Source: an uncultured Pleomorphomonas sp. (GTDB lineage Bacteria > Pseudomonadota > Alphaproteobacteria > Rhizobiales > Pleomorphomonadaceae). From it: 47,992 nucleotides of DNA. The position numbers and the translations under genes are program-made. Of this stretch, positions 1-47,992 are shown piece after piece. The notes beneath the pieces were generated by a model, which saw only the letters and a program-made list of their open reading frames with translations, was not told the origin of the DNA and made no database searches. Each line of letters begins with the position of its first letter. The stretch's first letter is position 1. The stretch is from contig CALMMQ010000006.1 of NCBI GenBank assembly GCA_937868725.1, positions 1 to 47,992 of the forward strand. Reading direction: 5' to 3'.

Positions 1-2
1 CC

Positions 3-404
<402 letters not shown>

Positions 405-429
405 GCGCGTTTCCAGGACTGGGTGAGAC

Positions 430-1035
430 ATGAACGAAGCCCTGCTCAATGAAATCGCGGCCGCAGTCACGGCGGCCCTGCCGGGTGAGGCGCCGCCGAC
501 GGTCGCCCACGGCGAGCTGACCCTCGAGGTGGATGCCGCGCGCATCGTCGACGTGGCCAAGGTGTTGCGCGACGATCCGGCCCTGGCCTTCGTCTCGTTC
601 ATCGACGTCTGCGCCGTCGACTACCCCGAGCGCGCCGAGCGTTTCGACGTCGTCTACCATCTGCTGTCGCCGACCCGGAACGCCCGCATCCGCCTGCGCG
701 TCACGACCGCCGAGGCGAGCCCGGTGCCGTCGGTTACATCGGTTTATCCCGGCGCCGACTGGTTCGAACGCGAGGCCTACGATCTCGTCGGCGTGCTGTT
801 CACCGATCATCCCGAGCTCAGGCGCATCCTCACCGACTATGGTTTCGACGGTCATCCGCTCCGCAAGGACTTCCCGATGACCGGCTACGTCGAGGTTCGC
901 TACGATGATGCCGAAAAGCGCGTCGTCTACGAGCCTGTGACGCTCAATCAGGAATTCCGGTCCTTCGACTTCCTCTCGCCCTGGGAAGGACCCGACTACG
1001 TCCTGCCCGGCGATGAGAAGGCCAAGACGAACTGA
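430..1035 (+). CDS. nuoC: NADH-quinone oxidoreductase subunit C
   Basis: A 201-residue hydrophilic subunit of the complex I connecting module, which with NuoD forms the quinone-site scaffold on the cytoplasmic side. It shows the 30-kDa subunit signature: [29 protein letters not shown] followed by [19 protein letters not shown] (quoted in parts; the core is ERE-DL-G and HPLRKDFP). It is a separate gene from nuoD rather than the NuoCD fusion of enterobacteria, as is normal for alphaproteobacteria. The start ATG at 430 follows GGGTGAGAC. It sits 25 bp after nuoB and 12 bp before nuoD. Confidence 0.97.
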
Positions 1036-1047
1036 GGCATTTGATCG

Positions 1048-2232
1048 ATGGCTGAAGCCCAGTTGCGAAATTTCAATATCAACTTCGGTCCGCAGCATCC
1101 GGCGGCGCACGGCGTGTTGCGCCTCGTTCTGGAGCTCGACGGCGAAGTTGTCGAACGCGTCGATCCGCACATCGGTCTGCTGCACCGCGGCACCGAGAAG
1201 CTGATCGAGGCGCGCACCTACCTTCAGGGCGTGCCGTATTTCGATCGCCTCGACTATTGCGCCCCGATGAATCAGGAGCACGCCTACTGCCTGGCCATCG
1301 AGCAGCTGGCCGGCATCGAGGTGCCGCGCCGGGCCCAGCTCATTCGCGTGCTGTACTGCGAGATCGGCCGCATCCTGTCGCATCTGCTCAACGTCACCAC
1401 GCAAGCCATGGACGTTGGCGCGCTGACGCCGCCGCTCTGGGGCTTCGAGGAACGCGAAAAGCTGATGATCTTTTACGAGCGGGCCAGCGGCAGTCGCATG
1501 CATGCGGCCTACTTCCGGCCGGGTGGCGTGCATCAGGACCTGCCCGATCAGCTCGTCGCCGACATCGAGGCGTGGTGCGATCCCTTCCTCAAGGTGGTCG
1601 ACGACCTCGACGCGCTTTTGAGCGAGAACCGCATCTTCAAGCAGCGCAACGTCGACATCGGCGTCGTGACGCTCGATCAGGCCTGGGCCTGGGGTTTCTC
1701 GGGCGTGATGGTGCGCGGCTCGGGCGCCGCCTGGGACCTGCGCAAGAGCCAGCCCTACGAGTGCTACGACGAGCTCGACTTCGACATTCCCGTCGGCAAG
1801 AACGGCGACTGCTACGACCGCTATCACATCCGCATGGAAGAGATGCGCCAGTCGGTGCGCATCATGCGGCAGGTGATCGATCGGCTGAAGGTCGAAAAGG
1901 GGCCGGTACTGACGACGCAGGGCAAGTTTGCGCCGCCGCGCCGGGCCGAGATGAAGCGGTCGATGGAAGCGCTGATCCATCACTTCAAGCTCTACACCGA
2001 AGGCTTCCACGTGCCGGCCGGCGAAATCTACGCCGCCGTGGAAGCGCCCAAGGGCGAGTTCGGCGTCTATCTGGTCGCCGATGGCTCCAACAAGCCGTAC
2101 CGGGTCAAGATCCGCGCCCCTGGCTTTGCGCACCTGCAGGCCATGGATTTTCTCTGTCGCGGGCACCTGCTGGCCGACATTTCGGCCGTGCTGGGTTCGC
2201 TCGATATCGTGTTTGGTGAGGTGGACCGCTGA
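1048..2232 (+). CDS. nuoD: NADH-quinone oxidoreductase subunit D
   Basis: The 49-kDa subunit (394 aa) of complex I, which lines the quinone-binding cavity and descends from the large subunit of NiFe hydrogenases but lacks its metal site. Diagnostic N-terminal motif [15 protein letters not shown] lies at about residues 11-25, with [13 protein letters not shown] following and the C-terminal end [13 protein letters not shown]. The length matches the family (about 390-400 aa). Its stop codon TGA overlaps the ATG of nuoE by one base (position 2232), so the two are probably translationally coupled. Confidence 0.98.
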
Positions 2233-3266
2233 TGTCCGTCCGTCGTCTTCATAACGAGCAGCCGGCCAGCTTTGCCTTCAGCGCCGATAACCTCGCCTAC
2301 GCCCGCAAGGTCATCGCCCGCTATCCCGAGGGCAAGCAGGCCTCGGCGGTGATCCCGCTGCTGATGGTCGGCCAGAGCCAGGAAGGCTGGGTCAGCCAGC
2401 CAATGATCGAAGCCATTGCCGCCATGCTCGACATGGCGCCGATCCGCGTGCTCGAGGTGGCCACCTTCTACACCCAGTTCCAGCTGGCACCGGTGGGGGC
2501 CAAGGCGCATATCCAGGTGTGCGGCACGACGCCGTGCCGGTTGCGCGGGGCCGAGACGATCATCAAGATCTGCAAGAGCCGGCTGGCCGAACATCCGTTC
2601 GAGCTTTCCGCCGACGGCGACTTCTCGTGGGAAGAGGTCGAGTGCCTCGGCGCCTGCGTCAACGCCCCGATGGTGGCGGTCGGCAGCGACACCTACGAGG
2701 ACCTCGACGAGACGAGCTTCAACGCCCTGATCGATGGCTTCAAGGCCGGCAATCCGCCGGCGCCCGGGCCGCAGAACGGCCGGCAGTTCTCGGCTCCGGC
2801 CGGGGGCGACACGGCGCTCACCGATCCGGCACTCTACGACGGCTCGGTGGTCGGCAAGTACCGGGCGTTTGCCCGCGAGGAGCTGAAGCCGACCGAGGCC
2901 GCGCCGCCGCCGGCACCCGTCGTCGCGCCGGCCCCCGCGCCAGTCGTCGCCAAGCCGGCCGAAGAACCGGTCGAGAAGGTGGCCGACGAGTTCAAGCCGG
3001 CGCTGCTGACGGCGGCCCGCGATGGCAAGGCCGACGATCTCAAGCTGGTCTGGGGCGTCGGTCCCAAGCTCGAGGAACTGCTGCACGGGCTCGGTGTCTA
3101 CCATTTCGACCAGGTTGCCGCCTGGAGCGAGATGAACCTCAAGTGGATCGACCAGCATCTCGGCGCGTTCCGGGGCAGGGCGGTGCGCGACAAGTGGATC
3201 GACCAGTGCAAGAAGCTCGCCAGCGGCTGGCGCCCGTCCGACAAGGATGGCGACAAGCCGGTGTGA
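2232..3266 (+). CDS. nuoE: NADH-quinone oxidoreductase subunit E with C-terminal helix-hairpin extension
   Basis: The 24-kDa subunit carrying the [2Fe-2S] cluster N1a next to the FMN site. The thioredoxin-like core occupies about residues 1-170 with cluster cysteines in [10 protein letters not shown] and CLGACVNAP. At 344 residues it is about twice the length of the E. coli protein. After the core comes a Pro/Ala/Val-rich linker (about 215-245), then a domain of about 75 residues containing [20 protein letters not shown] and WIDQHLGAF, which resembles the helix-hairpin-helix extension known in alphaproteobacterial NuoE. The role of that extension is unknown; by its form it could bind a partner subunit. 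Start ATG overlaps the nuoD stop. Confidence 0.95.
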
Positions 3267-3317
3267 GCTGCGGCGGACGCCGCCGTTCGAGTGAATTGAA
3301 GTCCGGGGAAGCAGGAC

Positions 3318-4607
3318 ATGCTGCAGGATAAGGACCGCATCTTCACCAATATCCACGGTCGCTACGACTGGGGGCTCCAGGGCGCGCTGAAGCGTGGCCA
3401 GTGGGACGGCACCAAGGATATTCTGGCCAAGGGGCGGGATTTCATCATCAACGAGATCAAGGCGTCGGGGCTGAAGGGTCGAGGCGGCGCCGGCTTCCCG
3501 ACCGGTCTCAAGTGGTCGTTCATGCCCAAGCAGAGCGATGGCCGGCCGCACTATCTCGTGGTCAATGCCGACGAATCCGAACCGGGCACCTGCAAGGACC
3601 GCGAAATCCTGCGCCACGATCCGCACACCCTCGTCGAGGGCTGTCTGGTGGCCGGTTTCGCCATGGGCGCCCATACCGCCTACATCTACGTGCGCGGCGA
3701 ATTCATCCGCGAGCGCGAGCGGCTGCAGGCGGCCGTCGATCAGGCTTATGACGCCGGTCTCCTCGGCAAAAATGCCTGTGGTTCGGGCTGGGACATGGAC
3801 GTCTTCGTCCATCACGGCGCCGGCGCCTACATCTGCGGCGAGGAAACGGCCCTCTTGGAAAGCCTTGAGGGCAAGAAGGGCCAGCCGCGCATGAAGCCGC
3901 CGTTCCCGGCCAACTGCGGTCTCTACGGCTGCCCGACGACGGTCAACAACGTCGAGTCGATCGCCGTGGCGCCGACCATTCTCCGGCGCGGCGCCGCCTG
4001 GTTCGCCGGCATCGGCCGGCCGAACAACAACGGTACCAAGCTGTTCATGATCTCCGGCCACGTCAACACACCGTGCGTCGTCGAAGAGGAAATGGGCATT
4101 TCGTTCAAGGACCTGATCGAAAAGCACGCCGGCGGCATCCGCGGCGGCTGGGACAATCTCCTGGCGGTCATTCCGGGCGGTGCGTCCTGCCCGATCGTCC
4201 GCGCCGACCAGATCATGGATGCGCAGATGGACTTCGACGGCATGCGCGCCATCGGTTCGAGCTTCGGTACCGGCGGCCTGATCGTCATGGACAAGTCGAC
4301 CGACGTCATCCGGGCCATTTCGCGCATCTCCGCCTTCTTCAAGCACGAGAGCTGCGGTCAGTGCACGCCGTGCCGCGAGGGCACGGGCTGGATGTGGCGC
4401 GTCATGGAGCGCATGGCTGAGGGCAACGCCCGGCGCGAGGAAATCGACATGCTGTTCCAGGTGAGCAAGCAGATCGAGGGGCACACCATCTGTGCCCTCG
4501 GCGACGCCGCGTCCTGGCCGGTGCAGGCGCTGATCCGCAATTTCCGGCCGGTGATCGAGGCCCGCATCGACGACTATGCGGCGGCCCATCGGGTCGCGGC
4601 CGAGTGA
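3318..4607 (+). CDS. nuoF: NADH-quinone oxidoreductase subunit F
   Basis: The 51-kDa subunit (429 aa) that binds NADH and FMN and takes the hydride that enters complex I. The glycine-rich NADH/FMN motif [15 protein letters not shown] is at about residues 55-69, followed by [15 protein letters not shown] of the flavin pocket. The [4Fe-4S] cluster N3 ligands are in [17 protein letters not shown], with the fourth cysteine in the later [10 protein letters not shown] segment. The start is preceded by GGGGAAGCAGGAC. A 97-bp gap separates it from nuoG, one of the larger gaps in the operon. Confidence 0.98.
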
Positions 4608-4704
4608 TGGCAAGGCGCCCGCCCGTCGGGGTGGGCAGGGTTCAGGGAACCGAAGGCGACCGGAAGCGGGCCGGAGGTTCACGTGAGGAAGGTTCGAGGC
4701 CGAC

Positions 4705-6801
4705 ATGGCGAAACTGATCGTCGATGGCAAAGAGATCGAGGTGGCGCCGGAGCTGACGCTGCTGCAGGCCTGCGAGCAGGCCGGCGCCGAGGTGCCGCGG
4801 TTCTGCTTCCATGAGCGGCTGTCGGTGGCCGGCAATTGCCGCATGTGTCTGGTCGAAGTCAAGGGCGGTCCGCCGAAGCCGACGGCCTCCTGTGCCATGG
4901 CGGTGCGCGACCTCCGGCCCGGCCCCAACGGCGAGCCGCCGGTGGTGCTGACCAATTCGCCCATGGTCAAGAAGGCCCGCGAGGGCGTGATGGAGTTTCT
5001 GCTGATCAACCATCCGCTCGACTGCCCGATCTGCGATCAGGGCGGCGAATGCGATCTGCAGGATCAGGCCGTGGCCTACGGTCTCGCCGGCTCGCGCTTC
5101 AGCGAAAACAAGCGCGCCGTCGAGGACAAGAATCTCGGGCCGCTGGTCAAGACGGCGATGACGCGCTGCATCCATTGCACGCGTTGCGTCCGCTTCACCA
5201 CGGAAGTGGCCGGCATCACCGAGATGGGCCTGATCTCGCGCGGCGAGGACGCCGAGATCACCAGCTATCTCGAGCGGGCGCTGACCTCGGAACTGCAGGG
5301 CAACGTCATCGACCTCTGCCCGGTGGGGGCGCTGACCTCCAAGCCCTACGCCTTCCACGCCCGGCCGTGGGAGTTGACCAAGACCGAATCCATCGACGTC
5401 ATGGACGCGCTTGGCTCGGCCATCCGCGTCGACAGCCGCGGTCGCGAGGTGATGCGCGTGTTGCCCCGCCTCAACGAGGCGGTCAACGAGGAGTGGATTT
5501 CCGACAAGACCCGCTTCATCTGGGACGGGCTCAAGACGCAGCGGCTCGACCGGCCGTACGTCAAGGAAAACGGCCGCTTCCGCGCCGTGTCGTGGTCGGA
5601 GGCCTTTGCCGCTGTCAAGGCCAGGGTGGCCGGCACGGCACCGGCCCGCATGGGGGCCATCGCCGGTGATCTTGCCTCCGTCGAGGAGATGTATGCGCTG
5701 AAGGGCCTGATGACGGCGCTTGGCGTCACCTCGATCGACGGTCGGCAGGATGGCACCAAGCTGCATCCGAAGTTCGGCCGCGCTTCCTACGTTTTCAACT
5801 CGACCATCGCCGGCATCGAAGCGGCCGACGCCGTGCTGATCGTCGGCGCCGATCCGCGCCACGAGGCGGCGGTGCTCAACGCCCGGCTGCGCAAGACCTG
5901 GCGGGCCTCGGGCGGCAAGCTCAAGGTCTACGTCATCGGCGCGCCGATCGATCTCACCTATCCGACCATCCATCTCGGCGACGGTCCGGACGCCTTGCGC
6001 AACCTCGATGCCGAGGTGGTCGCGGCGCTGTCGGCGGCGCAGAAACCGCTCGTCATCGTCGGTCAGGGGCCGCTGCTTCGCCGCGACGGCCTGGCGCTCT
6101 TGTCGCTGGCCGCCGAGGTGGCGTGCCGTGTTGGCGCCGTCAAGGATGGCTGGAACGGCTTCTCGGTGCTGCACACCGCCGCCGCGCGCGTCGGCGCGCT
6201 CGACATCGGCCTGGTGCCGGAGGAGGGCGGTCGCGACGTCGAAGCGATGATCGAAGCCTCTGTCGAGGGCGACCTCGACGTGCTGTTCCTGCTCGGCGCC
6301 GACGAATTCGGCGCCGGCCATCTCGGCCCGAAGACGTTCGTCGTCTACATCGGCAGCCATGGCGACACCGGCGCCCACCGCGCCGACGTCATCCTGCCAG
6401 GGGCGGCCTACACCGAAAAGTCGGGCACCTACGTCAACACAGAGGGCCGCGTCCAGCTCGGCCAGCGCGCCACCTTCCCGCCGGGAGAGGCCAAGGAAGA
6501 CTGGGCGGTGCTGCGGGCCCTGTCGGAGGTGCTCGGCAAGAAGCTGCCGTATGACAGCCTCGCCGCCTTGCGTGCCGCGCTTTACGCCGAGGTGCCGCAT
6601 CTCGCCGCCCTCGACGAGGCGCCGGAGAACGACGCTGCCGCCATCGCGGCGCTGGCCGGTATCGGCGGCGCCATCGAGCCGGTGCCGTTCCTGCCGGCCA
6701 TTGCCGATTTCTATCTGACCAACCCGATCGCCCGGGCGTCGAAGGTCATGGCCGAATGTTCGGCATTGGCCCATGGCACCCGACAAGCCGCAGCCGAGTG
6801 A
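4705..6801 (+). CDS. nuoG: NADH-quinone oxidoreductase subunit G
   Basis: The 75-kDa subunit (698 aa), which holds a chain of Fe-S clusters carrying electrons from NuoF toward NuoI. The N-terminal ferredoxin-like [2Fe-2S] domain shows [18 protein letters not shown] at about residues 31-48 and a later cysteine in TASC. The His-Cys [4Fe-4S] site is in [18 protein letters not shown], and a further [4Fe-4S] set lies in [12 protein letters not shown] with DLCPVGAL. The rest is a molybdopterin-oxidoreductase-like fold without its cofactor. Length agrees with other rhizobial NuoG (about 690 aa). The end of the gene lies 11 bp before the nuoH start. Confidence 0.97.
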
Positions 6802-6812
6802 GAGACGACACG

Positions 6813-7859
6813 ATGAGCTTCTGGACCGATATCGTCTGGCCGCTGGTGGTGATCGCCTTCGAGAGCATCGTGCTCCTGGTGATCCTGCTTGTCGCCGTCG
6901 CCTTCATCCTGCTGGCCGACCGCAAGATCTGGGCCGCCGTCCAGATCCGGCGTGGCCCCAACGTCGTCGGCCCCTGGGGTCTGTTCCAGTCGTTCGCCGA
7001 CCTGCTGAAGTTCGTGCTGAAGGAACCGGTGATCCCCTCGGGCTCGTCCAAGGGCCTGTTCCTGCTGGCGCCGCTCGTCACCTGCACGCTGTCGCTGCTG
7101 GCCTGGGCGGTGCTGCCGGTGGCCGACGGCTGGGTGGTGGCCGACGTCAATGTCGGCGTGCTGTTCATCCTGGCGATCTCCTCGCTCAGCGTCTACGGCA
7201 TCATCATCGGCGGCTGGGCCTCGAACTCCAAGTATCCGTTCCTGTCGGCGCTGCGCTCGGCGGCGCAGATGGTGTCCTACGAGGTCTCGATCGGCTTCGT
7301 CATCATCACCGTGCTGCTGTGCGCCGGCTCGCTCAACCTGTCGACCATCGTCAGGACGCAGGAAACCGGCCTTGCCGACATGATCGGCCTGCCATGGCTG
7401 ACGTTCCTCAACTGGTACTGGCTGCCGCTGCTGCCGATGTTCGTCGTCTTCTTCGTGTCGGCGCTGGCCGAAACCAACCGGCCGCCGTTCGACCTCGTCG
7501 AAGCGGAGTCGGAACTGGTGGCCGGCTTCATGGTCGAATACGGCTCGACGCCGTACATGATGTTCATGCTCGGCGAATACGTCGCCATCTGCACCATGTG
7601 CGCCATGATGACCATCCTGTTCCTCGGGGGCTGGCTGCCGCCGATCAACGTGGCGCCGTTCACCTGGGTGCCGGGCGTGTTCTGGTTCGCGGCCAAGGCG
7701 GTGCTGATGTTCTTCTTCATCGCCATGGCCAAGGCGATGGTGCCGCGCTACCGCTACGATCAGCTGATGCGGCTCGGCTGGAAGGTGTTCCTGCCGTTGT
7801 CGCTGGCCTTCGTGGTCATCGTCGCCGGCGTGCTGCAGGTTACCGGCTGGGCGGCCTGA
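6813..7859 (+). CDS. nuoH: NADH-quinone oxidoreductase subunit H
   Basis: Membrane subunit (348 aa, ND1 equivalent) that forms the roof of the quinone tunnel and links the peripheral arm to the proton-pumping arm. Typical conserved stretches are [20 protein letters not shown] with the RRGPN loop, and [20 protein letters not shown] with the acidic cluster that faces the cytoplasm. About eight hydrophobic helices are visible. The frame is open further upstream to 6756, inside nuoG, but the ATG at 6813 ([11 protein letters not shown]) gives the normal N-terminus and avoids a 45-bp overlap, so it is preferred. Confidence 0.96.
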
Positions 7860-7889
7860 CCGCCCGGCCTAGGGGGAAGGAGAGGATCC

Positions 7890-8135
7890 ATGGATCTGCC
7901 GCTGTCGGGCATCATCGGTGCCGTGGTGGGGATCGGGATCGGTCTCGTGGATTTCGGTCTGGTGGCGTCGTTCGTCCGGCGCCTCCTCACCGGCCGCATG
8001 GCGCGGCTGTCGCCCCGGGCGACGGAAGGGCTGATGCGGGTGCTGTTCTTGGTCAATGCGCTGGTGTTCGGCGCGCTCGGCTGGTGGTTTGGCGTGTCGA
8101 TGGCCGGAACCGGCCTGGCACCGACCGGCGGATGA
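7890..8135 (+). CDS. Small two-helix membrane protein within the nuo operon, unknown function
   Basis: An 81-residue protein encoded between nuoH and nuoI, where most nuo operons have nothing. Two hydrophobic segments are evident, about residues 5-27 (rich in Gly/Ile/Val) and 48-70 ([17 protein letters not shown]), joined by a basic loop [17 protein letters not shown] that should face the cytoplasm. Translation support is good: GGAAGGAGAGG lies just before the ATG. The gaps of 30 bp from nuoH and 56 bp to nuoI indicate co-transcription. I do not recognise a named family. It could be an accessory or assembly subunit of complex I, but that is inference from position alone. Confidence 0.8.
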
Positions 8136-8191
8136 GTTGGGGTCGTCGGCCGGCGCGGGCGCTGCGACGACGAGTGAAGGAAGCGGGTGCG

Positions 8192-8680
8192 ATGAAACTT
8201 GATCAGGTGGCCAAGTCGCTTCTCCTGAAGGAGTTCGTGTCGGGGTTCTTCCTCGCCATGCGCTACTTCTTCAAGCCGAAGCCGACCATCAACTACCCCT
8301 TCGAGAAGGGAGCGCTTTCCCCGCGCTTCCGGGGCGAGCACGCCCTGCGCCGCTATCCCAGCGGCGAGGAACGCTGCATCGCCTGCAAGCTCTGCGAGGC
8401 CATCTGTCCGGCCCAGGCCATCACCATCGAGGCCGGTCCGCGCGGCAACGACGGCAGCCGCCGCACGACGCGCTACGACATCGACATGGTGAAGTGCATC
8501 TACTGCGGCTTCTGCCAGGAAGCCTGCCCGGTGGAAGCGATCGTCGAGGGGCCGAACTTCGAGTACGCCACCGAGACGCGCGAAGAGCTGTACTTCTCCA
8601 AGGAGCGGCTGCTCGCCAACGGCGACCGCTGGGAGCGGGAAATCGCCCGCAACATCGAACTCGACGCGCCCTACCGCTGA
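8192..8680 (+). CDS. nuoI: NADH-quinone oxidoreductase subunit I
   Basis: TYKY-type subunit (162 aa) carrying two [4Fe-4S] clusters (N6a, N6b) that pass electrons to cluster N2 on NuoB. Two full ferredoxin motifs are present, [16 protein letters not shown] and [16 protein letters not shown]. The amphipathic N-terminus with [18 protein letters not shown] is typical of the alphaproteobacterial and mitochondrial form. The chosen ATG at 8192 gives [12 protein letters not shown] and the usual length. The same frame runs open far upstream, which reflects base composition only. Confidence 0.97.
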
Positions 8681-8742
8681 GACGACGGGCTGAAACGACG
8701 GGATTGGCGGACGCGACCGGCGTCCACGGGGACTGAGAGAAG

Positions 8743-9354
8743 ATGATACAAACGCTGTTCTTCTACCTTTTCGCGATCATCGCCATCGCCTCGGCGGTCA
8801 TGGTGATTTCCTCGCGCAACCCCGTTCATTCGGTGCTGTACCTGATCCTGACCTTCGTCAACGCCTCGGGCCTGTTCATGCTGGCTGGCGCCGAATTCCT
8901 GGCCATGCTGCTGATCGTCGTCTACGTCGGCGCCGTGGCCGTGCTGTTCCTGTTCGTCGTCATGATGCTCGACGTCGATTTCGCCGAACTGAAGCAGGGC
9001 GTGCTGCAGTACCTGCCCGTCGGTCTGCTGGTCGGCCTCATCTTCCTGGCCGAACTGTTGATGGTCGCCGGCACCTGGGTGTTCGCTCCCGGCGCCCTCA
9101 AGAGCGGTTCGGCGCCGATGCCGGATCTCGCCGCCACGCCCAACACGCTGGCGCTCGGCGAACTCATCTATACGCGCTACGCCTTCTTCTTCGAGGCGGC
9201 GGCGCTCATCCTGCTGGTGGCCATGATCGGTGCCATCGTGCTGACGCTGCGCCACCGCGCCTACGTCAAGCGGCAGGACATCTCCGTGCAGGTGGCGCGG
9301 ACGCGCGACACGGCAATCGAAATCGTCAAGGTCGAACCGGGGAAGGGGCTGTGA
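8743..9354 (+). CDS. nuoJ: NADH-quinone oxidoreductase subunit J
   Basis: Membrane subunit (203 aa, ND6 equivalent). Five hydrophobic helices are visible. The third contains the conserved LLIVVYVGAVAVLFLFVVMML segment (core YVGAVAVLFLFVVMM), whose pi-bulge helix is part of the central proton path. A longer loop with SGSAPMPDLAATPN separates helices 4 and 5, as is usual. Upstream GACTGAGAGAAG gives a reasonable ribosome site. It lies 62 bp after nuoI and 45 bp before nuoK. Confidence 0.96.
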   Translation: MIQTLFFYLFAIIAIASAVMVISSRNPVHSVLYLILTFVNASGLFMLAGAEFLAMLLIVVYVGAVAVLFLFVVMMLDVDFAELKQGVLQYLPVGLLVGLIFLAELLMVAGTWVFAPGALKSGSAPMPDLAATPNTLALGELIYTRYAFFFEAAALILLVAMIGAIVLTLRHRAYVKRQDISVQVARTRDTAIEIVKVEPGKGL

Positions 9355-9399
9355 TGCGCCATTCCGTTCGTACCTCGTTCATCAGGGAAGGCTGACCCC

Positions 9400-9708
9400 A
9401 TGGCCATCGGTCTATCGCACTACCTTTCGGTCGCGGCGATCCTGTTCACCCTCGGGATCCTCGGCATCTTCCTCAACCGCAAGAACGTCATCGTCATCCT
9501 GATGTCGATCGAGCTCATTCTCCTGGCGGTGAACCTCAACCTCGTCGCCTTTTCCGCTCATCTCGGCGATCTCGTCGGGCAGGTGTTCGCCCTGTTCGTC
9601 TTGACGGTCGCCGCCGCCGAGTCCGCCATCGGGCTCGCCATCCTGGTCGTATTCTTCCGCAACCGCGGTACCATCGCGGTCGAAGACATCAACATGATGA
9701 AGGGCTGA
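9400..9708 (+). CDS. nuoK: NADH-quinone oxidoreductase subunit K
   Basis: Small membrane subunit (102 aa, ND4L equivalent) with three hydrophobic helices. The helix motifs [24 protein letters not shown] (in parts) carry the conserved membrane glutamate of IELILLAVN, and the third helix has the second in [14 protein letters not shown]. Both glutamates belong to the proton channel at the junction with NuoJ and NuoN. Length is exactly that of the family. It is separated from nuoL by 8 bp. Confidence 0.97.
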
Positions 9709-9716
9709 CAGGCGCG

Positions 9717-11807
9717 ATGTATTCCCTCATCGTCTTTCTTCCGCTGATCGGCTTCCTGATCGCCGGCGCCGTGGCTCTGATCGGGGCCAGCGCCACCGTG
9801 CCGCCGCCCGAGGGCGACGCTCACGGCCACGCCGCCCATGACGAAGCGGCGCACGCCGACCATGGTCATGACGATCATGGCCACGACGATCATCACGCCG
9901 TCGAGCCGGCGGCGCCGGGCTCGCGTCTGGCCGAACTCGTCACCACCGGACTGCTGTTTGTCTCGGCCATCCTGTCCTGGGTTGCCTTCGTCAAGGTCGG
10001 CTTCGGTGCCGGTCACGAAGAGGCCGAGGTGATCAAGGTGCTGCCTTGGATCACCTCCGGCAGCCTGGAGTTCGACTGGTCGTTCCGCATCGACGCGCTG
10101 ACGGCGGTGATGCTGGTGGTGGTCAACACCGTGTCGTCGCTGGTCCATCTCTACTCGATGGGCTACATGGCCGAGGATCCGGACCGGCCGCGCTTCTTCG
10201 CCTATCTCAGCCTGTTCACCTTCGCCATGCTGATGCTGGTGACCTCCGACAACCTGGTGCAGATGTTCTTCGGCTGGGAAGGCGTGGGTCTCGCCTCCTA
10301 CCTGCTGATCGGCTTCTGGTACAAGAAGCCGTCGGCGGTCGCCGCCGCCATCAAAGCGTTCGTCGTCAACCGCGTCGGCGACTTCGGCTTCACGCTCGGC
10401 ATCATCGGCATCTTCGTGCTCTACGGCTCGGTCAATCTCGGCACGGTGTTCGCCAATGTCGCTTCGGCCGAAGGCAAGAGCCTGCATTTCCTGTGGGGCA
10501 ATTTCGACGCCATCACCGTCGTCTGTCTGCTGCTGTTCATGGGCGCCTGCGGCAAGTCGGCGCAGTTCCTGCTGCACACCTGGCTACCCGACGCCATGGA
10601 AGGCCCGACGCCGGTGTCGGCTCTCATCCATGCCGCCACCATGGTGACGGCCGGCGTGTTCTTGGTGGCCCGCATGTCGCCGTTGTTCGAACTCAGCCAC
10701 ACGGCGCTCACCGTCGTGACGCTGGTCGGCGCCACCACCGCCTTCTTCGCCGCCACTGTCGGTCTGGTCCAGAACGACATCAAGCGCGTCATCGCCTATT
10801 CGACCTGTTCGCAGCTCGGCTACATGTTCGTGGCGCTTGGCGTCGGCGCCTACGGGGCCGGCGTGTTCCACCTGTTCACCCACGCCTTCTTCAAGGCGCT
10901 GCTGTTCCTGGGCGCCGGCTCGGTGATCATGGCCAGCCATCACGAGCAGGACATGCGCCACATGGGCGGCCTCAGGAACAAGATTCCGCTGACCTTCCTT
11001 GCCATGACGCTCGGCACGCTGGCCATCACCGGCGTCGGCATTCCCGGCACCGAGATCGGCTTTGCCGGCTTCCTCAGCAAGGACGCCATCATCGAAAGCG
11101 CCTTTGCCGGTCACAATGCCTTCTCGGGGCTGGCCGCCGTGCTGCTGGTGATTGCCGCCGGCTTCACCTCGTTCTATTCCTGGCGCCTGGTGTTCCTGAC
11201 TTTCTTCGGCGCCAGCCGCGCCCCCAAGGACGTCTATGACCACGCTCACGAGAGCCCGCTGGTGGTGCTGATCCCGCTCGGCGTGCTATCGCTCGGCGCG
11301 GTGCTGGCCGGCATGGCGTTCTACGGCGCCTTCGTCGGCGAGGAGCAGGCCGAGTTCTGGAAGGCTGCCATCAGCTACGGACCGGAAAACCACATCCTGC
11401 ATGCCATGCACGAGGTGTCGTCGCTGGTGAAGGTGTCGCCGTTCCTGGCCATGCTCACCGGCTTCGTCGTCGCTTACTGGTTCTACATCGTCGACCCGAG
11501 CCGGCCAAAGGCGCTGGCCGCCGCGCTGCCGCGCCTCTACCAGTTCCTCCTCAACAAGTGGTACTTCGACGAGCTCTACGACGCCATCTTCGTGCGTCCG
11601 GCGCTGCGTCTCGGCCGCCTGTTCTGGAAGACCGGCGACGGCACGATCATCGACGGCTTCGGTCCCAACGGCGTCGCTGCCCGCGTGCTCGACGTCACGG
11701 CGCGCGTCGTGCGCCTGCAGACCGGATACGTCTATCACTACGCATTCACCATGGTTATCGGCGTTGCCGCGCTGATCACCTGGACCATGTTCGCCGGGGG
11801 ACAATGA
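9717..11807 (+). CDS. nuoL: NADH-quinone oxidoreductase subunit L with histidine-rich loop
   Basis: Largest antiporter-like proton-pumping subunit (696 aa, ND5 equivalent) with about 16 helices and the long lateral helix. Recognisable segments are [56 protein letters not shown] (core [13 protein letters not shown]) and [12 protein letters not shown]. An insertion after the first helix, residues about 33-68, contains ten histidines alternating with Asp and Gly (pieces [16 protein letters not shown] and DDHGHDDHH). This is absent from E. coli NuoL but occurs in other rhizobial NuoL proteins. It should lie outside the membrane and could bind metal; no function is established. Its TGA overlaps the nuoM ATG (ATGA). 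Confidence 0.97.
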
Positions 11808-13336
11808 GTATGAGCGGACTGCCGCTTCTGACGCTGACCACGTTCCTGCCGCTGGCGGGCGTCCTGTTCATTGCCGCCATCCGGCCGCAGGATGAGGCCG
11901 CGATCCTCAACATCCGGCGCGTGGCGCTCATCACCACCGTCGCGACGTTCCTGGTGTCGCTCGGCATTCTGGCCGGCTTCGATCCGAAGAACCCCGGCTT
12001 CCAGCTGACCGAGACGGCCGGCTGGATGGGTGGGTTCTTCGCCTACCGCATGGGCATCGACGGCATTGCCATCCTGTTCGTGCTGCTGACCACCTTCCTG
12101 ATGCCGTTCTGCATCCTGGCCAGCTGGCAATCGGTGCAAGTGCGCGTCAAGGAATACATGATCGCCTTCCTGGTGCTGGAAACGCTGATGGTCGGCGTGT
12201 TCTGCGCCACCGATCTGGTGCTGTTCTACGTCTTCTTCGAAGGCGGCCTGATCCCGATGTTCCTGATCATCGGTGTCTGGGGCGGCAAGCGGCGCGTCTA
12301 CGCCTCCTACAAGTTCTTCCTCTACACCCTGGCCGGCTCGGTCCTGATGATGGTGGCCATCATGGCCATGTATCTCAGCGCCGGTACCACCGACATCACC
12401 GTGCTGGTCAACAAGCCGTTTCCGCTGTCGATGCAGTGGTGGCTGTGGTTTGCCTTCTTCGCCTCGTTCGCGGTGAAGATGCCGATGTGGCCGGTGCACA
12501 CCTGGTTGCCGGATGCCCACGTCGAGGCGCCGACCGCCGGTTCGGTGCTGCTGGCCGCCGTGCTGTTGAAGATGGGCGGCTACGGCTTCCTGCGCTTCAG
12601 CCTGCCGATGTTCCCCAATGCGTCCGCCGATCTGGCGCCGTTCATCTTCACGCTGTCGGTCATCGCCATCGTCTACACCTCGCTGGTGGCGCTGGTGCAG
12701 GAGGACATGAAGAAGCTGATCGCCTATTCGTCGGTGGCCCACATGGGCTACGTGACCATGGGTATCTTCACCCTGAATACCCAGGGCGTGCAGGGCGCCG
12801 TGTTCCAGATGTTCAGCCACGGGCTGGTGTCGGGGGCGCTGTTCCTGTGCGTCGGCGTCGTCTATGACCGCCTGCATACCCGCGACATCGCCGCCTACGG
12901 CGGTCTGGTCAACCGCATGCCGGTCTATGCCACGCTGTTCCTCATCTTCACGCTGGCCAACATCGGTCTGCCGGGCACGTCGGGCTTCATCGGCGAGTTC
13001 CTGACCCTGACCGGCGCCTTCGAGGTCAACACCTGGGTGGCGGCGCTGGCGGCCCTCGGTGTCATCCTGTCGTCGACCTATGCGCTGTGGCTGTTCCGCC
13101 GTGTCGTCTGGGGCGCACTGACCAAGCCGGCGCTCAAGGCCATGGTCGATCTCACCCCGCGCGAGATTGCCATCCTGGCGCCGCTCCTGGTGCTGGTCAT
13201 CTTCTTCGGCGTCTATCCGGCGCCGGTGCTCGATGCCTGCGCCGCCTCGGTCGAGGCGATCATCCGCAACTACCACGCAGCGATCAGCGCCGGCGGTCAG
13301 ACCGCCGCGCTCGGTTCGTTCCCGCTGTTCCGTTGA
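11804..13336 (+). CDS. nuoM: NADH-quinone oxidoreductase subunit M
   Basis: Antiporter-like proton-pumping subunit (510 aa, ND4 equivalent) with about 14 helices. Typical motifs include [21 protein letters not shown], carrying the key glutamate of helix 5, and the channel segment [28 protein letters not shown] (core [15 protein letters not shown]). The ATG at 11804 overlaps the nuoL stop by four bases. A second in-frame ATG two codons later (11810) is equally possible. It is followed by nuoN after 12 bp. Confidence 0.96.
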
Positions 13337-13348
13337 GGTCCGTTCCCC

Positions 13349-14779
13349 ATGATCGCATATGCTGACTTCGCCCTTGCCGTTCCGGAGCTGATCCTCAGCC
13401 TCGGCGCCCTCGGGCTTCTCATGGTCGGAGCCTTCAGCGGCAAGGAGGCCGCCCGCACGGTGTCGCTGCTGGCCATCGTGCTGCTGATCGGCGCCGCCGG
13501 GGCGGTCATCGAAGGCGGCAACGGCGCGGCCTTCTCCGGCGCCTTCGTCGTCGACGCCTACGCCCGCTTCCTCAAGGTGCTGTCGCTCCTCGGCTCGGCC
13601 ATCGCCGTGCTGATGTCGATGCGCTTTGCCCGGCGTGAACAGTTCGAGAGCTTCGAGCTGCCGGTGCTGATCGTGCTGGCCAGCGTCGGCATGATGATGA
13701 TGATCTCGGCCACCGATCTCATCACCGTCTATCTCGGCATCGAGCTGCAGTCGCTGGCCCTCTACGTGCTGGCCGCCATGCGGCGCGACAACGCCCGCTC
13801 GACGGAAGCCGGCCTCAAGTACTTCGTCCTCGGCGCGCTGTCGTCGGGCATGCTGCTCTACGGCGCCTCGCTGATCTACGGCTTCACCGGGCACACCGAT
13901 TTCGCCGGCATCGCCAGCGCGCTCGCCGATGGTCAGCCGGCCTCGCTCGGCGTCACCTTCGGCATCGTGTTCGTGGCTGCCGGCCTTGCCTTCAAGGTTT
14001 CGGTGGTGCCGTTCCACATGTGGACGCCGGACGTCTACGAAGGGGCCCCGACGCCGATCACCGCTTTCTTCGCCGCGGCGCCCAAGATCGCCGGCATGGC
14101 AGTGTTCGTGCGCATCGCCCTCGGGGCGCTCGACCATGTGACGCACGACTGGCAGCAGATCGTCGCCTTCATGGCGCTGGCCTCGATGCTGCTCGGTTCG
14201 TTCGCCGCCATCGGCCAGAAGAACATCAAGCGCCTGATGGCCTATTCGTCGATCGGCCACATGGGCTTCGCGCTGGTGGGGCTTGCCGCCGCCAACGAAA
14301 ACGGCGTCTACGGCATCCTCATCTATCTTGCCACCTACCTGGCCATGACGGCTGGCGCCTTTGCCTGCATCCTGTCGATGCGGCGGGCTGGCGGCATGGT
14401 CGAGGAGATCGACGATCTCGCCGGTCTTGCCCGTACCAACCTGCCGATGGCCTTCCTGTTCGGCGCCCTGCTGTTCTCGCTGGCCGGCATTCCGCCGCTG
14501 GCCGGCTTCTTCGCCAAGTACTTCGTGTTCGTGGCGGCGGTCGAGGCGCACCTCTACTGGCTGGCGGTGATCGGCGTGCTGTCGTCGGTGGTGGGCGCCT
14601 ACTACTACCTGCGCATCGTCAAGGTGATGTTCCTCGACGAGCCGGCCGAGAGCTTCGAGCCGATGGGCGGCGAACTCAAGGCCGTGCTGTGGGCGGCTGG
14701 TGCCTTCGTGCTGCTGTTCGTCGTCATTGCCGGGCCCATCGGTCAGGCAGCGGAAGCGGCGGCCAAGTCGCTGTTCTGA
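13349..14779 (+). CDS. nuoN: NADH-quinone oxidoreductase subunit N
   Basis: Third antiporter-like pumping subunit (476 aa, ND2 equivalent) and last gene of the operon. Conserved segments are [19 protein letters not shown] with the functional glutamate, [26 protein letters not shown] (core [16 protein letters not shown]) and [20 protein letters not shown]. About 14 hydrophobic helices are present. Transcription of the operon should stop just beyond, at the intrinsic terminator beginning 27 bp after the stop codon. Confidence 0.97.
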
Positions 14780-14805
14780 TCATCGCCGCAGTTGGCAATC
14801 ACGCT

Positions 14806-14836
14806 CCCCGGTGCCGGTGACGGCACCGGGGTTTTT
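14806..14836 (+). terminator. Intrinsic terminator of the nuo operon
   Basis: A perfect 11-bp stem, CCCCGGTGCCG (14806-14816) and CGGCACCGGGG (14821-14831), with the loop GTGA, is followed at once by TTTTT. It lies 27 bp downstream of nuoN and before birA, so birA is likely expressed from its own promoter or by readthrough. Confidence 0.93.
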
Positions 14837-14903
14837 CGTTTGGGGCTGGCGGCAAACGGCGTTATGACCGGGCCGACCAATGGTTGAAGGCAAGGAGTGA
14901 GGC

Positions 14904-15653
14904 ATGACGACGTTGCGGGTTCCGGCGGGATTTTCGGTCGAAAGCCACGCGGCGGTCGGCTCGACCAATGCCGTCGCTTTCGAGCGGGCGGCGGCCGGGG
15001 CGCCGTCGGGGCTGTGGACGATCGCGGCGCGCCAGACCTCAGGCCGCGGCCGGCTTGGCCGCACCTGGACGTCGGAGCCGGGCAACCTCTTCTGTTCGCT
15101 GCTGCTGCGCGAGGGACTGGCGCCATCCCGCTTCGGCGAACTGCCGCTGGTGGCGGCGCTGGCCGTCCACGACGCCGTGACAGCGGCCCTGCCGCCGACG
15201 GCTGCCGCCGCCCTGCGCATCAAGTGGCCGAACGACGTGCTCTATGATGGCGCCAAGCTGAGCGGCATTCTGGTCGAGGGCGCGCTCCGGCCAGAGGGGC
15301 AGGTGGTGGTGATCGGCATCGGCATCAACTGCCACCATCATCCCGATACCAGCCTCTATCCGGCCACCGATCTCGCCAGCCTCGGCTACCCGGTCGAGCC
15401 GGCTGACATGTTCTCGCTCCTGGCCGAACATCTGGCCAGGCGGCTCGATCAATGGCATGCCGGGCCGTTCGAGCCGCTGCGTGCCGCCTGGCTCGACCGG
15501 GCCTGCGGCCTCGGCGAACCGATCAGCGTGCGGCTGCCGAGCGGTACGCGCACTGGCGTGTTTGATGGCCTCGACGCCGACGGCCGGCTCGAACTCCGCG
15601 TTGACGGCCGGCTGGAGACCATCGCCGCCGGCGATGTGTTCTTCAATCCTTGA
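14904..15653 (+). CDS. birA: Biotin--[acetyl-CoA-carboxylase] ligase
   Basis: Biotin protein ligase (249 aa) that makes biotinyl-AMP and transfers biotin to the carrier domain of acetyl-CoA carboxylase and other carboxylases. The adenylate-binding loop GRGRLGR is at residues 47-53, KWPNDV at 107-112 and KLSGILVE at 118-125. It has no N-terminal winged-helix domain, so it is a monofunctional enzyme without the DNA-binding repressor role of E. coli BirA. The ATG is preceded by AAGGAGTGAGGC. The order nuo-birA-rnj is common in rhizobia. Confidence 0.95.
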   Translation: MTTLRVPAGFSVESHAAVGSTNAVAFERAAAGAPSGLWTIAARQTSGRGRLGRTWTSEPGNLFCSLLLREGLAPSRFGELPLVAALAVHDAVTAALPPTAAAALRIKWPNDVLYDGAKLSGILVEGALRPEGQVVVIGIGINCHHHPDTSLYPATDLASLGYPVEPADMFSLLAEHLARRLDQWHAGPFEPLRAAWLDRACGLGEPISVRLPSGTRTGVFDGLDADGRLELRVDGRLETIAAGDVFFNP

Positions 15654-15747
15654 CGGCCATTCCTTGCTTGACGGCGGCAGGGATCCCAGTCACGAAAGGG
15701 ATGCCACCGTGCCAGTCGGGCGAAGGTTGGCGGCGGAGTGGGAAAAC

Positions 15748-17433
15748 GTGAAGAAAACCAGAAGCGACGCGGCGGAAGATCTCGTTTTTCTGCCGCTGGG
15801 CGGCGTCGGCGAAATCGGCATGAACCTCGGTCTCTACGGTCTTGGACCGATCGAGAACCGCAAGTGGCTGATGATCGACTGCGGCGTTTCCTTCGCCGGT
15901 CCTGAACTGCCGGGCGTCGATCTGGTGCTGCCGGACATCTCGTTCATCGAAGCCGAGAAGGAAGACCTGGTCGGCATCGTCATCACGCACGCCCACGAAG
16001 ACCATTACGGCGCTCTCAACGACGTCTGGCCGCGCCTTGGCGTGCCCGTCTACATGACGCCGTTCGCCGCCGCCCTGCACGTCGCCAAGCGCGAAATGGA
16101 GCCGGGGGCGCCGCGCATTCCCATTAGCGTCGTCGAGCAGGGCCAACGCTTCTCGGTCGGTCCGTTCGACCTCGAGATGGTGGCCATGTCGCACTCGCTG
16201 CCGGAGCCGACATCGGTGCTGATCCGCACGCCCGGCGGCAACGTGCTGCACACCGGCGACTGGAAGATCGACCACGAGCCGCGTGTCGGCAAGCCGATCG
16301 ACATGCTGCGCCTCGCCGCCATCGGCGAGGAGGGCGTGCAGGCCATGGTGTGCGATTCCACCAACGCCATGCGCTCCGGCCGCAGCCCGTCGGAGGGCGA
16401 GGTGGCGCAAGGGCTTTCGGAAGTGATCGCCCGTGCCAAGAAGCGCGTCGCCGTCACCATCTTCGCCTCCAACGTCGGCCGCATCCGTTCGATCGCCGAG
16501 GCGGCGGCGGCCAACGACCGCGAAGTGATCGTCGTCGGCCGGGCCATCAAGCGCGTGCTGGACGTGGCGGGCGAACTTGGCATGCTCGAGGGGCTGCCGC
16601 CGTTCCGCGACGAGGAGGCCTATGGCTACCTGCCGCCGGACAAGGTGGTGGCCATCGTCACTGGCAGCCAGGGCGAGGGGCGGGCGGCGCTGAACAAGAT
16701 CGCCGCCGGCGAGCATCGCAACGTGACGCTGGCCAAGGGCGACATGGTCATCTTCTCCTCGCGCACCATTCCGGGCAACGAGAAGGCCGTTGGCGCCATC
16801 AAGAACAAGCTGGTGGAGCAGGGCGTACAGATCGTCGTCGACGGTGAGGCGCTGGTGCACACCTCCGGTCATCCGCGCCGTGACGAGATGATCGAGCTCT
16901 ATCGCCTGGTCAAGCCCAAGGTGGCCGTGCCGGTGCATGGCGAGGCGCTGCACCTTGCCGCGCACGAGGTGATCGCCCGCGAGGCCGGCGTGCCGTACGT
17001 GGCACGGGTGCGCAACGGCCAGATGCTGCGCCTGCTGCCCGGTGACGCCGAGACGGTGGGCACGGCGCCGATCGGCATTCTGGTCAAGGACGGCAAGCTG
17101 GTGCGCGATCCCGACGCGTCCGGCGTCGTCGAGCGGCGCAAGTTGAGCTTTGCCGGCGTCGTGGTCTGCACGCTGGTCATGTCGCAGAAGGGCGACGTGC
17201 TCGGCGAGTACGCGCTCAACGCCTTCGGTCTGCCGGAGATCGACGAGCGCGGCGAGGACATGGAGGACGTGCTGGCCGCCGCCGTCGACGGTTGCCTGTC
17301 GTCGATCCCCAAGGCGCGGCGCAAGGACGAGGACATGGTGGCCGAAGCCGTCCGCCGGTCGATTCGCGCCGCCGCCAACGAGCGCTGGGGCAAGAAGCCG
17401 CTCTGCGAGGTGACGATCCTGCGCGTCGAGTAA
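15748..17433 (+). CDS. rnj: Ribonuclease J
   Basis: Metallo-beta-lactamase/beta-CASP ribonuclease (561 aa from the chosen start) with 5'-3' exonuclease and endonuclease activity in rRNA maturation and mRNA decay. Motifs seen are LPLGGVGEIGMNLGLYG near the N-terminus, the zinc site THAHEDHYGA, HTGDWKID, CDSTNAM and the beta-CASP end VHTSGHPRRDE. The start is not certain. GTG 15748 (MKKTRSDAAEDLVFLPLGG) fits the short N-terminus of rhizobial homologues and has GGAG about 9 nt upstream, but GTG 15709 in the same frame also has a purine-rich GAAAGGG before it. The gap from birA is 94 bp. Confidence 0.94.
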   Translation: MKKTRSDAAEDLVFLPLGGVGEIGMNLGLYGLGPIENRKWLMIDCGVSFAGPELPGVDLVLPDISFIEAEKEDLVGIVITHAHEDHYGALNDVWPRLGVPVYMTPFAAALHVAKREMEPGAPRIPISVVEQGQRFSVGPFDLEMVAMSHSLPEPTSVLIRTPGGNVLHTGDWKIDHEPRVGKPIDMLRLAAIGEEGVQAMVCDSTNAMRSGRSPSEGEVAQGLSEVIARAKKRVAVTIFASNVGRIRSIAEAAAANDREVIVVGRAIKRVLDVAGELGMLEGLPPFRDEEAYGYLPPDKVVAIVTGSQGEGRAALNKIAAGEHRNVTLAKGDMVIFSSRTIPGNEKAVGAIKNKLVEQGVQIVVDGEALVHTSGHPRRDEMIELYRLVKPKVAVPVHGEALHLAAHEVIAREAGVPYVARVRNGQMLRLLPGDAETVGTAPIGILVKDGKLVRDPDASGVVERRKLSFAGVVVCTLVMSQKGDVLGEYALNAFGLPEIDERGEDMEDVLAAAVDGCLSSIPKARRKDEDMVAEAVRRSIRAAANERWGKKPLCEVTILRVE

Positions 17434-17465
17434 TACCCTTTCCGCCAGATTCCAACCCTTGGCGT
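17433..17465 (+). repeat. 33-bp dispersed sequence, copy 1, directly after the rnj stop
   Basis: Begins with the last base of the rnj stop codon and reads ATACCCTTTCCGCCAG then ATTCCAACCCTTGGCGT. It matches 47922-47954 at 31 of 33 positions. CGCCA and TGGCG inside it can pair, giving a small hairpin. It is not part of any gene. Confidence 0.8.
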
Positions 17466-17624
17466 CGGAGCGATTTTGCGCCGGATGCAAGGAGAATGAG
17501 GGGGGCGTGGACGTCCGTCCTCGCCCCGCGTTCGACGCTGCAGGCGGCCAAAAGCGCCCGGCCTTCGGTGACGCCGGACCATCCGCCCGGCTTCGTCGCC
17601 GCTCTCGACCGACCTAAGCCGTCG

Positions 17625-18671
17625 TCAGGTGTCGTCGTGGCGGTCACGGCCGAGGTTCCAGATGGTCTCGGCCTTGTGGCCGAGCGCCCAGAAGCTGGCG
17701 GCGAGGATGACGAAGAACACGGCCTTGGGCGCGGCGTCCCAGAAAAACTCGAAGTAGCGCGTGTAGAGGTTGATGAACAGGAACGTCAGTCCGAAGCCGC
17801 GCGTCGTCGGGTTGTCGGTCCTGAGGCCGTGGTAGATGGCGGCGATGGCGGCCAGCGCGAAGAGCAGCGACCAGTGGAAGAACTCGATCTGCCGGGCGTT
17901 GTACCAGCTGTCGACGTCGCCGTAGTTGCCGAAGATCGACATCAGCCACAGGGCGATGAACAGGTTGAGCAGGCCGACGACCAGCGTCGTTCGGGTCAGG
18001 AATTCCAGTCGGGCGGTCCGGGCCATGCCGGCGGCGGTGGCGATCAGCACGCCACCGAACAGCACGAAGCGCATGGGAAAGTTCATGCCGAGGTAGTAGG
18101 CGCCCCAGCCGGAAAGATAGCCGGTTTCCGTGCCCATGTAGCTGCCGAGCGACAACAGCGCGAACAGCCAGATCAGCTTGGACTGCCAGAGATAGCCGAG
18201 ACCGGCGTAGAGGACGGCGGCCAGCAGGAACAGGCCGGAGACGCGGCCGCTGCCGTCATCGAGCGCGGCGCCAAGCTCGGCGAGGGCGGCGGCGGTCGCC
18301 ACCACGCCGAGGAACAGCACCGCTTCGCCGCTGTAGACCCGCTCGGGGTGGCGACGGCGCAGCCGGAGGCCCGCCGCGTAGACAGCGGCGGCGATGAACG
18401 CCAACGCCAGGCAGCGCAAGACGTGCGAGGTGGACAGAACGCGCTCGATCAGCGCCATGACCGCTTCGTCGGCAAAGACCGAGGCCACGGCGGTGACGAG
18501 GCAGGCGAGGGCCGCGAGGAAGGAATAGCGCGCCAGCCCTTTCCAGTTGAACGGGGCGATCTCGATAGCGCCGTCCAGCACCTTGGCCTGGGACGGATCG
18601 AGCAGCCCTTCAGCTTGCCAGGACTGAAGCCCCCGGCGCAGGGTGGCTGCGTCTCTGCGATGCACGCGCAT
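17625..18671 (-). CDS. DUF2157 family multi-pass membrane protein
   Basis: A 348-residue inner-membrane protein of unknown function. The N-terminal 45 residues are soluble (RRDAATLRRGLQSWQAEGLLDPSQAKVL), the arrangement typical of DUF2157 proteins. They are followed by about ten hydrophobic helices and a short basic tail ending RDRHDDT. The ATG at 18671 is chosen; an in-frame TTG four codons upstream (18683) is possible. It is convergent with rnj, with 191 bp between the stops. No partner genes nearby suggest a role, and no catalytic motif was seen. Confidence 0.8.
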   Translation of the reverse strand: MRVHRRDAATLRRGLQSWQAEGLLDPSQAKVLDGAIEIAPFNWKGLARYSFLAALACLVTAVASVFADEAVMALIERVLSTSHVLRCLALAFIAAAVYAAGLRLRRRHPERVYSGEAVLFLGVVATAAALAELGAALDDGSGRVSGLFLLAAVLYAGLGYLWQSKLIWLFALLSLGSYMGTETGYLSGWGAYYLGMNFPMRFVLFGGVLIATAAGMARTARLEFLTRTTLVVGLLNLFIALWLMSIFGNYGDVDSWYNARQIEFFHWSLLFALAAIAAIYHGLRTDNPTTRGFGLTFLFINLYTRYFEFFWDAAPKAVFFVILAASFWALGHKAETIWNLGRDRHDDT

Positions 18672-18836
18672 TGTTGTCCCCAAAGTGGCGGTTTTGCCGA
18701 ACGATAGGAGCTTTCGGCTGGCCGCTCAAGGCCTTGGCTGCCAGTGCTCTCGCGGTCGACGACGGTCATGGCCGATGTTGGCTGGTTGCCGTCGCATCGG
18801 TACTAACACGCTTGTCGGCCGCTTGGCCTTTTCTTT

Positions 18837-18860
18837 GTATATAAGAACAATATAATATAC
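18837..18860. promoter_or_regulatory. AT-rich promoter region with inverted repeat upstream of the persulfide flavoprotein
   Basis: GTATAT (18837-18842) and ATATAC (18855-18860) form a perfect 6-bp inverted repeat with a 12-bp spacer that contains a TATAAT-like hexamer. It stands out as AT-rich in GC-rich surroundings and lies 101 bp before the gene start at 18961. Sulfide- and persulfide-responsive ArsR-type repressors act on AT-rich palindromes at such genes; assignment to one here is inference. Confidence 0.45.
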
Positions 18861-18960
18861 GCATATGCAAACTGGAAAGCGGCGCCTCGACGTCCGCGAT
18901 CGAACGTGCGCGACCGGCCGCGAAATCGAGGTCGGCGCCGACATCTGGGAGCCGAGTGCC

Positions 18961-21462
18961 ATGAAAGTCGTGATCATCGGTGGCGTCGCCGGTGGAGCCA
19001 CCGCCGCCGCCCGTATCCGTCGCAATGACGAGAAGGCGGAGATCGTCCTTGTCGAGCGGGGGCCCTACATCAGCTTCGCCAACTGCGGCTTGCCCTATCA
19101 CATCTCCGGTGCCATTCCGAAGCGCGAGCAGTTGCTGGTGACTTCGGAAGATCTGTTCGAAGCCCGCTATGCCGTCGACGTCCGCAGCCGTACCGAGGCC
19201 GTCGCCATCGACCGGGCGGCCCGCACCGTCACGCTGCGCAATCTCGCCACCGGCGAGGAGACGGCCGAGCCCTACGACCGGCTGCTGTTGTCGCCCGGCG
19301 CCGAGCCGGTGCGGCCCAAGCTCACCGGCATCGACAGCCGCCGCATCTTCACGCTGCGCAACATCCCCGATCTCGACCGCATCCTCGCCCATATCGACGC
19401 TACGCGGCCGCGCCGGGCCGTGGTGATCGGCGGCGGCTACATCGGCCTCGAAATGGCCGAGAACCTGCACGAGCGCGGCCTGTTCACGACGCTGGTCGAA
19501 GGCGCCGCTCACATCATGGCGCCGCTCGACGATGAGATGGCCTCGATCGTCCACGCCCACATGCGCGACAAGCACGTCGAGTTCTACCTCAACGACAAGA
19601 TCGAGCATTTCGAGGACAAGGCCGACAACACGCTGGTGTTTCTCGCCTCCGGCAAGCGGCTGCCGGCCGACATCGTCATCCTGGCCATCGGCGTGCGTCC
19701 GGAGACGTCGCTGGCCCGGGCGGCCGGCCTCGAGATCGGCGCCACCGGCGGCATCAAGGTCGACGAGGCGCTGCGCACGTCCGACCCGGCCATCTTCGCC
19801 GTCGGCGACGCCGTGGAAGTGCGGCAGACGGTGTCGGGCAAGTCGGCACTCATCCCGCTCGCCGGTCCGGCCAACCGTCAGGGCCGCATCGCCGCCGACA
19901 ACATCACGGCGGCCGAAGGCACGCCGCTCAAGACCTACAAGGGCACGCTCGGCACGGCCATTCTCAAGGTGTTCGATCTCGCCGCCGCCTGCACCGGCCT
20001 CAACGAGACGCAGCTCAAGGCGGCCGGCATCGAGCACTTTGCCACCATCACGCATTCCGGCTCGCACGCCTCCTACTATCCTGGCTCGATGCAGCTGTCG
20101 CTGAAACTGATCTACGGCCGCGACGGCACCATCTTCGGGGCGCAGGCGGTGGGAGCCGACGGCGCCGACAAACGCGTCGACGTCATCGCCACGGCCATCG
20201 CCGCCGGGCTCAAGGTACAGGACCTGACCGAACTCGAACTGGCCTACGCCCCGCCGTTCGGGTCGGCCAAGGACCCGGTCAACATCGCCGGCTATGTTGC
20301 CGCCAACGTGCTCGACGGCAGCCACGAGATCATCGGCTGGCGCGAACTCAAGGCCAAGCTCGGTCTCGATCCGACCGCGTTGCAGCTCATCGACGTGCGC
20401 ACGCCGGAAGAGTTCGAGATCGGCACCCTGCCGGGGGCACGCAACATCGAGCTAGACCGGCTGCGCGACCGCCTCGGCGACATTGATCGCGACCGGCCGA
20501 TCGTCGTGTTCTGCCAGGTGGGCCTGCGTGGCTATCTCGCCTATCGCATCCTGAAGCAGGCCGGCTTTGCCAACGTGCGCAACCTCACCGGCGGCATCAA
20601 GACTTACGCCTGGGCGACGGAGAAGCAGTCCAACCCCGACATCTTCGACTACGACAGCATCAAGCGGCGCGATCAGGACGAGATCGACGTGGCGTTGTCG
20701 GGCTGCGCCGTGGCGCCGGCCGGCGACCGGGTCAAGCTCGACGCCTGCGGTCTGCAGTGCCCCGGCCCGATCATGCGCACCTATCGCGCCATCGACGAGA
20801 TGAAGCCGGGCGAACTGCTGGAGATCACCGCCTCCGATCCGGCCTTCTCGCGCGATATCCGTGCCTGGGCCAAGCGCACCGGCAACGACGTGCTGTCGGT
20901 GGAAACGTCGAAGGGCATCATCACGGCGCTGTTGCGCAAGGGGCAGGGCGCGGCGGCCGCCGCCCCGGCCGGGACACTGGCACCGGCCCGCGAGAAGACG
21001 ACGCTGGTGGTGTTCTCCGGCGACCTCGACAAGGTGATGGCGGCGCTGATCATCGCCTCGGGGGCGCTGGCCACCGGCAAGCCGGTCAGCCTGTTCTTCA
21101 CCTTCTGGGGCCTCAACGTGCTGCGGCGCGAGGCGCCGGTGCCGGTGTCCAAGACGTTCATCGAACGGGCCTTCGGCTTCATGCTGCCGCGTGGCGCCGG
21201 CCGGCTCAACTCGATCTCCAAGCTCAACTTCGGCGGCGCCGGCACCTGGCTGATGAAGGGCGTGATGAAGTCCAAGCACGTCGACACGCCGCAAAGCCTG
21301 CTCAAGGGGCTGATCGACGGCGGTGCCGACCTCATCGCCTGCCAGATGTCGATGGACGTCATGGGCATCCGGCACGAGGAACTGATCGACGGCGTCGAGA
21401 TCGGCGGCGTCGCCGCCTTCATCGGCGAGGCGCAGGAGTCGGGCACGACGCTGTTCATCTGA
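18961..21462 (+). CDS. CoA-disulfide reductase-like flavoprotein fused to rhodanese, TusA and DsrE domains
   Basis: An 833-residue protein for low-molecular-weight persulfide or disulfide reduction and sulfur transfer. Residues 1-450 form an FAD/NAD(P)H pyridine-nucleotide disulfide reductase of the CoADR class: GGVAGGATAAAR dinucleotide motif at 7-18, single active Cys42 in SFANCGLPY, second nucleotide motif GGGYIGLEMAENL at 157-169. A rhodanese domain (about 460-560) has its catalytic Cys518 in VVFCQVGLRGY. A TusA domain (about 588-660) carries LDACGLQCPGPIM with Cys600. The C-terminal DsrE/F-like domain (about 680-833) has Cys794 in IACQMSMDVMG. Four cysteine stations in one chain suggest internal sulfur relay. 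Start ATG 18961 has GGGAGCC upstream; an earlier in-frame ATG (18865) lacks a ribosome site. Confidence 0.9.
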   Translation: MKVVIIGGVAGGATAAARIRRNDEKAEIVLVERGPYISFANCGLPYHISGAIPKREQLLVTSEDLFEARYAVDVRSRTEAVAIDRAARTVTLRNLATGEETAEPYDRLLLSPGAEPVRPKLTGIDSRRIFTLRNIPDLDRILAHIDATRPRRAVVIGGGYIGLEMAENLHERGLFTTLVEGAAHIMAPLDDEMASIVHAHMRDKHVEFYLNDKIEHFEDKADNTLVFLASGKRLPADIVILAIGVRPETSLARAAGLEIGATGGIKVDEALRTSDPAIFAVGDAVEVRQTVSGKSALIPLAGPANRQGRIAADNITAAEGTPLKTYKGTLGTAILKVFDLAAACTGLNETQLKAAGIEHFATITHSGSHASYYPGSMQLSLKLIYGRDGTIFGAQAVGADGADKRVDVIATAIAAGLKVQDLTELELAYAPPFGSAKDPVNIAGYVAANVLDGSHEIIGWRELKAKLGLDPTALQLIDVRTPEEFEIGTLPGARNIELDRLRDRLGDIDRDRPIVVFCQVGLRGYLAYRILKQAGFANVRNLTGGIKTYAWATEKQSNPDIFDYDSIKRRDQDEIDVALSGCAVAPAGDRVKLDACGLQCPGPIMRTYRAIDEMKPGELLEITASDPAFSRDIRAWAKRTGNDVLSVETSKGIITALLRKGQGAAAAAPAGTLAPAREKTTLVVFSGDLDKVMAALIIASGALATGKPVSLFFTFWGLNVLRREAPVPVSKTFIERAFGFMLPRGAGRLNSISKLNFGGAGTWLMKGVMKSKHVDTPQSLLKGLIDGGADLIACQMSMDVMGIRHEELIDGVEIGGVAAFIGEAQESGTTLFI

Positions 21463-21773
21463 CGGCTGCGCCTGGAGCCTTCACATCTCCGTGGGGTCGA
21501 CCGGCCGTGCAGCCGGCCGGCTCCGCTGGCGTCGCTGATGGTTGCCGACGTCCGGCTTTGCGACCGGTAAGGCCTTCAACTTAGGACGAAAGAAGCGTCC
21601 CGGCCCATCGTTGCGCCGTCGCGGATGATCTTGCCAATCCATTGAAACGGGGACAAGCTGGCTAAACCTGATGTCGCGAGGAAGACGTCGGGGCGCTTGT
21701 CCGCCGCAGTCCCGGAAGGGGGGCTGCGGAATTGGACAGGGGAGAACATATCAGAAACGCGAGGAGGTCAGCC
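21463..21773. other. 311-bp intergenic region with leader stem-loop
   Basis: No gene seen. It contains the 12-bp palindrome AGCCGGCCGGCT shortly after the preceding stop. Toward the next gene there is a two-part stem-loop at 21696-21740: outer stem CTTGTCC/GGACAGG and inner stem CCGCAGTCCC (21704-21713)/GGGGCTGCGG (21720-21729). It probably carries the promoter and leader of the EF-G-like gene. Confidence 0.6.
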
Positions 21774-23840
21774 ATGACGAATGGGTCAACAGCCGTGGGC
21801 AGATCATCGAGCCCCCGTTGCGTAGCCATCGTGGGTCCTCAGGGAAGCGGCAAGACGACACTTCTGGAGGCGATACTGGAGCGAGCGGGGGCGGTGCCGA
21901 AGGCAGGCAGCGTCAGTGCCGGCACGAGTGTCGGTGACAGGTCGAAGGAGGCGCGCGCGCACGCCATGGGCGTTGAGCTCAATGCGGCGGAAGTTCAGTT
22001 TCTGGGTGATACCTACAGTTTCCTCGACTGCCCCGGTTCGGTGGAGTTTGGCTTCGAAATGGAGCCTGTGCTGCCGGTCGCCGATGTGGCGGTTGTTGTC
22101 TGCGAGGCGGACGAAAAGAAGATCCCGGCCCTGCAGCTGACCCTCAAGAAGCTCGAAGTGGCCGGCGTGCCGCACGTGCTGTTCCTCAACAAGATCGACA
22201 AGGCCAACGCCTCGCTGCGCGAGACGCTGACGCTGATGCAGGAAGCCTCGACGGTACCGCTGGTGCTGCGGCAGATGCCGATCTGGCGCGACGGCATCGC
22301 CATCGGCACCATCGATCTCGCCCTCGAGCGCGCCCACGTGTTCCGCGAGCACGCCGAGAGCCTCGTCGAACCCATTCCCGACGATGCCAAAGCCGAAGAA
22401 CTGGCGGCCCGTTACGAGATGCTGGAGCGCCTCGCCGACTACGACGACACGCTGATGGAAGAGCTGCTCTCCGACATCGCGCCGCCGCGCGACGAAGTGT
22501 TCGTCAACTTGGTCAAGGACGTGCGGGCCGGTCGCATCGTGCCGGTGTTCGTCGGCTCGGCCGAGCACGGCAACGGCATCACGCGCCTCCTCAAGGCGCT
22601 GCGCCACGAGACGGCCGACATCGGCGACACGCGGGCGCGCCTCAACGTCAAGGATGGCACTGATGCCATCGTGCAGGTGGTCAAGACCATCCAGACCTCG
22701 CACGCCGGCAAGCTGTCGATCGCCCGCGTGCTGGCAGGCAAGATCACCGACGGCGCCACGCTGACCACGGCCGACGGTGCCGTCGGTCGCGTCTCGGGGC
22801 TCTACGCCCTCGGCGTGCGCGACATGGCCAAGATTGCCCAGGCCGGTGCCGGCGCCACCGTCGGTCTCGGCAAGGTTGAGCCGGCGGTGACCGGCAGCAC
22901 CCTGTCCACGGCCAAGGCGCCGCCCAAGGCCGTGGTGACGCTGACGCCGCCCAAGCCGGTCATCTCCATGGTGGTGGCGCCCAAGGAAGCCAAGGACGAC
23001 GTCAAGCTGTCGTCGTCGCTGGCGCGTCTCGCCGAGGAAGACCCGACCCTGATCATCATCCAGGACGCCGAGATGGCGGAAACGCGCATCCAGGGCCAGG
23101 GTGAAATGCATCTGCGCGTCCACCTCGAGCGGCTGCTGGCTCGCTATGGCGTCATCGTGCAGACGCGCGAGCCGGCTATTCCCTACAAGGAGACCATCCA
23201 GGGCCAGGTGTCGGTGCGTGGACGCCACAAGAAGCAGTCGGGCGGCCACGGCCAGTTCGGCGATTGCGTGCTGACCATCGAGCCGCAGGCGCGCGGCAAG
23301 GGCTTCACCTTCGCCGAAACGGTGACCGGCGGCGCCGTGCCACGCAACTTCTTCAGCGCCATCGAGGAAGGCGTGGTCGACAGCCTCAAGGCCGGACCGC
23401 TGGGCTTCCCGCTGGTTGACGTCAAGGTGACGCTGACCGACGGCAGCTACCATCCGGTCGACAGCTCCGACATGGCGTTCAAGACGGCGGCCGGGCTTGG
23501 CATGCGCGAGGGTTTGCCGCAGTGCTCGCCGGTGCTCCTGGAGCCTATCCTCAAGGTGCGCTTCTACGGCCCGAGCGAGGCAACGGCGCGCATCAACCAG
23601 ATCGTCACCGGTCGGCGCGGGCAGTTGCTCGGCTTTGACGGTCGCGATGGCTGGGCAGGCTGGGACGTCACCGAGGCGCTCATTCCGCAGTCGGAAATGG
23701 GCATGCTGATCGTCGAGTTGCGGTCGGCGACGTCGGGCGTTGGCACCTTCGAGGCCGCTTTCGATCACCTGCAGGAGCTGAGTGGCCCTCTGGCCCAGAA
23801 GGTGGCGGAAAAGCGCAAGGCGGAACTCGCCAGGGAGTGA
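21774..23840 (+). CDS. EF-G-like translational GTPase paralogue
   Basis: A 688-residue relative of elongation factor G with GTPase, beta-barrel, and domains III-V. P-loop GPQGSGKT lies at 21-28 and NKID at 139-142. Two canonical features differ. The switch II motif DTPGHVDF is here DCPGSVEF (85-92), so the catalytic histidine is Ser89. The switch I motif RGITI is replaced by AHAMGVELN. These changes are typical of a known EF-G-like subgroup rather than the housekeeping FusA, which is expected elsewhere next to rpsL/rpsG/tuf. The function of the subgroup is not established. The ribosome site GAGGAGG, 6 nt before ATG 21774, is the strongest in the window and fixes the start. Confidence 0.9.
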   Translation: MTNGSTAVGRSSSPRCVAIVGPQGSGKTTLLEAILERAGAVPKAGSVSAGTSVGDRSKEARAHAMGVELNAAEVQFLGDTYSFLDCPGSVEFGFEMEPVLPVADVAVVVCEADEKKIPALQLTLKKLEVAGVPHVLFLNKIDKANASLRETLTLMQEASTVPLVLRQMPIWRDGIAIGTIDLALERAHVFREHAESLVEPIPDDAKAEELAARYEMLERLADYDDTLMEELLSDIAPPRDEVFVNLVKDVRAGRIVPVFVGSAEHGNGITRLLKALRHETADIGDTRARLNVKDGTDAIVQVVKTIQTSHAGKLSIARVLAGKITDGATLTTADGAVGRVSGLYALGVRDMAKIAQAGAGATVGLGKVEPAVTGSTLSTAKAPPKAVVTLTPPKPVISMVVAPKEAKDDVKLSSSLARLAEEDPTLIIIQDAEMAETRIQGQGEMHLRVHLERLLARYGVIVQTREPAIPYKETIQGQVSVRGRHKKQSGGHGQFGDCVLTIEPQARGKGFTFAETVTGGAVPRNFFSAIEEGVVDSLKAGPLGFPLVDVKVTLTDGSYHPVDSSDMAFKTAAGLGMREGLPQCSPVLLEPILKVRFYGPSEATARINQIVTGRRGQLLGFDGRDGWAGWDVTEALIPQSEMGMLIVELRSATSGVGTFEAAFDHLQELSGPLAQKVAEKRKAELARE

Positions 23841-23865
23841 TGCGCCGACAGCTCAACAATGCGAG

Positions 23866-23888
23866 AGGCGCCCGGTTGGGCGCCTTTC
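23866..23888 (+). terminator. Intrinsic terminator of the EF-G-like gene
   Basis: AGGCGCCC (23866-23873), loop GGTT, GGGCGCCT (23878-23885), then TTTCTG. It is nested inside a wider inverted repeat, GCGCCGACAG (23842-23851) against CTGTCGGCGC (23905-23914), with a second CTGTCGGCG at 23895-23903. It lies between convergent genes. Confidence 0.8.
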
Positions 23889-24005
23889 TGCTTTCTGTCG
23901 GCGACTGTCGGCGCTATCGAGGCGCCTCAACAAGGCCTTGCCAGAACGAAGTCAGTCGAATGACTGGTTGATAACTATCTGAATAATCAGAGTCCGCGCC
24001 AGACG

Positions 24006-25484
24006 TCAGGTGCCGCAGAAGGTGGCGGTGACGCGCTCTTCCGGCCGGGGCGGCAAGGCGAGATCGGCGGTTGCCGGCGTCTCGTCGAACGGCGTGGCCA
24101 AGGCATCGGCGAGGCGATGGAAGGGCCGGAAGTCGTCCCACTCGACGGCGGCGGCGATGACGGCTTCGATCTGGTGATTGCGCGGGATGAGGATGGGGTT
24201 GATGGCGCGCAGCGCCCGGCCGATGGCGGCCGGCGCCTGACCGGTGGCGGCAAGGCGTTGCCGCCACTCTGGCAGCAAGGCGCGCGCTTCGTCCTGACGG
24301 GCAAACAGCGCCAGCCAGCGGTCGTCATCGATGGTGCCATCGGCAAGATCGGCGAGGCGGCGGAAGGCGAGGGTGAAGTCGGCCTTGCCGGCGGCGAGCG
24401 CCTTCAGCACGGCAACGACCAGCGGCCGATCGGCGCCGTTGCCGTCGGCGAGGCCAAGCTTGCGGCCGAGGCCGCCGAAATAGGCCGCCTCGAAGCTGGT
24501 GGCAAAGGCGCTCAGCGTTTCCACCGCCGTCCTGACGGCGGTGTCATGGTCGGCGTCGATCAGCGGCAGCAGGCATTCGGCAAGACGGGCCAGGTTCCAC
24601 TGGGCGATCTGCGGCTGGTTGCCGTAGGCGTAGCGGCCCTGATGGTCGATGGAGCTGAGGACGCGGGCGGGATCGTAGTCGTCCATGAAGGCGCAGGGGC
24701 CATAGTCGATGGTCTCGCCCGACACGGCCATGTTGTCGGTGTTCATGACGCCGTGGATGAAGCCGACGCCGAGCCAGCCGGCCACCAGATGCGCCTGACG
24801 CTCGACGACGGCGGCGTAAAGGGCGGCATAGCGGTTGGGCGCGCTGGCGACTTCGGGATAGAGGCGATCGATGACGTGATCGGCCAAGAGGCGCAGACCG
24901 TCAACATCGCCACGGTGGGCGAAATACTGGAAAGTGCCAACGCGGACGTGGCTCAGGGCCACGCGCGTCAACACCGCGCCCGGCAGCGGTTGGTCGCGCT
25001 GCACGGCTTCGCCGGTGGCGACGGCGGCCAGCGTACGGGTGGTGGGCAGGCCGAGGGCGGCCATGGCTTCACTGACGATATACTCGCGCAGCACCGGGCC
25101 AAGGGCGGCCTTGCCGTCGCCGCGCCGCGAGAACACGGTGCGTCCCGATCCCTTGAGCTGCAGGTCGCGGTGCCGCCCCTGGCGGTCGAGCACCTCGCCG
25201 ATGAGGGCGGCGCGGCCATCGCCGAGGTCCGGAACGAAGTGGCCGAACTGATGGCCGGCGTAGGCGAGGGCGATGGGGCGGGCACCGGACGGCAGCGGAC
25301 CGCCCGACAGCATGGCGATGCCGTCCGGGCTGGCAAGGGCCTGCGGATCGAGGCCAAGCTCACCAGCGAGCGCCGCATTCAGGCGCAGAAGGCGCGGGGC
25401 GGGTGCCACATCCGGACGGGCCGTGGCAAAGAATCGGGCGGGCAAGCGGGCGTAACTGTTGTCGAAGGCGATCGCCAGCGTCAT
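24006..25484 (-). CDS. selO: Protein adenylyltransferase SelO (YdiU/UPF0061)
   Basis: A pseudokinase-fold enzyme (492 aa) that transfers AMP from ATP to Ser/Thr/Tyr hydroxyls of target proteins, linked in other bacteria to oxidative stress. Family segments are AYAGHQFGHFVPDLGDGRA, LQLKGSGRTVFSRRGDGKAALG (core KGSGRT-SR-GDG), and HGVMNTDNMAVSGETIDYGPCAFMD (core MNTDNM-DYGP) with the metal-binding residues. The C-terminus ends TFCGT, so a cysteine stands third from the end, in line with the redox Cys near the end of family members. No in-frame UGA-Sec is needed. Start 25484 has GGAAAG upstream; in-frame alternatives at 25535 and 25574 lack one. Confidence 0.94.
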   Translation of the reverse strand: MTLAIAFDNSYARLPARFFATARPDVAPAPRLLRLNAALAGELGLDPQALASPDGIAMLSGGPLPSGARPIALAYAGHQFGHFVPDLGDGRAALIGEVLDRQGRHRDLQLKGSGRTVFSRRGDGKAALGPVLREYIVSEAMAALGLPTTRTLAAVATGEAVQRDQPLPGAVLTRVALSHVRVGTFQYFAHRGDVDGLRLLADHVIDRLYPEVASAPNRYAALYAAVVERQAHLVAGWLGVGFIHGVMNTDNMAVSGETIDYGPCAFMDDYDPARVLSSIDHQGRYAYGNQPQIAQWNLARLAECLLPLIDADHDTAVRTAVETLSAFATSFEAAYFGGLGRKLGLADGNGADRPLVVAVLKALAAGKADFTLAFRRLADLADGTIDDDRWLALFARQDEARALLPEWRQRLAATGQAPAAIGRALRAINPILIPRNHQIEAVIAAAVEWDDFRPFHRLADALATPFDETPATADLALPPRPEERVTATFCGT

Positions 25485-26218
25485 GACTTGGTCTTTCCGG
25501 GTGGCGACTTCGGCGGCCAGTCGCTTTTGACTCATTCCAATATAGTACAGCGGCGATGGGGTTATAAGTATCAACTCGGAACTATTCGCAGAACGACAAT
25601 TTGATTGATCTGCAATGAGTTACCCCATTACTGGTTGTGATGCCTGGAGAGGCGGACGCAGCTTTTCGAGGCGGTCAGAGCCAGTAAGCCGGTGCGCGAT
25701 AGTTCAATCAATAGATTAAGATGATACTGTATTAGATTGATATGAAACGATATTGCCGTCGTTTCAAAAGCTGTTGAATGGCTGTGGATGGCACCGTTTC
25801 CCGGTGTTTCCCGGGCCTGGAGTTCCACAGCCGCGATGGTCGCCGCCGGTGGCGGCAGGGCTTTGTCGCCACTGGTGTTCGGCGAGTCTTGCGACCACCG
25901 CTCAGAGTCTAGCGACGTAGCGGCCGTGGCGATGGGACGGCAGCCGGAGTCGTGACGGCGGTACATGTGACGATTCCGCAACAGAGCCGAGATGTCGTTT
26001 TGCTACGACTTGTTAGGCATGAATTGCCGCTATTAAGCCATAAACAAAAGCGAGGCTCTGAGCATGGATCGGAGGGGAAAAGTCTTTCTTTCCTGACCCG
26101 GCCGGAGCGCTGGCGGTCTGGAAGACTCTGTTCTCTCTTGGTGGAGCTGCCCCGTACGGGTGGCTCCCTGTGACCACTGTCGAACGACACGTGGGGCTTG
26201 GGGCCGGCGAAGTAGAAC
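25485..26218. other. 734-bp intergenic region between divergent selO and exoR-like genes
   Basis: No convincing gene. The part 25540-25770 is clearly AT-richer than its surroundings. Structures seen: TGAAACGA (25743-25750)/TCGTTTCA (25759-25766), 8 bp; GGCTGTGGA (25780-25788)/TCCACAGCC (25824-25832), 9 bp, enclosing CACCG-TTTCC-CGGTG (25792-25806); AGTCTT (26081-26086)/AAGACT (26122-26127); and a 10-bp hairpin at 26143-26167. Promoters of both flanking genes must lie here. Confidence 0.6.
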
Positions 26219-27118
26219 ATGTCGATCGTTACGCGTTTCCTTTCTATCGGCAAGTTGGGACTGATTGTCGCAGCATTGGGAGTGGCCGGCAGTCCGGCCC
26301 TGGCTTTCGATCCGCAAGCCGCTCAGCGGCAGGATGCCTGTTGCAACGAGGCGGCTCTGACGGCCCTGCGCGAGGCTACGCGCGCCTATTATTCCGGCGA
26401 CAAGCGCGAGGCCCTGACGGGACTGCTGGCCGCCGCTTCCAACGGTCATCCGGCGGCGCAATGGAAGCTCGGCTCCATGTACGCCAAGGGTGACGGCGTT
26501 GCCGAGGACGACCTCAAGGCCTTCAGCTTCTTCAACGAACTGGTGTCCGCCCACGGTGACGATGCGCCGACGTCGCCGCAGGCGCCATTCGTCGCCAATG
26601 CCTTCGTCGAAATCGGCTCCTACTATCTCACCGGCATCACCAACTCGACCATCACGCCGAATGTGCGGCGCGCGCGCGAGATCTTCACCTATGCCGCCTC
26701 CTACTTCGGCAACGCCGAGGCGCAGGCCAAGCTCGGCGACATGTATCGCGACGGCGTCGGTGGCGAACAGGATCCGCGTCAGGCGGCCCGCTGGTACCTG
26801 CTGGCCGCCCGCAAGGGTCAGGTCGAGGCGCAGTATCGCCTCGGCGAGATGCTGGCCAAGGGCGACCAGATCGACGGCAACTCGGTGGTCGGCCTGATGT
26901 GGCTCACCATCGCCCTCAGGCGCGCCGACGCCCAGCACCTCGACGACAGCGCCATCCGCGTCGCCCACGAGGACGCCTTCTCGCTGGCCAGCGAACAGGA
27001 GCGGCGCAAGGCCATTGCCATGGCCCAGCAGTGGCTGGCTGAAAACGATCCGGCCTTCTCGCAGGCGCTGGCCGAGCCGGAGCAGCCGTTCTCGGCCTCG
27101 GCGTCGTCGGCGCAGTAA
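26219..27118 (+). CDS. exoR: Exported Sel1-repeat protein, ExoR-like
   Basis: A 299-residue protein with a signal peptide (hydrophobic 10-24, cleavage probably after SPALA at residue 29, mature start FDPQ). Sel1/TPR-like helical repeats follow: AQWKLGSMYAKGDGVAEDD, AQAKLGDMYRDGVGGEQDP and AQYRLGEMLAKGD. The order and the phrases AASYFGNAEAQ and GLMWLTIALRRA match ExoR, the periplasmic inhibitor of the ExoS/ChvI two-component system in rhizobia that controls exopolysaccharide and envelope functions. A second possibility is a generic Sel1 protein. It lies 16 bp from the convergent xth. No strong ribosome site is seen before ATG 26219, and the leader is folded. Confidence 0.78.
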   Translation: MSIVTRFLSIGKLGLIVAALGVAGSPALAFDPQAAQRQDACCNEAALTALREATRAYYSGDKREALTGLLAAASNGHPAAQWKLGSMYAKGDGVAEDDLKAFSFFNELVSAHGDDAPTSPQAPFVANAFVEIGSYYLTGITNSTITPNVRRAREIFTYAASYFGNAEAQAKLGDMYRDGVGGEQDPRQAARWYLLAARKGQVEAQYRLGEMLAKGDQIDGNSVVGLMWLTIALRRADAQHLDDSAIRVAHEDAFSLASEQERRKAIAMAQQWLAENDPAFSQALAEPEQPFSASASSAQ

Positions 27119-27134
27119 GCGCCGCCTTCTCTGT

Positions 27135-27917
27135 TCAGAAATCGAACGTCGCCACCACCGGCACGTGGTCGGACGGCTTGTCCCAGTCGCGCACGTGCTC
27201 GACGATGCGCACGCCGCGCAGTCGGTCGGCCGCTTCGGGCGAGGCCAGCAAATGGTCGATGCGGATGCCCCAGTTCTTGGGGCGGGCGCCGGCCTGATAA
27301 TCCCAGAACGTATAGCGCCCCGGCCGATCATCGACCGCCCTGAGGCAATCGGTCCAGCCCGCATTGAGCAGGGCGCGGAAGGCAGCTCGGCTTTCCGGCT
27401 GGAACAGAGCGTCGCCAGCCCACAGGACTGGGTCGTGGCAGTCGGCCGGTTCGGGAATGACGTTGTAGTCGCCGCAGAGAATGGTCCGCTCCTCGAGCGC
27501 CTTCAGGCTGGCGGCGTGGGCGGCGAGGCGGCGCATCCAGGCCAGCTTGTAGGGAAACTTCTCCGTATCGATGGGATTGCCGTTGGGCAGGTAGATCGAG
27601 GCGACACGGACGGCCCCCGAGGGTGCCGATACCACCGCTTCGATGTAGCGGGCCTGCACGTCGTCGGCATCGCCAGGCAAACCGCGGCTCACCTCGTCGA
27701 TCGGCAGCTTGGACAAAATAGCGACGCCGTTGAAGCCCTTCTGGCCATGGGTGGCGACGTTGTAGCCGAGACGCTCGAACGGCTCGAGCGGAAAGGCTTC
27801 GTCCACCGACTTGATCTCCTGCAGGCAGACGATGTCGGGGCCATCCTCGGCCAGCCAGCGCGGCGCCGTCTCGATGCGGGCCTTAACTCCATTGATGTTC
27901 CACGTGGCAATCCGCAT
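27135..27917 (-). CDS. xth: Exodeoxyribonuclease III
   Basis: AP endonuclease and 3'-5' exonuclease of the EEP fold (260 aa), acting in base-excision repair. Motifs seen are MRIATWNINGVKAR at the N-terminus, CLQEIK with the metal-binding glutamate, GDYNVIPEPADCHDP (core GDYNVIPE), WGIRIDHLLAS and the C-terminal SDHVPVVATF with the catalytic Asp-His. Start ATG 27917 follows GGAGGG by 8 nt. It is convergent with the ExoR-like gene and divergent from xylB. Confidence 0.95.
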   Translation of the reverse strand: MRIATWNINGVKARIETAPRWLAEDGPDIVCLQEIKSVDEAFPLEPFERLGYNVATHGQKGFNGVAILSKLPIDEVSRGLPGDADDVQARYIEAVVSAPSGAVRVASIYLPNGNPIDTEKFPYKLAWMRRLAAHAASLKALEERTILCGDYNVIPEPADCHDPVLWAGDALFQPESRAAFRALLNAGWTDCLRAVDDRPGRYTFWDYQAGARPKNWGIRIDHLLASPEAADRLRGVRIVEHVRDWDKPSDHVPVVATFDF

Positions 27918-28085
27918 CTGTCGGCCCTCCTTCGGTGGCGCCGATCATAAGCGTCGACGCGGCGACTGCAACCCGCCGGCACGTTCTCTCCAGCGATCGT
28001 GACGTGCGGCATGGCGAAAAGCCACGGCGCGGGCTACACCTGTCCGGCTCGGCGACCGAGGAGCGCCGGGGTGACGGAGGAGCAA

Positions 28086-29576
28086 GTGGCAGTCTATCTC
28101 GGCATCGATATCGGCACGTCGGCCGTCAAGGCCATCCTGGTTGGCAGCATGGACGGCGAACAGACGGAAGCGCTGATCGCCGGCGCCGAGGTGGCGCTTG
28201 AAACCAGCCGGCCCAGGCCGGGTTGGTCGGAACAGCACCCCGACCTCTGGTGGACGGCCGTGGCGACGGCATTGCAGCGCCTTCGCGACACGGCGCCCGC
28301 CACCTATGCCGCCACGACCGGCATCGGCCTGTCGGGCCAGATGCACGGCGCCGTGGTGCTGGGCGCTGACCGGCGACCGTTGCGGCCGGCCATCCTCTGG
28401 AACGATGGCCGGGCCGATGCCGAGGCGCGGGCGCTCAATGCCGCGTTGCCCGATCTCGGCCGCGTCGCCGGTGTGCCGGCCATGGCCGGGTTCCTCGCCC
28501 CCAAGATCGCCTGGCTGCGGCGGCACGAGCCCTCGGCCTTTGCCGCCATCGCCCATGTGCTGTTGCCCAAAGACTGGATCCGCCTGTGTCTGACCGGCGA
28601 GCTCGCCACCGACATGTGCGACGCCGCCGGGGCCCTGCTGCTCGACGAAGCCGGCCGGAGCTGGTACCAGCCGGCGCTCGACGCCGTCGGTCTCCAGTCG
28701 GCGCAGTTGCCGCGCCTCATGGAGGGGTCGGAGATTTCCGGGCGCCTGACGCCGGCCGCCGCCGCCGAGCTCGGGCTACAGGTTGGCACCCCGGTGGCCA
28801 CCGGTGCCGGTGACGCCGCCGCCGCCGGTATCGGCATTGGCGCCGTCAGCGACGGCGACGCCTTCCTGTCGCTCGGTACCTCAAGCCAAGTGTTTGTCAC
28901 CGCCGCCGCGCACAAGCCGCGACCGGAAACGATGATCCATGCCTTCGCCCACGGCCTGCCGGGGCGCTGGTTCCAGATGGCGGCGATGCTCAACGGCGCC
29001 AGCTGCATCGCCTGGGTGGCCAAGGCGATCGGCGAAGCGGACATCGGCGACCTGCTGGGCCGCATCGCGGCGCGGGGCAAGACGATCTCGCCCGTGACCT
29101 TCCTGCCCTATCTGATGGGCGAGCGGACGCCGCATGACGACCCTCTGGCGCGGGCCGTGTTCTTTGGCATGGATGGCGGCACCGACGGGCTCGATCTGGC
29201 GCAGGCGGTGCTTGAGGGCATCGCCTTTTCGCTGGCCGACGCCATGGCAGCATTGGCGGAGGCCGGCAGCGTGCCGAGCCGTCTGGCCGCGGTCGGCGGC
29301 GGCAGCCGCGACGCCCATTTCATGCGCATCGTTGCCAGCGCCATCGGCCAGTCGATCATCCGCTATCAGGGCGGTGAGCGCGGCCCGGCGTTCGGCGCGG
29401 CGCGGCTGGCCCGCCTCGCCGTCACCGGCGAAGCCATCGAAACGGTCTGTCTCAAGCCGCCGGTGCGCGACGTCATCGAACCGGATGACCGGCTGATGGC
29501 GGCGCTGGCGGGCCGGCTGCCGCTCTATCGCGATCTCTACCGGGCGCTGAAGCCGCTATTCCACCGGGCCGAGTGA
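28086..29576 (+). CDS. xylB: Xylulokinase
   Basis: FGGY carbohydrate kinase (496 aa) that phosphorylates D-xylulose. Domain I begins with YLGIDIGTSAVKAILV (phosphate-1 motif), followed by GLSGQMHGAVVLG and AILWNDGRADAEA of the sugar site. The catalytic aspartate region is ATGAGDAAAAGIGIGAV, and the adenosine motif is AAVGGGSRD. GTG 28086 is chosen because GACGGAGGAGCAA stands immediately before it; GTG 28071 is in frame. No xylose isomerase, transporter or xylR lies next to it, so its sugar and regulation cannot be confirmed from context. Its 3' end overlaps the convergent DMT gene by 21 bp. Confidence 0.9.
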   Translation: MAVYLGIDIGTSAVKAILVGSMDGEQTEALIAGAEVALETSRPRPGWSEQHPDLWWTAVATALQRLRDTAPATYAATTGIGLSGQMHGAVVLGADRRPLRPAILWNDGRADAEARALNAALPDLGRVAGVPAMAGFLAPKIAWLRRHEPSAFAAIAHVLLPKDWIRLCLTGELATDMCDAAGALLLDEAGRSWYQPALDAVGLQSAQLPRLMEGSEISGRLTPAAAAELGLQVGTPVATGAGDAAAAGIGIGAVSDGDAFLSLGTSSQVFVTAAAHKPRPETMIHAFAHGLPGRWFQMAAMLNGASCIAWVAKAIGEADIGDLLGRIAARGKTISPVTFLPYLMGERTPHDDPLARAVFFGMDGGTDGLDLAQAVLEGIAFSLADAMAALAEAGSVPSRLAAVGGGSRDAHFMRIVASAIGQSIIRYQGGERGPAFGAARLARLAVTGEAIETVCLKPPVRDVIEPDDRLMAALAGRLPLYRDLYRALKPLFHRAE

Positions 29577-30509
29577 ACGTTCGGACGGCGTCGGCTGACG
29601 GCGGCTGTTGAGGCGTTCGCGATGAGCCGAATAGAGGCCGGAGCCGGCGATCAGCGTCGTGCCGGCCAGCGTCCAGTAGCTCGGCACGTCGTCGAAGAAC
29701 AGGTAGGACATGACGCCGGCCGAGATCAGCTGCATGTAGGTGATGGGGGCGAGGATCGACAGCGGCGCCATGCGGAAGCCGACGATGATCAGCAGCTGTG
29801 CCATGGCAAAGCTGATGGAGCCGCCGAGGCCGTAGACCAGTTCCATGCCGGTCGGCACGTGGAAGACCGGCAGCACCATGACGGTGGCGCCGAGAAGACC
29901 GACGATGCCGGTCCACAGGAAGGTGGTTTCCGGCGGGTCGCGCTTGATCATGCGGATGAACACGGCGCCGAGCGCCCAGGCGGTTGCCGAACACAGCGGA
30001 AAGACGGCGGCCGGCTGGAAGCTCTCGGTGCCGGGCCGGACGATCAGCAGCACGCCGGCAAAACCGACGGCCGCCGCGAGCCAGCGGCGAATCTTGACCA
30101 CTTCGCCCAAGAGGAAGATCGACATCACCATGACCAGGATCGGCGCGATGAAGTGGATCGAGGTGGCGTCGGATACCGAGAGATGGGCAAGGCCGAGGAT
30201 GAAAAAGGTGGTCGAACCAACGGCAGCAGCACCGCGACCGACCTGCAGCCAGAATTCGGTCGGACGGAACACGCTCGGGCCGCGCCTGAGGTAGGCGTAG
30301 GGCAGGGCGACGAGAAACAGCACGAAGTAGCGCAGCCAGGTGGCCAGTGCCGCCGGAGCGGTCTGTTTCATCAGCTTGGCACCGACGTCGCCACCGGCAA
30401 AGAACACGGTCGAGGCAACGATCAGACCGATGGCTAGCAGCAGGCGTTCAGGGCGCGTAGCTCGATCGAGCGAGGAAGCGCCGCCACTTCCGGCACCAGC
30501 ATTCGACAT
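29556..30509 (-). CDS. EamA-family (DMT) transporter
   Basis: Drug/metabolite-type exporter (317 aa) with ten hydrophobic helices in two EamA repeats. The first covers about residues 25-150 (GGDVGAKLMKQTAPAALATWLRY) and the second about 175-295, ending in SYLFFDDVPSYWTLAGTTLIAGSGLY, a typical last helix. The substrate cannot be read from the sequence. ATG 30509 (MSNAGAGSG) is preferred to 30533. The 3' end overlaps the end of xylB. Confidence 0.87.
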   Translation of the reverse strand: MSNAGAGSGGASSLDRATRPERLLLAIGLIVASTVFFAGGDVGAKLMKQTAPAALATWLRYFVLFLVALPYAYLRRGPSVFRPTEFWLQVGRGAAAVGSTTFFILGLAHLSVSDATSIHFIAPILVMVMSIFLLGEVVKIRRWLAAAVGFAGVLLIVRPGTESFQPAAVFPLCSATAWALGAVFIRMIKRDPPETTFLWTGIVGLLGATVMVLPVFHVPTGMELVYGLGGSISFAMAQLLIIVGFRMAPLSILAPITYMQLISAGVMSYLFFDDVPSYWTLAGTTLIAGSGLYSAHRERLNSRRQPTPSERSLGPVE

Positions 30510-30633
30510 CCGTGTTCTCCGCGAGGCCAGCAACGTCTCGTACGTCCCGACGGCCTTGTATTGCGCGTCTCACCGCTGCCGTGCAAGCCGCCCGGGCACG
30601 AAATCTGAAATACCAGCTCTGCATTTGTTTAGG

Positions 30634-31032
30634 TCAGCGGCGGGCGGCAATGCGTTGCCGGATCCAGGCGTGGATCTCGCTGTCGACGAAAGCGATGCGG
30701 CTTTCGCCCAGTCGCACCGGCTGCGGGAAGGTGCCGGCGGCCATCATGCGCTTGATCGACGACACCGACAGCGTGGTGATGGCGGCCGCCTGTTTCATCG
30801 ACAGGAGCTGAGGGGCCGGGGCGTCGGTCGCCGGTTCGGCTGCTGGCTGCGGCTGTTCGAAGGCGTCGCGCATGGTGGCCTGCAGGCTGTGCACTGGATT
30901 GTCGCTGCCGGCGGGCGGCTCGGTCGGCGGGCGTTTGACTAGGTTGACGGTGAGGCGCTCCAGGCGATCAAGCGCCAGCTTGAGCCCGGAATTGTCGCTG
31001 ATCGGCTTCTCCTGACCTTCCGTCCGCCCCAT
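30634..31032 (-). CDS. AlpA-like winged-helix DNA-binding protein with extended N-terminus
   Basis: A 132-residue protein. The C-terminal 58 residues are an AlpA/excisionase-type (MerR-like) helix-turn-helix: LLSMKQAAAITTLSVSSIKRM, then GTFPQPVRLGESRIAFVDSEIHAWI, ending RQRIAARR. The N-terminal 75 residues are low-complexity, rich in Pro, Ala and Glu, and not typical of phage AlpA (about 70 aa in total). No integrase or other phage gene is near, so it is a stand-alone regulator here rather than clear evidence of a prophage. Direct repeats upstream (31104-31121) may be its binding site. The gene starts at ATG 31032. Confidence 0.75.
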   Translation of the reverse strand: MGRTEGQEKPISDNSGLKLALDRLERLTVNLVKRPPTEPPAGSDNPVHSLQATMRDAFEQPQPAAEPATDAPAPQLLSMKQAAAITTLSVSSIKRMMAAGTFPQPVRLGESRIAFVDSEIHAWIRQRIAARR

Positions 31033-31103
31033 GATGCTGATTGCCCCTGATCAGACTGCGTCGCCGGGGTGCCCCGCCCCGAATCCCGACGCTCAACTTG
31101 GCG

Positions 31104-31121
31104 CATATTGGTTCATATTGG
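31104..31121. promoter_or_regulatory. Phased direct repeat upstream of the AlpA-like gene
   Basis: CATATTGG occurs at 31104-31111 and again at 31114-31121, a period of exactly 10 bp, 72-90 bp before the AlpA-like start codon. One-turn spacing is what a tandemly bound small regulator would need; this is a candidate autoregulatory site. Confidence 0.4.
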
Positions 31122-31142
31122 ATTGACGGCACTCAACAGAAA

Positions 31143-31164
31143 GCCCGGCCGTTGCCGGCCGGGC
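31143..31164 (-). terminator. Terminator of the MHS transporter gene
   Basis: GCCCGGCCG (31143-31151), loop TTGC, CGGCCGGGC (31156-31164): a perfect 9-bp stem. On the minus strand it is followed by TTTCTGTTG, 29 bp beyond the transporter stop. Confidence 0.75.
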
Positions 31165-31192
31165 CTTGTCTTTTCGCAGTTTCTGGCGACCG

Positions 31193-32866
31193 TCAGTCGG
31201 CGTGGATGTCGTTGTGGCGGGTTTCGCCCACGAACAGCATGCCGATGACGAAGGTCGCGCCGGCAATGACGATGGGGTACCAGAGGCCGTAGTAGATGTC
31301 GCCGGTCGCCGCCACCATGGCGAACGAGGTGGTGGGCAGGAAGCCGCCGAACCAGCCGTTGCCGATGTGGTAGGGCAGCGACATCGAGGTGTAGCGGATG
31401 CGGGTCGGGAACATCTCGACCAGCATGGCGGCGATCGGGCCGTAGACCATGGTGACGTAAAGCACCAGGATGAACAGCAGCGCCGTCACCATCATGATGT
31501 TGACCTGGGCGGGATCGGCCTTGGCCGGATAGCCGGCGGTGTTGAGGGCGTCGGCCAGCGACTTGTCGAACACCTGCGCCGGGGTCATCGGCGTGGCGCC
31601 GGCGTCGGCCGCTGGCATCGGGGCATCAAAGGCGATGACGTGCGGTCCGACCTTGACGCTGGCCTTGGTGCCGGCCGGCGCCGCCTCGTTCTCGTACGGC
31701 ACGCCGCGCTTGACCAGCGAGCTCTTAGCGACGTCGCACGATGTGGTGAACTTGGACGTGCCCACCGGGTTGAACTGGAACGAGCACTCGGCCGGATCGG
31801 CGACGACGACCACCGGGGCGGCGTTGACGGCCATCTCCAGCGCCGGATTGGCGTAGTGGGTGATGGCCTTGAACAGCGGGAAGTAGGTGAGGCAGGCCAG
31901 CAGCAGGCCGGCCATGATGATCGGCTTGCGGCCGATGCGGTCGCTGAGGGCGCCGAAGATGACGAAGAACGGCGTGGCGATGGCCAGCGAGGCGGCGATC
32001 ATCAGGTTGGCCGCCTGGGCGTCGACCTTCAGCGTCTGGGTCAGGAAGAACAGGGCGTAGAACTGGCCGGTGTACCAGACAACGGCCTGACCGGCGACGA
32101 GGCCGAACAGGGCCAGCAGCACGATCTTGAGGTTCTTCCACTGGCCGAACGATTCGGAGATCGGCGCCTTCGACGTCTTGCCTTCGGCCTTCATGCGCTT
32201 GAAGGCCGGGCTTTCGTTGAGCTTCATGCGGATCCAGACGGACACGCCGAGCAGCAGCACCGACACCAGGAAGGGAATGCGCCAGCCCCAGCCTTCGAAG
32301 GCTTCCTTGCTGAGCGACACGCGGCAGGCCAGGATGACCAGCAGCGACAGGAAGAGGCCGAGCGTGGCCGTCGTCTGGATCCAGGCGGTGTAGGCGCCGC
32401 GCTTGTGATCGGGGGCGTGTTCGGCGACGTAGGTGGCGGCGCCACCGTATTCACCGCCCAGCGCCAGACCCTGCAGCAGGCGCAGCGAGATCAGGATCAC
32501 CGGCGCCGCTGTGCCGATGGTGGCATAGTTGGGCAGGATGCCGACGACGAAGGTCGACAGGCCCATGATCAGGATGGTGACGAGGAAAGTGTGCTTGCGG
32601 CCGATCATGTCGCCAAGACGGCCGAACACCAGAGCGCCGAACGGACGCACGGCGAAACCGGCGGCGAAGGCGAGCAGGGCGAAGATGAAGCCGGCGGTGG
32701 GATTGACGCCGGAAAAGAACTGGGCGGCGATGACGGCCGACAGCGAGCCGTAGAGATAGAAGTCGTACCACTCGAACACGGTGCCGAGCGAGGAGGCGAA
32801 GATCACTCGCCGATCTTCGCCCTTGATTCTGGTTGATGTCGACGTACCAATGGACATTGATGTCAT
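31193..32866 (-). CDS. MFS transporter, metabolite:H+ symporter (MHS) family, with large central insertion
   Basis: Inner-membrane symporter (557 aa). N-terminal half: LGTVFEWYDFYLYGSL (MHS signature), RPFGALVFGRLGDMIGRKHTF (loop 2-3 motif), GGEYGGAATYVAEHAP. The second GALSDRIGRKP motif is at 305-314. Between helices there is an insertion of about 120 residues (about 338-456), rich in Ala, Pro and Val with two cysteines (361, 377), before the last four helices (MVYGPIAAMLVEMFPTRIRYT). Such long forms exist in the MHS group. Substrates of the family include dicarboxylates, osmolytes and aromatic acids; it cannot be chosen here. ATG 32866 follows GGAGGGG. Confidence 0.9.
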   Translation of the reverse strand: MTSMSIGTSTSTRIKGEDRRVIFASSLGTVFEWYDFYLYGSLSAVIAAQFFSGVNPTAGFIFALLAFAAGFAVRPFGALVFGRLGDMIGRKHTFLVTILIMGLSTFVVGILPNYATIGTAAPVILISLRLLQGLALGGEYGGAATYVAEHAPDHKRGAYTAWIQTTATLGLFLSLLVILACRVSLSKEAFEGWGWRIPFLVSVLLLGVSVWIRMKLNESPAFKRMKAEGKTSKAPISESFGQWKNLKIVLLALFGLVAGQAVVWYTGQFYALFFLTQTLKVDAQAANLMIAASLAIATPFFVIFGALSDRIGRKPIIMAGLLLACLTYFPLFKAITHYANPALEMAVNAAPVVVVADPAECSFQFNPVGTSKFTTSCDVAKSSLVKRGVPYENEAAPAGTKASVKVGPHVIAFDAPMPAADAGATPMTPAQVFDKSLADALNTAGYPAKADPAQVNIMMVTALLFILVLYVTMVYGPIAAMLVEMFPTRIRYTSMSLPYHIGNGWFGGFLPTTSFAMVAATGDIYYGLWYPIVIAGATFVIGMLFVGETRHNDIHAD

Positions 32867-33346
32867 GCGTTCCCCTCCGGGTAGGCGCTCAATGATCCGG
32901 ACCGTCCGTACACGCCGCCGTTGCGGTCGCGCAGGCTCCTCCCGGTCTACGGATCAATACGTACATAATAGACGGATAACGTCGCCTACGCCTAGGGCGT
33001 ACCATGATGAACTTTGGTATTACGCAAGGGTGACGATGCACTATCGTACCGTTCAGCGCCGAGCTGAGCGGAATGAAAAGTCAATATGGCGGACGATTTA
33101 CGTTGAGCGACCCGCAATAGTCGGACCCAGCCAGCGTTTTCCTGCAAGAAAACCGGGCATAAGGACTTTAGTAGTGCCGAATTTGTAAAGTTCTGTGAAA
33201 TAGTTCCTACCAGCCAGCAATAATGCATGGCTCGGCGGCACTTTCATTCAAGCCCTGTCATCCGCGCATAGGTTTTCTGACAAAGGCGCCTGCTCGTCTG
33301 GCGAGCGTGCGGGCAGGGCGCCCGCGCCGGCCAGGATCCCGGCGAC
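32867..33346. other. 480-bp intergenic region between MHS transporter and purC
   Basis: No gene found. The part next to 32867 must hold the transporter promoter. TACCA (33000-33004)/TGGTA (33015-33019) is a short inverted repeat. The part next to purC holds a probable terminator (33285-33322). The centre (33000-33240) is less GC-rich than coding DNA and I see no further signal. Confidence 0.5.
33285..33322 (-). terminator. Probable purC terminator
   Basis: On the minus strand GGCGCCCTGC pairs with GCAGGCGCC (one bulge), with an inner stem GCTCG/CGAGC around a 5-nt loop, then TTTGTC. It begins 25 bp after the purC stop; the U-tract is short. Confidence 0.55.
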
Positions 33347-34303
33347 TCAGGCCGGGAAATAGCGCCGCAGATTGTGCCGGACGCGCTCAAGGGCGCTGGC
33401 GCCGGAGACGTCCGGCACGAAGGCCTGGCCCGTGATCGCTTCGTAGGCCTGGATGTAGACCTTGGAGGTTTCCTCGATGACGGCGTCGGGAATGGTGGGA
33501 ATGGCGTCCTTGTAGGGATCGCAGCGTTCGGCCACCCAGGCCCGGACGAAATCCTTGTCGAAGCTCTTGGGGCGCGTGCCGGCGGCGAAGGCGTCCGCGT
33601 AGCTGGCGGCGATCCAGTAGCGGCTCGAATCGGGGGTGTGGATCTCGTCGGCCAGCACGATGGTGCCGTCCTTGTCGGTGCCGAATTCGTACTTGGTGTC
33701 GGCCAGGATGAGGCCGCGCCGGGCGGCCAGCTCCTGGCCACGGGCGAACAGCTTCAGCGCATAGCCGGACACGGTGTGCCACTGTTCGGCGGTGAGCAGC
33801 TTCTTGGCGATGATCTCGTCGCCGGACAGCGGTTCGTCATGGCCGCCGTCGAAGGCCTTGCTGGTCGGCGTGACGATGGCTGCGGGCAGTTTTTCGTTGT
33901 CGCGCATGCCGTCGGGCAGGGTGATGCCGTACATCCGGCGCTGGCCGGCCTTGTACTTGGTCAGCACCGAAGTGCCGGTGGTGCCGGCGAGATAGCCACG
34001 CACGATGATCTCCACCGGCAGGATGTCGAGCCGCTTGCCGACAACGACGTTGGGATCGGGATAGGCGATGACGTGGTTGGGGCAGATGTCGGCCGTCGCG
34101 TCGAACCAGTAGCGCGCCGTCTGGGTCAGCACCTGGCCCTTGAAGGGAATCGACGTCAGGATGCGATCAAAGGCGCTGACGCGGTCGGTGGTGATGATGA
34201 TGCGGCTGCCGTCGGCAAGGTCGTAATTTTCGCGCACCTTGCCACGATAGTAGTTGGGCAGTTCCGGGATGAAGGCATCGGACAAAACGCGCTGGCTGGT
34301 CAT
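33347..34303 (-). CDS. purC: Phosphoribosylaminoimidazole-succinocarboxamide synthase
   Basis: SAICAR synthetase (318 aa), the purine-biosynthesis step that ligates aspartate to CAIR using ATP. Conserved segments are [44 protein letters not shown] with the metal-binding acidic residues, [15 protein letters not shown] and [12 protein letters not shown]. This is the longer, yeast Ade1-like form common in many proteobacteria, not the 237-aa E. coli type. ATG 34303 ([11 protein letters not shown]) with upstream AGAGGATG is preferred over the open extension to 34357. Flanking genes are unrelated to purine synthesis. Confidence 0.95.
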
Positions 34304-34424
34304 CTCGGCATCCTCTGATCCCACGGCCGCACGGGCGGTCGGTCTTGTCTGTTTCATACAGCCGGAGGGCCGGCCGTCAAGTGAGAGCCGCCGCGGCCGA
34401 TGCCAATCCCTGGTCCGGCGGCGA

Positions 34425-35024
34425 TCACGGCGCGGGGCGGGCGGGAACGGCGGTGCCCAGCACGCCGCCCTGTGCCTGCCAGGCGGAGATGGCCGGGCTT
34501 GGGTGCAAGAGCTGGACGACGTTGAGCGTCAGGTTGTCGCGCACCATCACGGCCGTAAAAATCTCGGCGCAGACGGCAAAAGCCAGCGTCCAGCGGGCTG
34601 GCAGGGCGCGCGCCATGAAGAAGCCCAGCGACATCGACAGCGTATCGCAGACGGAGTTGAGCACACTGTCGCCGGAATAGCCCTGAGCCAGCGCCTGCTG
34701 ACGATAGCGGGCGATCACCTTGGGCGAGTTCTCGGCCAGTTCCCAGGTGATTTCCGTGCCGAGGGCGATGGCCAGTGCCAACAGCAGCGGCAGACGTGGG
34801 AAGACCAGGCGCAACACGGCGTAGAACAGGATGCCGTGGATGATGTGCGAGGGCGTGTACCAGTCGGTGATCTGCTGCGAGGTTTCGGCGCTCATCACGT
34901 CGCCGACCCAGAGACGGACAACGCCGCAGGTGCAGATGAGCGGCTGGCCGACCCAGGCGAGCAGACTGGCCTGTACGGCGATGGCAAAAGCGATCAGCAG
35001 CAGCGGTCGGCTGTCGGCTTGCAT
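34425..35024 (-). CDS. UPF0314/DUF2585 membrane protein
   Basis: A 199-residue protein of unknown function restricted largely to alphaproteobacteria. It has a first helix followed by the cysteine pair in [18 protein letters not shown], then [34 protein letters not shown] and [20 protein letters not shown], all typical of the family, with about five helices. It is upstream of purC on the same strand with 121 bp between, and may be co-transcribed. No catalytic residue assignment is available. Confidence 0.88.
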
Positions 35025-35673
35025 GAAAGCCTCGATTCGGGTTGCGTCGGAGCTTCGTAACGAAGTCGATACAACGCCGGATCAAGGCTGAAAATCAAGA
35101 CGGTCTGCGCCTAACCTCATCGTGGAAGCGATGGAAAGGTGGACCCGAGGTCGAGACCGTGCGACCTCGGGTCCGTTCGTCCGGAGTATCGACGCCGCGC
35201 CAGGGAACCGAACAACCCGTTGTGCGGATACTCCGAACCGTCGACAGACCGCCGCAAATACGGTCGCCGACGACCAACCCGGCGGAAGGCCGTGGCCAGC
35301 AGCCACATGACGGCGCTACGGAGGCATCGCCGCTGGTGGGCTGGCAGCTGCCGGTCATCCGGCACGCGGTTGGAGATTAGGTTCCATAATATCCATTATG
35401 CGAATCGCAATCCGACCTGAATGAGATCGGCGGTCGCGGTTCGCCTGTGGCGTTGGGGGCGTCGTGACGCCCACCCTGCCAGGCCTCGCTCGAGGCGTTG
35501 CCTAGGCAATGAAAAAGCACCGGTGATGTTCCGGTGCTTTTCCAAGAACGGTCAGTCAGCGGGAACGTTTTCCGAACGGGAGACATTCGGCGACCGACTG
35601 GACTGGTTCATGGACCTGACCGGTGTTCGGTTTCCGGTCAGGGGCCATTTCCTCAGGCCGGCCTAGTTCGGCA
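35025..35673. other. 649-bp non-coding, palindrome-dense region
   Basis: No believable gene, although several frames stay open because stop codons are rare. It holds a series of inverted repeats: GGACCCGAGGTCG (35141-35153)/CGACCTCGGGTCC (35162-35174); CGGAGTATC (35182-35190)/GATACTCCG (35227-35235); GTGGC-CAGCA-GCCAC; palindrome GGCAGCTGCC; CATAAT (35385-35390)/ATTATG (35395-35400); GGGCGTCGTGACGCCC (35457-35472); TTGCCTAGGCAA (35498-35509); and the terminator at 35513-35541. An uncharacterised structured RNA or a palindromic repeat cluster are both possible. Confidence 0.6.
35513..35541 (-). terminator. Bidirectional intrinsic terminator downstream of the YNPSGTGD gene
   Basis: AAAAGCACCGG, loop TGATGTT, CCGGTGCTTTT. 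The stem GCACCGG (35517-35523)/CCGGTGC (35531-35537) is flanked by A and T runs on both sides, so it can act in either direction. On the minus strand the U-run is TTTTTC. Confidence 0.85.
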
Positions 35674-36012
35674 TCACTCCATGCGGTCGCCGGTGCCCGA
35701 CGGATTGTAGGTCAGCTTCGTCGAGTTGTGCGTGCCGATCAGCACGGCTTCGTCAGCGGCGGCGGCCTTGGCGTTGGCCGAGTTGGCACTCACCTTGATC
35801 GTCTGGATGACGTCGCCGGTGCCCGACGGATTGTAGAAGGTGACCGTCTTGGTCGGGCCGGCGACCGGAGCGGGCGCTTCGGCGGCGGCGGACGCGGCCG
35901 GAGCCGGCATCAGATAGTCACCGGTACCCGACGGATTGTAGACAAGTTCACCAGCGCTGGCGAGAGTGGGAAGAGCGATCGCAGCAACGGCAGCAAGAAG
36001 GACGGTCTTCAT
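35674..36012 (-). CDS. Small exported protein with three YNPSGTGD motifs, unknown function
   Basis: A 112-residue protein. Residues 1-20 are a clear signal peptide (MKTVLLAAVAAIALPTLASA, cleavage before GEL). The mature protein of about 92 residues contains the octamer YNPSGTGD three times, at 25-32, 60-67 and 102-109. The motifs are separated by an Ala/Pro-rich stretch (about 36-53) and by a segment ending in NSTKLT. The motif DNA is a 25-nt direct repeat (35917-35941, 35812-35836, 35686-35710), identical in two copies and 23 of 25 in the third. There are no cysteines. AGGAGA stands 7 nt before ATG 36012; the longer open frame to 36180 is not needed. I recognise no family; a periplasmic or secreted binding or structural role is only inference. 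Confidence 0.82.
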   Translation of the reverse strand: MKTVLLAAVAAIALPTLASAGELVYNPSGTGDYLMPAPAASAAAEAPAPVAGPTKTVTFYNPSGTGDVIQTIKVSANSANAKAAAADEAVLIGTHNSTKLTYNPSGTGDRME

Positions 36013-36470
36013 TTTAGGTCTCCTATCACAAATCAAGTCGAAAGCTTGTGGATCAACACGGCTTCGACCCGGAAGGTCTTTCGCGGTACGGCAGCTTGGC
36101 TTGATGTTCCGGTTCGAAGTCGCGCTGTCGATGACTAGATATTTGGAGCAAGATCGATCACGTTGAAAGGCAGCGCTCATGACGTTCCTGCGCCATGTTG
36201 TTGAACAGTGATCGCGAAGACGTGTGCGGTTGCGTGATTGCTGCGGCGCCTAACTTCGCTACAGTTGTTTCCGCGGTCGCAACGCATTGGCGATAGCACG
36301 CCGATTTCAGGCTGTTGTCGTGCCCCTGCCCCCGGCGACGATCGTTTCCAGATCCGGTCACGCCGTTCACGCCGGGGCTGGCCGCGGCAGAGCAACAGGT
36401 GATGCCGCAATGATCGCGCGGCGATCAATCGGGCGTGATAGCTGAAATTGTGCGGGAAAACCGTTGCCGA
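36013..36470. other. 458-bp intergenic region; promoter and leader of the YNPSGTGD gene
   Basis: No gene. On the minus strand the leader of the YNPSGTGD gene has a hairpin at 36037-36068: GTCGAAGC pairs with GCTTTCGAC (one bulged base), with GTG/CAC inside, just upstream of the ribosome site. The part 36180-36470 also serves as the 3' region of the ClC gene; no clear terminator was recognised there. Confidence 0.5.
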
Positions 36471-37790
36471 TCAGCGCAGAAGCCGGCTCGCCAGGGCGTG
36501 ATAGAGCCCTTCCTTGCCGAGGAATCGGGCCACGGAGGTCGCAATCAGCGCCGTCAGCATCAGCGGCAGCACCATGCGGCCGCTGGCCGTCATTTCCGCC
36601 ACGATGACGAAGGAGGTAATTGGTGCCTGCAGCACGCCGGAAAGGTAGGCGACCATGCCGATGAGGGCGATGGCGCCGGTTTCGGGCTGGTGCAGCAGAT
36701 GGGCGATATCGAAGCCGATGCCGGCGCCGATGGCCAGCGACGGCGAGAAGATGCCGCCGGGAATGCCCGACAGCGAGGTGGCCAGCGTTGCCACGAACTT
36801 GGCCGGCCCGAACCACAGGCTGGTGGCGGCGGCCGGATCGTGCAGGATGTCGCGCGTCGGGCCGTAGCCGGTGCCGTCGATCGGCGCGCCGGTGAGCCAG
36901 CCGGCCAGTGCAACCAGCAGGCCGAGCACGGCCGCCGTCAGCAGCGGATGCGCCTTGATGAGGCGCCCCACCCGCCCCGGCAGGCCATCGGCGAACAGCA
37001 CCGAGGCACTGGTGAACAGGCCGCCGGCCAAACCGCCGATCACCGCCACGAACGGGACGACGACGATCTGCGTCTTCCACGGCAGGAACAGGTAGGACTG
37101 GCCGAAATAGGTGTAGTCGCCGGTCAACGTCTGGGCGGTGAGACCGGCGAGCACGATGGCGATCAGCACGAGACCGCTGGCCTTGACCTCGAACGAGCGG
37201 CCGAGCTCCTCGATGGCGAAGACGATGCCGGCGAGCGGTGTGTTGAAGGCGGCGGCGACGCCGGCGGCGCCACCGGCCAGCAACAGGCCGGCGCGGCTCA
37301 GGCCGCCAAAGCGTCCGGCCGCCTGCATGATGGCGGCGCCCACCTGCACCGTCGGCCCTTCCCGGCCGAGCGAGCCGCCGCACAGCAGACCGACGAGCAG
37401 CAGCAGCACCTTGCCGACGGCGATGCGCAGCGACACCAGGCGGCGGCGGTCGGCGTCGTCGGTGACGCGGCGGGCGGCGATGACCTGCGGAATGCCGCTC
37501 CCCTGGGCGCCGGGGAAGAAGCGGGTGGCGACCAGGCGGCAGAGCGCGAATCCCACCGGCGTGACGACGAGCCCGGCCCAGGCCGCCCGCGTGAGCAGGC
37601 CGGCATAGGCCGCCTGCGCCGCATCGGCCGCCCAGGCCATCAGCACCGCTATGGCACCGACCATCAGACCGCTGGCCAGCAGCATGGCGCGGCGCTTGCC
37701 TCGCCCCAGTTCGATGCGGGAGAGACGAAGATAGACCTTGGCGGAACGGGACATGAGAACACGGTGCTGGCGGGTGACGGGCGCGGCCAT
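36471..37790 (-). CDS. ClC-type chloride channel/antiporter
   Basis: Voltage-gated-chloride-channel family membrane protein (439 aa) with the full set of selectivity motifs: GSGIP at 97-101, GREGP at 142-146 with the external gating Glu144, and GIFSPSL toward the C-terminus. FAIEEL (191-196) carries a glutamate at the place of the intracellular proton glutamate of E. coli ClC, which suggests a Cl-/H+ exchanger rather than a channel. There is no C-terminal CBS pair. ATG 37790 and ATG 37754 (MSRSAKVYLRL) are both possible and neither has a good ribosome site. Confidence 0.92.
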   Translation of the reverse strand: MAAPVTRQHRVLMSRSAKVYLRLSRIELGRGKRRAMLLASGLMVGAIAVLMAWAADAAQAAYAGLLTRAAWAGLVVTPVGFALCRLVATRFFPGAQGSGIPQVIAARRVTDDADRRRLVSLRIAVGKVLLLLVGLLCGGSLGREGPTVQVGAAIMQAAGRFGGLSRAGLLLAGGAAGVAAAFNTPLAGIVFAIEELGRSFEVKASGLVLIAIVLAGLTAQTLTGDYTYFGQSYLFLPWKTQIVVVPFVAVIGGLAGGLFTSASVLFADGLPGRVGRLIKAHPLLTAAVLGLLVALAGWLTGAPIDGTGYGPTRDILHDPAAATSLWFGPAKFVATLATSLSGIPGGIFSPSLAIGAGIGFDIAHLLHQPETGAIALIGMVAYLSGVLQAPITSFVIVAEMTASGRMVLPLMLTALIATSVARFLGKEGLYHALASRLLR

Positions 37791-37865
37791 GTCGCGCCGA
37801 TGGGCGCACTACTAGGACGCTTACCCGCGCTTCTCAAGCCGAAAAGAACCGGCAAGGTTCGCCGG

Positions 37866-38693
37866 TCAGGCCAGCATGAACGAACGCATCGAGATGGTGC
37901 CGAGGTCGATGCTGTCGTTGAAGAACGTCAGTTCGTCGGCCTTGTCGGCGACGGCCAGCGGATAGAGGACCGGCCACAGGTGGTCGAGCGTCGGGTGGGC
38001 CAGCTGCGTCAGGCGACCGAACTTCTGGGCATCGACGACGGTCTGGTAGTCGCCCTCGCCGATCGCCTTGGCCATCAGCGCATCGAACTCGACGGCCCAG
38101 TCGGGCGCCGGACCGCCGTCCCAGGCGATGGCGCGCAGATTGTGCACCAGATTGCCCGAGGCGACGATCAGCACGCCGCGTTCACGCAACGCCTTGAGTT
38201 CGGCGGCCAGGGCAAAGTGCTCGGCCGGCGACTTGGCGAGATCGAGCGACAGCTGGAACACCGGCACGTCGGCCTTGGGGAACATGTGCATCAGCACGCT
38301 CCAGGTGCCGTGGTCGAGGCCCCACTGGTCGTCGGCGGCGACCTGGCCGGGCGTGGCGCCGGCGATGATGGCCCGGGCGACGTCGGGAGCACCGGGGGCG
38401 GGATACTGGACCTGGTAGAGAGCGCGGGGAAAGCCGCCGAAGTCGTGGATGGTGGCGGGCCGGTCGACGACGTTGACGAGGCTCTTGCCGCGCGTCATCC
38501 AGTGGGCCGAGACGACGAGCACGGCGCTCGGCGCCGGCAGGCTGGCGCCGATGCGGTGCCAGGTGCGGCTGTAGTCGTTGTCGAGGATGGCGTTCATCGG
38601 GCTGCCGTGACCGACGAACAGCGTCGGCAGCCGCGGAGTGGCGGCAAGGCCGGAAAAGGCGGAGGTCAGGGTGGACATGATGGTGTCTTTCAT
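37866..38693 (-). CDS. ygiD: Extradiol ring-cleavage dioxygenase, YgiD (DODA) type
   Basis: Class III extradiol dioxygenase (275 aa) of the 4,5-DOPA dioxygenase-like group. Metal-ligand and active-site histidines appear in LFVGHGSPMNAI, VVSAHWMTRG, WGLDHGTWSVL and LAHPTLDHLWPV. E. coli YgiD opens the ring of L-DOPA; the natural substrate in most bacteria is unknown. A second start at ATG 38678 (MSTLTSAFSG) would give 270 aa. A LacI-type regulator gene lies directly upstream on the same strand, and an operator-like sequence (38791-38800) is found about 100 bp before the start. Confidence 0.9.
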   Translation of the reverse strand: MKDTIMSTLTSAFSGLAATPRLPTLFVGHGSPMNAILDNDYSRTWHRIGASLPAPSAVLVVSAHWMTRGKSLVNVVDRPATIHDFGGFPRALYQVQYPAPGAPDVARAIIAGATPGQVAADDQWGLDHGTWSVLMHMFPKADVPVFQLSLDLAKSPAEHFALAAELKALRERGVLIVASGNLVHNLRAIAWDGGPAPDWAVEFDALMAKAIGEGDYQTVVDAQKFGRLTQLAHPTLDHLWPVLYPLAVADKADELTFFNDSIDLGTISMRSFMLA

Positions 38694-38790
38694 GAAGCAG
38701 CGCCGGCGGATCGGGGAGACGGATCGGTTTCCGGCCTTGTCGGCTTCAAACTAAGTTTTCACCTCTCACGCAACAAGCGGGCGTCTGTCT

Positions 38791-38800
38791 ACAACATTGT
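38791..38800. promoter_or_regulatory. Degenerate LacI-type operator upstream of ygiD
   Basis: ACAACATTGT matches the core ACAACGTTGT of the two perfect operators at 39878-39927 at 9 of 10 positions. It overlaps a larger imperfect inverted repeat, CATTGTTCC/GGAAACAATG. It may be a third, weaker site. Confidence 0.35.
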
Positions 38801-38824
38801 TCCTTGTACGGAAACAATGGCGGA

Positions 38825-39850
38825 TCAACCAATGGCCCGGCAGGACTGACGCTCGATCAGCGGACAGGGCACCAACTGGCTGAGCGGCGTAGCGGCGTTC
38901 TCGGTGTTGCGGGCAATGGCGGCCAGCGTTTCCACGGCGATGCGGCCGATGTCAAAATAGGGCAGCGCCACAGAAGTAAGGCGCGGATGCAGCGTCTCGG
39001 TGATGATCGACATGTCGTCGAAACCAATGATCGACAGGTCGTCGGGCACCGCCAGGCCGAGCGTGGCGGCGGCGGCGTAGACCTGCATGGCGACGCGGTC
39101 GTTGCCGCAGATCATCGCCGTCGGCCGGTCGGTGGCCGACAGCAGCCTGAGGGCGGCGTCATAGGCGACGAGTGCCTCGCTCATGACCGGCCCGACGAAG
39201 CCGGGCACCTCGAAGGCGGGATCGAAGCTGAGGCCGCCCTCGGCGAAGGCGGCGCGATGGCCGGCACCGCGCAAGGCCGTGGCCCGGATGGCCGGGTTCA
39301 GCGAAACGATGCCGATGCGGCGGTGACCGCGTTCGATGAGGTAGCGCGCCTGGGTGTAGCCGCCGCCCTCGTCGTCGGGCACGATCGATGGCCGGTCGCG
39401 ACGGGGCGAATAGCAGTTGGCCAGCACCAGCGGCCGCTCGAAGTCGGTGCCGGTGAGGTCGACCGGCCGGTGGTGCACGGTAGCGTAGATGACACCGGCC
39501 ACCTTGTGGGCCTGGAAGACGTTCCAGTATTCCCGCTCGGTGGCCGCGTCGCCCTCGGTGTTGCCGATCAGCATGGTCTGCGCCCGCTCGCGCAGCGCCG
39601 ACTGGGTACCACGCACGAGGTCGACCGAATACGGCGTCGTCGCAACCACGTCGGTCATCAGCCCCACCACCGAGGATGTGGTGGTGCGCATCATGCGGGC
39701 GGCATAGTCGGGTACGTAGTTGAGGCGGCGGATGGCGTCCTGCACCAGCTCGCGCGTCGCCGCCTGCACCGCCGGATCGTCATTGACGACGCGAGAGACG
39801 GTCTTGGGCGACAGGCCGACGGCCTTGGCGACGTCCTTGAGCGTGACCAT
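38825..39850 (-). CDS. LacI-family transcriptional regulator
   Basis: A 341-residue repressor. The N-terminal helix-turn-helix and hinge are MVTLKDVAKAVGLSPKTVSRVVND and RRLNYVPDYAARMMR; the periplasmic-binding-protein-like sensor domain covers about residues 60-335 (VIYATVHHRPVDL, GHRRIGIVSL, MICGNDRVAMQVY, DLSIIGFDDM, RLTSVALPYFDIGR). This is the usual layout for sugar-responsive regulators. ATG 39850 is chosen because GGGGAGGGG precedes it. Two perfect palindromes stand 28-77 bp upstream, so it very probably represses itself. The inducer is not deducible; xylB (28086) and ygiD are possible but unproven targets. Confidence 0.92.
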   Translation of the reverse strand: MVTLKDVAKAVGLSPKTVSRVVNDDPAVQAATRELVQDAIRRLNYVPDYAARMMRTTTSSVVGLMTDVVATTPYSVDLVRGTQSALRERAQTMLIGNTEGDAATEREYWNVFQAHKVAGVIYATVHHRPVDLTGTDFERPLVLANCYSPRRDRPSIVPDDEGGGYTQARYLIERGHRRIGIVSLNPAIRATALRGAGHRAAFAEGGLSFDPAFEVPGFVGPVMSEALVAYDAALRLLSATDRPTAMICGNDRVAMQVYAAAATLGLAVPDDLSIIGFDDMSIITETLHPRLTSVALPYFDIGRIAVETLAAIARNTENAATPLSQLVPCPLIERQSCRAIG

Positions 39851-39877
39851 CGTGACCCCTCCCCTTGATTTCCAGCC

Positions 39878-39927
39878 TGACAACGTTGTCAAGAAGGAAG
39901 TTTAGTGCCTGAATGACAACGTTGTCA
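39878..39927. promoter_or_regulatory. Twin perfect LacI-type operators
   Basis: TGACAACGTTGTCA, a perfect 14-bp palindrome with the central CG of LacI/GalR operators, occurs at 39878-39891 and again at 39914-39927, 36 bp apart. They lie between the regulator start (39850) and the end of era (40048), so they sit over the regulator's own promoter. Confidence 0.85.
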
Positions 39928-40047
39928 AGCCCTGTCGACCAAACCGGCCCGGCACGGTTGGCGTGAGGCCGTCCCAGGCGGCGGCAAGAGCGCCCTGCCC
40001 TTGCCTGTCCGCATCAGTTCATCGGACGGCCGTTTGCCGGACGGCGG

Positions 40048-40971
40048 TTATTTGCGCGGATATTCGAGGCCCATTTCGCGGAAGCGCTCGGGATCATCGG
40101 CCCAGTTCTCGCGCACCTTGACGAAGATGAACAGGTGGACGGGCCGCTCGATGATGCCGGAAATCTCCTGGCGCGCCGCCATGGAGATGGCCTTGACGGT
40201 CTGGCCGTCCTTGCCCAGCACGATCTTCTTCTGGCTCTCGCGCTCGACGAAAATGATCTGCTCGATGCGGGCCGATCCGTCCTTCATGTCCTTCCACTGT
40301 TCGGTTTCGACGGTGGAGGAATACGGCAGTTCGTCGTGCAGGCGCAGGAACAGCTTCTCGCGGGTAATTTCGGCCGCCAGCATGCGCATCGGCAGGTCGG
40401 AAATCTGGTCTTCCGGGTAGAGCCAGGGGCCTTCCGGCACGGCCTTGCCGAAATGGTCGAGCAGGTCGGCGACGCCCGAACCGTTGAGCGCCGACACCAT
40501 GAACGTCGCCTCGAAGCGGATGCGGGCGTTGAGGTCGGCGGCCAGCGCCAGCAGGCTGTCGCGCTTCACCGTGTCGACCTTGTTGAGGATCAGCACCTTG
40601 GGATGGCGGATGTCGGCGAGGCGCTCGACGATGGCCGCCACCTCGGCGTCGATGCCGCGCTTGGCGTCGATCAGCAGGCCGACGATGTCGGCGTCGGCGG
40701 CGCCGCCCCAGGCGGTGTCGACCATGGCGCGGTCGAGCCGGCGCTTGGGCTGGAAGATACCGGGGGTGTCGACAAAGATCACCTGGGCGACACCGGCCAT
40801 GGCGATGCCACGCATGATGGCGCGCGTCGTCTGCACCTTGTGGCTGACGATGGACACCTTGGCGCCGACGAGCTGGTTGAGCAGCGTCGACTTGCCGGCG
40901 TTGGGCGCACCGATCAGCGCCACGAACCCGGCCCTGGTCGGCGTCTCGGCCGCTTGCGTTTCTTCGGTCAT
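40048..40971 (-). CDS. era: GTPase Era
   Basis: Ribosome-assembly GTPase (307 aa) that binds the 3' end of 16S rRNA. G-domain: G1 GAPNAGKST at 21-29, effector region TTRAIMRGI, G3 DTPGIF, G4 NKVD. The C-terminal KH domain contains EQIIFVERESQKKIVLGKDGQTVK (core KKIVLGKDGQTVK), the RNA-binding GxxG being GKDG. ATG 40971 follows GGAGAG; the open frame to 41007 is unnecessary. It is the last gene seen of the cluster rsh-acpS-lepB-rnc-era; the usual next gene recO is not here. Confidence 0.96.
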   Translation of the reverse strand: MTEETQAAETPTRAGFVALIGAPNAGKSTLLNQLVGAKVSIVSHKVQTTRAIMRGIAMAGVAQVIFVDTPGIFQPKRRLDRAMVDTAWGGAADADIVGLLIDAKRGIDAEVAAIVERLADIRHPKVLILNKVDTVKRDSLLALAADLNARIRFEATFMVSALNGSGVADLLDHFGKAVPEGPWLYPEDQISDLPMRMLAAEITREKLFLRLHDELPYSSTVETEQWKDMKDGSARIEQIIFVERESQKKIVLGKDGQTVKAISMAARQEISGIIERPVHLFIFVKVRENWADDPERFREMGLEYPRK

Positions 40972-41055
40972 CGTCTCTCTCCGAGGCGGTTGTTGGGGCT
41001 GGGCCACGGCGGCCCGGAATTCAAGCTGCGGGACGATCGCCGCGGCACCGGCAGG

Positions 41056-41760
41056 TCAGCCGGCCTCGCCTTCGACCGCCGACAGGGCATGGGTGGCGGC
41101 GGCCTGCTCGGCCTCGCGCTTCGACTTGCCCTGCCCTTCGCCGACCATGCGATCGTCGATGCGCACGCCGACGCGGAACTGCGGCGCGTGGTCGGGGCCG
41201 CTGCGCTCCAGCAGCTCGTAGGCGGGCAGCGCGTGGCCGCGTCCCTGGGCCCATTCCTGCAGCAGCGTCTTGGGGTCGCGCAAGGGGCCGGTGAGCTGGT
41301 TCATGCGCGGCCGCCAGTTAGCCTCGACGAAAACTCGCGCCGCCTCGAACCCACCATCAAGGAAGATGGCGGCGATCACCGCCTCGGCGACGTCGCCGAG
41401 AATGGCTTCCTTGCGCCGGCCGCCGGACTGGCGCTCGCCAGTGCCGAGGCGCAGCATCGAGCCGAGATCGAGCGCCAGAGCCACTTCGGCGCAGGTCTCG
41501 CGCCGCACCAGCTGATTGAGGCGGCGGGCGAGATCGCCCTCCTCCTCGCGCGGATAGGCGGCAAACAGCATGTCAGCCACCACCAGCGCCAGCACGCGGT
41601 CGCCGAGGAACTCGTGACGCTGATAGCTCTCGTGCGCCACCTGGTCGCCGGGCACGGCGCTGCGATGGGTCAAGGCCCGGACGAGGCCGGAACGGTTCTT
41701 GAAACGGTACTGGAGGCGTTCTTCGAGCGCGTCCAGCCCCTCTTCGTAATGGGCGGACAT
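41056..41760 (-). CDS. rnc: Ribonuclease III
   Basis: Double-stranded-RNA endonuclease (234 aa) for rRNA and mRNA processing. The catalytic signature is at 47-57, HEFLGDRVLALV, with Glu50 and Asp54, and the second acidic set is in ILGDVAEAVIAAIFLDGG. The C-terminal double-stranded RNA-binding domain covers about 160-230, ending GKSKREAEQAAATHAL. The signature begins YQRHEFLGDR instead of the more common NERLEFLGDR, a conservative variation. Only 4 bp separate it from the lepB stop, which implies coupled translation, and 84 bp follow before era. Confidence 0.96.
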   Translation of the reverse strand: MSAHYEEGLDALEERLQYRFKNRSGLVRALTHRSAVPGDQVAHESYQRHEFLGDRVLALVVADMLFAAYPREEEGDLARRLNQLVRRETCAEVALALDLGSMLRLGTGERQSGGRRKEAILGDVAEAVIAAIFLDGGFEAARVFVEANWRPRMNQLTGPLRDPKTLLQEWAQGRGHALPAYELLERSGPDHAPQFRVGVRIDDRMVGEGQGKSKREAEQAAATHALSAVEGEAG

Positions 41761-41764
41761 GGTA

Positions 41765-42520
41765 TCAGTTCAGCAGCGTGGCGATGCGGTCCCAACGGAC
41801 GGTCCAGGGCCAGGTCCAGATCATCCACGGCTTGGCGTTCTCGTTCATCGAGAAGAAGATCACCTGCGCCTTGCCGACCAGATGGTCGAACGGCACGTAG
41901 CCGACGCCGGAGCCGTCGATGCGGCTGTCGGCGGAGTTGTCGCGGTTGTCGCCCATCATGAAGTAATGGCCGGGCGGCACCTCGAACTCGCGGGTGTCAT
42001 CGCCGGCGGTGGTGCCCATGTCGAGGGTGTCGTAGCTGATGCCGTTGGGCAGCGTCTCGCGATAGATCTGGGCCTTGATGTTGGTGCCGAACGGACCGGT
42101 TTCGGTGTAGTCACCGGTCAGCTCGCGCTTGACGGCGACGCCGTTGATGTAGAGCACGCCGCCCTTCATCTGCACCCGGTCGCCGGGCAGGCCGATGACG
42201 CGCTTGATGTAGTCGGTGGAGTGGTCAGCCGGCAGCTTGAACACGACGATGTCGCCCGCCTTGGGAGCGCTCGCCCACAGCCGGCCCTCGAACGGACCGA
42301 GGCCGAAGGGGAAGGAGTACTTGCTGTAGCCGTAGGAGTATTTCGAGACGAACAGATAGTCCCCGACCAGCAGGGTGTGCATCATCGATCCCGACGGGAT
42401 CGAGAACGGCTGGAACAGGAAGGTCCGCACCACGAGGGCCAGAAGAAGCGCTTCGACAACCACCTTGATCGTCTCCCAAAAGCCGTCCTTCGTTCGGGCG
42501 TTCTGATCTGTCACGGACAT
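41765..42520 (-). CDS. lepB: Signal peptidase I
   Basis: Membrane-bound serine protease (251 aa) that removes signal peptides from exported proteins. One N-terminal membrane helix (VVVEALLLALVVRTFLF) is followed by box B SIPSGSMMHTL with nucleophile Ser45 and box D DYIKRVIGLPGDRV with general base Lys106, and by GHYFMMGDNRDNSADSR (box E). ATG 42520 (MSVTDQNARTK) has AGAGG upstream; the frame is open further to 42625 without need. It is in the block between acpS and rnc. A 139-bp gap precedes it. Confidence 0.96.
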   Translation of the reverse strand: MSVTDQNARTKDGFWETIKVVVEALLLALVVRTFLFQPFSIPSGSMMHTLLVGDYLFVSKYSYGYSKYSFPFGLGPFEGRLWASAPKAGDIVVFKLPADHSTDYIKRVIGLPGDRVQMKGGVLYINGVAVKRELTGDYTETGPFGTNIKAQIYRETLPNGISYDTLDMGTTAGDDTREFEVPPGHYFMMGDNRDNSADSRIDGSGVGYVPFDHLVGKAQVIFFSMNENAKPWMIWTWPWTVRWDRIATLLN

Positions 42521-42659
42521 TCGGCGACCTCTGGCTCCCTGAATTTGATGATGACCAACCGACCAGCCGGAGCATGGGCAAGGGGCGGAAGCGGACCTTT
42601 TACCGGTTCGCCGAGCATGGAGCAACGGCAGCGGAGAAAAACAGCCGAAATATGGCGCC

Positions 42660-43088
42660 TCAGGCGGAATCCGTCGGCCGTTCCGGCCAGCCTTCTGGCC
42701 AGGCGGAAATGACGACGAAGGCCTGGGCCAGCGGATAGTCGTCGGTGATGGTGAGATCGATGCGCGGCACGAATCCCTTCGGCGTCAGGCGGGCGAGGCG
42801 TTCGGCCGCCGATCCTTCGAGATGCAGCGTCGGCTGGCCGGTCGGCAGGTTGACGACCCCCATCTCGCGCCAGTTGACGCCCATACGGATGCCGGTGCCG
42901 AGGGCCTTGGAACAGGCCTCCTTGGCGGCGAAGCGCTTGGCGTAGGAGGCGGCGCGCTCGTGGCGCTTGTCCGAGCGCTGGCGTTCGATGTCGGTGAACA
43001 CGCGCTTGACGAAGCGTTCGCCGAAACGCTCCAGCGTCTTTTCGACCCGCCTGATGTCGATGAGATCGGTGCCGATGCCGATGATCAT
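42660..43088 (-). CDS. acpS: Holo-[acyl-carrier-protein] synthase
   Basis: Transfers 4'-phosphopantetheine from CoA to apo-acyl carrier protein, needed for fatty-acid synthesis. At 142 aa it is slightly longer than E. coli AcpS (126). Metal and CoA residues are in [16 protein letters not shown] (Asp8) and [15 protein letters not shown] (Glu57), and the substrate loop is [17 protein letters not shown]-terminal tail, [13 protein letters not shown], adds to the usual length. It starts 15 bp after the rsh stop. Confidence 0.95.
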
Positions 43089-43103
43089 GCCCTGCCCTCC
43101 GGC

Positions 43104-45311
43104 TCAGCCGTTGATGCGCTCGACCTTGCTGACGTTGGTCTGCAGGCCGACGCGATCGATGATCGACACCAGATGCTTGATGTCCCACACTTCCAGATCG
43201 ACGACGATCTCGTGGAAGTCCGGCGTCCGGCGTGCCATGCGGATGTTGTCGATGTTGCCATCGGTGTCGGAGATGGCCTGGGCGATGCGCGCCAGCGAAC
43301 CCGGCTCGTTGCGCGACTGGATGGCGATCTGGGCCGGAAAGCGCATCGGCGTCTTGCTGTCGATGTCCCAGCGCACGTCCAGCCACAGGTCGCGCTTGCC
43401 CTCGTACTGGGCCAGTGCCGGCGACTGGATGGGGAAGATGGTGATGGACTTGCCCTCGTCGGTGAGGATGCCGACGATGCGGTCGCCCGGCACGGCGCCG
43501 CCGTCGCGGGCGAAGTGCACCGGCAAGTCGCTGGCGATCGACCGGATCGGCAGGTCGAAATGGGCGTTCTCGACGGAATCGGCGTGGAACTTGACGGCCG
43601 CCTGGGCGGCGAAGGAGTACCAGCCGGCTTCCGACAGCGCTTCGCGGCCGGCGCTGCGCTCTTCCTTGAAGTCGGGATAGGCGGCCTTCAGCACGTTGGT
43701 CGAGGGAATTTCCGACCGGCCGACGGCGGCCAGCAGGTCGGGCACCGAGGGCTGCGACAGGCGCGGCAGCGCCCGCTCGAGGATCTGGTCGGAGAACTCG
43801 CGGTGCTCGTTGGCGAACACGGTGGTCAGGATCTGGCGGCCGAGGTCGGCGAGCTGGGCGCGGGCCGCTTCGCGCGTGGCGCGGCGGATGGCGGCGCGGG
43901 CCTTGCCGGTGACGGCGATCTGCTCCCAGGCCGGCTGCGTCACGGCGAGCTTGGCGCGGATGATCTCCACCTCGTCGCCGTTGCGGAGCTCGGAGGTGAG
44001 CGGCATGATGGCGCCGTTGATCTTGCAGCCGACGCAGGTGTTGCCGACGTTGGTGTGGACGGCGTAGGCGAAGTCGATGGGCGTCGCCCGGCGTGGCAGG
44101 GTGATCAGCAGCCCCTTGGGCGTGAAGCAGAACACCTGATCCTGGAACAGTTCGAGCTTGGTGTTCTCGAGGAACTCTTCCGGGCTGGCGCCCTCGCTCA
44201 GCGCCTCGATGGTCTGGCGCAGCCAGGCGTAGGTCAGCGAATCCTCGGACAGTTTGGGCGTGGCGCCGTTCTCGCCGAGCTTGTCCTTGTAGAGCGTGTG
44301 GGCGGCGACGCCGTATTCGGCGATCTGCTGCATGTCGTGGGTGCGGAACTGCAGCTCGACGCGCTGGGTGTGCGGCCCGATGACGGTGGTGTGCAGCGAC
44401 TGGTAGCCGTTGGGCTTGGGCGTCGAGATGTAGTCCTTGAACCGGCCGGGCACCGAGCTCCACAGCTGGTGCACGACGCCGAGCGCGCGGTAGCAGGTGT
44501 CGACGTCGTCGAGGATGACGCGGAAGCCGTAGATGTCGGACAGCTGCTCGAAGCCGAGGTTCTTGCTGACCATCTTGTTGTAGATCGAATACGGCTGCTT
44601 GCGCCGACCGCGGACCACGGCGGCGATGCCGCGCTGCTTCAGCGCCTCCGACAGCTCGCTTTCGATGTCGGAAATCAGCGTCCGGTTCTTTTCCTGCAGT
44701 TCCTCGAGCCGCGCCTGGATGGAGCTGCAGGCTTCCGGATGCAGCGTCTTGAAGGACAGATGCTCGAGTTCCTCGCGCATGTCCTGCATGCCCATGCGGC
44801 CGGCCAGCGGCGCATAGATCTCCATCGTCTCTTCGGCGATGCGCTGCCACTTGTGCTGCGGCGCGTAGTGCAGCGTGCGCATGTTGTGCAGGCGGTCGGC
44901 GAGCTTGACCAGCAGCACGCGCAGGTCCTCGGCGATGGCCAGCAGCAGCTTGCGCAGGTTTTCCGCCTGCTCGGTCTTCTTGGAAACGAGATCGAGCTTG
45001 CGCAGCTTGGTCAGGCCTTCGACCAGCGCGCCGATCTCCGAGCCGAACAACTGATCGATCTCGGCGCGGGTGGCGTCGGTGTCCTCGATGGTGTCGTGCA
45101 GCAGGGCGATGACGATGGTAGTGTCGTCGGCGTTGAGCTCGGTCAGGATGGCGGCGACTTCGAGCGGATGGGAGAAGTACGGGTCGCCGGAAGCGCGCTT
45201 CTGCAAGCCGTGCTTCTGCATGGCGTAGACGTAGGCGCGGTTGAGCAGAGCCTCGTCGCAGTTGGGGTTGTAGCGCTGCACCCTTTCGACCAGCTCGTAC
45301 TGCCGCATCAT
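43104..45311 (-). CDS. rsh: Bifunctional (p)ppGpp synthetase/hydrolase (RSH)
   Basis: Rel/SpoT homologue (735 aa), the single RSH typical of rhizobia, which makes and degrades the stringent-response alarmone. HD hydrolase domain: His48 in YFSHPLEVA, LLHDTIEDTDA with His72-Asp73, and KLADRLHNMRT. Synthetase domain about 235-340: RRKQPYSIYNKM, DIYGFRVILDDVDTCY, DYISTPKPNGYQSLHTTV, VELQFRT. The TGS domain is at about 395-455 (FCFTPKGLL, DFAYAVHTNVG) and a C-terminal ACT domain follows (about 660-735, NEPGSLARIAQAISD). Both catalytic sites look intact. ATG 45311 or the next codon ATG 45308 may be used. Confidence 0.96.
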   Translation of the reverse strand: MMRQYELVERVQRYNPNCDEALLNRAYVYAMQKHGLQKRASGDPYFSHPLEVAAILTELNADDTTIVIALLHDTIEDTDATRAEIDQLFGSEIGALVEGLTKLRKLDLVSKKTEQAENLRKLLLAIAEDLRVLLVKLADRLHNMRTLHYAPQHKWQRIAEETMEIYAPLAGRMGMQDMREELEHLSFKTLHPEACSSIQARLEELQEKNRTLISDIESELSEALKQRGIAAVVRGRRKQPYSIYNKMVSKNLGFEQLSDIYGFRVILDDVDTCYRALGVVHQLWSSVPGRFKDYISTPKPNGYQSLHTTVIGPHTQRVELQFRTHDMQQIAEYGVAAHTLYKDKLGENGATPKLSEDSLTYAWLRQTIEALSEGASPEEFLENTKLELFQDQVFCFTPKGLLITLPRRATPIDFAYAVHTNVGNTCVGCKINGAIMPLTSELRNGDEVEIIRAKLAVTQPAWEQIAVTGKARAAIRRATREAARAQLADLGRQILTTVFANEHREFSDQILERALPRLSQPSVPDLLAAVGRSEIPSTNVLKAAYPDFKEERSAGREALSEAGWYSFAAQAAVKFHADSVENAHFDLPIRSIASDLPVHFARDGGAVPGDRIVGILTDEGKSITIFPIQSPALAQYEGKRDLWLDVRWDIDSKTPMRFPAQIAIQSRNEPGSLARIAQAISDTDGNIDNIRMARRTPDFHEIVVDLEVWDIKHLVSIIDRVGLQTNVSKVERING

Positions 45312-45497
45312 TTGGAGATGACCTGACTTTCCTTGTCCATGCCTGGTCGCGGAGCCGTGCTCGCAGGCCTGCCGCATCGGGTTTTGCGCCCCGAACAGCT
45401 GGCGTTCCGGACGATTCAGCGGCTCTGCCGGCAGATGGATCGTCTACAAAAACCAGCTTTGATTCAAGTAAATAGTTGGCGTCAGCCAAAATGCAAC

Positions 45498-45520
45498 GGG
45501 CGGACCCAAGGTCCGCCCGA
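45498..45520 (-). terminator. Terminator of rpoZ
   Basis: CGGGCGGACC (45498-45507), loop CAA, GGTCCGCCCG (45511-45520): a 10-bp stem. On the minus strand TTGCATTTTGG follows, a loose U-tract. It separates rpoZ from rsh, which probably has its own promoter in the following 190 bp. Confidence 0.65.
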
Positions 45521-45548
45521 CAGCTTGATCAACAATGCCCGCCGAGGC

Positions 45549-45938
45549 TCAGATGTCCTCGACCTTCTCCGGCGGCACCATGCTTTCGAGGCCGCGCAGC
45601 AGGTCTTCCTCGGAAATCTGGTCGAAGACCATCTCGTCGTCTTCGCGGCCGCTGTCGGCGGAACTGCCGATGAGGCCGGCGATCTGCTCAGCCTGCTCGG
45701 GCTCATCGACCTCGACGTACTTCTGCAGCGAATGGATCAGGTCTTCCTTGAGGTCCTGCGGGGCGATCGTCGTATCGGCGATCTCGCGCAGGGCAACGAC
45801 GGGGTTCTTGTCGTTGTCGCGATCAACCGTCAGCGGCGAACCCGAGGAAATCATGCGGGCACGGTGACTGGCCAGCAGGACCAGTTCGAACCGGTTGTCC
45901 ACCTTGTCGATGCAATCTTCGACCGTCACGCGGGCCAT
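45549..45938 (-). CDS. rpoZ: RNA polymerase omega subunit
   Basis: Small RNA polymerase subunit (129 aa) that aids beta' folding and, with RSH products, stringent control. The conserved N-terminal core is [20 protein letters not shown] then [13 protein letters not shown] and [11 protein letters not shown]. The acidic C-terminal half ([21 protein letters not shown]) is the longer tail typical of alphaproteobacteria. ATG 45938 follows AGGAGA at good spacing. It lies directly before rsh in the same direction, a frequent pairing. Confidence 0.96.
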
Positions 45939-46489
45939 GGCCAATCTCCTGCCTTGAGGACGCCGATGCGCACTAACGCCAAACGCGCTCACGCGGATGG
46001 GATCAGCTTCCCAGCCACGAGAGCGTCGGCCTCCGTCGAATTCTCTTCAGCGGTTGAGTTGCCTCTACACGTTTTGGCGCGGGGTGACAATCGCCTTTTT
46101 CGCGGGGCGCTGGTGCCGCGCCATGACAAATCACGGGTTGTTGATCGGGATTATGTGATGTGAGCACATCACACCTGGTGATCGAGCGAAAGTGTCTCAA
46201 ACAACGGCGAAATTGTCGATATCATTCAATTTGAATTTGCCGCTTTGGTGCTTGTATGCATTTGGCGATGTGGAGTAAAGTGGTGGACGAGCGTAGGCAG
46301 ACGCCCCAATTTAACTTGGTCGTGGTTTAAAAAGTTGATATGAGGCTGGCACTCCGTTTGGGAAGCTGGCCTTTCAAACGGGCAAATCTGCGATTTCCAA
46401 GCTGGACCGCAAACGACCGGATGCAGGCCGCAAAGGCTGATTCCAATAAGAACAAACAAAATGACGCGTTGTGAGGGTAAAATAAACTA
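45939..46489. other. 551-bp intergenic region between divergent rpoZ and the NYN gene
   Basis: No credible gene. From about 46130 the sequence is much AT-richer than the rest of the window. Inverted repeats: TGTGATGT (46154-46161)/ACATCACA (46166-46173); ATTCAA (46224-46229)/TTGAAT (46231-46236); CCGTTTG (46354-46360)/CAAACGG (46375-46381). Promoters of rpoZ (left) and the NYN gene (right) are expected here. Confidence 0.55.
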
Positions 46490-47068
46490 ATGTTTGATGA
46501 ACGAGAAAAAATCGCCCTTTTCATCGACGGAGCAAATCTGTACGCGACCGCCAAGGCCCTTGGGTTCGACATTGATTATCGTCGACTACTCAAGGAGTTC
46601 AGTGCCAAAGGGTATCTTCTGAGGGCCTTATACTATACCGCGCTTGCCGAGGATCAGGAATACTCGTCGATCCGTCCGCTGATCGACTGGCTCGACTACA
46701 ATGGCTACAAGGTGGTCACCAAGCCGACCAAGGAGTTTTTCGATTCGACCGGTCGCCGCAAGGTGAAGGGCTCCATGGACATCGAGTTGGCCGTGGATGC
46801 CATGGAACTGGCCGAGCACGTCGATCATCTGGTGCTGTTCTCCGGCGACGGCGACTTCCGCTCGCTGGTCGAAGCCATTCAGCGCAAGGGTCGCAAGGTT
46901 TCCGTCGTCTCGACGCTGCAGACGCAGCCGGCCATGGTCGCCGACGAGCTGCGCCGGCAGGCCGACCACTTCATCGATCTGGCCTCATTGGCACCGCGCA
47001 TTGCCCGCGACGCCACGGAACGGCCGGTGCGTCCGTCCGCCGAACGTGTTCAGAACGAAGACGATTGA
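46490..47068 (+). CDS. NYN-domain (LabA/DUF88) protein
   Basis: A 192-residue member of the NYN family, whose fold is PIN-like and whose characterised members are RNA-acting nucleases. Conserved acidic residues of the metal site are visible: Asp13 in ALFIDGANLY, Asp97 in KGSMDIELAVDAM and Asp120/Asp122 in LFSGDGDFRSLV. The C-terminal 30 residues are polar and variable. The ATG is weakly supported (GAGGG about 12 nt upstream), but no alternative start fits better. It is divergent from rpoZ. The target RNA is unknown; nuclease activity is inferred from the family and intact acidic residues. Confidence 0.88.
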   Translation: MFDEREKIALFIDGANLYATAKALGFDIDYRRLLKEFSAKGYLLRALYYTALAEDQEYSSIRPLIDWLDYNGYKVVTKPTKEFFDSTGRRKVKGSMDIELAVDAMELAEHVDHLVLFSGDGDFRSLVEAIQRKGRKVSVVSTLQTQPAMVADELRRQADHFIDLASLAPRIARDATERPVRPSAERVQNEDD

Positions 47069-47187
47069 GCGACACGGCAGACTCCGGTGCGATAATGCGC
47101 CCTGGTGGCGATCTCTGGTGATCCGGCGGCGGGCCGGTTGCCAGGGGGCTCCCGAGACGAATGCTTCGGCAGATGCAGCTCCTACCA

Positions 47188-47221
47188 GGAAGGCCTCGAC
47201 AGTTCGCTGTCGGGGCCTTCT
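47188..47221 (+). terminator. Strong UUCG-loop hairpin between NYN and UDG genes
   Basis: AAGGCCTCGACAG (47190-47202), loop TTCG, CTGTCGGGGCCTT (47207-47219): a 13-bp stem with one G-T pair, extendable by G47189-C47220. There is no clear U-tract (CTGGC follows). It may end the NYN transcript or fold in the UDG leader. Confidence 0.55.
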
Positions 47222-47268
47222 GGCAACCAGACCGTCGGACCCGGCGTCCGGCGCAGCCCGGCAAGACG

Positions 47269-47922
47269 ATGACCAACAGCGATCAGCCCTGCGAGCCCGA
47301 ACGGGCGTGTACCCTCTGCCCGCGGCTCGCCGCCTTTCGCGATGATTGGCGGCGGCGGGAGCCGAGCTGGTTCAACGGGCCGGTGCCGATCTTCGGACCG
47401 GTCGACGCCCGTCTGCTGATCGTCGGGCTGGCGCCGGGGTTGCGCGGGGCCAACCGTACCGGCCGGCCGTTCACCGGCGACTATGCTGGCGACCTGCTCT
47501 ATGAGACGATGATCGCCTATGGCTTTGCCAGAGGCAGCTATGGCGCCGACCCCGGCGACGGGTTGGAACTCGTCGACGCGGCCATCGTCAACGCCGTGCG
47601 CTGCGTTCCGCCGGAAAACAAGCCGACGACCGACGAGATCAACGCCTGCCGGCCGTTCTTCGCCGCCCGGCTGGCCGCCGCCCGCGAACTTAAGGCCATC
47701 ATCGCGCTCGGCAAGATCGCCCACGATCAGGTGCTGAAGACGCTGGGGCTGCCCATGGCGCGCTTCAAGTTCGCCCATGGCGCCGTCCATGCCGTGCACG
47801 GGCCCGACGGGCCGCGCCTGTTCGACAGCTATCATTGCTCGCGCTACAACACCAACACCGGCGTGCTGACGCCGGAGATGTTCCGCGCCGTGTTCGCCGC
47901 CGTGCGCCGCGAGATCGGCTGA
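47269..47922 (+). CDS. Uracil-DNA glycosylase, family 5 (UDGb) type
   Basis: DNA repair enzyme (217 aa) that excises uracil and other deaminated bases. Motif A is GLAPGLRGANRTGRPFTGD (53-71), with Ala55 where family-1 enzymes have the catalytic Asp. Motif B is HCSRYNTNTGVLT near the C-terminus. Both are of the UDGb type rather than family 4. Four cysteines, 14 and 17 (CTLC), 112 (VRCVPPENK) and 127 (NACRPF), can hold the [4Fe-4S] cluster. ATG 47269 (MTNSDQPCEPER) is preferred; the longer frame from 47161 would run through the hairpin. Confidence 0.9.
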   Translation: MTNSDQPCEPERACTLCPRLAAFRDDWRRREPSWFNGPVPIFGPVDARLLIVGLAPGLRGANRTGRPFTGDYAGDLLYETMIAYGFARGSYGADPGDGLELVDAAIVNAVRCVPPENKPTTDEINACRPFFAARLAAARELKAIIALGKIAHDQVLKTLGLPMARFKFAHGAVHAVHGPDGPRLFDSYHCSRYNTNTGVLTPEMFRAVFAAVRREIG

Positions 47923-47954
47923 TACCCTTTCCGCCAAATTCCGACCCTTGGCGT
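47922..47954 (+). repeat. 33-bp dispersed sequence, copy 2, directly after the UDG stop
   Basis: Starts at the last base of the UDG stop codon and reads ATACCCTTTCCGCCAA then ATTCCGACCCTTGGCGT, matching 17433-17465 at 31 of 33 positions. CGCCAA and TTGGCG form a perfect 6-bp inverted repeat around a 10-nt loop. Confidence 0.8.
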
Positions 47955-47992
47955 GACGCCCGACCGCCGGTCCGGGCAGGAGCGGCTTGAGA

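Follow-up and report, generated by a model that had tools for sequence, protein, structure and literature searches.

The window analyzed here, the whole 47,992-nt stretch of DNA, carries a gene for a small exported repeat protein that belongs to an unnamed family; its host lies in the Pleomorphomonas group, and the family counts 70 distinct members at E < 1e-5, a few of them incomplete at contig ends. Comparison of the sequences establishes the family, its distribution among the sampled genomes, its promoter, and a homogenization confined to a repeated tag of 8 to 12 residues. What marks the three-copy members in this comparison is the copy-to-copy identity of a motif that itself varies between paralogues and species. 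We propose, as the best explanation and with somewhat less than an even chance of being right, that the exported protein shows one recognition loop multivalently.

The coding sequence (35674..36012, minus strand, stop included) opens with ATG at 36012 and encodes a 112-residue protein of the Sec-exported type. Its predicted signal peptide (residues 1 to 20; 35953..36012, minus strand) ends in an A-S-A site preceding residue 21, and an A-x-A site near residue 20 (residues 15 to 26) is found in 69 of the 70 members. As described in the initial annotation, the 20-residue signal peptide is followed by three exact YNPSGTGD octamers, or tags, at residues 25 to 32, 60 to 67, and 102 to 109 (35917..35940, 35812..35835, and 35686..35709, all on the minus strand). 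Shuffling of the mature chain produced any 5-mer three times in only 4 of 20,000 cases, so the three octamers are not due to chance. The accompanying claim of 25-nt DNA repeats was confirmed as well, with copies 2 and 3 identical and copy 1 carrying two changes, both synonymous. Between copies 2 and 3 lie an Ala-rich stretch, NSANAKAAAADEA (residues 77 to 89; 35746..35784, minus strand), which by eye is the counterpart of NANAAAAKADAARYA in the alignments of relatives, and an IGTH box (residues 92 to 95; 35728..35739, minus strand), an instance of the [IVLF][GAST]TH box, or TH box, present in 64 of the 70 members. Cysteine occurs in a single member.

The gene has a ribosome binding site, AGGAG, at 36024-36020 (36020..36024, minus strand), and its putative 5' leader RNA (36013..36132, minus strand), the start of which was placed from the -10-like site, forms a more stable fold than shuffled versions of it do (z -2.82). 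Downstream stands a terminator-type hairpin of 14 pairs with a U-rich 3' arm (35510..35544, minus strand; z -3.89). The ribosome site and the folded leader had both been anticipated; as for the "strong terminator," the hairpin is there, but it is absent from the list of the consensus terminator scan. The view of a free-standing unit with export signal, leader, and terminator hairpin is supported. In Rfam, nothing reached the cut-off over 35400-36400, and the sole match, to the AdoCbl-II riboswitch at 35506-35589 on the plus strand (18.3 versus a threshold of 36.5 bits), is probably a chance match over the terminator hairpin. A longer alternative frame of 168 residues starting at 36180 is unlikely, since the family promoter would then fall on its start and inside the frame itself.

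A single-sequence search with the window protein recovered, from relatives in the genus, small proteins of the exported kind that share 38 to 48% identity with it over parts of the chain, the best match independent of any profile going down to E 6.7e-6 in a genus relative; two further rows (G005 and one in G009) were unrelated proteins. Two profiles were used, A1 from an alignment of 15 and a wider one, A2, which includes the window protein and matches it at E 2.0e-20. In the named genome collection, A1 retrieved 11 loci, of which 8 are labeled Pleomorphomonas, 2 come from MAGs labeled "Proteobacteria bacterium," and 1 comes from Oryzibacter oryziterrae. At E <= 0.05, A2 matched in 18 of the 20 genomes of the bacterial family Pleomorphomonadaceae; one of these matches (G004) was false and came through the signal peptide, leaving 17 genomes, namely, all 14 of the genus (host included) and 3 of the 6 others. 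Wider samples of the order, the class, and the phylum gave no true family match beyond Pleomorphomonadaceae, with about ten or twelve candidates scored per genome, a depth at which distant relatives may be missed. In the order sample, 16 of 397 genomes matched at E <= 1e-4, all of them Pleomorphomonadaceae, and three extra matches obtained with A1 at E <= 1e-3 were substrate-binding proteins of other families, brought in by their signal peptides. The class sample yielded the host genome only (1 of 385), and the phylum sample yielded the host genome and a porin (2 of 398), the latter matching falsely, again through its signal peptide.

The initial annotation had taken YNPSGTGD as the family signature and the basis for a profile search. 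The search for homologues did lead to a family of 70 members, but the octamer itself was found in none of the other 69 collected; since its letters vary among members, a profile built on YNPSGTGD only would miss the family. The second member in the host genome (G000:C63:60303-60761) carries YDPNAGSND three times. Two other genomes hold many matches (13 in G018 and 9 in G010), partly as arrays of single genes with broken copies among them. Broken or shortened members were seen at L097:3118-3335 and in short frames of L092, L093, L095, and L112, and at least one of them follows a promoter site that is still intact, which points to rapid birth and loss of genes. In the draft genomes G013, G016, and G012, contigs break in or just before family genes; because draft contigs end within or by such genes, member counts are lower bounds. 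Two distant relatives, L078 (G002) and L048 (G001), bear WDPANSTRDR-type tags and are devoid of the TH box; GTCATCG is present in their upstream regions, where the CGTGA element was not seen.

The tags begin with an aromatic residue, followed by D, N, or E and then by P ([YFW][DNE]P type), and their letters are otherwise not conserved (e.g., YDPAEGEF, WDPADSTF, and FDPAARDN). Counting motif copies per homologue, as had been suggested, gave three tags in 24 members, two in 40, and one in 6 (three of these six ending at contig edges), albeit by this pattern and, outside the window protein, with letters that differ from YNPSGTGD. When every three-copy member was included (24 in all), the 8-residue cores were 0.865 identical between the copies of one protein versus 0.436 between proteins at the same position. 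None of 10,000 permutations reached 0.865 (highest, 0.575); the permutation ignores relatedness, and the comparison of copies within a protein with same-position copies between proteins does not depend on it. All three tags are identical in 9 of the 24 members and at least two are identical in 19. Similar values were obtained when each tag set was counted once (18 sets; 0.856 within versus 0.417 between), for the 13 type I members (0.878 versus 0.579), and for ten representatives chosen by hand (0.875 versus 0.365), the last being our own choice, whereas the 24-member count takes every three-copy member. In the five types measured, tags are 0.83 to 1.00 alike within a protein and flanks 0.00 to 0.33, with one exception at 0.58, and the type I members that were examined cease to be alike at the tag borders. 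Type I spacers align between species; thus, the triplication is older than the species and the tags are younger. The 40 two-copy members are mostly not homogenized (mean identity within a protein, 0.57), and the two-tag cluster type (28 members, 13-residue core) has 0.41 within versus 0.65 between, so that the multivalent showing of one identical loop is not a family-wide rule.

Whether the motif had spread recently or is held very tightly was initially put as an alternative; probably both apply, as copies have been homogenized and synonymous codons have drifted. Where type I tags agree in residue, 182 of 261 codons are the same (0.70 versus 0.57 if independent), and codon identity exceeds the independent expectation in all six types, so that copying at the DNA level accounts for some of the likeness. 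A 24-nt identity joins copies 1 and 3 of L009, whereas copy 1 of the related L004 and L011 reads FEPSDGTF; this homogenization looks like a short conversion. Together with the identical DNA of copies 2 and 3 in the window gene, these traces would suit a scenario devoid of selective meaning, in which biased gene conversion homogenizes the copies of a fast-evolving orphan family. We consider that scenario improbable: in the type I members examined, the resemblance does not extend beyond the tags, codons at agreeing residues still differ synonymously, and the occurrence of the family in 14 of 14 genus genomes, with its own promoter, argues for function. Short conversions combined with selection on the residues are the best fit for the tag pattern. 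The 25-nt repeats of the window gene could also point to repeats acting in DNA or RNA instead of protein, which is highly improbable given that the residues are retained in relatives even where the codons have in part changed.

Most members are single genes, and the promoter and transcript start that they have in common are present before each of these genes separately. Upstream regions have a common layout, i.e., GTCA or TGAC, 17 nt, CGTGA, ~12 nt, a CAAAT- or TATAT-like sequence, and TCATCG. In the window, the predicted family promoter and leader start (36123..36185, minus strand) were recognized at E 1.2e-6 by a model, R1, trained without the host genome; its elements on the minus strand are GTCA (36183-36180), TTT (36168-36166), CGTGA (36162-36158), a -10-like CAAAT (36145-36141), and TCATCG (36134-36129), the role of each being putative. 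The model was built from 33 sites of other genomes. Of the 70 upstream regions, 11 fell outside the pattern used to find the sites. Also excluded from training were L098:2321 (a site inside a neighboring gene), L098:1598 (deviating), sites nearly identical to others, the second host-genome gene, and the window gene, whose spacing the pattern did not cover. In the host genome, two sites are significant: one precedes the window gene (E 1.2e-6), and the other precedes the second member (E 3.2e-5). The site ranked after them has an E of 0.149. Throughout the 20 genomes of the bacterial family, 68 sites were found at E <= 1e-4, 59 of them less than 260 nt upstream of a detected family gene, 8 cut off by contig ends, and 1 before a broken member; six contig-end sites were read, of which three are followed by the opening codons of a family gene before the contig stops and the others end within 30 nt. 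As training sequences and close relatives of them make up many of the 68 sites, the independent evidence lies in the host genome and in the finding that no other kind of gene follows the sites. Conversely, 59 of 71 listed family genes have a site, in a list that counts each gene once and omits matches weaker than 4.2e-5. No site was detected at E <= 0.01 in the three genomes of other genera that have members. The EcfG-type promoter pattern, GGAAC..CGTT, and the TTGAC..TA...T pattern each occur in 0 of the 70 upstream regions, three of which are shorter than 300 nt.

In 24 relatives, the transcript start can form a GGCAGCG/CGCTGCC stem with 98.2% of cells paired and 3 pairs changed on both sides (in one sequence each). 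Only 1 of 500 shuffles attained this pairing, and when the stem was slid along the alignment, 27 to 69% of cells were paired. The count covers neither the type I leaders nor the leader of the window gene, and for the latter the predicted fold is another, longer stem. The anti-Shine-Dalgarno sequence ACCTCC often occurs in the loop of the 5' hairpin (L083, L091, and others). Judging from its sequence, it could pair with the ribosome site, and self-regulated translation is possible.

Structure prediction, also suggested at the outset, gave a hairpin with the tag at its turn in repeat 2, but from weak models and in one segment. The AlphaFold2 model of the window protein, made with 51 sequences, is poor overall (mean pLDDT, 56; pTM, 0.27), and only residues 51 to 80 are fair (block means of 71 to 80); there, strands 54 to 61 and 68 to 75 form a predicted beta-hairpin with P62-D67 of tag copy 2 as its turn. 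A Foldseek search with a weak model returned nothing significant (8 rows; best E, 5.7). The model of a three-unit type III relative (mean pLDDT of 46, no residue at or above 70) has regular strand-tag-strand-helix units.

We infer from these data how multivalent display might work. In three-copy members, whose tags are alike within one protein and unlike across paralogues and species, each tag would form the tip of a beta-hairpin, and the same loop shown three times would bind one partner multivalently, possibly a surface polymer or a protein. If the partner changed, all copies would have to follow, by short gene conversions that selection fixes, and paralogues would then be variants for different partners. 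The family as a whole is lineage restricted and consists of small Sec-exported proteins, each with one to three short tags. The ligand- or surface-binding role suggested at the outset is likewise putative. Against display, the models are weak, the predicted hairpin comes from one segment, and no binding partner or functional clue was evident among the five neighbors of the window gene tested in Pfam (SAICAR synthetase, DUF2585, CLC channel, LigB, and LacI type). The strand-tag-strand-helix units of the low-confidence type III model, and the Ala-rich, nearly Cys-free chains, might instead suit a homotypic building block, in which like tags would pair within or between chains to form a fiber or matrix and paralogue tags would keep assemblies apart; such like-with-like pairing needs copies that match within a protein. 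However, there are only one to three tags per chain, the tags are polar turns and not sticky strands, and no fibril family matched at the cut-off (best, FapB at E 0.11 and 12.1 versus 190 bits), which makes a building block quite unlikely.

An export signal, small size, like cores of 8 to 12 residues with unlike flanks, and many paralogues would likewise be expected of a multi-copy peptide precursor, the chain being cut outside the membrane so that each like tag gives the same signal or bioactive peptide, and paralogues yielding different peptides. The models for this reading are the Phr propeptides of Bacillota and the fungal KEPs. According to PMC11343458 and PMC9765709, the Phr propeptides of RRNPPA quorum sensing are Sec-exported and can contain several like or identical short sequences, repeated pheromones of 5 to 10 residues. 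Fungal KEX2-processed repeat proteins (PMC9769878) have several short cores per exported chain and many paralogues. Nevertheless, a Phr propeptide sits beside its receptor gene in Bacillota, whereas the tag-repeat family belongs to Alphaproteobacteria and has conserved spacers and its own promoter; among the five window neighbors (Pfam), no RRNPPA-type receptor was found and no peptide receptor was evident. The KEX2-processed proteins are fungal and defined by KEX2 sites, whereas no dibasic pair flanks the three tags of the window protein. Moreover, no common protease site was seen by eye around the tags, and the spacers (TH box and Ala-rich stretch) are conserved, which would not be required of linkers. 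The genomic neighborhood offers the precursor one further argument, a Cache-domain chemoreceptor (MCP) gene upstream in 9 of 11 wide type I loci; on balance we judge a precursor unlikely.

The chemoreceptor genes deserve mention on their own. Among the 11 wide-flank type I loci, the Cache-domain MCP (L053:7463-9175, for example) is lacking in L059, and L055 ends at the contig edge. Another MCP adjoins two-tag genes in four genomes (L091, L093, L112, and L161; L091:13535-15241), and a third lies ~2 kb from the second member of the host genome (L111:10757-12814). The host genome has 22 MCP matches, none of them on the contig of the window. Other type I neighbors are also conserved, pointing to shared descent. 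Any link between MCPs and family loci is putative, and chance or shared descent may suffice to explain these arrangements.

That no family is known for the motif, as first stated, was borne out by Pfam, NCBIfam, the PDB, and the literature. Neither the window protein nor ten other members had a Pfam or NCBIfam match at cut-off, PDB sequences held no relative of the window protein (best E, 0.54), and a text search of 5.39 million papers found no occurrence of the octamer YNPSGTGD. No match was obtained by tblastn against plasmids with one other member or against phages with another. BA14K (PF07886) weakly matched a short stretch, residues 28 to 37, in one member of type I (E 0.0065); its 16.9 bits, the best BA14K score among the ten other members, are below the cut-off of 26, and the window protein had no match at E <= 10. 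DUF4148 (PF13663) comprises small exported proteins with a signal peptide similar to that of the tag-repeat family; like this family, they are small and exported, but the score in one of the ten members (9.6 bits) is far under the Pfam cut-off of 27 bits, and the window protein had no match. The tag-repeat family thus appears unnamed so far, with no description found in the databases and literature searched.

Exported proteins whose tag copies evolve together, within the bounds of the tag, would report what the tag touches. The 24 three-copy members represent 18 tag sets and the promoter marks most family genes, so that it can be tested in one genus whether conversion or selection for matching keeps repeated motifs similar. 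A more far-reaching idea, which we consider rather doubtful, is that the three-copy branch constitutes a private repertoire, each paralogue exporting, under a shared promoter and leader, its own triplicated sequence, uniform inside the protein yet free to diverge among paralogues and species. If true, this repertoire would be a form of bacterial recognition or signaling (self or kin tags, peptide signals) for which no description was found in the databases and literature searched. In these soil and plant-associated bacteria, the tag-repeat family may expose a new exported recognition, signaling, or matrix system.
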